Virus record (IMG/VR): IMGVR_UViG_3300036795_000437 | Location: 1-47,480 of that record | Strand: one strand, 5' to 3' | Length of the DNA: 47,480 nt | Source of the DNA: a virus | Shown here: in pieces, positions 1 to 47,480 of the stretch | Position numbering within the stretch: position 1 is the stretch's first letter | Layout of the letters: each line of letters starts with the position of its first letter | Translations under genes and position numbers: made by a program | The notes under the pieces: model-generated | What the model saw: only the letters and a program-made list of their open reading frames with translations | What the model was told of the DNA's origin: nothing | Database searches by the model: none

Positions 1-1086
1 TCAGTCCACGGATTTTCCACGGATCCGTGCGCGGCGTTTCGGCGCCGATGCGACCGGCAGCCAGTCCGCACGGCGGGCCTCTTCGCTCGCGGCGGTGTGG
101 CGATAGCGGTCGGCCGAGCGCGGATCGCGCCAGCGATCGGTGCGCGCCAATCCGAAAGAATCGAGTCGGCCGTAGCGGTGCATCCAGGTGCCGTAGGTGT
201 GGCAGAACAGGTGAAAGCCGCCCTGGCGCGGCGGGAATTGCAAATTGCATGTGGCGAAGGTGCGGTCGAGCAGACTCCGCAGCGCGCCCGAGCGGTGGAA
301 GCGGAAGAGACGCTGCTGCGCCGGCCGCGCGAGGAACGGCGCGCCGGCGCCGATCATGCTGGCGCCATCCCTGCGCACCGGCCGCGGCGGCTGCGCGCGG
401 AACGCCTTGACCAGCACCGGCGGCAGATGCACGGCGCGCGCATGGCCGTTCTTCGTGCGCGGCAGATAGAGCACCGCCGTCTGCAAGTTCAAATCCGCCA
501 GCCTGACCGACAGCGCTTCCGAAATGCGCATGCCGGTATAGGTCAATGTCCGCAGCAGCAGGCCGAACTCGCGGTCGACCGCGTCGGCGGCGGCAAAGAC
601 CGCGAAGGCCTGTTCCGGCTCGAGCCAGGACGTCGAGCGGTTGCCGCGCCAGCCCTTCGGCCGGCGCACGCGCATAGTCGAGCCGGCGTGATGCAGCACG
701 GCCGAAACGGGCGTGTAGATCTCGCGGTTGCGGGTGGCGGGGCTTGCCTTCGGCATCAGGCGCGCGGCGACATCGTCGATGGCGGCCTGGTCGATCTCGG
801 GAAGCGGCGTGTCGCGGAAGTGCGCGATCAGCGGCGGCAGATAGCGCCTTTCGCCGCCGCCGCGAAGATAGGCTAAAGTGGCCGAGCCGAAGGTCGGCCC
901 CGTCTGCGTTTGCGGACCGGCAAACTGACCACGTTCGATGTCACGCTGCCATTGGCGCAAGACGCGGGCGGCGAGCCTTGCGTCGACAGCCTTAGTGCTT
1001 CGGTCCACATAGGTGCCGAGGTGGGTGCCGCGGCCGGAATAGTACGGCGTTTTACCGGGGCGCGGCGGGATGAGTTTGATCGGCAT
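1..1086 (-). CDS. int: Phage tyrosine recombinase (integrase)
   Basis: Site-specific recombinase expected to integrate and excise the phage genome. The 361-residue length is normal for the family. The N-terminal part (about residues 1-130) looks like an arm/core-binding region. The catalytic part shows Arg187 in TGMRISEAL, Lys212 in TKNGHAR, His292 and the nucleophile Tyr328 in SADRYRH. The usual second arginine of the HxxR box is a cysteine here (HLFC, residues 292-295), one transition away from Arg (TGC versus CGC). The first base of the window is the last base of its stop codon. Its start lies inside the upstream excisionase-like gene. The attachment site normally found beside int is not visible and probably lies outside the window. 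Confidence 0.93.
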   Translation of the reverse strand: MPIKLIPPRPGKTPYYSGRGTHLGTYVDRSTKAVDARLAARVLRQWQRDIERGQFAGPQTQTGPTFGSATLAYLRGGGERRYLPPLIAHFRDTPLPEIDQAAIDDVAARLMPKASPATRNREIYTPVSAVLHHAGSTMRVRRPKGWRGNRSTSWLEPEQAFAVFAAADAVDREFGLLLRTLTYTGMRISEALSVRLADLNLQTAVLYLPRTKNGHARAVHLPPVLVKAFRAQPPRPVRRDGASMIGAGAPFLARPAQQRLFRFHRSGALRSLLDRTFATCNLQFPPRQGGFHLFCHTYGTWMHRYGRLDSFGLARTDRWRDPRSADRYRHTAASEEARRADWLPVASAPKRRARIRGKSVD

Positions 1087-1295
1087 GGGACGGCGGGTTG
1101 GGTGAGGGCACGCATGTGCGCCTCCATCCTGACAAGGTCGACCGGGGAAAACAACCGCTCGCGGCCGCAGCGGAAGCCGTAGGGCGGTTCGGCCTGCGGC
1201 GGTGGATGGTCGTGCAGCCAGCGGCGCAGCCGGCGCGCCGTCTGCCGGAAATGGGCGGCGGCCTCGTCCAGGGTCAGCGGCGACCGCGCGCTCAT
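873..1295 (-). CDS. Putative excisionase/HTH protein overlapping int
   Basis: A 140-codon gene. Its first ~65 residues (MSARSPLTLDEAAAHFRQTA...) look like the winged-helix excisionase/MerR-like fold that reads DNA next to att sites: an LTLDEAA-x-HF helix, a WL turn and a GRERLFSPVDL wing. The last ~70 residues are Arg/Ser/Pro-rich and are read out of frame from the first 214 bp of int, so this tail is probably shaped by the integrase sequence. It starts at ATG 1295, overlapping the stop of the upstream gene by four bases (ATGA), which suggests translational coupling. The function is inferred from position and size. The true end of the functional domain is uncertain. Confidence 0.6.
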   Translation of the reverse strand: MSARSPLTLDEAAAHFRQTARRLRRWLHDHPPPQAEPPYGFRCGRERLFSPVDLVRMEAHMRALTQPAVPCRSNSSRRAPVKRRTIPAAAPTSAPMWTEALRLSTQGSPPASCANGSVTSNVVSLPVRKRRRGRPSARPL

Positions 1296-1474
1296 TCCGC
1301 CTCGACGATCTCGAGGCTGTCGACCCAGCGTTCGACGCCGGTCGCAGCCTCGCGCAGCCTCACCCGGCCGCCGTCGCGGTCGATTACGACGGCATAGATC
1401 AGGCGCCCATCGCCGGTTCGGAGGCGCACGGTGACGGGCGGCAGCTGCGGCAGAGGCGGCACCAGCGACGGCAT
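1292..1474 (-). CDS. Small conserved-type protein, unknown function
   Basis: A 60-residue protein in the integrase operon with alternating hydrophobic/charged segments (VTVRLRTGDGRLIYAVVIDR...) that suggest a small beta-barrel or SH3-like fold. I do not recognise a family. It overlaps the excisionase-like gene by ATGA and abuts the upstream gene at 1474, so the four small genes and int form one polycistronic unit. The overlaps support it as a real gene. Its role is unknown, but the setting suggests a part in lysogeny or recombination control. Confidence 0.55.
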   Translation of the reverse strand: MPSLVPPLPQLPPVTVRLRTGDGRLIYAVVIDRDGGRVRLREAATGVERWVDSLEIVEAE

Positions 1475-1707
1475 TAGCCGGCCCTCCGGTAGAGCCGGGC
1501 CGGGGCAGTGTTGCCGCGCGCTGGGCCGAACTCGGAGGCGACAAGTCCGGCCGCCTCAAGCCGGCCGAGGGTGTCGCGCAGCGTCTTCGGCGCCCACAAC
1601 CCGATCTGCCGATGCAGCTCGCGATAGCCGATGCCCGGCGCCTGCGCCGGCAGCAGGGCAAGCGCCGCCGTCCGCAGATCCGCAAAGGAAGGATGGAAGC
1701 CGCTCAT
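1474..1707 (-). CDS. Small winged-helix-like protein
   Basis: A 77-residue protein containing YRELHRQIGLWAPKTLRD followed by LGRLEAAGLVASE. This order resembles a winged-helix DNA-binding motif (helix-turn-helix plus the phrase 'leucine, glutamate, alanine, glycine, leucine' that often precedes the wing). It would then be a small regulator in the integrase operon. It overlaps its neighbours by one and four bases. The fold assignment rests on pattern recognition only. Confidence 0.55.
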   Translation of the reverse strand: MSGFHPSFADLRTAALALLPAQAPGIGYRELHRQIGLWAPKTLRDTLGRLEAAGLVASEFGPARGNTAPARLYRRAG

Positions 1708-1949
1708 GGCCGGTTCCGGTCGCTCTTGGCGCGGGCCGCGCGCGCGGCAGAAACGCCGTGCTTGCCGATCTGCGCCGGCAGCCAGCCGAGCAGCTCCAGA
1801 TCAGCATCGACGACGCAGCCGGCATTGGCCGCCAGCACGCGGAGATCGTCGGTCATCTGGTCGAGCGCGCGGTTGCCGGTGAGAGCGGCGCGGTTGAGGA
1901 AGGGGCTGTAGGCGACTTTGAGGGCGGATCGGACGGTGAGCGTGATCAT
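1704..1949 (-). CDS. First gene of the integrase operon, unknown function
   Basis: An 81-residue protein starting MITLTVRSALK at ATG 1949. I chose this start over one 33 bases upstream because a GAGG lies about 12 bases before it and because the operator-like palindrome at 1977-1989 would otherwise fall at the start codon. It is predicted to be mostly helical with no recognised motif. It heads the minus-strand operon leading to int, and its promoter must lie in the 117-bp gap shared with the divergent gene at 2067. Confidence 0.5.
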   Translation of the reverse strand: MITLTVRSALKVAYSPFLNRAALTGNRALDQMTDDLRVLAANAGCVVDADLELLGWLPAQIGKHGVSAARAARAKSDRNRP

Positions 1950-1976
1950 GCAGGAGCCTCGCGTGATGTCGCGAGT

Positions 1977-1989
1977 ATGCACAACGCAT
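1977..1989. promoter_or_regulatory. Operator-like 13-bp palindrome upstream of int operon
   Basis: ATGCACAACGCAT matches the consensus ATGCR-N3-YGCAT of the four sites between the divergent repressor and Cro-like genes. It lies 28 bp upstream of the first codon of the integrase operon, where a bound repressor could cover a promoter. This suggests that the CI-like or Cro-like protein also controls integration/excision genes. Confidence 0.55.
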
Positions 1990-2066
1990 AGACACGGTCA
2001 ATGCGGAACGAATACGAGGCCGACCTAGCTTGGTCCGACTCCTGGGTCCGGTGGCGGGGAAGACAT

Positions 2067-2501
2067 ATGAAAAGGTTCGTCACGCAGATCGTTGTGGGCG
2101 TCGGGCTCGTCTGGTTTTGGAATGCCGGCGCGCTTGCGCGGGTGAAGACGCCGCCTTGCCCGTACTCCTCCTCCGCGCGCGACTGGTGCGAGAAGCTCCA
2201 AACTTGGATGGATCGAGCAGCTGAGGCGGTCTATGCCTCAGAACTCGCCGCGCGTCATTGCCCGAATTTGCAGCTGAATGTTCAATTAATTGTGCAAACA
2301 ATCGCTGAGTACGGAGGATTCATCAGCGATGAATATTATGGTGACGTCCGCGAAAAAATTGAAGATGGCTTCTTCCGGAATGATCCTTTGCCAGCGTGTC
2401 AAAAGGCATATCGCCTTTATGGTCCTGCTGGCGGGATGCCGATTTTAGTTCGCGGAGTTTTGGCGACAGGCTTCATCCGAAAACTGCCGACCTACCCCTA
2501 A
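2067..2501 (+). CDS. Exported small protein, possible lysogenic-conversion gene
   Basis: A 144-residue protein starting MKRFVTQIVVGVG at 2067. This start gives a clean signal peptide (Lys/Arg, hydrophobic core, AGALA cleavage region near residues 20-24) and has GGGGAAGA before it. The mature part has several cysteines (near PCPYSSS, DWCEK, RHCPN and PACQK) that could form disulphides. I do not recognise a family. It lies alone between the integrase operon and the repressor, on the opposite strand to both, and its DNA is more AT-rich than the neighbourhood. This is typical of a moron gene expressed in the lysogen. Its stop codon overlaps that of the convergent repressor gene by four bases. Confidence 0.55.
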   Translation: MKRFVTQIVVGVGLVWFWNAGALARVKTPPCPYSSSARDWCEKLQTWMDRAAEAVYASELAARHCPNLQLNVQLIVQTIAEYGGFISDEYYGDVREKIEDGFFRNDPLPACQKAYRLYGPAGGMPILVRGVLATGFIRKLPTYP

Positions 2502-3211
2502 TGCGAGGCCGTACCGCGGGCGTCTTTCGCCAGGCGGCGTGCGGCGACTCCCGGGACGAACGCTGTCACTAGCGCCGCCGCCTTCACCCGCATATCGCGC
2601 ATCGTTTCGACCGCAGGGTTAGCGCTTTCAAGGTTGTACAGTCCTCGCTTAGAGCCGGGATAAGGTACTTTGACGACTGCGTGACCGCTCTCCAGCCAGA
2701 GAACGCACGGTTGGCCTATCATGTCTGGGGTCAACCCTCCGCTGCGCTTGTCGTAATAGACGAGCCACCCGTCACTCGCGATCGGTCGCATAGAGTTACC
2801 CTGTACTTCGACTGCTACCATCGATTCCGTCCAGCCAGGCGGACGCTCTGCCTCTCCTAGCGGTTCCTGCGCGGCCGAAAATTCAATCGATCCCTCAGGC
2901 CCCGCTCCAACGCGTCCGACAATTGGGACGTAGGCCTCCGACCGTCTCAGCTTGGAAATCCGTGACTGTTCGGCCGAGGTTGGAGCGCCCTCGCCGCGCA
3001 TAAGCCAATCGAACGAGACTCGGAAAAAGGTGGCGTAGCGCTCGCCCGCATTGACGGTGATCCCGCGCGACCCATTCTCGTGGCCGAAATAGGTCGGTTT
3101 ACTGATCGCCATCGCTTCGGCTGCCGCGGCAGCAGATTCGTGTCCTGCTCTTCGCCTCGCCCAGACAAGGCGTTCGTGGGGAGCGGCCAGCTGGCGCCAT
3201 TCCTTGTGCAT
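2498..3211 (-). CDS. CI-type phage repressor, S24 (LexA-like) peptidase
   Basis: A 237-residue repressor with an N-terminal HTH (about residues 12-72: RLVWARRRAGHESAAAAAE, then ISKPTYFGHENG) and a C-terminal S24 peptidase domain. The catalytic serine is Ser140 in GNSMRP and the lysine is Lys181 in HAVVKVPY. An Ala-Gly pair at 103-104 (VGAGPEG) is a likely self-cleavage site, so induction by RecA/SOS is expected. The start could instead be ATG 3223, four codons upstream, which overlaps operator O1. It is transcribed divergently from the Cro-like gene at 3284 with four palindromes between them. Lambda-like control of lysogeny is a strong inference. Confidence 0.9.
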   Translation of the reverse strand: MHKEWRQLAAPHERLVWARRRAGHESAAAAAEAMAISKPTYFGHENGSRGITVNAGERYATFFRVSFDWLMRGEGAPTSAEQSRISKLRRSEAYVPIVGRVGAGPEGSIEFSAAQEPLGEAERPPGWTESMVAVEVQGNSMRPIASDGWLVYYDKRSGGLTPDMIGQPCVLWLESGHAVVKVPYPGSKRGLYNLESANPAVETMRDMRVKAAALVTAFVPGVAARRLAKDARGTASH

Positions 3212-3221
3212 AGCGCCGACC

Positions 3222-3285
3222 ATGCACACTGCATTTATGCATCGGGCATTGCCAGTACTATGCGACTCGCATATGCACGGTGCAT
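3222..3285. promoter_or_regulatory. Four-site operator array between repressor and Cro-like gene
   Basis: Four 13-bp palindromes: ATGCACACTGCAT (3222-3234), ATGCATCGGGCAT (3237-3249, one half-site base off), ATGCGACTCGCAT (3260-3272) and ATGCACGGTGCAT (3273-3285). Consensus is ATGCR-N3-YGCAT. Centres are at 3228, 3243, 3266 and 3279. The last site overlaps the ATG of the Cro-like gene and the first overlaps an alternative start of the repressor. The arrangement matches a lambda OR-like switch. Confidence 0.8.
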
Positions 3286-3481
3286 GGCAACCGCTCAAAT
3301 GATTCGGGAGGCGCGCGATCGGCTCAATGAGACGCAATCCGAGTTTGCGCGCCGGTTCGGTGTTGACCAGAGCACTATTCATCGGTGGGAGACATCCGGA
3401 CCGCCTCCGAAGGGAGCGACCGCTCTGCTGATTGACCGGGTTTTTGCGGAATTACCGGGGCCGGTTGGAGCCGCGCGATGA
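3284..3481 (+). CDS. Cro-like HTH regulator
   Basis: A 65-residue protein starting MATAQMIREARDRLNETQ. It has a compact helix-turn-helix: RLNETQSEFARRFGVDQST followed by the recognition helix and IHRWETSGPPP. The size and the position directly across the operator array from the repressor point to a Cro-type switch protein for the lytic programme. The start at 3284 gives only the HTH domain, and its ATG is part of the fourth operator, so a leaderless transcript is possible. The next gene begins about 65 bp downstream on the same strand. Confidence 0.8.
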   Translation: MATAQMIREARDRLNETQSEFARRFGVDQSTIHRWETSGPPPKGATALLIDRVFAELPGPVGAAR

Positions 3482-3545
3482 CCCGATCTTCGCAGCCCCG
3501 GCATTCGAAAACTCCAGTCCCAGTCCATGCGTGTGGAGATTGCTC

Positions 3546-3782
3546 ATGTCCGAATCAGGCCGAAGGCGCGTTCGCCGGTCAAAATCATTTAAGGAACAAA
3601 TGTTCCTTAAAAGTCAGATCAGCCCCTACGGCCGCGCCGCGCTGGCGCTGTGGCCAGACAACGCGCCGAAGATCATCGCTTCGCGCGCCGGCATTTCGAT
3701 CCGCAACGCCAACCAGATCATTCGCGGCGAGCGCCGCGTCACCGCACGCGCTCTGCTTGCGCTTACGGACGCCCTCATCTGA
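3546..3782 (+). CDS. Small HTH protein, early regulator
   Basis: A 78-residue protein (from MSESGRRRVRR) with a helix-turn-helix-like stretch: APKIIASRAGISIRNANQI followed by IRGERRVTARALLALTDAL. It resembles phage regulators of the CII/YdaS type, but I cannot assign a family. The basic first 20 residues may be a tail or an artefact: ATG 3600, in the same frame, sits in the middle of a 24-bp palindrome and could be the true start. It follows the Cro-like gene and precedes a hairpin. Confidence 0.6.
   Translation: MSESGRRRVRRSKSFKEQMFLKSQISPYGRAALALWPDNAPKIIASRAGISIRNANQIIRGERRVTARALLALTDALI
3588..3611. promoter_or_regulatory. 24-bp perfect palindrome, operator-like
   Basis: Arms of 11 bp, TTTAAGGAACA and TGTTCCTTAAA, are separated by two bases (AA). 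The core GAAC-N4-GTTC resembles SOS-box-like palindromes, although alphaproteobacterial LexA usually reads spaced direct repeats. It is AT-rich in a GC-rich setting and includes the in-frame ATG at 3600, so a bound protein could autoregulate the HTH gene. Confidence 0.5.
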
Positions 3783-3808
3783 CATCGAGTTGGTGAGCCG
3801 CCATCGGC

Positions 3809-3833
3809 CTGACGGGAGTGTGAGACCCGTCAG
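3809..3833. terminator. Hairpin between convergent genes, possible terminator
   Basis: CTGACGGG (3809-3816) pairs perfectly with CCCGTCAG (3826-3833) across a nine-base loop. It lies just after the plus-strand HTH gene (stop 3782) and covers the stop codon of the minus-strand gene (3830-3832). There is no T-run, so any termination would be weak or factor-assisted. Confidence 0.35.
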
Positions 3834-3991
3834 CGTCGACCGAAGAGTTCAAGCTGGCGCTCGTCCGATTTGTTCGCCGGCTTCGGGTCTGTGCCGCGCT
3901 TGTGGTCTCCCACATGCAGGCGTTCGCCCCGTTGCCATTGAGCATACCGCCGAACGTGAACGCGCTTCGGACTTCTGCCACGCTTCCGCAT
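3830..3991 (-). CDS. Small basic phage protein
   Basis: A 53-codon gene beginning MRKRGRSPKRVHVRRYAQW and ending LELFGRR. It is very basic, so nucleic-acid binding is possible. A near-perfect Shine-Dalgarno sequence (AAAGGAGGTGAT) ends about six bases before the ATG at 3991, far stronger than those of its neighbours, and this is the main reason to believe it is a gene. It is antisense to the surrounding early genes and diverges from the MazG-like gene at 4167. I recall similar 'KR-x-VHV-x-R-Y' small proteins in rhizobial phages but cannot verify this. Confidence 0.6.
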   Translation of the reverse strand: MRKRGRSPKRVHVRRYAQWQRGERLHVGDHKRGTDPKPANKSDERQLELFGRR

Positions 3992-4166
3992 GGCACCATC
4001 ACCTCCTTTCGGGTCGCAGCGAGGCTTTGTCCTCGCCTCTCGCCGACGCTTGTGACGCCGGCGCGTCGCACGATCGCGGACCCGAAACGGAGCCGATGGC
4101 GGCTCGCCTTCAAGTCCAGCACGGTTTCATCCGTAGACGCCAGCCGGTCGGCCAAGAGGTGCACCA
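3992..4166. promoter_or_regulatory. Divergent intergenic region
   Basis: A 175-bp gap between the minus-strand small gene and the plus-strand early operon. It contains the right copy of the 14-bp inverted repeat and AGAGGTGC before the ATG at 4167. Divergent promoters must lie here, but no convincing -35/-10 pair can be read. Confidence 0.35.
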
Positions 4167-4688
4167 ATGAACGCGCAGCCCTTGTCCGCGCCCATCAGCG
4201 CCGCCGAGCGGGCGGATTATTGCTTCCTCACCCGCGTGATCGACGAAGCGCGCCGCGCGCGTCGCAAATTCCCGGCGCCGAACACGACCTTTGCCGCGAC
4301 CGTCGAGGAGATGGGCGAGGTCGGCACGGCGCTGATGGATTTGCAGAAGGGCCGCGACACCCGCGAGCACTTCGTCGAGGAATGCGTGCAGCTCGCTGCG
4401 ATGGCGCTGCGCATGGCGGTCGAAGGCGACCCGACGTTTCCGGCCTCGCTGCCGAGGGAAAACGAGCCGCTCGACGATTTCCTCGCCGAATGCACGCTGC
4501 GCGATGGTGAGGCCTCGGTCAACTCGCGCTTCCTGCGCGACCGCTACATCGACTGGTGCCGGGCGCGCGGTGTGGTGCCGCACAGCGTCTTCGCCTTCGC
4601 GCACCTGATGCACGAGCGCGGCTACCGCGCGCGGTACACCGGCGTTTCGATCTGGATCGGGATCAGCCTAGTCGAGGGGGCGCGGTGA
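4167..4688 (+). CDS. MazG-like nucleotide pyrophosphohydrolase domain protein
   Basis: A 173-residue protein. Residues ~20-90 look like an all-alpha MazG-type NTP pyrophosphohydrolase: FAATVEEMGEVGTALMDL followed by HFVEECVQLAAMALRMAVEG, with the paired acidic EE-x-x-E and E-E clusters that bind magnesium in that family. Residues ~100-173 form a second region (SVNSRFLRDRYIDWCRARG...YTGVSIWIGISL) reminiscent of winged-helix tails of phage primases. Phage MazG-like enzymes are thought to cleanse dNTP pools or alter host alarmones. It opens the long plus-strand early operon and its TGA overlaps the next ATG (TGATG). Confidence 0.6.
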   Translation: MNAQPLSAPISAAERADYCFLTRVIDEARRARRKFPAPNTTFAATVEEMGEVGTALMDLQKGRDTREHFVEECVQLAAMALRMAVEGDPTFPASLPRENEPLDDFLAECTLRDGEASVNSRFLRDRYIDWCRARGVVPHSVFAFAHLMHERGYRARYTGVSIWIGISLVEGAR

Positions 4689-5284
4689 TGAGCGGTCAAT
4701 CCCGCCTCGGCTCGCTCAAGGAAAGCCTGCTGAACACCGGCATCGGCTTCGGCATTTCGCTTATCGCGCAGATGATCGTCCTGCCGGTGATCGGCGTCAC
4801 CATCAGCCACACGCAGAACGTCGTCTTCGCCTGCATCATGACGGTCGTGTCGGTTGCGCGGACCTATTGCGTGCGGCGGCTGTTCGAGAAGCTGGGCATC
4901 CGCGTGAAGATGTCTCCCTTCGTGCAGGCGGTGCTCGCCGAGCGCACGCGCCAGCAGTCGGTCGAGGGCTTCGACGTCGCGCACGACGACGCGTATCAGC
5001 CAGGCGAGCTCGCGGAGGCTGGCGCGGCCTATCTGCTCGACGCCGGCGCGGCACGCCTGCCGCCGCCGTGCTGGCCGTGGTCGCTCGACTGGTGGAAGCC
5101 GGAGGGCGTGCGCCGCGACCTCGTGAAGGGCTGCGCGCTCGGCCTCGCCGAAGGCGAGAAGTTCGACCGCAACAGGCGCAAGCGCGCCCGCGCCACCGCT
5201 TCTTCCGTTCAAGCCGCGTATCCCGATCCCTCGCAAGCCGCGATCACGGGAAAACCCGGCGCGGCAGAAGGACTGCCGATATGA
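4688..5284 (+). CDS. Membrane-anchored phage protein (DUF7220-like plus C-terminal domain)
   Basis: A 198-residue protein. The first ~75 residues resemble the small phage membrane protein family DUF7220: RLGSLKESLLNTGIGFGIS, a first hydrophobic segment, SHTQNVVFACIMTVVSVAR, then a YCVRRLFEKL end. Residues ~80-160 resemble a separate common phage domain with ERTRQQSVEGF, HDDAYQPGELAEAGAAY, PWSLDWWKP and RDLVKGCALGLAE. The two domains are usually separate small proteins, so this looks like a fusion. Its function is unknown and a location at the inner membrane is inferred. It overlaps both neighbours (TGATG upstream, ATGA downstream). Confidence 0.6.
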   Translation: MSGQSRLGSLKESLLNTGIGFGISLIAQMIVLPVIGVTISHTQNVVFACIMTVVSVARTYCVRRLFEKLGIRVKMSPFVQAVLAERTRQQSVEGFDVAHDDAYQPGELAEAGAAYLLDAGAARLPPPCWPWSLDWWKPEGVRRDLVKGCALGLAEGEKFDRNRRKRARATASSVQAAYPDPSQAAITGKPGAAEGLPI

Positions 5285-5634
5285 GACCGGAAATGCCTTC
5301 GCTGTTGTCCGACGTGGTCGGCGCCGCCGAGCGAACGATCGACCGCGTCACCGGCGACGTCCGCCGGATCGATGGGCTGGAGCAGCTGTTCGAGCGCGTG
5401 ACCGCAGCCTGCGACTGGGCGACCGACGAACCGCGTCGGTTGTGCGCCGAGCACACCAAGCTGCTGGTGCAGCAGCTGCGGGCGATCGAGCGCAAGGGGC
5501 CGCTGTCCGATCCGCATGAGACGTCGTGGCGCGCCACCATCGTTGCGGCGCTGTTGCCATACGTGCGCGCCGATCTCAGCGCCGCGCTTGACGTGACGGC
5601 GAATGCCGGGCGTGGGGAAAGGGCGGCATCATGA
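5281..5634 (+). CDS. Hypothetical early protein
   Basis: A 117-residue, mostly helical protein (MRPEMPSLLSDVVGAAERT...) with many charged residues and one Cys-rich spot (ACDWATDEPRRLCAEHT). No family is recognised. It is coupled by ATGA overlaps to the membrane protein upstream and to the ParB/methyltransferase fusion downstream, which supports it as a real gene in the early operon. Confidence 0.5.
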   Translation: MRPEMPSLLSDVVGAAERTIDRVTGDVRRIDGLEQLFERVTAACDWATDEPRRLCAEHTKLLVQQLRAIERKGPLSDPHETSWRATIVAALLPYVRADLSAALDVTANAGRGERAAS

Positions 5635-7982
5635 AGAAGCGCGTGACGAAGAAGGCAGCCGCTCCGGTCAAGAGGCCGGCGAAGAAGCCGGCGAAGAAGC
5701 TGCAAACCCATCGCACGCTGAAGTCGGCGGCGCAGGCGATCGAGCGCAAGGCCGCACCAAAGGCTGACGACAAGGCCAGGGCAACCGGACCGAATACCGG
5801 CGCGCCGACAGTGACACCGAAGGGCTTCCCGCCGCGTCCGGCGGGCACGCGCTGGCCGGCGGAGATCCTCGTCGGCAAGCGCTTCCGCACGGAGTACGGC
5901 GACCTCGACGATCTGGCGCGGTCGATCGACGATCGCGGCGGCCTGCTGTCGCGCATCGCGATCACGCCGGACGGCAAGCTGATCGCCGGCGAGCGTCGGC
6001 TCAAGGCGTGGCCGCGCACGAAAACATTCAAGGACTACCCAATCCCCGTTCATGTGATGACGCCGGACTCGATCATTGCCGGCGAGTGGGACGAGAACGC
6101 AAAGCGCAAGGATTTCTCGCCGACCGAGCAGGTCGCCATCCTGCGCGAGATCGAGCGGCAACTCGGCAAGCTGGCCAAGGCGCGCATGACGGCCGGCACG
6201 GAGGCCGCGCCCGAAGAGCGGGGCCGCGCGCGGGATCTCGCGGCGCGCGCCGCCGGCGGCAAACGTCGCACCATCGAGAAGGCTGCGGCCGTCGTCGACG
6301 CGGCCGAAGCGGAGCCGGAGAAATACGGCAAGCTGCAATCCGACATGGACCGCACCGGCAAGGTCGACGGTCCGTTCAAGCGGCTGACGGTGATGAAGCA
6401 GACGGAGGCGCTGCGCGCCGCGCCGCCGCCGCTGCCGATGAACGGGCCCTACAAGACATTGCTGATCGACTTCCCGGTGCCGGGCGAGACCGACAAGGAC
6501 CAGGAGGCGATCGACGCCGCCGGCCGCTCGTTCCGCGGCTATCCGGAAATGGCGGTCGAGAGCTGCATCGCCTTCGCGGCCGACAGGATCCTTCCGATCT
6601 GCGATCCCGACTGCTCGATCTGGCTGACCTTCCCGAACTATCACATCGTCGAAGGCGCGGCGCATCGCATCGCCGACGCGTTCGCCGGCTTCAAGCGCGT
6701 GACGATGTTGACCTGGGAGAAGGACAAGATCGGCCGCGGCCAGGTGCTGCGCGACAAGACCGAGCACGCGATCCTGATCACGCGCGGCAAACCGGTCTTC
6801 AACGTGTTCGGCGAGGATCCGCCGACGACGATGCTCAAGGCGGTGCGGCGCGAGAATTCGCGCAAGCCGGACGAGCTCTATGCGCTGGTCGAGCGCGTGA
6901 CGCCGGCACCGCGCTACGCCGAGATCTTCTCGCGCGGCGGTCGCAGTGCGCTGTGGGACTGTCATGGCGACGAAGTCGGAAAGTTTGTGCCGCATCAGGG
7001 CGAAGCCCGTCTTGACGAAAATGCCGCGCACGCGGCGGAGCAGGCGCGGCAGGCCGATGAAGCCATGCGGCGCGAGCTCGCCGCGCTCGAGTCGGTCGCC
7101 GCCGGCGGCGTGATCGAAGACGCCGAGATGCGCGCGCTGCTCGGCAAGAACAAGTGGATCAAGGGCCGCAAGCCGAAGCTGACCGGAGTCGGCGAGGCAC
7201 GGCGTGTGGCGCTTCTCGGCCAACTTTCGCAGCCCGCTGCCGAAGAGGCGAAGACGGACGAACCGAAGCAGGTCCGACGCACACTGCCTGGCCGCGACGC
7301 CGAACTGATCGCCTTCGCCGAGGCCTGCGGGCATGTCGTCAGCATGACGATCGACTGGCAGGGCAACGATGGTACCGGCGAGCACGTCGGCACCTGCGCC
7401 TGCGGGTGGATTCATAGGGAACCGCGGCACGATAAGGTCGGCGATGCCTCCGATCCGGCGATCGTCGAGCAGCGCCGCGCGTCGGCCCGCGCAATGGATG
7501 ATGCGATCACCGCGCACTGGAAGGACGAGCGGGTGAAGTCGCCGGTCACCGAAGTCATGCTCGAGGACTGGCAAATTCTCACCGCGGTGCAGGCGGGGCG
7601 CGACGGCGGTCTCGGTGTCGCTGCCCGCATGCGTGGGGGGCTGATCAAACGCAAGCGCATTGGCGGCGGCTACGTCTTGACCGAGGCCGGCGAGCAGATG
7701 CTGCGCGGCCTCGACACCGCGATCGATAAGGCGCGAGCGAAGCCGCAGGGCGCGGTGCCCGCGGACGATCTGTTCAACGAGACGCCGGCGGCAGCGCCGG
7801 CCAGCGACGCGCAGCCGGCCGCGGACGAACCGGCGGCTGCGGGCGGCGAGGGGAGCGGAGCCTCACATGCGACCGCTCCTCTCGCCGAAGCGACGGCGGT
7901 TCCGCCTGCGGAGGACGACCTCGACATTCCCACATTCTTGCGGCGTGCGCAGCCGACCCCTCCGGTGGAGGTCGCGGAATGA
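5631..7982 (+). CDS. ParB-like nuclease / MT-A70-like fusion protein
   Basis: A 783-residue multidomain protein. Residues 1-60 are a Lys/Ala-rich basic tail. Residues ~72-160 form a ParB/sulfiredoxin-like domain (DLDDLARSIDDRGGLL, LIAGERRLKAW). Residues ~270-470 resemble an MT-A70 adenine methyltransferase (WEKDKIGRGQVLRDKTEHAI, SRKPDELYALVERV, PRYAEIFSR). The catalytic motif normally read as DPPW is DFPV here (Asp280), so methylation activity is doubtful or altered. Residues ~560-640 contain a CACGW motif. Residues ~645-690 look like a winged helix (GLIKRKRIGGGYVLTEAG), followed by a disordered Ala/Pro tail. ParB-MT-A70 fusions are seen in phages as DNA-modification proteins. Confidence 0.75.
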   Translation: MKKRVTKKAAAPVKRPAKKPAKKLQTHRTLKSAAQAIERKAAPKADDKARATGPNTGAPTVTPKGFPPRPAGTRWPAEILVGKRFRTEYGDLDDLARSIDDRGGLLSRIAITPDGKLIAGERRLKAWPRTKTFKDYPIPVHVMTPDSIIAGEWDENAKRKDFSPTEQVAILREIERQLGKLAKARMTAGTEAAPEERGRARDLAARAAGGKRRTIEKAAAVVDAAEAEPEKYGKLQSDMDRTGKVDGPFKRLTVMKQTEALRAAPPPLPMNGPYKTLLIDFPVPGETDKDQEAIDAAGRSFRGYPEMAVESCIAFAADRILPICDPDCSIWLTFPNYHIVEGAAHRIADAFAGFKRVTMLTWEKDKIGRGQVLRDKTEHAILITRGKPVFNVFGEDPPTTMLKAVRRENSRKPDELYALVERVTPAPRYAEIFSRGGRSALWDCHGDEVGKFVPHQGEARLDENAAHAAEQARQADEAMRRELAALESVAAGGVIEDAEMRALLGKNKWIKGRKPKLTGVGEARRVALLGQLSQPAAEEAKTDEPKQVRRTLPGRDAELIAFAEACGHVVSMTIDWQGNDGTGEHVGTCACGWIHREPRHDKVGDASDPAIVEQRRASARAMDDAITAHWKDERVKSPVTEVMLEDWQILTAVQAGRDGGLGVAARMRGGLIKRKRIGGGYVLTEAGEQMLRGLDTAIDKARAKPQGAVPADDLFNETPAAAPASDAQPAADEPAAAGGEGSGASHATAPLAEATAVPPAEDDLDIPTFLRRAQPTPPVEVAE

Positions 7983-8581
7983 CGGGAGACCATAAGCAGA
8001 CGATCATCGCGCTTGGCACCGGTGCTGGCGTCGCACAGACTCTCGCGAGTTTGGCTGGTGCGCCCGTACGTCCGACAGAACTGGAATTCCCCTGGCGCCA
8101 CGAGCCGGCGATTGTCGGGACTCACGGCAAAGCGTGGCGGTGCAACGAGCAGGCGGGGCTGGAGAAGCTTGGTCTTGCCAAAGATCGTCATGCTGGCCTC
8201 GTACACTGGATCGTGCACGCGCCGTACGCGCACCCGGCATGGCACTCCTACAGCGTCATTTGCATGCATCTCCGGCCGATCGAAGGCATGGGAGCGCCGA
8301 AGCTCTACCTGCCGCTGGCGACGCACGAGTTGCTCGTGCATGCGCTAAATCCGGACTGCGACCTCAACCTGCTGATCGATGACGGCATCCGACGCGGCGA
8401 GTTTCTGACGCCGACAAATTTCGCCGCCCAGTTTGTCGAGACCGACGACGAACTTGCCGATCAGCGGATCGAGCGCACGATCAGGGAGATCTGCACCGGC
8501 GCACTAAGCCCCGATACCGACCACCTCCGCGACTGGATCGCGCGGTTCGGCGACAACATGATCAAGCTGGCATTCCGATGA
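7979..8581 (+). CDS. Hypothetical early protein
   Basis: A 200-residue protein with no recognised family. It has several His/Trp-rich stretches (HAGLVHWIVHAPYAHPAWHSY) and an acidic C-terminal helix region (ETDDELADQRIERTIREI). No signal peptide or membrane segment is evident. It overlaps the upstream fusion protein by ATGA and the next small gene by ATGA, so it is translated as part of the early operon. Confidence 0.5.
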   Translation: MTGDHKQTIIALGTGAGVAQTLASLAGAPVRPTELEFPWRHEPAIVGTHGKAWRCNEQAGLEKLGLAKDRHAGLVHWIVHAPYAHPAWHSYSVICMHLRPIEGMGAPKLYLPLATHELLVHALNPDCDLNLLIDDGIRRGEFLTPTNFAAQFVETDDELADQRIERTIREICTGALSPDTDHLRDWIARFGDNMIKLAFR

Positions 8582-8739
8582 GCGCGCACCACGATCTCGG
8601 CCGACGCCGCGGCGTCTGGATCCCCGTAACTGAAGTCGAGGCGCATCTCGCCAACGGCTGGTCGATCGCCGACCTGACCCCGGACCGCGGCGCGGTGCTG
8701 ATGGCGCCGCCGGCCAACGAAGAGGACATGGCGGCATGA
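8578..8739 (+). CDS. Small hypothetical protein
   Basis: A 53-codon gene reading MSAHHDLGRRRGVWIPVTEV...EEDMAA. It has ATGA overlaps with the genes on both sides, which is the main support for it being real. The core VTEVEAHLANGWSIAD resembles a short 'helix - small domain' seen in phage accessory proteins. Function unknown. Confidence 0.5.
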   Translation: MSAHHDLGRRRGVWIPVTEVEAHLANGWSIADLTPDRGAVLMAPPANEEDMAA

Positions 8740-8945
8740 GCACGCCCGAATATTGGCGCGACCTGCGCCACCCCGACTTCCGCAACGTCATCCGCGTGGC
8801 GCGTTTCCATCAGGCCCGTCGGCGCATCCAGTTTCTCACCGATCAACCGGCGAACGTGATCGTGCTGCCGCTGTTGCGGCATCCGGGCGGACACCGGCGC
8901 AAGCTTCTCCGATCGACTGCGGAGGCTTCGGCCGCCGCGGGCTGA
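8736..8945 (+). CDS. Small hypothetical protein
   Basis: A 69-residue basic protein (MSTPEYWRDLRHPDFRNVIR...) coupled by ATGA to the gene upstream. The Arg-rich middle (VARFHQARRRIQFL) could bind nucleic acid, but no family is recognised. It ends 73 bp before the next chosen start. Confidence 0.45.
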   Translation: MSTPEYWRDLRHPDFRNVIRVARFHQARRRIQFLTDQPANVIVLPLLRHPGGHRRKLLRSTAEASAAAG

Positions 8946-9018
8946 TCCGGACCGGTTTCAACAGTAGCCGTGCGTCGCCGCGCGAGTGTTTCGCGCCACG
9001 GGAGAGGTTTGCCTGATC

Positions 9019-9408
9019 ATGACCGACACGATCGAGGTCGCCGGTCTCACCGAGCTGCAGGCGCAGGCCTTGCGCTTTATCGATCAGTTCATCCGCGAGC
9101 GCGGCACCTCGCCGAGCGTCGAGGACGTGCGCCAGGCGCCCGGCCTCCGCAGCAAGTCGAGCGCGCACCGGCAATTGTGGGGGCTGCGCGAGCGCGGCCG
9201 CATCCAATGGTCGGACCGCCGCAAGCGCTCGATCACCATCGTCTCCGATAAGCGCGCAGGACATGCGCTGCGGCCGGATGTGCAGGCCGCGCTGGAGCGC
9301 TGGTGTCTTGAGCACCAGGAGGAGCCGGCCGCCGTCGTGAATGATGCGGTGCTCATCCATCTCGACAAGATGGCCGCGATCTCCGAGGCCTGCGGAGGTC
9401 AGCTGTGA
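9019..9408 (+). CDS. LexA N-terminal-like winged-helix protein
   Basis: A 129-residue protein. The first ~75 residues resemble the LexA DNA-binding domain: LTELQAQALRFIDQFIRERG, TSPSVEDV, SKSSAHRQLWGLRERGRI. The LexA peptidase domain is absent. The remaining residues are helical, ending at CGGQL. Start ATG 9019 is preferred to a GTG at 8986 because it begins next to the domain and follows GGAGAGG by 11 bases. It is a probable transcriptional regulator of phage genes, with a possible link to SOS-responsive promoters by mimicry (inference). Confidence 0.6.
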   Translation: MTDTIEVAGLTELQAQALRFIDQFIRERGTSPSVEDVRQAPGLRSKSSAHRQLWGLRERGRIQWSDRRKRSITIVSDKRAGHALRPDVQAALERWCLEHQEEPAAVVNDAVLIHLDKMAAISEACGGQL

Positions 9409-9791
9409 GCGACGTTGCCGACGAGCTGCAGAGCGAAGCGCAGGACGGGCTGCCGCCGCCATCGTCGCGGGCCGCGCGCCCGAAGGGCTGCGTCGCACAT
9501 CTCGACGACGATCTGATGGTCTGCGCGCGCTGCGGCCTCGACTGGCCTTCTGGCGATATCGGGCCTGCCTGTGACCCCATCACGTTTGATCGCCTCCGCC
9601 GCCGGATGGTCAGCGAGGTCACGGGCGCCGAGGCCTCATTGACGAACGTCTATCTGCTTCGCCGCGAGGGGAAGCCGGCCGACACGGCGCCGGCTCGCCG
9701 TCGCCTCGCCGAACTCGACGCTCTGTCGCGGCTGATCGATCGCGCGACCAGCGATCCGCGCATCAAGGAGATCTTGAACGGAAAGAAGTGA
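9405..9791 (+). CDS. Zinc-ribbon-like hypothetical protein
   Basis: A 128-residue protein starting at GTG 9405, overlapping the stop of the gene upstream. It contains CVAHLDDDLMVCARCGLDW, a likely small zinc site (C-x10-C-x2-C with a nearby His), followed by helices. No family is recognised. It is the last early gene before the diversity-generating retroelement. The 72-bp gap after it contains a GC-rich inverted repeat (GCCGGC...GCCGGC) and then GAAGGAG before the next start. Confidence 0.5.
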   Translation: MSDVADELQSEAQDGLPPPSSRAARPKGCVAHLDDDLMVCARCGLDWPSGDIGPACDPITFDRLRRRMVSEVTGAEASLTNVYLLRREGKPADTAPARRRLAELDALSRLIDRATSDPRIKEILNGKK

Positions 9792-9863
9792 GGAGGCCGC
9801 AACAGCCGAACTCATCGGAAGGCCCTGCCGGCGGGCTGCCGGCGAACGAAGGAGACCAAGATC

Positions 9864-10742
9864 ATGAGCGATACGAAGACAATTGTGAAAGTGGACACCG
9901 GCCGACCGGCGCTTGTCGTGACCGGCGCCAGTGAGATCTCCATTCGCGGCGGCACCGCGTTCAACGGCGTCAGCTTCCAGACCGACACTCCCGTCGTCAT
10001 CGATGTGCCGCTGGAGCCAGGCGGGGATTACGGCGTCATCGTCAATGAAGGCGCGGTGGGCTATGCGCGCCTGCAGAGCGGCGCGCTCGGTGCCGACGTG
10101 CTCGGCGGCTTCCACTTCGCACCCGGCGGCAATGCCGGTGCTCGCCAGGGCGGCGACGCGGCACCGGCGATCAACCCGCATTCGCTGTGGGACGTGGCCT
10201 TCCGGCCGGCATGTCCGGATCCACGCGGCATGGCGTTGGTCGACGCGTCGTGCATGCGCTTCTGGTGCGACATCTATCTCACCAATATCGACCACCTTGC
10301 GGCAGGCACCAGCCGCCTCGGCCTCACGATCGCCGATGGCGAGGATCTGCCGAACGATCCGACTGGCGGTCGCTTCAGGCGTTTCGATTACGCCGCAGCG
10401 TGCGCGGTGATGAAGCACCACGGCAAAGGGCTGCTCGGTATCGACGAGTTCTTCGCCGCCGCCTTCGGCGTGACGGAGAAGAGTTCGGCCGATGACGAGC
10501 CCTCGGTGACGCAGCTCGATGCGTCGCGCACGAGCAAGTGGGGGATCATCCAGGCGACCGGAAACATGTGGATCTGGGGCCACGACGGCGATCCCGACGA
10601 GCCGCGTCCCTCCCTCTTTGGCGGCGCGTGGCTCTACGGCTCGGGCGCGGGCTCGCGCTGCGCGGACCTCGGCGACTGGCCGGAGCGCTCGGGCGGCGGC
10701 GTGGGTGCGCGCGGGCGCAGTGACCACCTGCAGCTTGATTAG
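9864..10742 (+). CDS. DGR target: Mtd-like variable C-type lectin-fold protein
   Basis: A 292-residue protein whose C-terminal ~175 residues resemble the major tropism determinant (Mtd) of Bordetella phage BPP-1. Features in order are LWDVAFRPACPDPRGMALV, FWCDIYLTNIDHL, an MKHHGKGLLGIDEFFAAAFG stretch, KWGIIQATGNMWIWGHD, SLFGGAW and the closing GARGRSDHLQLD. In Mtd this region is a C-type lectin fold that displays the hypervariable residues for receptor binding. Residues ~247-287 are encoded by the variable repeat. The N-terminal ~110 residues are a short beta-rich part, so the protein is shorter than Mtd as I recall it (about 380 residues). GAAGGAG precedes the ATG. The likely role is a receptor-binding tip or another displayed binder. 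Its place in the particle is not shown by the sequence. Confidence 0.9.
   Translation: MSDTKTIVKVDTGRPALVVTGASEISIRGGTAFNGVSFQTDTPVVIDVPLEPGGDYGVIVNEGAVGYARLQSGALGADVLGGFHFAPGGNAGARQGGDAAPAINPHSLWDVAFRPACPDPRGMALVDASCMRFWCDIYLTNIDHLAAGTSRLGLTIADGEDLPNDPTGGRFRRFDYAAACAVMKHHGKGLLGIDEFFAAAFGVTEKSSADDEPSVTQLDASRTSKWGIIQATGNMWIWGHDGDPDEPRPSLFGGAWLYGSGAGSRCADLGDWPERSGGGVGARGRSDHLQLD
10601..10724 (+). repeat. DGR variable repeat (VR)
   Basis: 124 bp, 82% of it identical to the core of the template repeat 563 bp downstream. There are 15 differences, of which 14 fall at template adenines (11 A to G, 2 A to C, 1 A to T). The exception is G10626 opposite T11189. The first 25 bp and the last ~25 bp (ending GGGCGCAGTGAC) are identical to TR. 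The GC-rich 3' end is the expected site where target-primed cDNA synthesis begins. It encodes residues ~247-287 of the Mtd-like protein. Confidence 0.95.
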
Positions 10743-10761
10743 CCGCCGCGACAGCGGCGGC
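10742..10761. promoter_or_regulatory. DGR target-recognition hairpin downstream of VR
   Basis: GCCGCCGC (10742-10749) pairs perfectly with GCGGCGGC (10754-10761) around the tetraloop GACA. An 8-bp GC stem with a GRNA-type 4-base loop just after the variable repeat is the cruciform element known to promote target recognition in the BPP-1 element. It starts at the last base of the target gene's TAG, 17 bases after VR. Confidence 0.8.
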
Positions 10762-10778
10762 GCTGAGGACACGCCACC

Positions 10779-11159
10779 ATGACGATCGTCAGGGACGAAA
10801 ATCGAAGTCTCGATGCCCTGGCGATCGTCGAAAAGTACGAGGCCTTCGTGCATTACGTCTATCCGATCGTCCAACGCAGTCCGCGACATCACGGCGTCCT
10901 TCGGGACGCCGTCACGGCGGAGCTGTTCGCGCCGATCGGCGAACTCTACCACGCAGCGAAGTCGAGGCAGATGTCGCGGCTCTACGCCATCGACGCCCGC
11001 TTCGCGACGCTGCGCTCCTATCTGCGCTTCCTTGTCAGAGCCGACGTGCGGATCGTGAACGGCAGGCAGCACGCGCATGCGCTCGCGCTGCTGGCCGAGC
11101 CCGGCCGCATGCTCGGAGCATGGCAACGGAAGCTCAGAGAAGGGCAGGCGGGGAAATGA
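10779..11159 (+). CDS. avd: DGR accessory variability determinant
   Basis: A 126-residue basic, all-helical protein with the size and pattern of Avd: SLDALAIVEKYEAFVHYVYP, the RSPRHHGVLRDAVT segment, SRLYAIDARFATLRSYLRFL, and a final helix GRMLGAWQRKL. In other DGRs Avd forms a pentameric four-helix-bundle barrel that binds the reverse transcriptase and the template RNA and is required for mutagenic cDNA synthesis. It lies between the target gene and TR, the classical order. Its TGA lies just before TR. Confidence 0.88.
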   Translation: MTIVRDENRSLDALAIVEKYEAFVHYVYPIVQRSPRHHGVLRDAVTAELFAPIGELYHAAKSRQMSRLYAIDARFATLRSYLRFLVRADVRIVNGRQHAHALALLAEPGRMLGAWQRKLREGQAGK

Positions 11160-11484
11160 TGCGGCCGCGTCCCTCCCTCTTTGGCGGCTCGTGGATCAAC
11201 GGCTCGAACGCGGGCTCGCGCTACGCGAACCTCGACAACTGGCCGGAGAACTCGGACGACAACGTGGGTGCGCGCGGGCGCAGTGACGACCGGATTTTGA
11301 CGCGGCGGCGATCACGGTCCCGCCGGTCCGACACGCCCGGCCGCGCATGCGGCTCGGGTCGGTGGTCAGCCCGCCGGTCCTGCTTCGGCAAACACACATC
11401 CCGGTCCGGCAGAGCGGGGCGTAGCGGACGGATCCATGGATCTGCGCCGTCGAGACCCGCGGCCGGCACACTTTCTGGAATGCC
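11160..11484 (+). ncRNA. DGR template RNA and spacer (no protein)
   Basis: The segment from the end of avd to the RT start holds TR and a 197-base GC-rich spacer. In characterised DGRs an RNA spanning the avd end, TR and this spacer is the template, and the spacer primes cDNA synthesis and binds Avd/RT. The spacer has CCGGTCC repeats that may fold. The open frame running through it is a by-product of TR resembling the target gene. Confidence 0.65.
11164..11287 (+). repeat. DGR template repeat (TR)
   Basis: 124 bp matching the variable repeat. It contains 20 adenines, 18 in the core and two near the 3' end. All core adenines lie in codons of the form AAC, GAC, TAC, ATC or GAG when read in the target frame. 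Because of this, no single or multiple adenine substitution can create a stop codon. Fourteen of the 18 core adenines differ in the current VR. Its first bases follow the avd stop codon directly. Confidence 0.95.
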
Positions 11485-12468
11485 ATGACCAAGCGATATC
11501 GCAACCTGATCGGACACATCACCGCGCCGGAGACGCTGGCGTGCGCCTACCGGCTGACGTCGCGCGGAAAGCGGCTGACCGCCGGCTATCTCGACTTCAA
11601 GGAATACGACGCGCTGAATCTCGCACAGCTCGGAGGTGAGATGCGGTCCGGCGCATATCGCGCCGGCGCGGCCCACGAGTTCATGATCTTCGATCCGAAG
11701 CAGCGATTGATCTCGGCGCTGCCGTTTCGCGACCGCGTCGCGCAGCAGGCGCTCTGTCTCATCATCGGGCCATTATTCGATCGCGCGCTCCTGCCTCGCG
11801 CCTTCGCCTGCCGGCCGGGCAAGGGCACGCATGCCGGTGCGGTCGCGCTGCAGAGCGATCTGCGGCGCCTCGGGCGCAGCGGTGCGGTCTATGCGCTCAA
11901 GACGGATTTCTCGCGCTATTTCGCGTCGATCGAGCGTGGCGCGCTGTGGCGATTGATCGAGGCCAAGATCAGCTGCCGCGCGACGCTGGGGTTGATCGAG
12001 GCCATGCTGCCGCGCGCGGGGATCGGCCTGCCGATCGGCAGCCTCACATCCCAGATCTTCGCCAACGTCTACACGGGCGCGACGCTCGATCGGCACCTGC
12101 AGCAGACCCTCGGAGAGGACTACTGGTACCGCTACATGGACGACATCGTCGTGCTCGGGCACGACAGCGCGCACCTGCGCCGGCTGAAGACGAGCGTCGA
12201 AGACTTCTCGCGCGACGCGCTCGGTCTGCGCTTCTCGAAGTGGTCGGTGCAGCCCGCGAGCCGCGGCATCAATTTCCTCGGCTATCGCATCTGGTCGACG
12301 CATAAGCTTCTGCGCCGCGACAGCGTTGTCCGCGCCCGGCGCAAGATCGCCGCTTTCCGCGCCGCCGGCGACGTCGCGCGGTTGAGGACGTTTCTTGCGG
12401 CGTGGCTCGGTCACGCGCGCTGGGCTGATAGCGCCAACCTGATCCGTAGCCTCGAGGTCGGCGCATGA
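11485..12468 (+). CDS. DGR reverse transcriptase
   Basis: A 327-residue reverse transcriptase. It shows the catalytic aspartate Asp141 in KTDFSRYFASI, the DGR-type motif 4 GLPIGSLTSQ (residues 181-190, where most other RTs have QG) and the catalytic YMDD box (residues 217-220), then GINFLGYRIW and a basic thumb. The protein makes adenine-mutagenised cDNA from TR RNA that replaces VR. The length is typical for DGR RTs and no extra domain is fused. Its TGA overlaps the ATG of the primase gene, so RT and replication proteins are translationally coupled, which is unusual. Confidence 0.95.
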   Translation: MTKRYRNLIGHITAPETLACAYRLTSRGKRLTAGYLDFKEYDALNLAQLGGEMRSGAYRAGAAHEFMIFDPKQRLISALPFRDRVAQQALCLIIGPLFDRALLPRAFACRPGKGTHAGAVALQSDLRRLGRSGAVYALKTDFSRYFASIERGALWRLIEAKISCRATLGLIEAMLPRAGIGLPIGSLTSQIFANVYTGATLDRHLQQTLGEDYWYRYMDDIVVLGHDSAHLRRLKTSVEDFSRDALGLRFSKWSVQPASRGINFLGYRIWSTHKLLRRDSVVRARRKIAAFRAAGDVARLRTFLAAWLGHARWADSANLIRSLEVGA

Positions 12469-13712
12469 AGTTCACTCACGCCGATATCGATGCGATCAAG
12501 CGCGACAACCCGGTGACGAAAATCGCCGGCGCCGTCGTCGCGCTGCGGGCGCAGCGGCAGGGCGCGTTCCCATTCTCCGGCCCGTGCCCGCTGCATTCGC
12601 CGGATCCGCAGGCGCGGGACTCGACGTCGTTCGCCTGCAGCGACGAGGCATGGGTGTGCACCAGCTGCGGCGGCGGCGACGTCGTCGACCTGGTCGCGCG
12701 CATGAACGGGCTCGATCCGAAGAAGGACTTCCGCAAGGCGCTCGAACTGCTGACCGGCGGCAGAGCTGCGCCCCAGCTGTCGGCCGACGAGGCCCGGGCG
12801 CTTGAGGAGGCGCGCACCGAGGAGGCGGCGGCCCGGTACGAGGCCCAGAACGAATATCGCGACCGCGAGCAGCGCGTCGCCTGGGACCTCTATTACAAAT
12901 ACGGCATGCGCCTGTCGCATCCGCGGGCCTCGATCGCGCGGGACTATCTGGGCGCGTGCCGCGGCTTGCGTCTGCCCGACACGCTGTGGCTGCGCTTCAA
13001 TCCAGAGGCGCGCTATTACGTCCCCGACCGGCCGAAGGCGCGCGAGATCCATCGCGGCCCGGCGCTGCTCGCGCCGATCCAGCGCGGCGGACGCTTCTGC
13101 GGCGTGCACCAGACCTTCATCGATCTTAAGCAGCCGAACGGCAAGGCGGTCATCGTCGATCCGAAGACGTCGACGGCGATGCAGGCGAAGAAAGTGCGCG
13201 GCTCGATGAAGGGCGGCCACATCGACATGGTCGGGACCGGCTCATTCGATAAAGACGGCCGCGAACGGCCTGCTGGCCCGCGCGCGCTGATCCTCGGCGA
13301 GGGTATCGAGAAAGTCGGCGCCGTGATGAGCGCGATGCTCGAGGACGGCCGCGACGTCGCCGGCGTCGCATTCTGGAGCGCCATGAACCTCGGCAACATG
13401 GGCGGCAAGGCGCTGCGCAACGTGCCGCATCCGACGCTGAAGGGCGCGACCGGCAGGCCGCTGCGGCCGGGCGGCCCGGAGCCCGACATGGACACGCCGG
13501 CGATCGAGATCCCGGATTCCGTCGAGCGCCTGGTGCTGCTCGGCGACCGCACCTCCGATCCATTCGAAACCGAGTGTGTCATGGCGCGCGCGGCCGCGCG
13601 TTACGCGGAAGCCCGGCGGCTAAAGGGCGAAGCCCGTCTTTCGCTTGAAGTCGTGTGCGCCTGGGGGCCGGACGGCAAGGACTTCGACGACGTTCTGAGG
13701 GAGGCGGCGTGA
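12465..13712 (+). CDS. DNA primase-like protein (CHC2 zinc finger, Toprim)
   Basis: A 415-residue protein. The N-terminus carries a CHC2-type zinc finger with Cys41, His44, Cys65 and Cys68 (GPCPLHSPD, WVCTSCGGG). The middle has an RNA-polymerase-like primase region (MRLSHPRASIARDYLGA...FNPEARYYV). Residues ~270-415 form a Toprim domain with ALILGEGIEKVGAVMSAM (catalytic Glu) and an acidic LLGDRTSDP segment. It synthesises RNA primers for phage DNA replication, together with the SF3 helicase at 16110. It overlaps RT upstream (ATGA) and the methyltransferase downstream (GTGA). Confidence 0.88.
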   Translation: MKFTHADIDAIKRDNPVTKIAGAVVALRAQRQGAFPFSGPCPLHSPDPQARDSTSFACSDEAWVCTSCGGGDVVDLVARMNGLDPKKDFRKALELLTGGRAAPQLSADEARALEEARTEEAAARYEAQNEYRDREQRVAWDLYYKYGMRLSHPRASIARDYLGACRGLRLPDTLWLRFNPEARYYVPDRPKAREIHRGPALLAPIQRGGRFCGVHQTFIDLKQPNGKAVIVDPKTSTAMQAKKVRGSMKGGHIDMVGTGSFDKDGRERPAGPRALILGEGIEKVGAVMSAMLEDGRDVAGVAFWSAMNLGNMGGKALRNVPHPTLKGATGRPLRPGGPEPDMDTPAIEIPDSVERLVLLGDRTSDPFETECVMARAAARYAEARRLKGEARLSLEVVCAWGPDGKDFDDVLREAA

Positions 13713-15271
13713 GTTCTCTGAAAGCCCGCAAGCGCGCGCGCCGCGTCCGTGTCGCCGACCTCTTCTGCGGCGCCGGCAGCCTGTCGATGGGTGCGAACGA
13801 CGCGCTGACCGAACTCGGCCACAAGCCGCACTTCGTCGCCGTCAACCATTGGGATGTCGCGACGCAGACCTACGCGCGCAACCATCCCGGCGCCTCGGTG
13901 CACTGCGTCACGCTCGACGCCGCCTTCCCGTGCGAGCTGGTGCCGGAAGGCCATCTCGACCTGCTGATGGGCGGGATCGAATGCACGTTCTTCTCGCGCG
14001 CGCGCGGCGGCAAGCCTGTCAGCGACCAGCAGCGGATGTCGGGCTGGCACGTGGTGCGCTGGTGCACCGAGCTGCGCGTCGACGCGCTGCTGCTCGAAAA
14101 CGTGCCGGAGTTCGTGCGCTGGGGGCCCGTCAACCGCCGGACCGGCAAGCCGATCAAGTCGCGCGAGGGCGAATATTTCCGGGCATGGTGGGCGGCGCTC
14201 GAGGCGATCGGCTTCAAGCTCGAGAAGCGCGAGATCAACTGCGCCGACTATGGCGACGCCACGACTCGCGTACGCCTTTTCATCCTCGGCCGCTCGGACG
14301 ACAAGCCGATCCGCTGGCCGGAGGCGACGCACGCCAGGCGCGGACGCGCGCCGGCCGGCCGCGCGGAATGGCGGGGCATGCGTGAGTGCATCGACTGGTC
14401 CGTTCCCGGCCGCTCGATCTTCGACCGCAAGATCCCGCTGGCACCGAAGACGCTCGCCCGCATCGCCGCCGGCCTCGTGAAATTCCAGTGGCCGGAGCCG
14501 TTCCTTGTTGTGCTGCGGCAGCATTGCGCCGCGCGCGGCCTCGACCTGCCGATGCCGACCGCATGCGCCGGCGGCACGCATCTCGGCCTGGTGCAGCCTT
14601 TCGTGGTCAAACAGCACTTCAGGCGCGATCTGATGGACACCGAGGCTCCTCTGCCGGCGGTGACGACGGTGTCGCGCATCGGGCTTGTCGAGCCTTTCGT
14701 CCTCTCGAACCATGCCGGCGGCGCGCCGCGCGCGGCCGGCGAGCCGTGTCCGGGGCTGGTGACGAAGCAGGGCCACGCGCTGATCGCGCCATATTACGGA
14801 TCGGGATCCGGCGAGACCTGCAGCTCGGCCGGGGAGCCGCTGCCGACCGCCACCACCAAGGCGCGGTTCGGCCTGGTGCTGCCGGTGACGCATAGCGACT
14901 CGAGCAACCGGACGCGATCGGTCGACGATCCCGCACCGACGCTCACATGCGCCAGGCGCGGAGAACTCGCGTTCGTCGCGGCCAGCTTCGGCGAGCGGCC
15001 GGCGCAGGCGCCGCGGACGCATTCGCTGGATGAACCGGCGCCGACCATCTGCGCCACCGGGCACACCAACCTGGTCGAGCCGGGGCCGCAATACGACATC
15101 CTCTTCCGCATGCTTGCGCCTGCCGAACTCGCCGCGGCCATGAGCATTTCGACGCCGGAGCGGCCCTATCACTTCGTCGGCAACAAGACGCAGGTGGTGC
15201 GGCAGATAGGGCAGGCGGTGCCGCGGCGCACGGGCGCGGCGCTGGTGCGCGCGCTGATGGGGGCGGCATGA
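13709..15271 (+). CDS. DNA (cytosine-5) methyltransferase
   Basis: A 520-residue C5 methyltransferase from GTG 13709. It shows VADLFCGAGSLSMG (SAM binding), the catalytic cysteine Cys92 in GGIECTFFSRARGG (EC replaces the textbook PC, as in other phage enzymes), LLLENVPEF (residues ~128-136) and a final HFVGNKTQVVRQIGQAVP. The target-recognition part (~260-460) contains five or six degenerate ~40-residue repeats with the phrase 'PLP-T-x-T...GLV-x-PF'. It probably protects phage DNA from restriction. No cognate endonuclease is nearby. It is coupled to both neighbours by four-base overlaps. Confidence 0.93.
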   Translation: MSSLKARKRARRVRVADLFCGAGSLSMGANDALTELGHKPHFVAVNHWDVATQTYARNHPGASVHCVTLDAAFPCELVPEGHLDLLMGGIECTFFSRARGGKPVSDQQRMSGWHVVRWCTELRVDALLLENVPEFVRWGPVNRRTGKPIKSREGEYFRAWWAALEAIGFKLEKREINCADYGDATTRVRLFILGRSDDKPIRWPEATHARRGRAPAGRAEWRGMRECIDWSVPGRSIFDRKIPLAPKTLARIAAGLVKFQWPEPFLVVLRQHCAARGLDLPMPTACAGGTHLGLVQPFVVKQHFRRDLMDTEAPLPAVTTVSRIGLVEPFVLSNHAGGAPRAAGEPCPGLVTKQGHALIAPYYGSGSGETCSSAGEPLPTATTKARFGLVLPVTHSDSSNRTRSVDDPAPTLTCARRGELAFVAASFGERPAQAPRTHSLDEPAPTICATGHTNLVEPGPQYDILFRMLAPAELAAAMSISTPERPYHFVGNKTQVVRQIGQAVPRRTGAALVRALMGAA

Positions 15272-16113
15272 CCCCTCGCAGGCCAATCATGCGTTACCAC
15301 GGCGGCAAGTGGCGGCTCGCGACATGGATCATCGAGCATCTGCCGCCACACCGGGTCTATGTCGAGCCGTTCGGCGGCGCCGCGAGCGTGCTGATGCGGA
15401 AGCCGCGATCCTTCGCGGAGGTCTACAACGACCTCGATGACGAGGTGGTCAACGTCTTCCACATCCTGCAGGAGCCAGTCGCCGCGGCCGAGCTCGAGCG
15501 GCGCTGCTCACTGACGCCGTTCGCGCGTTCAGAGTTTGAGCTCGCCTATAAATCCACCAATGATCCGGTCGAGCGCGCGCGCCGGATCCTCATTCGCTCC
15601 TGGATGGGCCACGGCGCCAGCGGAATGCGCAAGCACCGCACCGGCTTTCGCGTCAATCCGCATCGTCAACGGACAACGGCTGCCGATGACTGGTCGACTT
15701 GGCCGCTATCGATTCCTGCCTTCACCGCGCGGTTGCGCGGCGTCACGATCGAGAGCCGTCCGGCCGCAAAGCTGATCGCCGACCACGACACTCCCCAGAC
15801 GCTGTTCTACGTCGATCCGCCCTATCTGTTCTCTGTGCGGTCGCAAAAGCGCGTCGGCTCCGACCTCTATCATGGCTATCGGCACGAACTGAGCGACGGC
15901 GACCACGCCGCGCTGATCGCGCAGCTGCGCGGCGTGCGGGGCATGGTCGTGCTGTCTGGCTATGCCAGCGATCTCTACGAGCGGCTGCTGACCGGCTGGC
16001 AACGCATCGAGCACGACGCCTTCGCCGATCGGGGGGGGCCACGCGTCGAGGTCATCTGGATCAATCCGGCGGCGGCATCGGCCGGCCGCCTGCCGCTTGA
16101 GGACGTCGCGTGA
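15268..16113 (+). CDS. DNA adenine methylase (D12 class)
   Basis: A 281-residue Dam-like N6-adenine methyltransferase. Motifs in order are YHGGKWRLATWI at residues ~9-20, VYVEPFGGAASVLM (SAM-binding) at ~29-42, EVYNDLDDEVVNVF, and the catalytic DPPY at ~182-185 (TLFYVDPPYL). The length is normal for the family. With the C5 enzyme upstream and a second adenine methylase at 46343, the phage seems heavily equipped for DNA modification. It is coupled to its neighbours by ATGA and GTGA overlaps. The recognition sequence cannot be read. Confidence 0.92.
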   Translation: MTPRRPIMRYHGGKWRLATWIIEHLPPHRVYVEPFGGAASVLMRKPRSFAEVYNDLDDEVVNVFHILQEPVAAAELERRCSLTPFARSEFELAYKSTNDPVERARRILIRSWMGHGASGMRKHRTGFRVNPHRQRTTAADDWSTWPLSIPAFTARLRGVTIESRPAAKLIADHDTPQTLFYVDPPYLFSVRSQKRVGSDLYHGYRHELSDGDHAALIAQLRGVRGMVVLSGYASDLYERLLTGWQRIEHDAFADRGGPRVEVIWINPAAASAGRLPLEDVA

Positions 16114-18191
16114 CCCGTCAGGACGCCATCGCGCTCATCCTTTCGATCGTCGATGCCGCGCAACCGCCGGCAGCGCCGGCGATCGACGTTGCACCCTCCC
16201 AGTCTGACCGGAAACAAAGCGCCGCGCGCAAGCGCGGCTCCGCTTCGTCTTCTTCCCCTTCCGATCCTGCCGGCGACCCTCCCGCGCTCCCCGCCGCCCC
16301 GACTGCGGCGCAGGATCTCGCCGACCCTCCCGCATCTTCCGCGGCCGTTGCCGCCTCGCCGTCTTTCTCTCGCGCGCCGCGCGTATCCGCACCCTCCCAC
16401 ATGGGAGGAGCAGACGAAAATGGGGGGCTGGTGGGGGCAGGGGGCGCGGACGACGAAGCTTTGGCCGAGCAGCGCCACCGCGAGCAGGAACTCAAGCGCG
16501 ACGCTCTCAATCGCGATCTGGCGCGGCTGCCGATGACGGACCTCGGCAATGTCGAGCGCTTCCGGCGGCGCTTTGCCGATCAGTTCAAATGGTCGCCCGC
16601 GCTCGGCTGGTTCTATTGGGACGGCAAGCGGTGGTCGCGCGACGGCGCGGACTCGAAGGTGCGCATCGCGGCGCACGAGACCGTGCGCGCCATCCAGGAC
16701 GAGGCGAAAGCGCTGCGGGACGAGGCGACGTCGATCGCCAACGAATTCGATAAGCCCGATCTGGCGAAGCGCGAAAAGGAATTTGCAAAACGGCAGAAAA
16801 AGGCAAAGTCCGCGGCGAAGCTGAAGCTCGAGCTGGTGCACGATGCCGGCGATCCCAGCGTCGCCGAAAAGGCGAAGAAGAAGCGCAAGGCGGCCGCCGA
16901 TGCCGAGCACAGCATGCGCCAGTTCTTCCGCATGCAGATCCTGCGGATCGACGCCGCACAGCTCGCTGCATGGGGCCGCGATTCCGAGATGAATGCGCGG
17001 ATGACGCCGCTCGACAAGCACGCCGCGCCCTACCTCGCGACCAAGATCGAAGCCTTCGACGCCGATCCGTGGATGATCAACGTCAACAATGGCACGCTCT
17101 ATGTCGACCAGGCGCTGCCCGGCAAGATCGGCTTCAAGCCGCATGACCCGGCCGATCTGATCACCAAGATCTCGCCGGTCGATTACGAGCCGCGCGCCGC
17201 CTGCCCGACCTTCGACGGCTTCCTCGAGCGCATCCAGCCGGACGTCGACAACCGCCGCTTCATCATCGACTGGCTCGGCTATTCGCTGACCGGTGACGCC
17301 AGCGAGCAGCAGCTCGCCGTCTTCCATGGCGCCGGCGGCAACGGCAAGGGCGTCATCGTCAGGATCGCCACCTATATCGCCGGCGACTATGCGCGCACCA
17401 CGCCGATCGAGACCTTCCTCGCGGAGGCCTCACCGCGCAATGCCTCGGCGCCGACGCCGGAACGCGCTGCGTTGCCGGGCGTGCGCATGCTGGTCGCCAA
17501 CGAGCCGGAGCAGAACGCGAAGTTCGACGAAGGCTTCATCAAGCTGGTGACGGGCGGCGACAAGGTCTCCGCGCGTGACCTCAACAAATCGCAATTCGAG
17601 TTCCTGCCCGTCTTCAAGCTGTCGATCTCGGCCAACCACAAGCCGCGCATCCGCGACACGACCGAGGGCATCTGGCGGCGCATGAACCTGGTGCCGTTCG
17701 ACGTCGTCGTCCCGCGCAGCGAGTGGGACCTCAAGCTCGATGACAAGCTGAAGGTCGAGGCCTCCGGCGTGCTCAACGTATTGCTCGACGGCCTGCGCAG
17801 CTGGCTGGCGAAGGGGCTGGTGCGATCGAAGGCCTCGGAAGCGGCGACGCGGCAGTACCGCGAGGACAGTGACCCGCTCGGCCGCTTCCTCGTCGACTGC
17901 ACCGAGCCGGCGCCCGGGGAGAAGGTGCAATCGACCCAGCTCTACGAGCTGTTCCTCGCCTGGGCGAAGGCCAACGGTGCGCCGGAATGGAAGCACACGG
18001 GCTTCACCAACGCGATGAAGGAACGGCCCGGGATCGTGCTCAAGAAAATCAGCGTGATGTTCTTCATGGACATCCGCGCCACCAGGGCGATCGGCGATTT
18101 CGTCGATCATGCCGGACGGCCGATCGGCTCCATGAGTGCCGCGCCGGCTGACGGCGGATCGACGCGCGGGGAGGATGAAATCGCCTTTTGA
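16110..18191 (+). CDS. Replicative SF3 helicase (D5/P4-like)
   Basis: A 693-residue protein. Residues ~20-115 are a low-complexity Ala/Pro/Ser linker whose DNA carries the first iteron cluster. Residues ~150-400 contain the D5-type N-terminal domain (WSPALGWFYWDGKRW at ~160) and an insertion rich in Lys/Ala. The helicase core shows Walker A GAGGNGKG at ~407-414, RMLVANEPEQ, KLVTGGDKVSARDL and SISANHKPRIRDTTEGIWRR, then a winged-helix end. It unwinds DNA at the phage origin and probably recognises it. The start at 16110 (GTG, GTGA overlap) is plausible but gives an unusually disordered N-terminus. ATG 16401 is an in-frame alternative without a clear ribosome site. Confidence 0.9.
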   Translation: MTRQDAIALILSIVDAAQPPAAPAIDVAPSQSDRKQSAARKRGSASSSSPSDPAGDPPALPAAPTAAQDLADPPASSAAVAASPSFSRAPRVSAPSHMGGADENGGLVGAGGADDEALAEQRHREQELKRDALNRDLARLPMTDLGNVERFRRRFADQFKWSPALGWFYWDGKRWSRDGADSKVRIAAHETVRAIQDEAKALRDEATSIANEFDKPDLAKREKEFAKRQKKAKSAAKLKLELVHDAGDPSVAEKAKKKRKAAADAEHSMRQFFRMQILRIDAAQLAAWGRDSEMNARMTPLDKHAAPYLATKIEAFDADPWMINVNNGTLYVDQALPGKIGFKPHDPADLITKISPVDYEPRAACPTFDGFLERIQPDVDNRRFIIDWLGYSLTGDASEQQLAVFHGAGGNGKGVIVRIATYIAGDYARTTPIETFLAEASPRNASAPTPERAALPGVRMLVANEPEQNAKFDEGFIKLVTGGDKVSARDLNKSQFEFLPVFKLSISANHKPRIRDTTEGIWRRMNLVPFDVVVPRSEWDLKLDDKLKVEASGVLNVLLDGLRSWLAKGLVRSKASEAATRQYREDSDPLGRFLVDCTEPAPGEKVQSTQLYELFLAWAKANGAPEWKHTGFTNAMKERPGIVLKKISVMFFMDIRATRAIGDFVDHAGRPIGSMSAAPADGGSTRGEDEIAF
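16193..16408. repeat. Iteron cluster 1 (ACCCTCCC) inside the helicase gene
   Basis: Exact ACCCTCCC copies at 16193, 16276, 16324 and 16391, all in the same orientation. An inverted partial copy GGGAGG at 16403-16408 makes the last one a small palindrome. They lie in the low-complexity linker of the helicase gene, as lambda iterons lie inside gene O. It is a candidate initiator-binding region. Confidence 0.55.
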
Positions 18192-18200
18192 CAGTCAACA

Positions 18201-18379
18201 ACCCTCCCGCGCCTCCCGTAAACGGGAGGGTTGAGCGATGCAAGAAGTCCCTGCGGCACAAGGCTGCGGGAGGGTTCATGGAGGGTTGGGAGGGTTTTTG
18301 CGTGTGAGGACTCATTGTGCGGGCGCGGGGGCGCGCACACACAAGGTTCATACATCACAGAAACCCTCCCTACCCTCCC
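18201..18379. repeat. Iteron cluster 2 (ACCCTCCC/GGGAGGGT), candidate origin
   Basis: Six exact copies of the same 8-mer, at 18201, 18224(-), 18268(-), 18288(-), 18363 and 18372, plus one near copy at 18279(-). Several form inverted pairs (for example 18201 with 18224). They fill the start of the 380-bp non-coding stretch 18192-18571 after the helicase gene. With cluster 1 this makes ten exact copies flanking the initiator-type gene. Interpreted as a replication origin or primase-loading region. Confidence 0.6.
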
Positions 18380-18524
18380 ATAGAGAGAACAAGTGACTCA
18401 GATGATTCAGCTTTTTGTCTTTGCTGATCGGGCTTTTCGAAGCGTTGCGCCTATCGGCTGCGGTGTTGCCGAGGTCTCCCATAGGCCTCCCGAACACTCT
18501 CCCGATGGATTGATCAACCGAAAT

Positions 18525-18551
18525 GACCCTGGGGCAATTTGCCCGAGGGTC
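18525..18551. promoter_or_regulatory. 27-bp palindrome upstream of the NusG-like gene
   Basis: GACCCTGGGGCAA (18525-18537) and TTGCCCGAGGGTC (18539-18551) are complementary at 12 of 13 positions around a single central T. It ends 20 bp before ATG 18572. It could be an operator for a dimeric regulator of the late switch or, as RNA, a hairpin hiding the leader. It lacks the T-run of a terminator. Confidence 0.5.
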
Positions 18552-18571
18552 TGCACTGAGCGAGGGGCACG

Positions 18572-19252
18572 ATGGATATCGATCTCACCGAAGCGTGGTC
18601 GCTGCTCGATATCGCCAAGGCGGCGGAGTTGTCGGCGCAAAACGAACATCACCTGCCGACCGATGCCGAGATCGTGGCCGGCGTGTCGGCCGAATGGTAT
18701 CTGATCCAGACTTTCGCCGGCGATGACGTGCGGGCGATGCGCTGGCTGGCGCGGCGGCGGTTCGGTGTGTTCCGGCCGATGCAGCAGCGCGTCGATCGGG
18801 AATCCGGGCGGCGCCTGCAGGGCTTCGAGCCGGTGTTCCCCGGGTGGCTGTTCGTCTTCTGCTGGATGGACATCGAAACGTTCGGCCGCCTGGTCAGCGT
18901 TCCCGGCGTGCACGGGCTGCTGTGCTATCCGAACACGCTCCGGCCTGTCGTGGTCGGTGATGACTTCGTGCAGCGCATCCGCAAGGAAGCGTGGGTCTAT
19001 GACGAGACCGCGCCGGCGGTGCGCGGGCATGTTTCGGTGAGCGCGGGCCGGCAGGTGAAGCGAACGACACTGAAACGGAGCCAACGGCAGAAGCTGAAAC
19101 GTCTAACTGCGCTGGCGCGACGCAACGAGATTTGGGATGCGGCGGCGTGGTCATGTGCGAACCGGCTTGATCCCGGCGAGAGAATCAGGCTGCTTAGTCG
19201 GGCTTTGGCTGGCCCCGTCGATGTATTCCCGGACATGTGTCTGGAGAGATGA
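18572..19252 (+). CDS. NusG-like transcription antitermination protein
   Basis: A 226-residue protein. Residues ~41-140 match a NusG N-terminal (NGN) domain: EWYLIQTFAGDD at ~41-52, the RRRFGVFRPM segment, FEPVFPGWLFVFCWMD at ~85-100, and VSVPGVHGLLCYPNTLRPVVV. In NusG and RfaH this domain clamps RNA polymerase into a processive state. The C-terminal KOW domain that couples to ribosomes is not evident. Instead there is a basic region (KRTTLKRSQRQKLKRL) and a helical end. AGCGAGGGG precedes the ATG. Its place between the early genes and two terminators that precede the late genes argues for a Q-like role. That role is inference from position and fold. Confidence 0.8.
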   Translation: MDIDLTEAWSLLDIAKAAELSAQNEHHLPTDAEIVAGVSAEWYLIQTFAGDDVRAMRWLARRRFGVFRPMQQRVDRESGRRLQGFEPVFPGWLFVFCWMDIETFGRLVSVPGVHGLLCYPNTLRPVVVGDDFVQRIRKEAWVYDETAPAVRGHVSVSAGRQVKRTTLKRSQRQKLKRLTALARRNEIWDAAAWSCANRLDPGERIRLLSRALAGPVDVFPDMCLER

Positions 19253-19369
19253 TCGGCCTGGGCGGATGAGACGGGCGAACGAACGTGCCCGCGGCAAAAG
19301 TAAAGCTTTGCAAGTTTCCTCAGCGAGGGCGAGCCGGGAGCCGCAACCGGTAGAGGCCCAGCGATCAAG

Positions 19370-19394
19370 AGCCCGGCCGTCGCGCCGGGCTTTT
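19370..19394 (+). terminator. Rho-independent terminator 1 after the NusG-like gene
   Basis: AGCCCGGC (19370-19377) pairs with GCCGGGCT (19384-19391) and runs into TTTT. It lies 118 bp after the antiterminator gene. It would stop early transcription before the late genes unless bypassed. Confidence 0.8.
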
Positions 19395-19399
19395 CGCTG

Positions 19400-19408
19400 C
19401 ATAGGGTG
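19400..19408 (+). promoter_or_regulatory. CATAGGGTG element after terminator (copy 1)
   Basis: CATAGGGTG begins nine bases after the GCCGGGC arm of the terminator. The same 9-mer at the same distance follows the terminator at 28342. The pair may be part of a phage promoter or antitermination signal. Function is unproven. Confidence 0.35.
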
Positions 19409-19437
19409 CGAGCGATCTTGAACTCTCTCCTCCCACT

Positions 19438-19466
19438 GGGCCGTGGCATCACCACGGCCCTTTTTT
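19438..19466 (+). terminator. Rho-independent terminator 2, directly before late genes
   Basis: GGGCCGTGG (19438-19446) pairs with CCACGGCCC (19452-19460) around CATCA and is followed by TTTTTT. It is one of the strongest terminators in the window. The last T of its tract touches the ATG at 19467. Confidence 0.88.
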
Positions 19467-20216
19467 ATGATTTCCCTGCAATTCGACCTTTCGGCGCTTC
19501 GATCGGCCGCATCCGCAGTGCAAGGGGTGAGCGACGACGATATGCCGTTCGCCCTCGCCTACGCTCTGACGAAGGCGATGCAATCGGCGAAAGACGCTGA
19601 AGTCGAGACCATGCGTCAGGTGTTCGACCGGCCGACGCGATACACGCTGAATGCGCTTGCGGTCATTCCGGCGACGAAGAACGATTTGCGCGCCGTGCTG
19701 CACGTACGCGAGTTCGGCGGCACGCCCGCGTGGAAGTATCTCGGTCCCCAGATCCATGGTGGCCCGCGGCGCAAGAAGGGTTTTGAGCGCGCGCTCGAAC
19801 GCGCCGGCATTCTCCGGTCTGACGAGTTCGCCGTGCCGAGCCGGCTCGCGCCGCTGGATGGCAACGGCAACATGAAAGCCGGCATCATCACGCGCATCCT
19901 GTCCGACGTTGGCGCCAACCCTGATCCGATGTCCAACACGGCCGCTGCGCAACGGCGCAAGCGCCAATCCAAAGGCAAAGGCACCTACTTCGTGCTGCGG
20001 GATCGCGGCGGAGTACCGAACGGGATCTACTTCAGGCTTGGCTTGCGTGACATCAGGCCCATCCTGCTGTTCACCGCGCCACCGCAGTACCAACCGCGCT
20101 TTCCCTACTACGACGTTGCGCGCGCCATCGTGCCGAAGGCAGCAGCGGAACACTTCGCCGCGGGTTGGAAGCGGTACGTCATCCCCAATATGCGCCGGCG
20201 TCTGCGGGCAGCGTGA
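19467..20216 (+). CDS. Conserved-type phage protein at start of late region
   Basis: A 249-residue protein from MISLQFDLSALRSAA. The middle contains RQVFDRPTRYTLNALAV, PAWKYLGPQIHGGPRRKKGF and GNMKAGIITRILSDVGA. I recall this pattern as a widespread phage protein of unknown function that lies beside terminase genes. No ribosome site precedes ATG 19467, which follows the terminator T-run directly. GTG 19527 after AAGGG is an alternative start that would cut 20 residues. It is probably a minor virion or assembly component. Confidence 0.6.
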   Translation: MISLQFDLSALRSAASAVQGVSDDDMPFALAYALTKAMQSAKDAEVETMRQVFDRPTRYTLNALAVIPATKNDLRAVLHVREFGGTPAWKYLGPQIHGGPRRKKGFERALERAGILRSDEFAVPSRLAPLDGNGNMKAGIITRILSDVGANPDPMSNTAAAQRRKRQSKGKGTYFVLRDRGGVPNGIYFRLGLRDIRPILLFTAPPQYQPRFPYYDVARAIVPKAAAEHFAAGWKRYVIPNMRRRLRAA

Positions 20217-20362
20217 CGGGATGGAACTCGATGGGTCCTTCCTAGGCCACCCCCCTCATGCGAGTAGTTCGCACCGCATGTGCGCGCCAGTCTGAGCCGA
20301 TCTTAAAAGCATTAAATTAAGAGCCTTAACGGCAACGCCCTTTCCCTTAAAAGGCCTCGCCC
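20217..20362. other. Gap before terminase, candidate packaging (cos) region
   Basis: A 146-bp gap with no gene. It has a C-run (CCACCCCCCTCATGCGAG) and then a markedly AT-rich stretch with repeated CTTAAAAG/TTAAGAG words (20304-20352). The GpA-type terminase implies cohesive-end packaging, and cos usually lies just upstream of the terminase small subunit gene, so this is the best candidate. No cos sequence can be proven. Confidence 0.35.
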
Positions 20363-21085
20363 GTGACGAATGCGATGCCCGCTGCCGATCCCGACATCGT
20401 GAGCAAGTCGGCGTTTGCGCATCTGGCCAATGTCTCGGCGCCGCGGGTGACGCAGTGGATCAAGGAGGGGAAGATCCACGGCGACGCGATGGTCGGCGAG
20501 GGGCGCTCGGCCAGGATCCGCGTGTCGGTTGCCTGCGCGCAGCTCAAGCGCTCGCTCGACATCGCGCAGCGGTTAGGTAACGGCATCGGCACGCGGCTCG
20601 ATCAGCCGCCGCCGGAAGCAACTGCGCGAGTGCCGGCCCCGCCGGCGGTCGAGGGCGAGCTCTTCGACCAGGCGCCGCCGCAAGCAACCGCGCCGCGCGC
20701 TCCGGTCGCCGATCCGATTGAAGAGCAGCTCAAGCGTGAGAAGCTCGAGGAGTACCAGCGGCGCAACCGCGTCGCGGCGAAGCAGGAAGCCGAGACAGGC
20801 GGGCGCCTCACCGACGCCGCAATGGCGCAGCAGGCGATCGGCCGTTCCGTCGCCAGGACGATCGGACTCTTCGAGGGTGCGCTGGCCGACATGGCCGAGG
20901 CGGTCGCCAGTCGTTACGACCTGGCGAAGCGCGATGTGATGGTTCTGCTGCGCGACGAGTTTCGGAAGGCGCGCGCTGCTGCGGCCGTGATGCTGCGGCG
21001 GGAGGCCGAGGAGATGCCGGAACTGGTCGATTTCGATCTCGGCGTCACGCCGGAGGTAGAGACCTCCGCCGAGGCCGACGACTAG
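20363..21085 (+). CDS. Terminase small subunit
   Basis: A 240-residue protein. The N-terminal HTH (SKSAFAHLANVSAPRVTQWI, then a short wing) fits the DNA-recognition domain of lambda Nu1-type small terminases. A Pro/Ala linker follows, then long helices (EEQLKREKLEEYQRRNRVAA) for oligomerisation or large-subunit contact, and an acidic tail. The start is GTG 20363 after AAAAGG, with ATG 20375 as an alternative. It directly precedes the large subunit gene. It should select the phage packaging site. Confidence 0.8.
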   Translation: MTNAMPAADPDIVSKSAFAHLANVSAPRVTQWIKEGKIHGDAMVGEGRSARIRVSVACAQLKRSLDIAQRLGNGIGTRLDQPPPEATARVPAPPAVEGELFDQAPPQATAPRAPVADPIEEQLKREKLEEYQRRNRVAAKQEAETGGRLTDAAMAQQAIGRSVARTIGLFEGALADMAEAVASRYDLAKRDVMVLLRDEFRKARAAAAVMLRREAEEMPELVDFDLGVTPEVETSAEADD

Positions 21086-21087
21086 CC

Positions 21088-23019
21088 GTGTGCATTCAAG
21101 TCCGAAACATCGATCGCCTGGCGGCCGAGGCAACGGCGCAGGCGATAGAGCCGCCGCCGCCGATCGACTTCCTCGCCTGGGCGAAGGAGAACATCGTCTT
21201 TTCGAAGCGCGAGAGCCGCTTCGCCGGCCCCTACAATCCGGAGCGCTTCCCGTACTTCAACGAGATCCTGCGCGCGCTATCGCCGGATGATCCCTGCCGC
21301 ATCGTGACGGTCGCGGGCTCCGCCCAGATCGGCAAGACGGTGATGGGCAACATCTTCGTCGGCGGCTCCGTCTCGATGGATCCGCGCGACGTGCTGGTCA
21401 CGCACCCGACCGAAGACAACGCCGCGCGCTGGTCGAAGCTCAAGTTGATGCCGATGCTGCGCGGAACGACCGCGCTGCGCAGGCTCTTTCCCGAGAAGTC
21501 GCGCGACGGTGGCAACTCGGTTCTGTTCAAGGAGCGCGTCGACGGCCTTGCGGCCATCCTGATTTCCGGCGCCAATTCGCCGGCCTCGCTGTCGCAGGTC
21601 ACCATGCATCGCCAGATGCAGGACGATCTGTCGAAGTGGGACATGAACAACGCCGGCGATCCGGAATCGCAGGCGGACAGCCGCTCACGGTCCGACGAAT
21701 TCGCCAAGGTCCTGAAGATGTCGACGCCCCTGGTGCTGCCGGGGTGCCGCATCACCAAGAGCCTCGAGCAAGGCAGCCAGGAGTATCCTTACGTTCCGTG
21801 CCCTCACTGCCAGCACATGCAGGTGCTGGAGTGGGAGAACATGCAGGCGAACCTCGACCCCGCGCATCCGCATCGCGCGCACTTCATTTGCGTCGACTGC
21901 GGTTGCGAGATCCGCGAGCAACATCGGCCGCAGATGCTCGCCGGACTCGAGTGGCGGGCGAAGAATCCGAAGGCCACGAACTACCATCGGTCGTTCTGGA
22001 TCTGGTCGGCCTATTCGTATCTGCAGACCTGGGAGCTGATCGCGCGGGAATGGTTTGCCGCGAAGGGTGACTCGGCGGCCGAAAAGACCTTCCTCAACGA
22101 CACGGTCGGCGAGGCCTACAAGGCGCAGGGAGAAGCCAGGCCGTGGGAGGAGTTGCGCGATCGCGGCACCGCATCGCCCTACAGCCGCGGCAAGATCCCC
22201 GCCGGCTCACTGCTGCATTTCCTCGGCATCGACTGCCAGGGCGATTACGTGCAGTGGCAGATGGTCGGCTTCGGCAAGGACTATCGGCGTTTTTCGATTG
22301 AGCGTGGTGTCATCGAGCGCCATATCTCGGATCCGGATTGCCAGCGCAATCTTGACCTGCTGCTGGCGCGGACGTGGACGAACAGCGCCGGCCGCGCGCT
22401 CGGCATCGACCTGGCGGCGATCGACGGCAATGCTTGGACCGAAGACGTCTGGGGCTGGGCGCGGAAGCATCCCGCGTCGAAATTGATCATGGTGCGCGGT
22501 GCCAATACCGACACGGCGCCGCGCATCGCCCGCGTCAAGAAGGAACGCAACGAACGCACCGGCCTGCCGCTGAAATATTCGAAGCGCTTCTACAATATCG
22601 GCGTCTCGGTGTTGAAGATGGCGCTTTACCGAGACCTCCTCAAGGACGACCCGCTCGCGAACGGCTACGTCGCGTTTCCGTCCGGATTTGAGGACGACTA
22701 CTACCAGCAGCTGACGGCCGAGCGGCGCGTGCCGGTGAAGCGGCACGGCTTCACGGTCTATCGCTGGGAGAAGGATCCCGGCCAGCGCAACGAGGATCTC
22801 GACACTTTCATCCAGGCGACCGGCGCGGCGATCAAGTACGGCGTCTACGGCCTGTCCGATATCGGCTGGAACAGGATCGAGGCCGAGCGCGAGACTCCGG
22901 CACCGGACGCGCAGGGCGATCTCGAGGATCTGATGGGCGTATCGCCGGCTGCACGGCCGGTCGCACCGACGAAGTCGGAAAACCGCACCAAGTCGATCGT
23001 GAAGAAACTGGCAGGCTGA
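21088..23019 (+). CDS. Terminase large subunit, GpA family
   Basis: A 643-residue lambda gpA-type packaging motor. The N-terminal ATPase shows GSAQIGKT (residues ~77-84, Walker A-like) with an arm FLAWAKENIVFSKRES before it. A zinc-like insertion has CPHC and CVDC pairs (near residues 238 and 270). The C-terminal nuclease region has FLGIDCQGDYVQWQMV and IDLAAIDGNAWTEDVW, which supply acidic metal ligands, and a final KNED-like QRNEDLDTFIQATGAA. It starts at GTG 21088, two bases after the small subunit stop. This family cuts at cos sites. Confidence 0.95.
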   Translation: MCIQVRNIDRLAAEATAQAIEPPPPIDFLAWAKENIVFSKRESRFAGPYNPERFPYFNEILRALSPDDPCRIVTVAGSAQIGKTVMGNIFVGGSVSMDPRDVLVTHPTEDNAARWSKLKLMPMLRGTTALRRLFPEKSRDGGNSVLFKERVDGLAAILISGANSPASLSQVTMHRQMQDDLSKWDMNNAGDPESQADSRSRSDEFAKVLKMSTPLVLPGCRITKSLEQGSQEYPYVPCPHCQHMQVLEWENMQANLDPAHPHRAHFICVDCGCEIREQHRPQMLAGLEWRAKNPKATNYHRSFWIWSAYSYLQTWELIAREWFAAKGDSAAEKTFLNDTVGEAYKAQGEARPWEELRDRGTASPYSRGKIPAGSLLHFLGIDCQGDYVQWQMVGFGKDYRRFSIERGVIERHISDPDCQRNLDLLLARTWTNSAGRALGIDLAAIDGNAWTEDVWGWARKHPASKLIMVRGANTDTAPRIARVKKERNERTGLPLKYSKRFYNIGVSVLKMALYRDLLKDDPLANGYVAFPSGFEDDYYQQLTAERRVPVKRHGFTVYRWEKDPGQRNEDLDTFIQATGAAIKYGVYGLSDIGWNRIEAERETPAPDAQGDLEDLMGVSPAARPVAPTKSENRTKSIVKKLAG

Positions 23020-23022
23020 TCG

Positions 23023-23274
23023 ATGACCTTCGATCCGAGCAACACGATTCTCGCCGGCGTCTCCGTGCCGACGCTGCAGCAATGGCTTTCGGACGCGCAG
23101 TCCGCAATGGCCGCGCTGATGACCGGGCGCCGCGAGGTGAGCGTCTCCTACGACGGCAAGTCGGTCACCTATTCGGATGCATCGCGCGGCGATCTCGCGA
23201 TGTGGATCCTGCAGCTGCAGCGTCAACTCGGCATGGGCCGCGGCCGGCGAGCGCTGCGCCCCTATTTCCGGTGA
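23023..23274 (+). CDS. Head-tail joining protein, gpW family
   Basis: An 83-residue protein with the gpW pattern: TLQQWLSDAQSAMAALMTG, then a beta-hairpin VSVSYDGKSVTYSDA and a long helix MWILQLQRQLG. In lambda gpW closes the filled head and allows the tail connector to add. Its position between terminase and portal genes is the canonical one. Confidence 0.88.
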   Translation: MTFDPSNTILAGVSVPTLQQWLSDAQSAMAALMTGRREVSVSYDGKSVTYSDASRGDLAMWILQLQRQLGMGRGRRALRPYFR

Positions 23275-23286
23275 GAGCAATCCTGA

Positions 23287-24945
23287 ATGGCTCGTAACGT
23301 CGCCATCCTTGGACCTGACGGCGCGCCGCTGCCGGCGTCTCGGCCGCAGCGCGCGCAGCATCTGGCACTCGCCGGCGGCTCCGGCAATTACGGAGGTGCG
23401 CCTTACGACGCGGCTGATCTCTACGGCCAGCATATGGCCGCATGGTCGCCGATGCTGTGGAGCCCGGACGGCGAGCTCAACATGTATCGGGACCGCATCG
23501 TGTCGCGCGTCCGCGACATGGTGCGCAACGACGGCTGGGCCTCCGGCGCCGTCACGCGGATCCTCGACAATGCGGTCGGCGCCAACCTGCGGCCGATCGC
23601 GAAGCCGGATCACCGCTTCCTGGCTGCGACGACCGGTCTGAAAACCTTCGATCATGAATGGGCCAAGGACTTCGCCCGCGCCGTCGACGCCAACTGGCGC
23701 AGCTGGGCCGACGACGAACTCGGCCACTATTGCGACGCCTCGCGCAACATGACGTTCGGGCAGATGCTGCGCCTCGGCTTCCGCCACAAGCTGGTCGACG
23801 GCGACGCGCTCGGCGTCATGCAGTGGCTGCCTGACCGCGTCGGCTACGGCCGCGCCCGCTACGCGACCGCCTTGCAGATCGTCGATCCCGACCGCTTGTC
23901 GAATCCGCAGATGCAGTTCGACCAGATGACGATGCGCGGCGGCGTCAAGATCGACCCCGACACGGGCGCCGCGGTCGGCTACTGGATCCGCAAGGCTCAC
24001 GCCGGCGACTGGTTTTCGGCAGGGCAGTCGGTGACCTGGGATCTAATCGACCGGGAGACCGAATGGGGCCGGCCGATCGTGGTGCACGACTACGACAGCG
24101 ATCGCGCGGCCACGCATCGCGGCGGCGCCGGCATCTTTGCGCCGGTTCTGCAGCGGCTGAAGATGCTGGTGAAGTACGACGGCGTCGAGCTCGACGCCGC
24201 GATCATCAATGCGATCTTCGCCGCCTATGTCGAGTCGCCGTTCGACCCGGAGTTGGTGAGCGAAGCGCTCGACGATGGTGAGAAGCTCAACACCTATCAG
24301 CAGACGCGCACCGAGTTTCACACCGACAAGAAAATCATGCTCGGCAACGCGCGCATGCCGATCCTGTTTCCGGGCGAGAAGATCTCGACCGTCAGTGCGG
24401 TGCGGCCGACGTCCAACTTCAAGGACTTCGAGGGCGCGGTGCTGCGCAACTTCGCGACCGGCGTCGGGCTCTCGGCGCAGCAGGTCTCGAACGACTGGTC
24501 GGACGTGAACTATTCGAGCGCGCGCGGCGCGCTGCTTGAGGCGTGGAAGACACTGACGCGCCGCCGCGACGACTTTGCCTCCGGCTTTGCCGGCCCGGTC
24601 CGCGCCGCCTGGCTCGAAGAGGCGATGGCGGTCGACGATCTGCCGCTGCCGGCGGGTGCGCCGGACTTCGCGCAATATCGCGGCGCCTATTCACGGGCCC
24701 GCTGGCTCGGGCCGCCACTTGGCTGGATTGATCCCGTCGACGAGCGCGTCGGCGCCGTCATCGGTTTGGATGCCGGCTTCGGCACGCTCGAGGACGTCTG
24801 CGCCGAGCAGGGCAAGGATATGGAAGAGGTGCTCGAGCAGCGGGCCTACGAGATCCGCAAGTTCGACGAGCTCGGCATCCCGAAGCCGGAATGGGCCGGC
24901 GCTGTCGCCGTCGACCGCGTCAAGCAGCCGCCGAAAGCGGAATAG
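23287..24945 (+). CDS. Portal protein, lambda gpB family
   Basis: A 552-residue portal with the family's hallmarks: RDRIVSRVRDMVRNDGWASG, ILDNAVGANLRPI, MQWLPDRVGYGRARYATALQ, a core with IVDPDRLSNP and the C-terminal FATGVGLSAQQVSNDWSD. It forms the dodecameric DNA gate at one vertex of the head. It follows gpW by 12 bp and precedes the head protease, as in lambda. Confidence 0.95.
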   Translation: MARNVAILGPDGAPLPASRPQRAQHLALAGGSGNYGGAPYDAADLYGQHMAAWSPMLWSPDGELNMYRDRIVSRVRDMVRNDGWASGAVTRILDNAVGANLRPIAKPDHRFLAATTGLKTFDHEWAKDFARAVDANWRSWADDELGHYCDASRNMTFGQMLRLGFRHKLVDGDALGVMQWLPDRVGYGRARYATALQIVDPDRLSNPQMQFDQMTMRGGVKIDPDTGAAVGYWIRKAHAGDWFSAGQSVTWDLIDRETEWGRPIVVHDYDSDRAATHRGGAGIFAPVLQRLKMLVKYDGVELDAAIINAIFAAYVESPFDPELVSEALDDGEKLNTYQQTRTEFHTDKKIMLGNARMPILFPGEKISTVSAVRPTSNFKDFEGAVLRNFATGVGLSAQQVSNDWSDVNYSSARGALLEAWKTLTRRRDDFASGFAGPVRAAWLEEAMAVDDLPLPAGAPDFAQYRGAYSRARWLGPPLGWIDPVDERVGAVIGLDAGFGTLEDVCAEQGKDMEEVLEQRAYEIRKFDELGIPKPEWAGAVAVDRVKQPPKAE

Positions 24946-24954
24946 GCATCCATC

Positions 24955-25800
24955 ATGCAGAAGCCGAATGCGGCGGCGATCGCAGCCGTCCGCGCGCGTT
25001 TCGTCGACCGGCCGTTGGCGATCCTGCCGAGCCGCGCCGAGCTGCTGGCGCAGGCGTTGCGTTCGGTCGATGCGATGGAGGACTTCGACGACTTCGCCGC
25101 GGCACCGGCCGCGCCGAAGCTTTACGACGTCGTGTGTGGTGTGGCCGTCATCGGCGTGCGCGGCATCCTGGTGCACGAGATCAGTTGGTTCGGCTGGTAC
25201 TGCGGGGGCGAGACGGAATACGCGCAGTTGGCGCGGGCCATGGTCGCGGCGATGAGCGATCCCGAGGTCAAGGCAGTCGTCCTGCATGTCAATTCGCCGG
25301 GCGGCGAGGTTGCCGGATGCTTCGACCTGGTCGACGGCATCTACGGTTTGCGTGGCATCAAGCCGATCTGGGCGATCTTCGACGAAGAGGCATATTCGGC
25401 GGCCTACGCGATCGCCAGCGCGGCCGACAAGATCATCGTGCCGCGCACCGGCGGCTCCGGCTCGATCGGCGTCATCACGATGCACATGGACATCACCGGC
25501 TTTCTCGACAAGGTCGGGGTGAAGGTGACGACGATCCAGTACGGCGCCCGGAAGAGCGACCGCTATCCGACGACACCGCTGTCGGACGATGCGCATGCGC
25601 GCATCCAGGCCGATATCGACGCGATGGGCGAACTCTTCGTCTCGACTGTGGCGCGTAACCGAAACCTCTCTCCCGACAAGGTGCGCAGCACCGAAGCGGG
25701 ATGTTTCCTCGGCGCGAGCGGGCTCGAGCAGGGTCTCGTCGATGCCGTGATGGCACCGGATGCCGCATTTCTGTCCCTGCTCGAAACCCTCATCAGCTGA
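24955..25800 (+). CDS. Head maturation protease, S49 (gpC-like)
   Basis: A 281-residue S49/ClpP-fold protease. The oxyanion/substrate region is LHVNSPGGEVAGCFDLVDG, the catalytic serine lies in GGSGSIGVI (near residue 168) and the general-base lysine in GARKSDRYP (near residue 200). It probably trims scaffold and head proteins during prohead maturation. In lambda the scaffold is made from an internal start in the protease gene. Here a separate scaffold-like gene follows. Confidence 0.92.
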   Translation: MQKPNAAAIAAVRARFVDRPLAILPSRAELLAQALRSVDAMEDFDDFAAAPAAPKLYDVVCGVAVIGVRGILVHEISWFGWYCGGETEYAQLARAMVAAMSDPEVKAVVLHVNSPGGEVAGCFDLVDGIYGLRGIKPIWAIFDEEAYSAAYAIASAADKIIVPRTGGSGSIGVITMHMDITGFLDKVGVKVTTIQYGARKSDRYPTTPLSDDAHARIQADIDAMGELFVSTVARNRNLSPDKVRSTEAGCFLGASGLEQGLVDAVMAPDAAFLSLLETLIS

Positions 25801-25824
25801 TCAAGCCAACAAGGAGTCGAATCG

Positions 25825-26430
25825 ATGTCGAAATCCACAATGATGGCCAGTGCCGCCGCGCCCTTCGCGCACCTCGCCAATGCCATCTCCGGCAAGAAGT
25901 CCGCCGAGAGCGACGAGGACAAGAAGAAGGAGGAAGGCAAGAAGGCCGACTCGGAGTCCGACGAAAAGAAGGACGACGACGAGAAGAAGGACTCCAAGAA
26001 GGCCGATGCCGACGACGGCGACGGGGAAAACGACGACAAGGACGAGAAGAAGGGCAAGAAGGCGAAGAAGGCGGACTCCGACGACGAGTCGGACGAGGAA
26101 GACGAGCCGGAAGCCCGCGCGGCCCGCGCGCGCGAGCGCGCGCGCATCTCCGCTATCCTCGATAGCGACGCCGCCAAGGCCAACCCGACTGGGGCGCTGC
26201 ACCTGGCGCTCCGCACCAAGACGCCGCGTAGCGAGGCCGTCGCCCTGCTCGAGGCGATGCCGGCCGCGGCGGCGGCGCCGGCAGGGAAGACGGACGATCT
26301 GCGCACGCGCATGTCGACCGTGAACACGCCGGCGGTCGGCACGGACGGCGGCAGCGCCGATGCGAGTGGCCCCGCCGCGATCGCGGCGCAGGTCATCGCG
26401 GCCGGCAAGAAGGCCCGCGGCGAGGCCTGA
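25825..26430 (+). CDS. Scaffold-like head assembly protein, highly charged
   Basis: A 201-residue protein. Residues ~25-95 are a long run of Lys, Asp, Glu and Ser ([20 protein letters not shown] type), strongly repetitive and probably disordered. Residues ~95-140 form a helical domain ([33 protein letters not shown]) seen at the end of S49 head proteases or scaffolds. It lies between protease and decoration protein, so a scaffold or protease-substrate role is likely. AAGGAG precedes the ATG. Confidence 0.7.
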
Positions 26431-26492
26431 TTTCAGGCCCGCCTTCCTCCTCTCAGTCCACCCAGGACATCAGCCACAAGGATCCCTGAGCC

Positions 26493-27188
26493 ATGTCTCT
26501 CTCCGTCACCAATGTTTCCGGCAATCCGCAGCAGCCCTCGATCTCTGCGGAGACGTTCATTCCCGATCAGCTGATCGCGGGTAATCTCAAGCTCGTCACC
26601 GAGACGGTGCTGCTCACCGGCGCGGCGGCGCTGTTGCGTGGCGCTGTGCTCGGCAAGACGGTTTCGACCGGTACCGCAGCCGCCACCGCCGGCACCAACA
26701 CCGGCAATGGCGCGATGGGAGCCATCACCGTCGCAGGCGGTGCAAAGACCGGCGCCTACCAGCTGAAGATCACGAAGGCGGCGGCCAATGCCGGCGACTT
26801 CGAAGTGACCGGTCCGAACGGCGAACTCGTCGGTCTCGGCACGGTCGGCGTCGCTTTCGCCGGAGGCGGCCTTGCGTTCACGCTGGCGGATGGCGCGACC
26901 GACTTCGTCGTCGGCGATACTTTCGCCATCGACCTAACCGCCGTGACGGAGAAGTACAAGCTGGCGACGCGCGACGCGACCGACGGCTCGAACGTGCCGC
27001 GCGCGATCCTCGCCGATGCTGCCGATCCGAGCGGCGGCGACGTCAATGCGCCCGTGTACGAGATGGGCGAGTTCAACTCGAATGCGCTGTCGTTCGGCAC
27101 CGGCCTGACGGCCGCGCTGGTCAAGGCGCCTCTGCGCGAGGTCGGCATCTTCCTCAAGGATGCGGTCTCGGCGGCCGATCCGTCCTGA
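26493..27188 (+). CDS. Head decoration protein (gpD-like)
   Basis: A 231-residue protein with the gpD features at both ends (DQLIAGNLKLVTETVLLTGA, then PRAILADAADPSGGDVNAPV and the closing EMGEFNSNALSFG). Between residues ~55 and 150 it holds an inserted beta domain (AITVAGGAKTGAYQLKITKA...GLAFTLADGATDFVVGDTFA) that lambda gpD lacks. Decoration proteins cement the expanded capsid. The insert may project outward. Confidence 0.85.
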   Translation: MSLSVTNVSGNPQQPSISAETFIPDQLIAGNLKLVTETVLLTGAAALLRGAVLGKTVSTGTAAATAGTNTGNGAMGAITVAGGAKTGAYQLKITKAAANAGDFEVTGPNGELVGLGTVGVAFAGGGLAFTLADGATDFVVGDTFAIDLTAVTEKYKLATRDATDGSNVPRAILADAADPSGGDVNAPVYEMGEFNSNALSFGTGLTAALVKAPLREVGIFLKDAVSAADPS

Positions 27189-27232
27189 TCGGCCGTTTCA
27201 CCCTCATCACCTGACATCGACGGAGCCACGCC

Positions 27233-28315
27233 ATGACGGCGAATACGTTCATCTATGACACCAACGTGCTGATTCAGGTCGTTCCGAACCTGAAGCGGCC
27301 GCAAAAGTTCCTGCTCGACAAGTTCTTCCCGAACATCGTGATGTCGGACAGCGAGTTCGTCTCGATCGACGTCGACGTCGGCAAGCGCCGCCTGGCGCCC
27401 TTCGTGTCGCCGCTGGTCGAGGGCAAACTGGTCGAGCAGCGTCGCTACCAGACCGACACGTTCAAGCCGGCATACATCAAGGACAAGCGTGCGCCGGATC
27501 TGCGCAAGCCCGTGCGCCGCATGATCGGCGAACGCATCGGCGGCGACATGACCGGCGCGGAGCGCGAGCAGGCCAACCTCAACTTCGAGATGACCGATCA
27601 GGTCGACGGCATCGACCGCCGTCTCGAATGGATGGCGGCGAACGCGCTGGCGACCGGTACGATCATCGTCAAGGGCGAGGGCTTCCCGGCCGTGACGATC
27701 GACTTCGGCCGTGACGCGTCGCTAACTGTCGCCAAGGCTGGCACGGCCAAATGGACGGCCGCCAACTGTGCGGACGGCAACGCCTCGCCGACGAACGACA
27801 TCGAGACTTGGCAGCGCAACATCCTGAAGAAGTCTGGCGCCAAGGTGACCGACATCATCTTCACGACGTCGGCGTGGGAAGGCTTCATCGCCGACCCGCT
27901 GCTCAAGGGCGCGATCTACTATCCCAAGCTCGGCGACGCCGGCAATTCGGTGAACGTCGGCCCGCAGATCGCGCTCGGTGCGGTCTACAAAGGGCGCTGG
28001 GGTCAGTACGACCTCTGGATCTACAACGAGTGGTACGTCGACATGGGCACCGAGGGCGGCACGACCGACACCGAGTACCCCATGCTGACGGACGGCACCG
28101 TGGTCATGGCCGGCCCGGACATGATGGGCACGCGCTCCTTCGCGCAGATCCTCGATCCCGCGTTCAACTATGCGGCGCTGCCTTACGCGCCGAAGACCTG
28201 GGTGGAGCAAGATCCGGCGCAGCGGCTGATCCTGATGCAGTCGTCGCCGCTGGTGATTCCGTCGCGGGTGAATGCCTCGCTGGGCGCCACGGTCTGCGAT
28301 CCTGTCCTGGCCTGA
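27233..28315 (+). CDS. Major capsid protein, lambda gpE family
   Basis: A 360-residue major capsid protein of the HK97 fold, gpE type. Features are FLLDKFFPNIVMSDSEFVSI, the GKRRLAPFVSPLVEG stretch, RQRRYQTDTF-like arm, ERIGGDMTGAEREQANLNFE and NEWYVDMG near the end. It shows the normal length and the standard position after the decoration gene. A terminator follows 26 bp after its stop. Confidence 0.95.
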   Translation: MTANTFIYDTNVLIQVVPNLKRPQKFLLDKFFPNIVMSDSEFVSIDVDVGKRRLAPFVSPLVEGKLVEQRRYQTDTFKPAYIKDKRAPDLRKPVRRMIGERIGGDMTGAEREQANLNFEMTDQVDGIDRRLEWMAANALATGTIIVKGEGFPAVTIDFGRDASLTVAKAGTAKWTAANCADGNASPTNDIETWQRNILKKSGAKVTDIIFTTSAWEGFIADPLLKGAIYYPKLGDAGNSVNVGPQIALGAVYKGRWGQYDLWIYNEWYVDMGTEGGTTDTEYPMLTDGTVVMAGPDMMGTRSFAQILDPAFNYAALPYAPKTWVEQDPAQRLILMQSSPLVIPSRVNASLGATVCDPVLA

Positions 28316-28341
28316 TAGCGCTGCACAGTTGACGAACATGA

Positions 28342-28368
28342 AGCCCGGCCGTGAGGCCGGGCTTTTTT
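28342..28368 (+). terminator. Terminator between head and tail genes
   Basis: AGCCCGGCC (28342-28350) pairs perfectly with GGCCGGGCT (28355-28363) around GTGA and runs into a T-tract. It would set a high level of capsid transcript relative to the tail genes, unless antitermination carries polymerase through. Confidence 0.88.
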
Positions 28369-28371
28369 CGT

Positions 28372-28380
28372 CATAGGGTG
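28372..28380 (+). promoter_or_regulatory. CATAGGGTG element after terminator (copy 2)
   Basis: The same 9-mer and the same nine-base distance from the terminator arm as at 19400. The tail operon begins 44 bp downstream. Possible late-promoter or polymerase-loading signal, unproven. Confidence 0.35.
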
Positions 28381-28423
28381 TAGGGACGAATTTCAAGAAC
28401 GCCTCGAACGACAGGAGTCATCC

Positions 28424-28741
28424 ATGGCGCAGGACCAGCAGAATCAGAATCAGAGTCAGACGAAGATCCAGACGGCGAAGGCGACCGTCGCCCGCGGCCG
28501 CTCGGTCGACGTGCCGATCCCGGGCAAGACGGTTGTGGTCGGTACGACTGGCGACAACAAACCGGTCACCCGCGCGGTGAGCAAGCACTTCACCGCTGGT
28601 ATGGAAGTCGAGCTGCCGCTCGACGAGATCAAGGCGCTGCGCAAGAGCGGCTACCTGGTCGATCCCAACAGCGCGCCGCCGCCGGCCAGCGAGGGCCCGA
28701 GCTTCACGTCGGACGCCGGTCCGCAGACGCGCGCGGCGTGA
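28424..28741 (+). CDS. Small phage protein, probably connector-associated
   Basis: A 105-residue protein with a Gln/Asn-rich start (MAQDQQNQNQSQTKIQTAKA), a basic middle and a KALRKSGYLVDPNSAPPPA end. No family is recognised. It is the first gene of the tail/connector block and follows ACAGGAG. A role at the head-tail joint is suggested by position only. Confidence 0.5.
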   Translation: MAQDQQNQNQSQTKIQTAKATVARGRSVDVPIPGKTVVVGTTGDNKPVTRAVSKHFTAGMEVELPLDEIKALRKSGYLVDPNSAPPPASEGPSFTSDAGPQTRAA

Positions 28742-28770
28742 CAATCGCCTGACGTCGGCCGGCCGCCATC

Positions 28771-29118
28771 ATGATCGACTTCGAGACACTGGTGCTGGGT
28801 CCCTGTCAGGACGCGTTCGCGCGGCCCGTGACAGTGACCCCGCTCGTCTCGCAGCCGGGGCAGCCGGCGTACCAGGCTAGGGGTATCTGGCGGGCGCCGC
28901 AGGCCAATGTGGCGCTCGAGGACGGGGCCGTGATGAACTCGCAGGACCTGATCCTCGGCATGAAGCGCGGCGACATGGTGGTGCCGGTGCTCGAAGGCGA
29001 CCAGATCGAGATCGATGCCTATTTGTCGCTGCCGCGCATCGGCGTCTGCCAAGTCGACCGCATCAACAAGGATGGCATCGGCGACATGCAGGCCGTCCTC
29101 AAGATCACGGCGCTCTGA
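28771..29118 (+). CDS. Head-tail joining protein (gpFII-like)
   Basis: A 115-residue small beta-rich protein (CQDAFARPVTVTPLVSQPG, the phrase GIWRAPQANVALEDG and SLPRIGVCQVDRINKDG) of the kind annotated as phage head-tail joining or connector proteins next to gpD/gpE heads. It probably completes the neck. Its stop is three bases before the next start. Confidence 0.6.
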   Translation: MIDFETLVLGPCQDAFARPVTVTPLVSQPGQPAYQARGIWRAPQANVALEDGAVMNSQDLILGMKRGDMVVPVLEGDQIEIDAYLSLPRIGVCQVDRINKDGIGDMQAVLKITAL

Positions 29119-29121
29119 CCG

Positions 29122-29673
29122 ATGATCGACACGACGCTCGTTGACCTGCGCAATGCGATCTATGACCGCGTTCAGCATCCCGAAACTTATAAGACGCAGC
29201 GCAAGACGCCGCTGCCGACGTTGTCGTCGGCGCAGATGCCGGCGCTGTCCGTGTTCATCCTGGGTGGCATCGGCTCGCCGGACGGCGATGCCAACGCCGG
29301 CAATGTCCGGATGATCAATGAGGAGACGATCGCGATCTCGACCGTGCGCGGCATGGACGACGTCGAGGCGCTCGAGGTCGAGGTCGAGTCCGAGCTTGAG
29401 ACGATGAAGACCAAGCTCTTCACCGATCCGACCTTCGTGCAGTTCTATCAGCCGTATTTCGAAGGGATTGTGAGAACAAGCCGCCGCTGGTTGTTTCCGC
29501 AGAACGGCGATCAGTATGCGATCGAGCTGCGCTACGAGATGACCTTTCGTCGCCGCGAGATCTTCGACGTCGTTATTCCTGACGCGTTCGAGCATCTGAA
29601 ACTGACGGCGCGGCCAGCCGGCAAGGACGTCAACACGCCGGCGATCACCGTCGAAATCGACCCAGCGCAGTAG
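29122..29673 (+). CDS. Tail terminator-like protein (Mu gp37 type)
   Basis: A 183-residue protein with the arrangement of tail-completion proteins: an N-terminal helix (TTLVDLRNAIYDRVQHPETY), a strand PALSVFILGGIGSPDGD, VEVESELETMKTKLF, and YAIELRYEMTFRRREIFD. In Mu the equivalent gene lies just before the DUF2635 and sheath genes, as here. It probably caps the tail during assembly. Confidence 0.55.
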   Translation: MIDTTLVDLRNAIYDRVQHPETYKTQRKTPLPTLSSAQMPALSVFILGGIGSPDGDANAGNVRMINEETIAISTVRGMDDVEALEVEVESELETMKTKLFTDPTFVQFYQPYFEGIVRTSRRWLFPQNGDQYAIELRYEMTFRRREIFDVVIPDAFEHLKLTARPAGKDVNTPAITVEIDPAQ

Positions 29674-29703
29674 CGCGTCTCCCACATTCGAAAGATCAGC
29701 GAC

Positions 29704-30063
29704 ATGCCAGCATCCAAGACGATCGCCGTCGAGGCGACGGACAAGAAGTATTTCGGCCTGAAGCACATGCCGGGAGGACGGCCGCTCGACAAGGACGGCA
29801 AGGGCGCATGGCCGGCCGATCAGTTCACCTTTCGCCTCATCCAGGAGGGATCTCTGAAAGAGCAGGGCACGGTGATCCTCGCCGCCGGCGAGACCGCTGT
29901 CGGGCCCTTCGCGTCCGGCCCCGCCACGCAAATCGCGCCGTCCCCGGGCGCGGCACCGGTCGAGGTCAATCCGCTCACCCATCTGAGCGAAATCGTCACC
30001 GAGGCGCAGCACGAAATCGAGCAGCTGCAAGGCGCCGCGGGCAAGCCGCCCGCCAAGGCCTGA
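29704..30063 (+). CDS. DUF2635-like protein (Mu gp38 type)
   Basis: A 119-residue protein. The first half (KYFGLKHMPGGRPLDKDGKG, PADQFTFRLIQEGSL) resembles the short DUF2635 proteins encoded immediately before the Mu-type sheath gene. The second half is an Ala/Pro-rich extension ending in helix EIVTEAQHEIEQLQG. Function unknown. Its position matches Mu gp38. Confidence 0.6.
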   Translation: MPASKTIAVEATDKKYFGLKHMPGGRPLDKDGKGAWPADQFTFRLIQEGSLKEQGTVILAAGETAVGPFASGPATQIAPSPGAAPVEVNPLTHLSEIVTEAQHEIEQLQGAAGKPPAKA

Positions 30064-30131
30064 AGTTCACCTCTCACAAGCTGCCCGGGCGTATCGCCGG
30101 CGGCGCTTTTCGCAAAAGGAGCTGACCCGTC

Positions 30132-31643
30132 ATGGTGTCGTTCAATCAAATTCAGCCGAACTGGAAGCTGCCCGGCACCTCGGTTGAGGTCGATCCCTCG
30201 CTCGCCGGCACGCCGACGGCGCAGAAATATGCGCTGCTGGCCGGCTACAAACTGGCCGGCGGCTCGGCACCTTCGAACGTCCCGATCGCCGTCGGCACGC
30301 AAAGCGATGCTGACACGTATTTCGGCGCCGGCTCGATGCTGTCGCGCATGTTCAGCAGGTTCTTCGCCCTGACCAAGGGCGTGCCGATCTTCTGTCTGCC
30401 GCTCGATGCGCCATCCGGCGGTGCGGCTGCCACGGGCACCATCACGGTGTCGAGCGCGCCGAGCGCCGCCGGGATTCTCAACCTGTACATCGCCGGGCAG
30501 AACGTGTCGGTCTCGATCGGCGCCAGCGACAGCGCCAACACCGTTGCGGCGAGCATCGAAGCAGCGATTAACGCGGCGACGGATCTACCGGTGACGGCCG
30601 GGGTCGCCACGGATGTCGTCACGCTGACCAGCAAGTGGAAAGGTATTTCCGGCAACGACATCCGGATGGAGGACAGTCTGCTCGGCTTTTATGGTGGCGA
30701 GCAGCTCCCGACCGGACTGGCGCTGACCTATTCCGGCACTAACTTCCTGACCGGCGGGTCCGGGGTGCCGACATGGACGACGGCGATTGCCAACATGGGC
30801 GACGCCGCCTACCGCTGGTTCGCCTGCCCGTTCAACGACAGCGGCAGCTATACCGCGCTCGACACCGAATATGGTTTCGGCGACGGCGGTCGCTGGGGCT
30901 GGATCCGCCAGGTCTATGGCGAGATCTTCTCCGGCTATCGCGACACCTATTCCAACCTGATGACGTGGGGTGTGACCAACAATTCCGCCGTCATCTCGCC
31001 GATGCCGTGGGAAGTTGCGACGCCGGCTCCGCTGTGGGAATGCGTCGCTGCCTATACGGCACGCGCGGCCGGCGCCTTCAACATCGATCCGGCGCGGCCA
31101 CTGCAGACGCTGACGCTCGACGGCATCATGCTGGCGCCGAAGGCCACCCGTTTCAACAAGACGCAGCTCAACGCGCTGGCGCAGACCGGTCTTGCCATCC
31201 AGGGCGACATGGTGGGCGTCGGAGTCACGCAGATCCTGCGTGAGCAGTCGAGCTATCAGAAGAACACGCAGGGGATCGCCGACAACGCCTATGAGCTGGT
31301 CACGACGCTCGAGACGCTGGCGGAGATCTTCACGCGCCTGCGGCAATCGGTTTCCGACAAGTATCCTCGGCACAAGCTGGCCAATGACGGCACGCGCTTT
31401 GCCTCGGGACTGGCGATCGTCACGCCGAACCTCATCAAGGCCGAACTCATCTCCGAATATCGGGCGATGGAGTACGACGGCTTGGTCGAGAACACGGACA
31501 CGTTCATCGCCAACCTGATCGTGCAGCGCTCGTCGACCGATCCCAACACGGTCGAATGCGTCTATCCGCCGGACATCATCAACCAGTTGCGGCGGTTCAA
31601 CGTGCTGGCGCAGTTCCGCCTGCAGTTCCCTGTCGTGAGCTGA
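30132..31643 (+). CDS. Contractile tail sheath protein (Mu gpL family)
   Basis: A 503-residue sheath protein. The N-terminus NWKLPGTSVEVDPSLAGTPT followed by KYALLAGYKLAGGSAP is typical of the Mu L family. The middle has an inserted SGTITVSSAPSAAGILNLYI-like beta domain. The C-terminus has EYRAMEYDGLVENTDTF and the final RRFNVLAQFRLQF. It shows that this phage has a contractile (myovirus) tail although its head genes are lambda-like. AAAGGAG precedes the ATG. Confidence 0.95.
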   Translation: MVSFNQIQPNWKLPGTSVEVDPSLAGTPTAQKYALLAGYKLAGGSAPSNVPIAVGTQSDADTYFGAGSMLSRMFSRFFALTKGVPIFCLPLDAPSGGAAATGTITVSSAPSAAGILNLYIAGQNVSVSIGASDSANTVAASIEAAINAATDLPVTAGVATDVVTLTSKWKGISGNDIRMEDSLLGFYGGEQLPTGLALTYSGTNFLTGGSGVPTWTTAIANMGDAAYRWFACPFNDSGSYTALDTEYGFGDGGRWGWIRQVYGEIFSGYRDTYSNLMTWGVTNNSAVISPMPWEVATPAPLWECVAAYTARAAGAFNIDPARPLQTLTLDGIMLAPKATRFNKTQLNALAQTGLAIQGDMVGVGVTQILREQSSYQKNTQGIADNAYELVTTLETLAEIFTRLRQSVSDKYPRHKLANDGTRFASGLAIVTPNLIKAELISEYRAMEYDGLVENTDTFIANLIVQRSSTDPNTVECVYPPDIINQLRRFNVLAQFRLQFPVVS

Positions 31644-31688
31644 TCCGCTCGCGCAATCCCCATCCTCTGATCGGTCAGGAGCACTTCC

Positions 31689-32069
31689 ATGACGACTCAA
31701 CGCGTCGGCGGCATCGCCTACATCACGGTCGACGGCGACCAGATCCGGGTGCGCGGCAATACCGTCGTACATCTGAGCCAGAGCCGGCGCGAAGGCGTCG
31801 CCGGCCAGGACGGCGTGCAGGGCTATACCGAGCAGCCGGTAGTGCCTGGGATCGAACTCGATGTCACGGCGATGCCCGGCTATTCCATCCAGGGTCTCGC
31901 CGGCATCACGGACTCGACCATCACGGTCGAATGCGCCAACGGCATGGTCTACGTGCTGCGCGATGCCTGGCAGGCCGATCTTCTCGACATCAACACGGTC
32001 GAAGGTTCGATCAAGGTACACTTCCAGGGCATGTCCTGCGACGAGTTCGCCGGCTCGACGGTGGCGTAA
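31689..32069 (+). CDS. Tail tube protein (Mu gpM-like)
   Basis: A 126-residue protein (RVGGIAYITVDGDQIRVRGN, GVQGYTEQPVVPGIELDV, ECANGMVYVLRDAWQADLLD) of the Mu-type tail tube family. It forms the inner tube inside the sheath. It follows the sheath gene by 45 bp and abuts the assembly chaperone gene, the standard order. Confidence 0.88.
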   Translation: MTTQRVGGIAYITVDGDQIRVRGNTVVHLSQSRREGVAGQDGVQGYTEQPVVPGIELDVTAMPGYSIQGLAGITDSTITVECANGMVYVLRDAWQADLLDINTVEGSIKVHFQGMSCDEFAGSTVA

Positions 32070-32354
32070 ATGGCCAAGGACAATGACAAGGCCGCATGGC
32101 CGCTCGAGCATCGGCTTAGCCGCCCGGCGCAAGCACTCGACGAGACCGTCGAGAGTTTGACCCTGGTCGAGCCGACCGCCGCCCAGCTCCTGAAGTGCGG
32201 CGTCTTCGACGGCACGGTCACCGGCGAGCAGATGCTCGATCTGGTCGCCGAGCTTGCAAAAAAGCCGCCGGCATTGATCCGGGCGCTGCCCGGCGTCGAT
32301 ATGGTCGAGTTGACCACGCGGCTGTCGCGGATTTTTCGGAAAGCGGCCAGCTGA
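32070..32354 (+). CDS. Tail assembly chaperone (Mu gp41/P2 gpE type)
   Basis: A 94-residue protein (WPLEHRLSRPAQALDETVES, LTLVEPTAAQLLKCGVFDG) that matches the chaperones encoded between tube and tape measure in myophages. It starts directly after the tube stop codon. Its 3' end carries a slippery run that would fuse it to a second frame. Confidence 0.8.
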   Translation: MAKDNDKAAWPLEHRLSRPAQALDETVESLTLVEPTAAQLLKCGVFDGTVTGEQMLDLVAELAKKPPALIRALPGVDMVELTTRLSRIFRKAAS

Positions 32355-32530
32355 TCCGGATCTGGGATGAGACCCTCGGCCTGGGCCTCCTCTACCGATG
32401 TTGGCCGCTGCCGATATCTGCCGCCGAACTAACTCCTGATGCGCGCCGTTTCGTGATGGCGCGCACCGCCTTTCTCCGCGCCCAAGGCGGTGCGGTCACC
32501 TCAGACGAGCAGGGCTCATCCGATGGATGA
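32070..32530 (+). CDS. Frameshifted tail assembly chaperone (-1 product)
   Basis: A long form made if ribosomes slip back one base at the end of the chaperone gene. The zero frame reads ATT TTT CGG at 32331-32339, and after slipping on the T-run the next codon is TCG. The second frame continues as SESGQLIRIWDETLGLGLLY...AQGGAVTSDEQG to the stop at 32530 and carries about 64 extra residues, with no ribosome site of its own. Such -1 frameshifts are conserved between tube and tape-measure genes (lambda G/T, P2 E/E'). The rate is unknown. Confidence 0.65.
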
Positions 32531-34484
32531 CCAGATGCGGATGCAGGCCGTCGTCGTCGACGGCTTCACCGGTCCGCTAAAAAAACTAAACGAATCCCTG
32601 CGCGCAACCGGGTCGGTGAAAACCGGCGCGGTCATGCGCAAGGACTGGGAGGGCGTGCGCAAGGAGATAACTGGTGTTACCCGCGAATTGAACACCGCGT
32701 TTTCGCCGGTGCTGCGTGGCGTCGGGATCACCTCGCTCGGCATCGGCGCAGCCATTACCGGCATGATCGTCGGCTTGAAAAATACCGCGCAATCCGGTCG
32801 CAGTCTAAAGTTCCTGTCGGATCAGTTGGGGACCTCGGTCAACAAGCTGCGCGAACTCGAGGCACTCGGCGAGCACTTCGATATCCCGGTCGGGCAGACG
32901 GAGTCGGCGCTGAAGGGTCTGGCCACCACAATGAATGAGCTCGAGCGGAATTGGGGTAGCGCATACAATACATTGCGAAATCGCAATCTCGGCTGGATGG
33001 CGGAAGACCTTAAGAAGGCGTTTGAACATGGCGGCGTCGGCGAGGCCTTCGACAAAGTCATTGAGGATCTGAAGAAGATACCAAATTTGGCGTATCGTCG
33101 CGAGATCGCGCAGATGTTGCTCGGATCGGATCAGTGGTCCGTCGTCGCAACCGAGCAATCAAACCGGCTGCGCGAGAAGATAAAGCGCGAGATCGGTGTT
33201 GTCTCGCCGGAACAACTGGCGGCGGAGCAGAGGCTCACCGATTCTCTGAAAGAGACAAACCGCCAGATCGGCGAGTTGTGGACACATTCGGCGCCGCTGA
33301 TCGAGTTCTTTAATCACGGACTCGAGGGATTGAACGAACTTCTTGGCAAATTCCGCAAGTACGGATGGAGCGAATTTACCGGCTCGGATCCTGAGGATCG
33401 TCGGCGGAAGCTTGCTCTCAACCTGAGCGCGAAAGAATACAAGCTGAAGGGTGTCGATTCCGACATCTCCGCCTTCACCAAGCGCGGCGACAAGCCAGCC
33501 GTCGATGACCTCCAGAGCGAGCGCCGGCAGTTAGTCGACGAGATCGCCAAGCTGCGCAAGGAGCTTGAAGACATCAACAAGGATCAGCTGCTGCACAAGC
33601 AGAGCTTCATTGGTGGCGGGGCCGGCATGCCGGCCATCATATCGGCGATGTACAGCGGCGGCGGAGGCGTGGGGGCGGGCCTCGGTGGCTTTGGTATTCA
33701 CCCGCACGTCAGCACCGGCGGAGCCAAGGGCGGCGGAATCGCTGTGCCGGATGATGCTGGGGCCGGGCTCAACAGTTCGGCCTACCTGGCGGCGCGCCGG
33801 GCCGGAATGAAGGCCGAGATCGCCCGCGACCCGCGGCTGCGCAACGAGCTTGCCGGAATGATGATGCTCGAGGGATCTCCGGTGCAGACGATGGAGAGCC
33901 TCGCGAACCGCGCCGAGATGATGAACAAGTGGCGAGGCTCACGGGGCATGAAGCCCATGTCGCTGCATGAGATGCTGCATTCCGGCTTCTACGGCCCAAT
34001 CAATCGCGGCCAGCTTCCCGGCGCCATCGCGCGACTGCAGCATAATCCGGCGCTGATGAAGCGCATGGGCGCGGCGATCGACGCCGTCATGGGCGGCAGC
34101 AACACCGTCAAGGGTTACACCGACCAGGGCATGCCGAGCGATCCGAACGGCGCATGGGGCATGCGGCACGGCCATATGATGAAGGGCGGCAATCTCTTCA
34201 CCGACTGGGGCGGAGGGCCGGGACACGATTACGCCCGTCGCTTCCGTGAGCAACAGCAGGACGCGGTGCGCGACGGCGGTCCGGCAACGGCCGGCATTCC
34301 GGTGCCGCGCACGGACCCGCGGAAGGGTGCTCAGACGATGGAAGGCCACGCAACGCTGCACGTGCAGCTCGACGGCCTGCCGTCGTCGGCAAAGACGCAC
34401 TTCGCCTATGGCGGCATGTTCCGGGAAGTCCGCCTGACGCGGACGAACCGCCAGGCGGCGCTCGCCGACGACTACGTGAGCTGA
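32523..34484 (+). CDS. Tail tape measure protein
   Basis: A 653-residue protein from ATG 32523, overlapping the end of the frameshift frame. The first ~320 residues are helical with a hydrophobic segment (LGIGAAITGMIVGLKN, near residues 75-90) and Mu-like HFDIPVGQTESALKGL. The middle is Gly-rich. Residues ~420-560 (AEIARDPRLRNELAGMMMLE, SLANRAEMMNK, LHEMLHSGFYGPINRGQLPG) resemble a cell-wall hydrolase-type domain that could open peptidoglycan during DNA entry. It sets tail length. It is short for the family, predicting a fairly short tail. Confidence 0.88.
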   Translation: MDDQMRMQAVVVDGFTGPLKKLNESLRATGSVKTGAVMRKDWEGVRKEITGVTRELNTAFSPVLRGVGITSLGIGAAITGMIVGLKNTAQSGRSLKFLSDQLGTSVNKLRELEALGEHFDIPVGQTESALKGLATTMNELERNWGSAYNTLRNRNLGWMAEDLKKAFEHGGVGEAFDKVIEDLKKIPNLAYRREIAQMLLGSDQWSVVATEQSNRLREKIKREIGVVSPEQLAAEQRLTDSLKETNRQIGELWTHSAPLIEFFNHGLEGLNELLGKFRKYGWSEFTGSDPEDRRRKLALNLSAKEYKLKGVDSDISAFTKRGDKPAVDDLQSERRQLVDEIAKLRKELEDINKDQLLHKQSFIGGGAGMPAIISAMYSGGGGVGAGLGGFGIHPHVSTGGAKGGGIAVPDDAGAGLNSSAYLAARRAGMKAEIARDPRLRNELAGMMMLEGSPVQTMESLANRAEMMNKWRGSRGMKPMSLHEMLHSGFYGPINRGQLPGAIARLQHNPALMKRMGAAIDAVMGGSNTVKGYTDQGMPSDPNGAWGMRHGHMMKGGNLFTDWGGGPGHDYARRFREQQQDAVRDGGPATAGIPVPRTDPRKGAQTMEGHATLHVQLDGLPSSAKTHFAYGGMFREVRLTRTNRQAALADDYVS

Positions 34485-34489
34485 TCGCC

Positions 34490-34966
34490 ATGACATGGCG
34501 CGACACCCTTCGCCCGGCATCGTTCCGGGGCGTTGAGTTCAAGGTCGACACCACGGCGCGCACCGGCGGCCGCCGCGGTGTCAACTTCCAGTTCCCGAAG
34601 TGCAACACGCCCTCCGATGAGGATATGGGGCGCGCATCGCAGGGCTGGATCATCGACGGCTATGTGATCGGGCCGGACTACAATCTTGCGGCGGACGATC
34701 TTGAAGGTGCGTTGAATGCGCCGGGGCCGGGGCTGCTGATTCATCCGACCATGGGAGAGATGCAGGTGAGGGCGGTCGCGCCTTACACCCGCGCAGAAAG
34801 CAAGGACCGCGGCGGCTTTGCCGCGTTCAACATGCGCTTCGTCGAGGTCGGCACGCAGGCCTCGGATCTGGTTTCCGAGCCAACGCAGGCGCAGTTGCAG
34901 AACCAGGCGGACAGCGCGTCATCGACGCTGTCGACGAACGCCAACAACAAGGCAATATCGCTTTGA
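34490..34966 (+). CDS. DNA circularization protein N-terminal domain (Mu gpN/gp43), part 1
   Basis: A 158-residue protein (TWRDTLRPASFRGVEFKVDT, RRGVNFQFPKCNTPSDEDMG, GWIIDGYVIGPDYNL) carrying the DNA_circ N-terminal domain usually joined to a long C-terminal region in one polypeptide. Here it stops at 34966 and the rest continues in the next frame from 34963. It is a baseplate/tail protein after the tape measure, in Mu order. Confidence 0.82.
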   Translation: MTWRDTLRPASFRGVEFKVDTTARTGGRRGVNFQFPKCNTPSDEDMGRASQGWIIDGYVIGPDYNLAADDLEGALNAPGPGLLIHPTMGEMQVRAVAPYTRAESKDRGGFAAFNMRFVEVGTQASDLVSEPTQAQLQNQADSASSTLSTNANNKAISL

Positions 34967-35637
34967 AGACCACGGACGCTATCGAAGCGGCTGGGCTCCT
35001 GATGCCGCTCGTCACCCAGATCGGGCAAACGGCGGACGCATCGGCGAGCATCGTTGCCGCGGCCAATCTGCGCCAGACAGTTGGAGTGCTCGCCGCCGGT
35101 GCCGAGACGGAGATCCTTGCCGGCTCGTTTGCGACGGCGCTCGCCGCCTGTTTCGACGCCGCGCGACTGGCTGGGGCCAGTGTCGCTGCCATCGAGGCCG
35201 TACGGGCCGCGGCGGCGGCGCTGACGCCACTGTCGGCGGTTGCCGGTATTGTCGTCGGCGCCGTGATCCAGCTGGCGATCGCCTGCGAATGCCGCATCGT
35301 CGCGGACATGACCTTCGCCAGCCGCGATCAGGTCGAGAGTGTGCAGTCGGCGCTCGATCTCGCCTTCGATGCGGCGATCGATGCGGCGAGCGACGACTTC
35401 GACCAGGTCGCGGTGGTGGCGCTGACCTCGCTGCGCGCGGCCGTCATGCGCGACCTGACGGCGCGTGCGCGGCCGCTGCCGCAGATCGTCACCTACACGT
35501 TCGCGCAGCGCATGCCGGCCCTGTGGATTGCCAACCGGCTCTACGGCGACGGCAGTCGCTTCGAAGATCTGATCGCGGAGAATTCGCCGATCCACCCGCT
35601 GTTCATGCCCGCGACCGGAAGGGCGCTATCACGATGA
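34963..35637 (+). CDS. Mu gpN/gp43-like C-terminal part, part 2
   Basis: A 224-residue, mostly helical protein with the closing TYTFAQRMPALWIANRLYGD and EDLIAENSPIHPLFMPA typical of the C-terminus of gpN-like tail proteins. It starts at TTG 34963, overlapping the stop of part 1 by four bases in the -1 frame. It is either translated by coupling or made by frameshifting as one fused protein. Its function is in baseplate assembly. The split may be natural or a single-base deletion. Confidence 0.7.
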   Translation: MKTTDAIEAAGLLMPLVTQIGQTADASASIVAAANLRQTVGVLAAGAETEILAGSFATALAACFDAARLAGASVAAIEAVRAAAAALTPLSAVAGIVVGAVIQLAIACECRIVADMTFASRDQVESVQSALDLAFDAAIDAASDDFDQVAVVALTSLRAAVMRDLTARARPLPQIVTYTFAQRMPALWIANRLYGDGSRFEDLIAENSPIHPLFMPATGRALSR

Positions 35638-36809
35638 CGCAAATCGACGACAGCAAGCTCTATTGCGAAGTGCGCACGTCGAAAGGCGTGTTTCGCGATT
35701 GGACGTCGGTGACGGTGAACTATTCCGCCGAGCGCAGTTATATGCGTTTCTTTCAGCTCGAGCTGGCGGAAGTGACGCCGCCGGGCGGCCAGGTGCAGCC
35801 GACGCTGTTGGGGCAGGGCGGCGCCGGTGCGGCGCTGATGCAACGATTGCTGCCGGGCGACAGGGCGAGCATCTATCTCGCCGGCCAGCCCGTCATCGTC
35901 GATGGCTACATCAAGGTTCGGCAGGCGGCCTACGACGCCAATCGGCACGCTGTGCAGGTAACGGGCATCGCGAAGAGCGGGAACATCACAAAGGTTTCCG
36001 TCGATGTTCCCGGTGGCCAGTTCCGTAACTATACGCTGAGTGCCATCGCCAGCCGCGTCCTACAGCCCCTTGGCGTTGGTTTCTCGCTTGTCAATCCGCC
36101 AAGCGGCGCCGATCTGCCCTTCCGCAATGTCATCGTCGCGCCCGGCGAGACGATCGGCGGGATGATCGTGCGGCTGGCGCGCCAACGCGGCTGCTGGGTG
36201 TGGACCGACGTCGATGGCACCATCAATGCAGGCAATCCGCCGGGATCCGGGTCGGCGACACTCGAGGAAGGCCGGAACATCATTTCGGCAAGTTCCTACA
36301 TCGAGGATCCTCAAGCCGAATTCGCCTTGTCGCGATCGCAAACGTCGGGAAGCGATCAGTTGTGGGGGCGAAATTCATCGGAGATCTCTGCAAAGGCCAG
36401 CATTCCCGGAAGCCGATCGGGGGCCGGTATGAGCGTGATCACGCTCGCCGAGGCGCCCAACACGCAGAAGGAATTGCAAACACGTACGAACTTTGAAGTG
36501 CAGGCGATCATGGCCGACATCCATCGGGACGTGATCACACACCGCGGATGGCTACGGCCGACCGCCGCGGCGCTGTGGGATATCGGCGACCATGCGACCG
36601 TGAAATCCCCGATGCTATATCCATTCGGAGACGCGACGCAGAATTTACGCGTGTGGGGGGTCTCCTGCACGCAAAACGACCAAGTCGGCACTGTGACATC
36701 GGTTGAGCTCGTCAACGATGCGACTTTCTCGATGCAATTCCCCGATGCGTCCAAGTCGAGTCCGTATAACCAGAGCGCGACGCCGGCGCAGCCGGAGGGT
36801 TACACGTGA
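35634..36809 (+). CDS. Baseplate hub protein (Mu gpP/gp44-like)
   Basis: A 391-residue protein from ATG 35634 (MTQIDDSKLYCEVRTSKGVF). It has the hub-type features of Mu P and P2 D proteins: RFFQLELAEV, GDRASIYLAGQPVIVDGYI, IASRVLQPLGVGF, GETIGGMIVRLARQRGCWVW, and RSQTSGSDQLWG. It forms the ring that anchors the spike and baseplate. It overlaps the gene upstream by ATGA and the one downstream by GTGA. Confidence 0.88.
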   Translation: MTQIDDSKLYCEVRTSKGVFRDWTSVTVNYSAERSYMRFFQLELAEVTPPGGQVQPTLLGQGGAGAALMQRLLPGDRASIYLAGQPVIVDGYIKVRQAAYDANRHAVQVTGIAKSGNITKVSVDVPGGQFRNYTLSAIASRVLQPLGVGFSLVNPPSGADLPFRNVIVAPGETIGGMIVRLARQRGCWVWTDVDGTINAGNPPGSGSATLEEGRNIISASSYIEDPQAEFALSRSQTSGSDQLWGRNSSEISAKASIPGSRSGAGMSVITLAEAPNTQKELQTRTNFEVQAIMADIHRDVITHRGWLRPTAAALWDIGDHATVKSPMLYPFGDATQNLRVWGVSCTQNDQVGTVTSVELVNDATFSMQFPDASKSSPYNQSATPAQPEGYT

Positions 36810-37423
36810 GCCTGCGCCAGACGCTCGCCGAAGCCGCGCAGCGCGCATTTAACGGCATCGCGCGCGGCACACTGGTCAAGGCGGACGACGCCCACAAGTG
36901 GCAGGAAGTGCGCGTCCGCACTGAATTCGGCGACGATTGGAGCAATGTCGAGGTCGCGCATCCTTACGGCGTCACCAGCGTCGCCAAGCCGCCGGCGGAT
37001 AGTAAGACGAGCGACGCGGCCGAATGCGTCATCGTGTTTCCGGATGGCGACCGCTCGCATCCGATCGTCATCGTCATGGGCGACCGTCGCTATCGCCTGC
37101 AGAACCTGCAGGAAGGTGAGTTCGCCATCCATGACGACCAGGGCCAGCAGGTTTACATCTCCCGCGACAGGATCGTGGTGAATTCGAGCAAGGAAATTCA
37201 CGTCCAGAGCGGTGACGCCCATGGGCTCTTCACGTCGGACAAGACCAAGCTGCAGTACGACAATATGAGCGTCACCCTGAAGACCGACAAAGTGCTGCTC
37301 GGCGCCGAGCAAAAGGCAACGCACGCGGTCATGACGGCCGATGGAGCGTCGTCGAAAGTTTTCGCCGTGCTGGCCGAGGTCGAGGACACGATGGGTGCCG
37401 CGACGATCGGGCAGACGGGCTGA
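36806..37423 (+). CDS. Baseplate spike protein (Mu gp45-like)
   Basis: A 205-residue protein with an OB-fold start (RGTLVKADDAHKWQEVRVR, DWSNVEVAHPYGVTSVAKPP), CVIVFPDGDRSHPIVIVMGD, then a beta-helical repeat (DDQGQQVYISRDRIVVNSSK, VQSGDAHGLFTSDKTKL) ending at TIGQTG. The Mu gp45 spike punctures the outer membrane. Start is GTG 36806, overlapping the hub gene stop. Confidence 0.9.
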   Translation: MSLRQTLAEAAQRAFNGIARGTLVKADDAHKWQEVRVRTEFGDDWSNVEVAHPYGVTSVAKPPADSKTSDAAECVIVFPDGDRSHPIVIVMGDRRYRLQNLQEGEFAIHDDQGQQVYISRDRIVVNSSKEIHVQSGDAHGLFTSDKTKLQYDNMSVTLKTDKVLLGAEQKATHAVMTADGASSKVFAVLAEVEDTMGAATIGQTG

Positions 37424-37428
37424 CCGGC

Positions 37429-37911
37429 ATGGGCGCCGCTGATCTCATCACCGATCCGTCGATGACCGAGGACTGGCTGTTCGTGCCGGTCGACAGTTCC
37501 GGCGACGGCGAGCTCGCGGACGCGGTCGCAGTGGCGCTGGGCACCGATCGTCTGGCCGATCCGTCCGACAGCCTGCCCGATCCCGACAGCGACGACCGGC
37601 GCGGCTGGTGGGGCGATATAGATGCTGCGCTGCTGTTCAACGGCTGGCCGATCGGGTCGCGCCTATGGCTTCTCGCGCGGGAAAAAATCACCGGTTCGGC
37701 GGCGCGCCAGGGTGCGACAGCCGGCAAGATCGACGCATACATTCGCGAAGCGATGAAACCGTTTATCGACCAGAAAATCGCATCACGCATGCAGATCACG
37801 GTGACCCGCGTCGACGTCGATTATTTCTCGGCGCAAGTGACGCTTTATCGCGGCCCCAGCGTGCTCGTTGATATCCGCTACTCCGGGCTGTGGTCGAAGA
37901 TCGCACCCTGA
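37429..37911 (+). CDS. Baseplate protein (Mu gp46-like)
   Basis: A 160-residue protein of the Mu gp46 family: MTEDWLFVPVDSSGDGELAD, the phrase RRGWWGDIDAALLFNGWPIG-SRLW and VTVTRVDVDYFSAQVTLYRG-type ending. It belongs to the wedge that links spike to sheath. It lies between gp45-like and gp47-like genes, the invariant Mu order. Confidence 0.9.
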   Translation: MGAADLITDPSMTEDWLFVPVDSSGDGELADAVAVALGTDRLADPSDSLPDPDSDDRRGWWGDIDAALLFNGWPIGSRLWLLAREKITGSAARQGATAGKIDAYIREAMKPFIDQKIASRMQITVTRVDVDYFSAQVTLYRGPSVLVDIRYSGLWSKIAP

Positions 37912-37926
37912 CGGCCGAGGTCGTTC

Positions 37927-39024
37927 ATGCCATTTGAGATCTACACGCTCGCGCAGGCGCGGCAGGTTGTCCGCGACTACATCACGGGCAAGCTGCCGGC
38001 AAACGCGCTGGCGCCGCCGAACGCGCGCGCGCGAGTCATCGGCGACGCCAATGCGGCGATGGCGGCGCTCAATCTTCTCTTTCTGCGCTGGCAGGCGACC
38101 AACCTGCTGCCCGACCAGGCGGAATGGGATTGGCTGCTGCGCTGGGCGAATATCTATCTCGGCGGCCCGAAGGCGGCGACCTTTGCCAACGGCACGGCGA
38201 CCGCGACGGGCATCGCCGGCATGGTGCTGCCCTCGGGCAGTGAGATCTCCGGCAGCGGGATTGCCGCGCAGACGACGCAGGATGTCACCATCGGGTCCGG
38301 TCCGACGACTGTGCCAATCACCAGCCTGACGCCAGGCGTTGTCGGCAATCTAGCGGCAGGGCAGTCGTTGGCGCTCACCACGGCGATTTCCGGGATCGAC
38401 GCGAACCTGACCATGGTGGCGATGGCAGGCGGCGTCGATGCGGAGACCCCCGAGCAGCTGCGCGCGCGCGTGCTGTTCCGCATCCAGCAGCCTCCGATGG
38501 GCGGCGACGCCGATGACTATGTCGACTGGGCACTGCAGGTGCCTGGTGTCACGCGGGCCTGGTGTTCGCCGCTCGAAATGGGCATCGGCACGGTGACCGT
38601 TCGCTTCATGATGGACGACTTGCGCGCAACGACTGATCCGACCACGAGCGGCTTCCCGACCACGGACGATATCGCGACGGTCATCGCGGCGCTCAATGCG
38701 AAGCGCCCCGTCGCGGTCAAGGACTTCTATGTCGAGGCCCCGATCCCCGAGCCGATCAATTTCACCGTGACGAACCTGAGCGCGGATTCCTCCGCCACGC
38801 GAGCCGCGCTCGAGGCGAGCGTTGCCGCGATGATCAACGGCAAGGCCAAGCCCGCCTACGCACTCAATGGGGTCGGACAGTCGGCGCAGACGATCTATGC
38901 CGCCTGGGTCAATGACGCGATCCTGGCTGCCGAAGGAGTCGATCATTTCGATCTGACGATGTCGGACCATGTGATGCCCGACAACGGCCATCTCGCCGTG
39001 CAAGGCGTCACCACCTATGCCTGA
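37927..39024 (+). CDS. Baseplate J-like protein (Mu gp47)
   Basis: A 365-residue baseplate wedge protein: LPDQAEWDWLLRWANIYLGG, ATATGIAGMVLPSGSEISGS, SLTPGVVGNLAAGQSLALTT, TPEQLRARVLFRIQQPPMGG and DYVDWALQVPGVTRAWCSPL are the standard J-family landmarks. The C-terminal domain has NFTVTNLSADSSATRAALEA. It starts after GCCGAGG and overlaps the next gene by eight bases. Confidence 0.93.
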   Translation: MPFEIYTLAQARQVVRDYITGKLPANALAPPNARARVIGDANAAMAALNLLFLRWQATNLLPDQAEWDWLLRWANIYLGGPKAATFANGTATATGIAGMVLPSGSEISGSGIAAQTTQDVTIGSGPTTVPITSLTPGVVGNLAAGQSLALTTAISGIDANLTMVAMAGGVDAETPEQLRARVLFRIQQPPMGGDADDYVDWALQVPGVTRAWCSPLEMGIGTVTVRFMMDDLRATTDPTTSGFPTTDDIATVIAALNAKRPVAVKDFYVEAPIPEPINFTVTNLSADSSATRAALEASVAAMINGKAKPAYALNGVGQSAQTIYAAWVNDAILAAEGVDHFDLTMSDHVMPDNGHLAVQGVTTYA

Positions 39025-39703
39025 CGTTTACGTTAAACGTGGTGCCGACGATTTTGCGGAGGGCCTCGCGCAGCTGCTGCCGACCGGAGCGGCATGGCCA
39101 CGCGATCTCGACGCGCCGCTGATGAAATTCGTCGCGGGGCTTGCCGGCGTCTGGGGTGACGTCGCTCAACGCGCCGACGACCTCCTGGTGCGCGAGAGCG
39201 ATCCTCGCGCGACGCTGGAGATGCTGCCGGACTGGGAGCGAGCGTTCGGACTGCCGGATCCTTGCGTTGCGGAGCCGCTGACCATTGGCGATCGCCAGAA
39301 GGCCCTGGTCGCCAAGATGACGACCGAAGGGGGCCAGTCGCGCGCCTTCTTCATCAGCCTCGCGGCCTCGATCGGCTACACGATCGCGATCCGAGAATAC
39401 GCGCCATTCATGTGCGGCATCTCGCAGGTCGGCGATACGACGGATGGCGCCGGCGGCGAGCCGCGCTGGGAGATCGGACCGCCTGAAATGCGGTTCTATT
39501 GGACTGTGAAAGTCGGCGCCGTGCGCCTCACCTGGTTTCGCGTCGGCGACGGTGGCGGACAGGCGGGCATTGATCCACATCTTCGCATCGCGCTTGCGAC
39601 GGATCTCGAATGTCTGCTGCGCCGCTACAAGCCGGCGCATACGGACATTCTATTCGACTACAGCGGACTCGGCGCGCCCGATCCGATGGCTGGAACGCCC
39701 TGA
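39017..39703 (+). CDS. Baseplate protein (Mu gp48/DUF2313-like)
   Basis: A 228-residue protein with DFAEGLAQLLPTGAAWPRD at the start, MLPDWERAFGLPDPC, and LLRRYKPAHTDILFDYSGLG at the end, which are marks of the gp48 family. It attaches the fibre network to the baseplate. It overlaps gp47-like and is followed by the fibre gene after AGAAAGAGAAG. Confidence 0.9.
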   Translation: MPDVYVKRGADDFAEGLAQLLPTGAAWPRDLDAPLMKFVAGLAGVWGDVAQRADDLLVRESDPRATLEMLPDWERAFGLPDPCVAEPLTIGDRQKALVAKMTTEGGQSRAFFISLAASIGYTIAIREYAPFMCGISQVGDTTDGAGGEPRWEIGPPEMRFYWTVKVGAVRLTWFRVGDGGGQAGIDPHLRIALATDLECLLRRYKPAHTDILFDYSGLGAPDPMAGTP

Positions 39704-39730
39704 TTTTTCTTTCCCAGAAAGAGAAGACCG

Positions 39731-40999
39731 ATGGATTACAATCAGCCTTATGGCGGCGCGACCGGCGCGCCTTACGTCAACGGCAATCCGGCAACAGGCA
39801 CAGCTGGCTCGATCCCGCCGGCGGCGGCGATCGAATATCCGCAGCGCGAGATCGTCGACACGATCACGAAAGCGGGCCTGACGCCGAGCAATGCGGATCT
39901 CGGCCAGCTCGCCAAGGCGATCCAGAGCGGCGCCATGGTCGACGGCGCCGACACCGGGACGGCTAATGCTCTCGTCGTCACGCTGGCGCCGACGCCGAGC
40001 GACTATCCGAAATTCCTCTTCATCAAAAAGGGCGCCAACGCAAACGGCGGCGCGACGACGATCGAGATCAACACGCTGGCCGTCGTCGGCGTGAAAAGCG
40101 CCGGCGCCGATCTTTCCAGCGGCGTCTGGGGCGCGAATGCCATCGGGCTTCTTGCCTGGGATGGGGCTGCCTATGAGCTGCTCGCCGTTTCTGCGAGCAG
40201 CGGCGGCGGCAGCAGCGGGCTCAGTGGCGTCGATAACAGCTCGGCGCCGATCTTTCCGGAAATCATCGGCACGAGCTCCAATCCGAACGATTACAGCGCC
40301 AACGTCCTCGCCTTTACCGGCTCTGTCGGCCAGGTCGTCGTGAATTCCGGCAAGAGCTGGCAATGGCGCGGCCTTAAGCTCTTTTCGAGTGCGAGTTTTG
40401 CGGCGGCCGATCGCACCTTCGCGACGGCGGCCAGCAAGACCTATCATCTGCGCTGGAATGCGCCGGGCACCGGCGCCGCGACGCCGGCGGCGAGCTATCC
40501 GAACGGCCGCTTTGTGCTCAAAGACCTGGCCGATGCCGCCTATAACCCGTCGTCGCTCTCCGAGAATCATTACACTCTCGATACGCAATATGACGACATG
40601 CTCTGCGCGCGCGTCGTCACCGATGCAGGCAATAATCCGACGATCACTGCGCTCGCCAACAAAGCGCGGCTGTGCGGCAACGTCACCTTTGACAGTGGCG
40701 GCGTGACTCGCACCTCGGATGCAAACGCATTCATCGCGGTCGTTTTCAATCAGTTTACTTTGAATTGGTCGCGCAATCCGGTCGTTGCCGGCAATGGCAG
40801 CGGATATCTCGGCCAATACTACGGATCTAAGACAATGTGGGGCGGCCCTAGTTCGCCCGTTTCGGCGACCGACGGGACCGGCACCGTCTCCTACGGCTGC
40901 GACCGATATCAATATCGGCCGCTGATGCAGATCAAGGTCGCAACAGCGAGCACCTCTGGGACCGTCGCGGGCTGGTGTTCGTCAGTCTCGATCGCCTAA
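39731..40999 (+). CDS. Tail fibre protein
   Basis: A 422-residue protein. The N-terminal ~60 residues (MDYNQPYGGATGAPYVNGNP, IEYPQREIVDTITKAGLTPS, LGQLAKAIQ) are a common fibre attachment domain. A beta-rich body follows with Gly/Ser links (SASSGGGSSGLSG), and a distal domain ends VAGWCSSVSIA. It should contact the host surface. It carries no variable-repeat sequence, so the DGR does not diversify it. Confidence 0.8.
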   Translation: MDYNQPYGGATGAPYVNGNPATGTAGSIPPAAAIEYPQREIVDTITKAGLTPSNADLGQLAKAIQSGAMVDGADTGTANALVVTLAPTPSDYPKFLFIKKGANANGGATTIEINTLAVVGVKSAGADLSSGVWGANAIGLLAWDGAAYELLAVSASSGGGSSGLSGVDNSSAPIFPEIIGTSSNPNDYSANVLAFTGSVGQVVVNSGKSWQWRGLKLFSSASFAAADRTFATAASKTYHLRWNAPGTGAATPAASYPNGRFVLKDLADAAYNPSSLSENHYTLDTQYDDMLCARVVTDAGNNPTITALANKARLCGNVTFDSGGVTRTSDANAFIAVVFNQFTLNWSRNPVVAGNGSGYLGQYYGSKTMWGGPSSPVSATDGTGTVSYGCDRYQYRPLMQIKVATASTSGTVAGWCSSVSIA

Positions 41000-41026
41000 G
41001 CGCTCAAACCCGAGGAAGCACACGCT

Positions 41027-41680
41027 ATGTATATTTCTGCGAATGGCGATCTGATCGCCGCGGTTGCCTATGCCGGCGGCGGCGCCGGCGGCGTCAAGGT
41101 CCCCGATGCATTGCTCGCGGTCCCGCAAGAGCGCTGGCGGTTCGATGGCGCGACCGTCGTCGACGCCGCGACGTTCAACACGTTCTATATCGACGCAAAC
41201 GGCGTGAAGCATATCGTCGCCGCCGCCGGCTGGCAGCAGCTCGCGTGCGCTTATACTGACGTGGTCGCGCAGACAAATGGCGTCTGGGCGGTGGTTTCGG
41301 CGCTGGCGCAGGCGCAGGGGGCGAAGATCACCACGCTCAGTGCGGTCTGCGAGGCGCAGATCACCGGCGGCTTCACCTCCTCGGCGCTCGGCGCGGCGCA
41401 CACCTACCCAAGCGGGATGCCCAAAGATCAGATGAACCTCTCTGGCAGCGTGACGGCCTCGACACTGCCGTCGGGCCAGGTCGCCGGCTGGACGACGCCG
41501 TTCTGGTGCGCCGACGCGAACGGCATCTGGGCCTTCACCGATCACACAGCCGCGCAGATCCAGCAGGTTGGCGAGGATTTCAAGTCGGTTGTTGTCGCCG
41601 CACAGCAAAAGCTGATCGCTCTCACATCGCAGGTCAATGCCGCGGCATCTTTAGAGGCCGTGAACTCCGTCGACTGGTAA
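41027..41680 (+). CDS. Tail fibre-associated protein (DUF4376-like)
   Basis: A 217-residue protein. The N-terminal part (MYISANGDLIAAVAYAGGGA) is variable. The C-terminal part (KITTLSAVCEAQITGGFTSS, YPSGMPKDQMNLSGSVTAS, PFWCADANGIWAFTDHTAAQ) matches the DUF4376 pattern found in phage tail-fibre or fibre-assembly proteins. It follows the fibre gene by 27 bp. It could be a fibre chaperone or a second fibre segment. Confidence 0.65.
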   Translation: MYISANGDLIAAVAYAGGGAGGVKVPDALLAVPQERWRFDGATVVDAATFNTFYIDANGVKHIVAAAGWQQLACAYTDVVAQTNGVWAVVSALAQAQGAKITTLSAVCEAQITGGFTSSALGAAHTYPSGMPKDQMNLSGSVTASTLPSGQVAGWTTPFWCADANGIWAFTDHTAAQIQQVGEDFKSVVVAAQQKLIALTSQVNAAASLEAVNSVDW

Positions 41681-41727
41681 GAGAACGACCGTCGCGACGG
41701 AATTCAGCCGGCATCTCGGTTCGACGA

Positions 41728-42120
41728 ATGTCCGCCTTCACCGGCGCGCTGACCCTCACCGAACTCGACCTCGACTGGCGGAGCTGGCGACTCGAGTCGC
41801 CGCTCACCTACGAGGTTGGAGCGCTGGGCTCCGGCAAGATCGTCACGGCGCCGGTCGGATTCGTCACCGATGGAGCCAGCGTGCCGCGCGTCTTCTGGTC
41901 GGCCCTCCCGGCGTGGGGGCGCTACAGCCGCGCCGCCGTCATCCACGACTATCTGTGCACCTGCATCAATGCGCGCGACCCGCATCCGCTTGCGCCGACA
42001 CGCAAGGTCGCGGACGGCATTTTTCGCGAAGCGATGAAGGTCTGCGGCGTGAGCGCGCTTCTTCGCTTCGTCATGTGGGTGGCCGTGCGGATCGAAGCGA
42101 TCTGGTCCGGCAAGCCCTGA
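41728..42120 (+). CDS. DUF1353 phage protein
   Basis: A 130-residue protein starting MSAFTGALTLTELDLDW at 41728. It has VTAPVGFVTDGASVPRVFWS and YSRAAVIHDYLC, the DUF1353 signature. DUF1353 proteins sit near phage lysis or tail genes and their role is unknown. It is followed at 21 bp by the lysozyme gene. Confidence 0.8.
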   Translation: MSAFTGALTLTELDLDWRSWRLESPLTYEVGALGSGKIVTAPVGFVTDGASVPRVFWSALPAWGRYSRAAVIHDYLCTCINARDPHPLAPTRKVADGIFREAMKVCGVSALLRFVMWVAVRIEAIWSGKP

Positions 42121-42140
42121 TTATCTCCAAGGAGGATGAC

Positions 42141-42794
42141 ATGGATCCCGTCTCGCTGAAGGTCCTCGACCTGTCTCACCACAACTGCGGCCCTGGTGGC
42201 CCCGACGACGATATCGACTTCGCCGCGCTGGCGGCGTTCGGCATCCGCGGGATCATCCACAAGGCGTCGCAGGGCGCCTCGATCGTCGATCGCACCTATG
42301 CCGATCGCCGCGAGCAAGCCCGTGCTGCGGGTCTGCTCTGGGGTGCTTATCATTTCGCGACCGGCGACGATCCGGAGGCGCAGCTCACGCACTTCCTCGA
42401 GGTCGCCCAGCCGGACGCGCAGACGTTGCTGGCGCTCGACCATGAGCCGAACAACGGCAACGATCTCGACGTCGACGGCGCGCGCGCCTTCCTCGACGCC
42501 GGCCGCCAGAAGCTCGGCCGCCAGCTGGTGCTCTACAGCGGCAATCTCATCAAGGAGCAGCTGCGCGAGCCCGACGAGTTCTTCGGCGGTCACCGGCTCT
42601 GGCTGTGCGAATACGGCCCTCGCATGATCCTGCCGCCGGCGTGGGCGCAGGCCGGCGCATGGCTCTGGCAGTTCTCCGGTGACGGCGTCGCCAATCGCGA
42701 CGTCACCGTACCCGGCCTCGCGCGCGGCAACACGGTCGACATGAACTCGTTCGCCGGCTCCGACGAGGACCTCGCCGCGCAGTGGGCGTCGTGA
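42141..42794 (+). CDS. Endolysin, GH25 lysozyme
   Basis: A 217-residue glycoside hydrolase family 25 lysozyme that cuts the glycan of peptidoglycan. The N-terminus reads MDPVSLKVLDLSHHN (Asp10 of the catalytic cleft). KASQGASIVDRTYADRR and LLWGAYHFATGDDP follow, with the acidic pair in LALDHEPNNG (near residues 100-102) and ending WLWQFSGDGVANRD. No signal peptide is present, so release needs a holin. AAGGAGGATG precedes the ATG. Its stop overlaps the next GTG. Confidence 0.93.
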   Translation: MDPVSLKVLDLSHHNCGPGGPDDDIDFAALAAFGIRGIIHKASQGASIVDRTYADRREQARAAGLLWGAYHFATGDDPEAQLTHFLEVAQPDAQTLLALDHEPNNGNDLDVDGARAFLDAGRQKLGRQLVLYSGNLIKEQLREPDEFFGGHRLWLCEYGPRMILPPAWAQAGAWLWQFSGDGVANRDVTVPGLARGNTVDMNSFAGSDEDLAAQWAS

Positions 42795-43219
42795 CCGACC
42801 AGGCGGCGCCGGCGCCGGACGACGGCGCGGATCCCGAACTCGACGCCGCGACTCTGGCGCATGATGCGGTGCGCCAACAATACGTCCTGGCGCAGCGCGC
42901 CTTTCGCCGCCGTGTCGCGGTCTACCTGCTGATCGTGTTTCTGATCGGCGGCTCCGGCATGATCGCCTACGGCCTCATGTCGGACGCCGCCGCCAAACGC
43001 ATCAGCGAAATATCCAACGTGATCGGCACCTTCATGCTGTCGATCGCCGGTCTGATCGCGGCCTATTTCGGCGCAGGCTCGATGGACAACCGCAGCATGC
43101 TCGGCGGCGGCATGAGCGGCATGTACGGCGGCTACAGCAGTTTTAGCGGAGGTTTCAATTCGGCGATGCGCCGGCCGATGACGAACGTCATCGCGCCGGC
43201 GTCGAGCCGCTCCGACTAA
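42791..43219 (+). CDS. Two-segment membrane protein, holin candidate
   Basis: A 142-residue protein starting at GTG 42791 (GTGA overlap with lysozyme). It has two hydrophobic helices (VAVYLLIVFLIGGSGMIAYG and NVIGTFMLSIAGLIAAYFGA) with a charged N-terminus and a Gly/Met/Ser-rich tail (GGGMSGMYGGYSS). Position immediately after the endolysin and topology fit a class II holin. Confidence 0.65.
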   Translation: MTDQAAPAPDDGADPELDAATLAHDAVRQQYVLAQRAFRRRVAVYLLIVFLIGGSGMIAYGLMSDAAAKRISEISNVIGTFMLSIAGLIAAYFGAGSMDNRSMLGGGMSGMYGGYSSFSGGFNSAMRRPMTNVIAPASSRSD

Positions 43220-43232
43220 AGGAAAAAGCACC

Positions 43233-43421
43233 ATGGTGTATTGGCTGTTGACGATCATTCTCCTCACATCTGACGGCAACGTGGCGACGACCACCTTCAA
43301 GCAGCGGATCACCGATAGCCCGACGATCTGCGCGCACGCAGCCGAACTGTTCAACCATCTGGATTTTGCGCAGGAAAATCGCCTGCTCGCGATCTGCGTT
43401 CCGTTCAAGAGCGAGAAATAG
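43233..43421 (+). CDS. Small hypothetical protein in lysis cassette
   Basis: A 62-residue protein (MVYWLLTIILLTSDGNVATT...). The first ~12 residues are hydrophobic and could be a short signal or anchor. The body has two cysteines (TICAH and AICVP). AAAGGAAAAAG precedes it. Function unknown. Confidence 0.5.
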   Translation: MVYWLLTIILLTSDGNVATTTFKQRITDSPTICAHAAELFNHLDFAQENRLLAICVPFKSEK

Positions 43422-43423
43422 AC

Positions 43424-43978
43424 ATGCTCACATTCCTGTCGGGCCTCGCCGCCACGATCGGGCCCTTGGCGCTCGCCGGCGGCCCGGCCGGCATCGTCAT
43501 CGCATGGCTCGGTTCGTTGGTCGCGAACAAGACCGTGAAGGTGGTGGCGATCGTCGTGGGCGCCGGTCTGGTCATCGCGACCACGGTCGGTGTGACGGTG
43601 CACATCGAACACCTCGAGCAGGACCGCGCGGCACTCAAGGTCGCGCGGCAGGACATCGCCGATCGCCAGGCGGCCAAGACCGCGCTCGAGCGCAAATACG
43701 GTTGCCTGGCGCGGCCTCCGGAGGAGCGAGATCTCGCGGTGTGCCTGACCGCCCGGGAGCGCGATGCCGAGGCCGCCAAAGCCGCAGAGATCGACCGTGA
43801 GCGCAAGGCCGCGGCGAAGGCGCAGGCGCAGCTCGACAAGGACAACGCCGCCGCCGACGCCGCCTCTACGGCCGAGCAGGCCCTGATCGAAGCCACACCG
43901 GCCGCAGCCGATGGCCCGGTGCCGCAGGTGCTGCTCGACAGCTGGTCGCGCAAGCGGAAGGAGAGGGGGCTGAAATGA
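43424..43978 (+). CDS. Inner-membrane spanin (Rz-like)
   Basis: A 184-residue protein. Hydrophobic segments near residues 5-30 and 36-58 (VKVVAIVVGAGLVIATTVGV) are followed by a long coiled-coil region (LEQDRAALKVARQDIADRQA...ERKAAAKAQAQLDKDNAA). This is the topology of an i-spanin that spans the periplasm. Its stop overlaps the o-spanin-like lipoprotein gene (ATGA), the usual Rz/Rz1 partnership. Confidence 0.72.
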   Translation: MLTFLSGLAATIGPLALAGGPAGIVIAWLGSLVANKTVKVVAIVVGAGLVIATTVGVTVHIEHLEQDRAALKVARQDIADRQAAKTALERKYGCLARPPEERDLAVCLTARERDAEAAKAAEIDRERKAAAKAQAQLDKDNAAADAASTAEQALIEATPAAADGPVPQVLLDSWSRKRKERGLK

Positions 43979-44268
43979 GGATCATGGTCATTCTCGCACT
44001 GGCGCTGCCGCTTGGCGGCTGTCTGACAGATCAGGCGCCCGCGCCGGCGCCGGTGCAGGTCTCGGTGCAGGGACCGGTTTTCCCGGCCAGCCGCTTCGCC
44101 TGCGGCGGCAAGCCCGTACAGCCGGATCCGGGTGCGGTCGGTACGCGCGCCGGCTCGGCCGCGGCCTCCTACGAAGACCGCGTCGAGACCTGGGGCCAGC
44201 GCTGCGACAATCGCCTCCAGTCGGTCAGGCGCGAGCTGCAGGCCGCCGGCCAGGTCGCCGCCCCCTGA
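43975..44268 (+). CDS. Outer-membrane lipoprotein spanin (Rz1-like)
   Basis: A 97-residue protein with a lipobox, LPLGGC (Cys16), and a Pro/Ala-rich start to the mature part (APAPAPVQVSVQGPVF), as in o-spanins. Three later cysteines are present. With the i-spanin it would fuse inner and outer membranes at lysis. It overlaps the i-spanin gene by four bases and precedes the ParA-like gene. Confidence 0.72.
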   Translation: MRIMVILALALPLGGCLTDQAPAPAPVQVSVQGPVFPASRFACGGKPVQPDPGAVGTRAGSAAASYEDRVETWGQRCDNRLQSVRRELQAAGQVAAP

Positions 44269-44269
44269 G

Positions 44270-45055
44270 ATGCCCTTCGACGAAGACGACCCGCCGCGGC
44301 GCGTGCCGCCGCGGCTGCCGCTGCACACCTCACCCGGAGACAAGCCCGTGATCCCCACGACCATCATCGTCGGCGCCGATAAAGGCGGCGTCGGCAAGAC
44401 CACCATGACCCGCGCGCTGCTCGGCTACCTCGCTGCGCGCGGCGTCAAGTACCGCGCCTTCGACTGCGAGTCGCCGTCCGGCGATCTCCGCCGCTTCGCG
44501 CCGGAGGCGGAGGTGATCGACATCGCGCGCGTTCAGGACCAGATGAAGGTCTTCGACGCCGCCGCAGGCGACAAGACGACGGTGCTCGACCTGCGCGGCG
44601 GCCTGCTGTCGCCGACACTGGCAGCACTCGAGGAGGCGAAGCTGCTCGACGACATCCGCAATCAGCAGATGCGGCTCATCCTGCTGCATGTGCTTGGTCC
44701 CACCATGGCGTCGATCGCCGAGATCAGCGCCGCGGCCAAGCGCATCGGCGGCGGCGCCGCGCATCACTTCGTCGTCAAGAACCACATCAACCAGACGCAG
44801 TATTTCGACTGGGACTCGGGCGAGGCGCAGGCGATGTGGCAGCGCATGGCCAACGTCACGATCGACGTGCCGCAGCTCGCCGAGATCGCCTGCGAGACGC
44901 TGCAGAAGCTCGGCGGCCCGTTCCTGACCTTCTGCGAGGACAAGCATCCGGCCGGCCCGCAGTCGCGGATCCTGCGCGGCCGCGTGCGCACCTGGCTCGA
45001 CACGGTGTGGAGCGAATTCGACCGCGTCGGCGTCGCCAAGCTGATCGCCGCCTGA
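44270..45055 (+). CDS. ParA/MinD-like P-loop ATPase
   Basis: A 261-residue protein with the deviant Walker A KGGVGKTT (Lys38-Thr45) of ParA/MinD/CobQ proteins and a DLRGG segment as Walker B. C-terminal helices end in VWSEFDRVGVAKLIAA. ATG 44270 gives a short proline-rich lead and lies one base after the o-spanin stop. ParA normally partitions DNA with ParB. No partner ParB or parS-like repeats are beside it (the ParB-like fusion at 5631 is distant). A role in lysogen maintenance or an anti-host function is possible but unproven. It is unexpected in a lysis region. Confidence 0.8.
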   Translation: MPFDEDDPPRRVPPRLPLHTSPGDKPVIPTTIIVGADKGGVGKTTMTRALLGYLAARGVKYRAFDCESPSGDLRRFAPEAEVIDIARVQDQMKVFDAAAGDKTTVLDLRGGLLSPTLAALEEAKLLDDIRNQQMRLILLHVLGPTMASIAEISAAAKRIGGGAAHHFVVKNHINQTQYFDWDSGEAQAMWQRMANVTIDVPQLAEIACETLQKLGGPFLTFCEDKHPAGPQSRILRGRVRTWLDTVWSEFDRVGVAKLIAA

Positions 45056-45108
45056 GTCCGCAGCGTTGCAGCGCGTCTCATCAACCCGACCAGCAGGAGC
45101 AGTCGCCA

Positions 45109-45378
45109 ATGGCTGAATCCGATGAACAGCGGCGCGAGCGCGAGTGGCACCTCGACAAGCGCGTCAACATCTCGATCATCGTCGCCGTCTTCCTGCAGAC
45201 GGCGGCGGCGATATGGTGGTCATCGGCCATCAACACCCGCGTCGACCAGCTCGAGCGCGGTGCCAGCATCAGTGCTAGCCAGGATTCCCGCATCGTCCGC
45301 CTCGAAACGAAGATGGATCTGATCTTCCAGAACCTGACCGAGATCAAATCCATGCTGCGGCCGCGCCCGTCGCCCTGA
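45109..45378 (+). CDS. Small membrane coiled-coil protein, holin/antiholin candidate
   Basis: An 89-residue protein (MAESDEQRREREWHLDKRV) with one transmembrane helix (NISIIVAVFLQTAAAIWWSS, residues ~21-40) and a coiled coil after it (TRVDQLERGASIS, VRLETKMDLIFQNLTEIKSM). This shape is common among phage holins or their regulators. GCAGGAGCAG precedes the ATG. Confidence 0.6.
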   Translation: MAESDEQRREREWHLDKRVNISIIVAVFLQTAAAIWWSSAINTRVDQLERGASISASQDSRIVRLETKMDLIFQNLTEIKSMLRPRPSP

Positions 45379-45413
45379 CGGCGACGCGCTTCCACCCATC
45401 CAGGAGATCCGAC

Positions 45414-45857
45414 ATGCAGCGACGCCGTCTTGGCGCGATCGCGCTCGTCTGCGCGTTGGCCATGCTGCCAGTTGAAGCGGTGCACGGCGGCCCGCACCAT
45501 CGCGGCATAACCTCCGGCCATGGCCTGGTCGCCTTCATCAATGGCCGGCTGCGCCGCTTCGTGCACCCCACCCACAAGTGCCCGTTCGGCTATCGCGAGC
45601 TGCTGGCGACCCTCTACTGGCAGGGCGCGCGCACGGCGAACGGTGAGCGCTTCCATCCGGATGGGCTGACCGTGGCGCTGCGCTCCCGCGCCTTCGGCCA
45701 GCATCTGCACATCGTCAACCCGCACAACGGCCGCGAGGTGACGGTGCGCCACAACGATTACGGGCCGGCGACCATCGCCGACATGGATCTGTCCCGCGGT
45801 GCCGCGCGGGCGCTGGGCCTGCGGCAGTCGAGCTATGTGTGTGCGAGGGCGCAATGA
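45414..45857 (+). CDS. RlpA-like double-psi beta-barrel protein
   Basis: A 147-residue exported protein. A signal peptide (MQRRRLGAIALVCALAMLPVEA) is followed by an RlpA-type domain: YWQGARTANGERFHPDGLTV, LRSRAFGQHLHIVNPHNGRE, HNDYGPATIADMDLSRGAAR. RlpA proteins cleave denuded glycan strands at septa. Residues vary in the usual 'RGPF' loop (NDYGP). It may weaken the wall at lysis or persist in the lysogen. ATGA couples it to the small gene downstream. Confidence 0.75.
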   Translation: MQRRRLGAIALVCALAMLPVEAVHGGPHHRGITSGHGLVAFINGRLRRFVHPTHKCPFGYRELLATLYWQGARTANGERFHPDGLTVALRSRAFGQHLHIVNPHNGREVTVRHNDYGPATIADMDLSRGAARALGLRQSSYVCARAQ

Positions 45858-45985
45858 CGCCTGCCGAACGTGAAGGCCTGCGCCTGGCGCAACAGCAATC
45901 GCCGCGGCGCGCCATCGTGGCCGTGGCGCTCGCCGTCGTCCTGATCTCGATCGTCGGGATCTGGGCAGCCGCCAGGGGTACGTGA
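45854..45985 (+). CDS. Small single-span membrane protein
   Basis: A 43-codon gene: MTPAEREGLRLAQQQS followed by a hydrophobic helix (IVAVALAVVLISIVGIWAA) and a short end. It overlaps the RlpA-like stop by ATGA and ends five bases before the next start. Function unknown; perhaps a membrane partner of the neighbouring exported protein. Confidence 0.5.
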   Translation: MTPAEREGLRLAQQQSPRRAIVAVALAVVLISIVGIWAAARGT

Positions 45986-45989
45986 CGGC

Positions 45990-46187
45990 ATGCGCGACGA
46001 TATCCGCGAGGCCCTCGAGTCCGCAGCCTCGGCCGGCAATGACGACGTTACCGGCATCTTCAAGCACGCGTCGGTGCCGTCACCGCGCAGCGTCAGCCGC
46101 GCGCAGAACGTGATCCGCCGCTTCCTCGAGAACATCGAAGACGAATCGCTGACCGTGCTCGAGCTGCGGACGGAAATCGAAGAGTGA
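45990..46187 (+). CDS. Hypothetical small protein
   Basis: A 65-residue helical, acidic protein (MRDDIREALESAASAGNDDV...TVLELRTEIEE). No family is recognised. It is the last gene of the lysis-proximal run before a short gap and the methylase gene. Confidence 0.45.
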   Translation: MRDDIREALESAASAGNDDVTGIFKHASVPSPRSVSRAQNVIRRFLENIEDESLTVLELRTEIEE

Positions 46188-46191
46188 GGTT

Positions 46192-46211
46192 CCCCGCCCA
46201 GCGTGGCGGGG
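46192..46211 (+). terminator. GC hairpin, weak terminator candidate
   Basis: CCCCGCC (46192-46198) pairs with GGCGGGG (46205-46211) across six bases, just after the small gene's stop. There is no T-run. The remaining gap to 46342 contains no clear gene or repeat. Confidence 0.35.
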
Positions 46212-46342
46212 GCCAGAGCGCGCCAACGCTCCGACTACGGGTCCACGACCAAGCAGGCCCGCACGACGCCAAGACGCTCAACGCCACCCCGCCGCCGCCG
46301 ACGATGCGCCGTCCGGGTTGAAAAACGGTTGAGCCTCAGAAA

Positions 46343-47197
46343 ATGGAATCCGCATGTCCGCGGCCGGTCGCGCGCGTCCGGCCACCCGCCCCTTACATCG
46401 GCGGCAAAAAGCACCTCGCCGATCGCATCGCGCCGGCGATCGACAGCCTCCGCCACGAGACCTATGCCGAACCTTTCGTCGGCATGGGTGGCGTCTTCTT
46501 CCGCCGCAGCTGGGCGCCGGCGGCGGAAGTCATCAATGACAGGTCGCGGGATGTCGCGACGCTGTTTCGGATCCTGCAGCGCCACTACCCGCAGTTCATC
46601 GAGACCCTGAAATTCCAGATCACATCGCGGCGCGAGTTCGAGCGCTTGATGGCGACGGATCCCGAGACGTTGACCGACCTCGAGCGCGCCGCGCGCTTTC
46701 TCTACCTGCAGCGCACCGCCTTCGGCGGCAAGGTCGCCGGTCGTAATTTCGGCACGGACTGCGGTGTGCCCGGCCGGTTTGATACGACGAAGCTCGGTCC
46801 GATCCTCGAGGCCATCCATGACCGCATGGCCGGGGTCGTCATCGAATGCCTTTCCTGGCAGGACTTCGTGCCGCGCTACGATCGGCCCGGGACGCTGTTC
46901 TATCTCGACCCGCCCTACTATGGCTGCGAGGACGACTACGGAAAGGGCACGTTCGCCCGCCGGGAATTTGGCGAAGTCGCCGATGTCCTCGCCGGCATCA
47001 GCGGCCGGTTCATTCTGTCGATCAACGATGTGCCCGAGACGCGCGAGATCTTCAGGCGCTTCCATATCGAGCCCGTTTCGACGCGCTACACGCTGGCCGG
47101 CTCGGACTGGCTCGAGGCCAAGGAGATCTTGGTCAGCGGTCCGGCGCCGGAGCCGATCGCGCGGCCGCCCGATCTGTTCGCCGGCCCGGCGGCGTGA
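46343..47197 (+). CDS. DNA adenine methylase (D12 class), second copy
   Basis: A 284-residue Dam-like methyltransferase. Motifs are YIGGKKHLADRI (residues ~18-29), YAEPFVGMGGVFFRR (SAM binding, ~41-55), EVINDRSRDVATLF, and the catalytic DPPYYG (~189-194). It differs clearly from the enzyme at 15268, so it is not a recent duplication and may have another recognition site. The start is weakly supported (no good ribosome site). It lies outside the structural genes, as morons do, and is followed by a terminator. Confidence 0.9.
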   Translation: MESACPRPVARVRPPAPYIGGKKHLADRIAPAIDSLRHETYAEPFVGMGGVFFRRSWAPAAEVINDRSRDVATLFRILQRHYPQFIETLKFQITSRREFERLMATDPETLTDLERAARFLYLQRTAFGGKVAGRNFGTDCGVPGRFDTTKLGPILEAIHDRMAGVVIECLSWQDFVPRYDRPGTLFYLDPPYYGCEDDYGKGTFARREFGEVADVLAGISGRFILSINDVPETREIFRRFHIEPVSTRYTLAGSDWLEAKEILVSGPAPEPIARPPDLFAGPAA

Positions 47198-47210
47198 TCA
47201 CGCGCGTATC

Positions 47211-47237
47211 AGCCCGGCCTCGCGGCCGGGCTTTTTC
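47211..47237 (+). terminator. Rho-independent terminator after methylase
   Basis: AGCCCGGCC (47211-47219) pairs with GGCCGGGCT (47224-47232) around TCGC and runs into TTTT. It is nearly identical to the terminator at 28342 but lacks the CATAGGGTG element. Confidence 0.85.
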
Positions 47238-47240
47238 GTC

Positions 47241-47480
47241 TCAGCGATTGCCGCCGACGAGGGCGACGAAGAACAGTCCGCATGGTCGCTGAAAGCTGCC
47301 GTAGCGATCACAGCCGGCCTCGGCGGCGAGTTTTGCGCGGAGATCCGGCAGCGCGATATCGGCGCCGTAATCGCGCACCAGGCGCGCGCGGCCGAGCCTG
47401 GCGTGCCGGCTGCACGCATTGCAGGCGACCTCGACCTGCGGATGGTCGAACTCGGCAAGGCTTATGGCTCCGTGCGGCAT
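47241..47480 (-). CDS. Small cysteine-containing hypothetical protein
   Basis: A 79-residue protein starting at the last base of the window (MPHGAISLAEFDHPQVEVAC). It contains CNACSRHARLGRARLVRDYG with further cysteines (AGCDRYG, QRPCG), a pattern of small zinc-binding proteins of unknown function in alphaproteobacteria and their phages. It is convergent with the methylase, sharing the terminator region. The window edge lies at its start codon, so its promoter is not visible. Confidence 0.5.
   Translation of the reverse strand: MPHGAISLAEFDHPQVEVACNACSRHARLGRARLVRDYGADIALPDLRAKLAAEAGCDRYGSFQRPCGLFFVALVGGNR

Follow-up and report, generated by a model that had tools for sequence, protein, structure and literature searches.

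Organization of the cassette

The DNA analysed here, referred to as the window, is the 47,480-base record of a temperate myovirus with a contractile tail. On its + strand it carries a diversity-generating retroelement (DGR) made up of a target gene at 9864-10742 (292 aa; phrog_11262, E 1.8e-76), whose product is a homologue of Mtd (PDB 1yu0-1yu4), an avd accessory gene at 10779-11159 (126 aa), a template repeat (TR) at 11164-11287 and a reverse transcriptase (RT) gene at 11485-12468 (327 aa). The three open reading frames, picked out in an earlier note on this DNA as a target, a 126-residue Avd-like gene and an RT with the GLPIGSLTSQ and YMDD motifs, are intact with the same boundaries. The accessory protein was recognized by phrog_3206, by the NCBIfam equivalog model NF033474 (104 bits, cutoff 80) and by Pfam bAvd (87.9 bits, cutoff 40).

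Between TR and RT, 3' of TR, the RNA family RF03022 (Phage_DGR) was detected at 11333-11467 on the + strand (Rfam, 57.8 bits, E 2.1e-7; gathering cutoff of 50 bits), and the same RNA was present in 6/6 other loci scanned from the RT clade described below. In BPP-1, the spacer RNA 3' of TR is used in priming. At the other end of the system, the variable repeat (VR) and TR diverge at about the same point as in BPP-1. The end of the target gene (10725-10742, +) reads CACCTGCAGCTTGATTAG on the VR side and GACCGGATTTTGACGCGG on the TR side, the BPP-1 VR has GTGACCACCTGATTCTTG there, and GTGACCACCTG is kept on the VR side of both phages. By its position and its resemblance to BPP-1, this end is probably an IMH-like element. 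A predicted target-site hairpin or cruciform follows 17 bp behind VR (10742-10761, +; z -3.7). Its 8-bp GC stem and GACA loop, of the GRNA type, agree with the published rule of a GC stem of 7-10 bp and a GRNA loop located 4-34 bp from VR (PMC3240598). The hairpin and the RNA, together with the missing N-terminal domain of Mtd discussed below, are features absent from the earlier note.

Adenine signature of the repeats

VR occupies 10601-10724 (+), at the 3' end of the target gene, and its repeat partner TR is 124 bases long. Both are 88% identical, with 109/124 positions shared and 15 differences, 14 of which fall on TR adenines (11 A>G, 2 A>C and 1 A>T); the only change at another base is T>G at 10626. 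No change was found in the first 25 and last 25 positions. Considering that TR contains 20 adenines, the hypergeometric probability of placing 14/15 differences on them is 5e-13. A chance repeat was ruled out by this value and by the best match of TR in 200 resampled versions of the upstream region, which reached 61/124. A search for a second VR in the 47,480-base window gave none.

Eighteen of the TR adenines lie within the core, spread over 12 codons (AAC, GAC, TAC, GAG and ATC), and in 12/12 of these codons a stop codon is unreachable by adenine mutation. This allows 4^18 = 6.9e10 variants at the DNA level and, from the codon sets, about 4.7e10 proteins. The recount thus reproduced the figures of the earlier note, which had reported the same repeat coordinates, 15/124 differences with 14 at adenines, unchanged ends of about 25 bp, 18 core adenines and about 7 x 10^10 DNA variants.

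Identity of the reverse transcriptase

The RT carries the DGR-type motif IGxxxSQ, within GLPIGSLTSQ, and YMDD. Its best relative among solved structures is the RT of BPP-1 (bRT, 8ub7, E 1.6e-112), to which it is 55% identical over 99% of the length, whereas group II-type RTs reach at best about 1e-9. The profile comparison gave the same picture, with BPP-1 bRT as the best match. An assignment of the gene to retrons, group II introns or DRTs was rejected, since the NCBIfam group II and DRT scores are far under their cutoffs.

The alternative that the repeat pair is a remnant of gene conversion or duplication, lying beside an RT of the retron or group II intron kind, would draw on the fact that some score was obtained against group II and DRT profiles. 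These low scores, the motif, the bRT match and the adenine specificity of the VR/TR differences all argue against it. In addition, the RT lies inside a tree of DGR RTs; the retron and group II enzymes, which the earlier note had named as the grouping that would contradict it, were compared by profile score. Such a remnant is, in our opinion, practically out of the question.

Natural variation among relatives

Scans of viral contigs provided 9 Mtd and 80 RT loci, and those of genomes another 37 RT loci, many of them from Hyphomicrobiales. In 93 nonredundant loci with 125 VRs, 1512/2979 TR adenines were changed compared with 48/12241 other bases, a contrast inflated by a repeat search that tolerates adenine mismatches better than others. 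Changed adenines became G in 791 cases, T in 416 and C in 305, counts in which selection, RT bias and GC-rich composition may each play a part. Two or three targets per TR were found in 31 loci.

Comparison of near-identical records with the same TR was more direct. Of the 20 sites at which the VRs of L086 and L087 differ, 19 are TR adenines, and for L089 and L090 the figures are 14 sites and 13 TR adenines. In L068 and L076, a pair within the window's own clade, 18/18 and 10/10 VR differences are at TR adenines. Since the VRs of relatives with identical TRs differ almost only at TR adenines, which is what the earlier note had expected of related phages, the DGR family is active in nature. As for the window itself, a second copy of its locus was not found. 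The search for sister phages with an exact 45-base stretch of TR matched nothing but the records of L036 and L037, neither of them a sister, and a primase-based search gave no match.

It could be argued that this particular cassette is intact in sequence but inactive at present, its TR/VR differences being old. The window is a single genome snapshot, one difference is not at an adenine (10626), and 11/14 changes lead to G. Against this, open reading frames, motifs, RNA family and hairpin are all intact, the RT is 75-80% identical to those of many relatives, and near-identical records of the clade differ at TR adenines only. Present inactivity is consequently considered quite improbable.

The cassette is, with high confidence, an intact DGR of the BPP-1 lineage, a statement that concerns its identity and mechanism and leaves display on the virion aside. 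The identification made in the earlier note is upheld by the bRT match, NF033474, RF03022 and the adenine-specific variation across relatives. The anatomy of the system and the adenine signature of past mutagenesis are present in the window. By analogy with BPP-1, the RT-Avd complex would reverse-transcribe the TR RNA with the adjoining DGR RNA, misincorporating at template adenines, and the resulting cDNA would replace VR in the mtd-like gene, with the GC-rich end common to both repeats, the IMH and the hairpin as guides. In this way, the 12 core codons could be rewritten free of stops, which would give about 7e10 DNA and 5e10 protein variants of the lectin-fold binding face. Taken alone, the retroelement is another member of a well-known family, the standard BPP-1 type.

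A Mtd homologue that begins at the beta-sandwich

Residues 7-291 of the target match residues 57-380 of Mtd (PDB 1yu0-1yu4, E 3e-43 to 5.5e-47). An AF2 model of the target (mean pLDDT 75.5, low in the VR part) aligns over residues 1-292 to Mtd 51-381 with Z 28, the VR part of this alignment having low pLDDT, and Pfam mtd_2nd scored 22.5 bits, just under its cutoff of 24.6. The TR-adenine codons occupy the same VR stretch as in BPP-1. By sequence and predicted fold, the target is a true homologue of Mtd with a beta-sandwich and a C-type-lectin domain.

The first 50 residues of Mtd, which form the beta-prism, have no counterpart in the target, and the model starts at Mtd residue 51. According to a published view, this domain presumably anchors the trimer of Mtd on the tail fibre (PMC10743442). 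The Mtd_N profile (PF18454) did not match the target, the whole record or the records of six relatives, and was positive in the controls, BPP-1 and L090; no beta-prism encoded apart from the target was found in the phage. The window gave no credible match to the BPP-1 tail proteins Bbp9-Bbp13, considered as partners. In structure, the beta-sandwich also resembles a tail fibre (8kec, Z 5.1) and a baseplate protein (9h7v, Z 3.3), similarities that were discarded as too weak.

Targets were called anchorless from start codons near the beta-sandwich and from the Mtd_N profile and not from Mtd length, since open frames extend upstream in GC-rich DNA and make the N-terminal length misleading. In two loci (L046:2033-3241 and L040:1847-3268), an anchorless Mtd continues the frame of a small protein that precedes it, with no stop between them. 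These frames are either fusions or the result of internal GTG starts; Pfam recognized the Mtd part only, and one of the small proteins is presumably MazG-like. Two records named Escherichia phage T7 (LR745707.1 and LR745708.1) have Mtd sequence under gene 17 and are presumably engineered constructs.

Position in the phage genome

The earlier note had placed the cassette in the early region of a temperate phage, and the neighbouring genes bear this out. An integrase (1-1086) and a CI/S24-like repressor (2498-3382) lie on the - strand, and a primase-like gene (12465-13712, +; phrog_510, E 2.4e-43), which is context and outside the DGR, comes directly after the RT. The + strand order is a ParB/MT-A70-like gene, the DGR, the primase, two DNA methyltransferases, a D5-type primase/helicase, terminase, head, tail and fibre. 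The first of these, at 5631-7982, encodes a 783-aa fusion of a ParB-like nuclease and an MT-A70-type methyltransferase, and has homologues in the neighbourhood of several further DGRs of the clade. Since the start of the primase overlaps the stop of the RT by 4 bp, with the following genes overlapping as well, the DGR and its target sit in the early replication operon, away from the tail genes. The phage has its own fibre (39731-40999) and a fibre-assembly-like gene (41027-41680) in the + strand run, the fibre starting about 27 kb after the end of the RT.

Another gene, at 19443-20216, matches phrog_1924 ('minor tail protein') and is located just before the terminase, apart from the tail module. 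Relatives of it occur near the DGRs of L025 and L092, and its product is a possible candidate for a partner of Mtd.

The BPP-1 DGR (mtd-avd-TR-brt; AY029185) is similar in gene order, in VR at the 3' end of the target, in the hairpin and in adenine mutagenesis, with identities to the window of 55% for RT, 40% for Avd and 38% for the Mtd target. However, BPP-1 Mtd has the N-terminal beta-prism that the window target lacks, and mtd follows tail genes in BPP-1, whereas the window, a myovirus, carries its DGR in the replication operon. Among genomes, the nearest relative is a prophage in a Rhodopseudomonas sp. RI_341 MAG (L095), which shares the synteny HYP-mtd-avd-TR-RT-primase-D5 primase, with 69% identity in the D5-type primase, 80% in RT and 53% in the primase. 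It differs in having a second Mtd target (444-1394) about 5 kb upstream of the cassette, past a ParB/methyltransferase gene, where 13/13 TR/VR differences are at TR adenines.

The tail module of L095, in contrast, has diverged, with 32% identity in the sheath and 22-36% in baseplate genes; the terminase is 27% identical. L095 has its own fibre and assembly gene, the latter 53% identical over part of its length, and its tail module is otherwise only 22-36% alike. In the opposite direction, a set of 24 records was selected by the capsid of the window; all of them also have its baseplate gene, and none contains a close RT of this type. Weak RT matches (33-38%, in two pieces) were obtained in 4/24 of them (L176, L180, L212 and L217); these pieces are in frames of 465-569 aa and perhaps belong to another type of retroelement. 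Nor was a Mtd match found in 15 records with the window's fibre family, where, as in all these comparisons, absences are soft because records may be fragments. The L095 comparison and those of capsid- and fibre-sharing records indicate that the DGR and its target move along with the replication module and not with the tail.

Two arrangements in the RT tree

In the RT tree, obtained by a quick search with SH-aLRT support only, the window falls in a mainly alphaproteobacterial-type clade of 64 entries (SH-aLRT 99), with BPP-1 outside. The Mtds of this clade begin at the beta-sandwich. Its DGRs are flanked by genes of repressor, DNA methyltransferase, ParB-like, polymerase processivity, replication-initiation and integrase families. 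The 25 commonest families on either side include no tail family, in a tally that could overlook tail genes occurring only rarely beside the anchorless DGRs. In the outer branches, which contain BPP-1, neighbours are mostly tape measure, tail, head and terminase families, and most Mtds have extra N-terminal domains. Two outer loci, L107 and L114, also have short Mtds, which implies repeated change of the N-terminal trait (3 changes). No description of this anchorless-Mtd DGR clade was found in the literature searched.

Related arrangements have been reported elsewhere. In the kappa-type prophage of Vibrio cholerae HE-09, a BPP-1-type RT, an accessory gene and Mtd were transferred together, but mtd is fused into a tail-fibre gene, the opposite of the anchorless target of the window (PMC3521204). 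The second targets of the tentaclin phages nd4 and nd12 are also lectin-fold DGR targets without a beta-prism, although they lack the beta-sandwich as well and are not recognisably Mtd (PMC10743442).

Role of the diversified protein

The earlier note had concluded that the phage rewrites its binding specificity. This is plausible in that the target is a Mtd homologue, but a role in binding a host receptor is supported only in part: the protein has no beta-prism, lies about 27 kb from the fibre genes and is placed early throughout the clade, and the sampled phages of the fibre family have no Mtd match. The somewhat favoured reading is that the product is a virion adhesin which varies what the phage binds and is added in trans to the tail. 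It shares conserved beta-sandwich and lectin domains with a protein proven to be at the tail tip, and in several clades of viral DGRs most targets carry a tail-protein annotation (PMC8144416). Points against virion display are the missing beta-prism, the lack of linkage to tail genes and the presence of the phage's own fibre and assembly gene.

The diversified protein could instead be a phage-made binder that is not part of the virion and is directed, in an infected cell or a lysogen, at targets such as variable proteins of host defence or of competing phages. It would account for the early placement, the missing anchor, the lack of an evident signal peptide and the repeated targets. The absence of Mtd_N from the window and the records of six relatives, with BPP-1 and L090 positive, is in line with it, as are the clade flanks of repressor, methyltransferase, ParB, replication and integrase genes versus the tail and head genes of the outer branches, the 4-bp overlap of RT and primase, and the 24 capsid- and baseplate-sharing phages without a close RT of this type. 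In multicellular bacteria, putative conflict systems are reported to be diversified by DGRs (PMC10907252). Apart from the domains shared with the tail-tip protein and the tail annotation of other viral targets, what speaks against a binder outside the virion is that no partner or cellular target is known. It is regarded as the less likely reading and as the main rival of the virion adhesin.

The bolder proposal that the whole clade of mainly alphaproteobacterial temperate phages moved a Mtd-type DGR from the tail module to the replication and lysogeny region and stripped the target of its anchor, so that it would now encode an early-expressed, hypervariable non-virion binder, often in two or three copies and acting, e.g., inside the cell, is doubtful. 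With the architecture and placement of its target, the clade is a variant that deserves testing. Its possible importance lies in the clade pattern, i.e., Mtd targets without an anchor, an early location and independence from the tail module, which raises the testable question of whether viral DGRs always diversify virion adhesins or whether some of them diversify a protein in or on the infected cell.

Follow-up and report, generated by a model that had tools for sequence, protein, structure and literature searches.

The locus and its hairpin

The window, i.e. the whole stretch of DNA that we analysed, is the 47,480-nt virus record IMGVR_UViG_3300036795_000437, in which terminase, major head protein and primase genes are present. 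The target gene (9864-10742, on the plus strand, as are the other parts of this locus) encodes an Mtd-like receptor-binding protein, based on its matches to the Major Tropism Determinant 1yu3 (phmmer E=5.5e-47) and to the tail protein PHROG 11262 (E=1.8e-76). At its 3' end is a variable repeat (VR, 10601-10724), which aligns with a template repeat (TR, 11164-11287) at 88% identity, and 14 of the 15 mismatches among the 124 positions fall at a TR adenine. The accessory variability determinant avd (10779-11159) matches NCBIfam NF033474 DivGenRetAVD with 104 bits (cut-off 80) as well as Pfam bAvd. Downstream of the TR lie an RNA matching Rfam RF03022 Phage_DGR (11333-11467, 57.8 bits against a gathering score of 50) and a Brt-like reverse transcriptase (RT, 11485-12468), which is 54.9% identical to the BPP-1 brt product over 99% of the length, matches PDB 8ub7 (E=1.6e-112) and has intact IGSLTSQ and YMDD motifs. 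An RT with the motifs of diversity-generating retroelements (DGRs) that is close to known DGR RTs, an adenine-biased TR/VR pair, and Avd and TR-linked RNA matches above their cut-offs indicate, at the level of sequence, that a complete BPP-1-type DGR surrounds the hairpin described below.

The VRs and TRs of close relatives share the end ..GTGAC, after which the VRs continue with CACCTG (10725-10730 in the window) and the TRs with GACC or GATC. CACCTG is kept after the VR and absent after the TR. This fixed difference resembles that between IMH and IMH* and marks the 3' boundary.

The hairpin occupies 10742-10761 and reads GCCGCCGC-GACA-GCGGCGGC. Its arms (10742-10749 and 10754-10761) form eight Watson-Crick pairs out of eight, all of them G/C, around the loop at 10750-10753. 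The first base of the stem is at the same time the final base of the target's TAG, which ends at 10742, and a spacer of 17 nt (10725-10741), starting with CACCTG, separates it from the VR; this spacing is also found in relatives and in BPP-1. The first-pass annotation had described a perfect 8-bp stem with a GACA loop that fits GRNA, and had placed it on the stop codon 17 bases past the VR. Both are confirmed by the sequence and the VR/TR alignment.

The window has 66% G+C and contains eight perfect hairpins with an 8-bp stem and a 4-nt loop, compared with an expectation of 2.35 per shuffled window. For such hairpins with a GRNA loop, the expectation is 0.075 per 47-kb window and about 6e-5 within 40 nt of the VR. 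Folded as single-stranded DNA, the region 10726-10780 reaches -16.3 kcal/mol (z = -4.1), and none of 200 shuffles was as good. An Rfam match to veev_FSE at 10728-10785 had only 21 bits against a gathering score of 55 and was rejected as chance.

A hairpin/cruciform is known downstream of VR1 in BPP-1 (Guo et al. 2011, PMC3240598). The first-pass annotation had pointed to this element with its GRNA-type loop, and it is the right one. The geometry is identical. Both hairpins have an 8-bp G+C-rich stem and a 4-nt loop of the form G..A closed by C-G, both stems start on the last stop-codon base 17 nt after GTGAC, and the order Mtd/Avd/TR/Brt is the same. They differ in the stem sequence and in the loop, which is GAAA in BPP-1 (GCGGGGCC-GAAA-GGCCCCGC) and GACA in the window. 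In addition, the VR/TR similarity (IMH/IMH*) reaches nearly to the stem in BPP-1, whereas in the window it is recognisable only up to 17 nt before. The annotation had also spoken of a distant element; the kinship to the BPP-1 hairpin stands but the element is not very distant, given an RT 55% identical to Brt and a target matching Mtd at E = 5.5e-47.

The hairpin falls within the description of the BPP-1 type, i.e. a G+C-rich stem of 7-10 bp kept as a structure in homologues through covariation, and a 4-nt loop reading 5'-GRNA on the sense strand, located 4-34 bp downstream of the VR. Similar hairpins are found in less closely related DGRs. Those of the Vibrio phages VHML/VP58.5, Pseudoalteromonas ACA1 and Bacillus BalMu-1 likewise have a G+C-rich stem and loops GGTA or GATA closed by C-G, but they are farther from the VR (~29-33 nt) and the RTs are only 36-40% identical. 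The nanoarchaeal DUSEL4 DGR hairpins (PMC4372165) are near the VR with a G...A loop as here, but the loops are three-base GRA and the hairpin lies inside the target gene.

Conservation and covariation among homologues

We drew relatives of the RT from viral contigs, GTDB species genomes and annotated phages including BPP-1, identified TR/VR pairs via adenine-biased mismatches, and sought the best stem-loop in the 84 nt after each VR, ignoring the loop sequence. After removal of near-identical flanks, 263 VR flanks entered the main comparison and 364 a larger set. We observed a C-GNNA-G hairpin in 99 of 100 VR flanks where the RT is at least 65% identical to that of the window, in 47/51 at 45-65%, in 19/29 at 35-45% and in 31/83 below 35%, against a background of 44 in 1,251 random stretches (3.5%). 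The first-pass annotation would have yielded to homologues without stem and loop, and the first two of these counts tell against that outcome in the family. Four-base loops occur in 232 strong hairpins of the larger set; 189 of these loops are GNNA, and C-G closes 188 of the 189. In the main comparison, random stretches of the same loci gave 13 GNNA among 126 strong hairpins with four-base loops. The hairpin is absent behind TRs, where none of 108 strong hairpins has a GNNA loop (0/46 for those with four-base loops). Most of the DGR hairpins compared have the core GC-GNNA-GC, and 86 of 180 share the stop-codon offset.

Covariation in homologues had been proposed as a check by the first-pass annotation, and its outcome is positive. 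In a gap-free alignment of 57 distinct close hairpins, 98.2% of the cells are paired compared with 75.3% in shuffles, and changes on both sides of a pair affect 84 cells compared with 17.4 (0 of 500 shuffles reached this number). Such double changes occur in seven of the eight stem pairs; the eighth, adjacent to the loop, is C-G in 57/57. The conservation of the loop, also anticipated there, holds as well, since neither the G and A of the loop nor the closing C-G varies in the close set.

Hairpins picked for pairing could inflate covariation, and hence we ran a second, position-anchored test, which covers 94 close relatives and takes from each a stretch of 20 nt chosen by its distance from CACCTG, without using pairing for the choice. 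At offset 17, 87% of the cells are paired, compared with 27-52% at offsets 5-16 and 18-29, and a G..A loop is at exactly offset 17 in 76 of the 94. On the RT tree, pairs 2-8 each need 14-32 changes between Watson-Crick types and pair 1 needs none, although the anchoring of the hairpins leaves no room for variation in pair 1 or at the loop ends here, so that the loop-agnostic counts are the reliable ones for them.

The covariation and the fixed closing pair and loop ends therefore show that the stem is kept as a structure and the cap as a sequence, which is what the BPP-1 mutants showed experimentally (PMC3240598). The comparative data show that the hairpin is under selection as a structure, capped on the sense strand by a sequence-constrained C-G(N)(N)A-G loop.

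Association with variable repeats and possible functions

The GNNA hairpin is not limited to the VR that precedes avd, as 44 of 56 VRs other than the one nearest the TR also carry it. Forty elements have two such hairpins, whose loops agree in 30 cases but whose full sequences agree in only five, and therefore one machinery presumably works with different stems. With its fixed place after the VR, the hairpin belongs to the VRs, not to avd or the TR. We rejected two readings as an RNA element because the hairpin follows second VRs that are not beside avd, mostly lacks a T-tract and is absent behind TRs.

One of them, which we regard as highly improbable, is an RNA leader element controlling avd translation. 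The hairpin indeed sits in the short gap between target and avd, with the avd start 17 nt downstream, and it folds as RNA with -18.3 kcal/mol; but the same kind of hairpin occurs at the 44 VRs mentioned above, and 78 of 170 GNNA loops have a pyrimidine at position 3 and are hence not RNA GNRA loops.

Slightly less probable again is that the target gene is followed by an intrinsic transcription terminator or by a degenerate remnant of one. A G+C-rich stem directly behind a stop codon would fit it, but GCTGAGGACA follows 10761 with no T-run, a terminator scan found none at the hairpin, and a T-rich tail stands behind only 8 of the 170 homologous GNNA hairpins. Termination here would also keep transcription from reaching avd, the TR and the RT, all of them farther downstream on this strand. 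The same phage has a genuine terminator at 28343, which has a T-run and the loop GTGA. This one (28343-28362, GCCCGGCC-GTGA-GGCCGGGC) is located 28 nt past the major head protein ORF and is an ordinary intrinsic terminator.

An inverted repeat that arose by chance in G+C-rich DNA, or that follows from the codons at the C-terminal end of the target, has almost no probability left: 8-bp stems arise by chance about twice per window, but covariation and a conserved fixed offset, both of which speak against chance, are found in the homologues, the stem is almost wholly past the stop codon, and a codon-driven inverted repeat in avd showed essentially no excess pairing in a similar test. That repeat has a 9-bp stem (10891-10912, ACGGCGTCC-TTCG-GGACGCCGT) and was considered as an RNA UNCG hairpin, with TNCG loops in several relatives. 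We rejected it, since its codon-aligned pairing is about that of shuffled sequences, and it hence follows from the codons for H-G-V-L-R-D-A-V.

Our analysis thus favours the hairpin as the target-recognition hairpin of a BPP-1-type DGR, to which we assign a probability of roughly 93% from the comparisons above and the analogy with BPP-1. The element is genuine but belongs to a type described before, for which the rules are now sharper. In BPP-1 the inverted repeat forms a hairpin/cruciform in supercoiled DNA, the site of integration is not determined by where the hairpin lies, and stem removal, replacement of GAAA by CTTT or loop enlargement nearly abolishes homing (PMC3240598). Stem-loop deletion also impairs homing of a BPP-1 DGR reconstituted in E. 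coli (PMC12875486). By analogy, the DGR of the window may be active and its hairpin may work in the same way. Following these two studies, the inverted repeat would extrude as a hairpin/cruciform in negatively supercoiled DNA or in a transiently single-stranded lagging-strand template. The extruded hairpin would mark the DNA and hold it open beside the 3' end of the VR, and mutagenised cDNA from the TR would be joined at the opened site. Homing would persist without the hairpin, at a much lower frequency.

The loop rule and the tandem G·A stem

The rule given in 2011, a G+C-rich stem with a GRNA loop, was based on eight phage elements and one tested element (PMC3240598). Among 170 GNNA loops we counted A 103, G 56, C 7 and T 4 times at position 2, and A 92, C 49, T 29 and G 0 times at position 3, with GAGA occurring three times in the larger set. 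The rule is therefore GNNA with a strong bias and not strictly GRNA, and an RNA GNRA loop is disfavoured because of the 78 loops of the 170 that do not fit it.

We also found a second kind of stem. In 25 flanks the hairpin reads GA-NC-GNNA-GN-GA, in which precisely the third and fourth pairs counted from the loop are G·A mismatches. An example of such a stem is GGCGGAGC-GATA-GCGACGCC. A loop-agnostic search found no tandem G·A hairpin in 1,261 random stretches. The carriers are relatives at 50-72% RT identity, and records named Akkermansiaceae, Methyloprofundus, Thiothrix, Halanaerobiales and Lachnospiraceae (flanks L023, L039, L072, L073, L075, L077, L078, L080, L115, L121, L125, L131, L154, L182, L212 and others). 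The RT relatives at 54-60% identity (L070-L080) had been taken as hairpin-less, which we rejected, as most of them have the tandem G·A form that was invisible to the first search. We suppose that the mismatches are sheared pairs.

On a quick RT tree the tandem G·A state needs 15 changes, compared with 17-21 for shuffled labels. This scatter looks as though the two kinds of stem could replace each other or were swapped by recombination. One VR of the element L039 has a bulged tandem G-A hairpin and the other VR of the same element has a Watson-Crick stem.

Selection may act on more than stability, because tandem G-A stems are predicted to be much weaker (-4.8 versus -12.2 kcal/mol). Loop stability was proposed as one possibility by Guo et al., citing other work (PMC3240598). 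GNNA loops on G-C stems form a class of unusually stable DNA mini-hairpins of the d(GCGAAAGC) type, together with GNA loops (PMC4686876), and the DGR hairpins have the same GNNA loop on a G-C stem; in the accessible text of that paper the mini-hairpins are synthetic oligonucleotides studied for stability and are not linked to DGRs. If the DGR loop were a member of this class, as we propose from that text, this would account both for a closing C-G that is fixed and for a loop middle in which almost any two bases are tolerated. This argument rests on the literature because the energies of the nearest-neighbour DNA model do not discriminate loop or closing pair: in that model GACA is scarcely better than CTTT, and closing by C-G scarcely better than closing by G-C.

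Three features seem to be new, namely a closing pair that is almost always C-G, a loop that is GNNA instead of GRNA, and the recurrent tandem G·A stem two pairs below the loop. We found no description of the fixed closing C-G or of the tandem G·A stem in the open-access papers, which is weak evidence of novelty. Hundreds of natural targets now back the structural requirement via covariation, and the rule becomes C-GNNA-G with a fixed closing pair and an alternative tandem G·A stem. The sharper rule helps to locate DGR targets far from the RT and accounts for targets missed by a perfect-stem search, and the natural variants offer a means to separate a stable cap from a recognised loop in how DGR cDNA reaches its target.

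Other clades have other loops. A clade of gut-phage RTs has the five-base loops GGTCA, GGCCA and GACCA, and of 18 five-base loops, 15 have G first and A last. Archaeal elements have GRA loops. In the 364-flank set the loop class follows the RT tree, with 38 changes compared with a mean of 83 for shuffled labels. This fits a clade-specific reading machinery without proving it, as a target and an RT that descend together would produce this pattern too. A tentative and on balance doubtful hypothesis is that the DGR machinery reads the loop as an address label, which would make the loop more than a stable cap, with one label for each RT clade (C-GNNA-G in BPP-1/VHML-like elements, five-base GNNNA, mostly GGTCA or GGCCA, in a clade of gut phages, C-rich CACC in another clade, and GRA in archaea). 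The stem would be free, even to the extent that tandem G-A pairs take the place of two Watson-Crick pairs at a set distance from the loop.

The five-base-loop clade has G-rich/C-rich stems after the VR (L229, L233, L237, L244, L327, L330, L344, L346-L348, L351, L352, L355 and L356). Another clade (L219, L251, L252, L249 and L232) has the C-rich loops CACC, CCCT and CAC in long stems after the VR, and in L219 a near-identical hairpin occurs twice in tandem.
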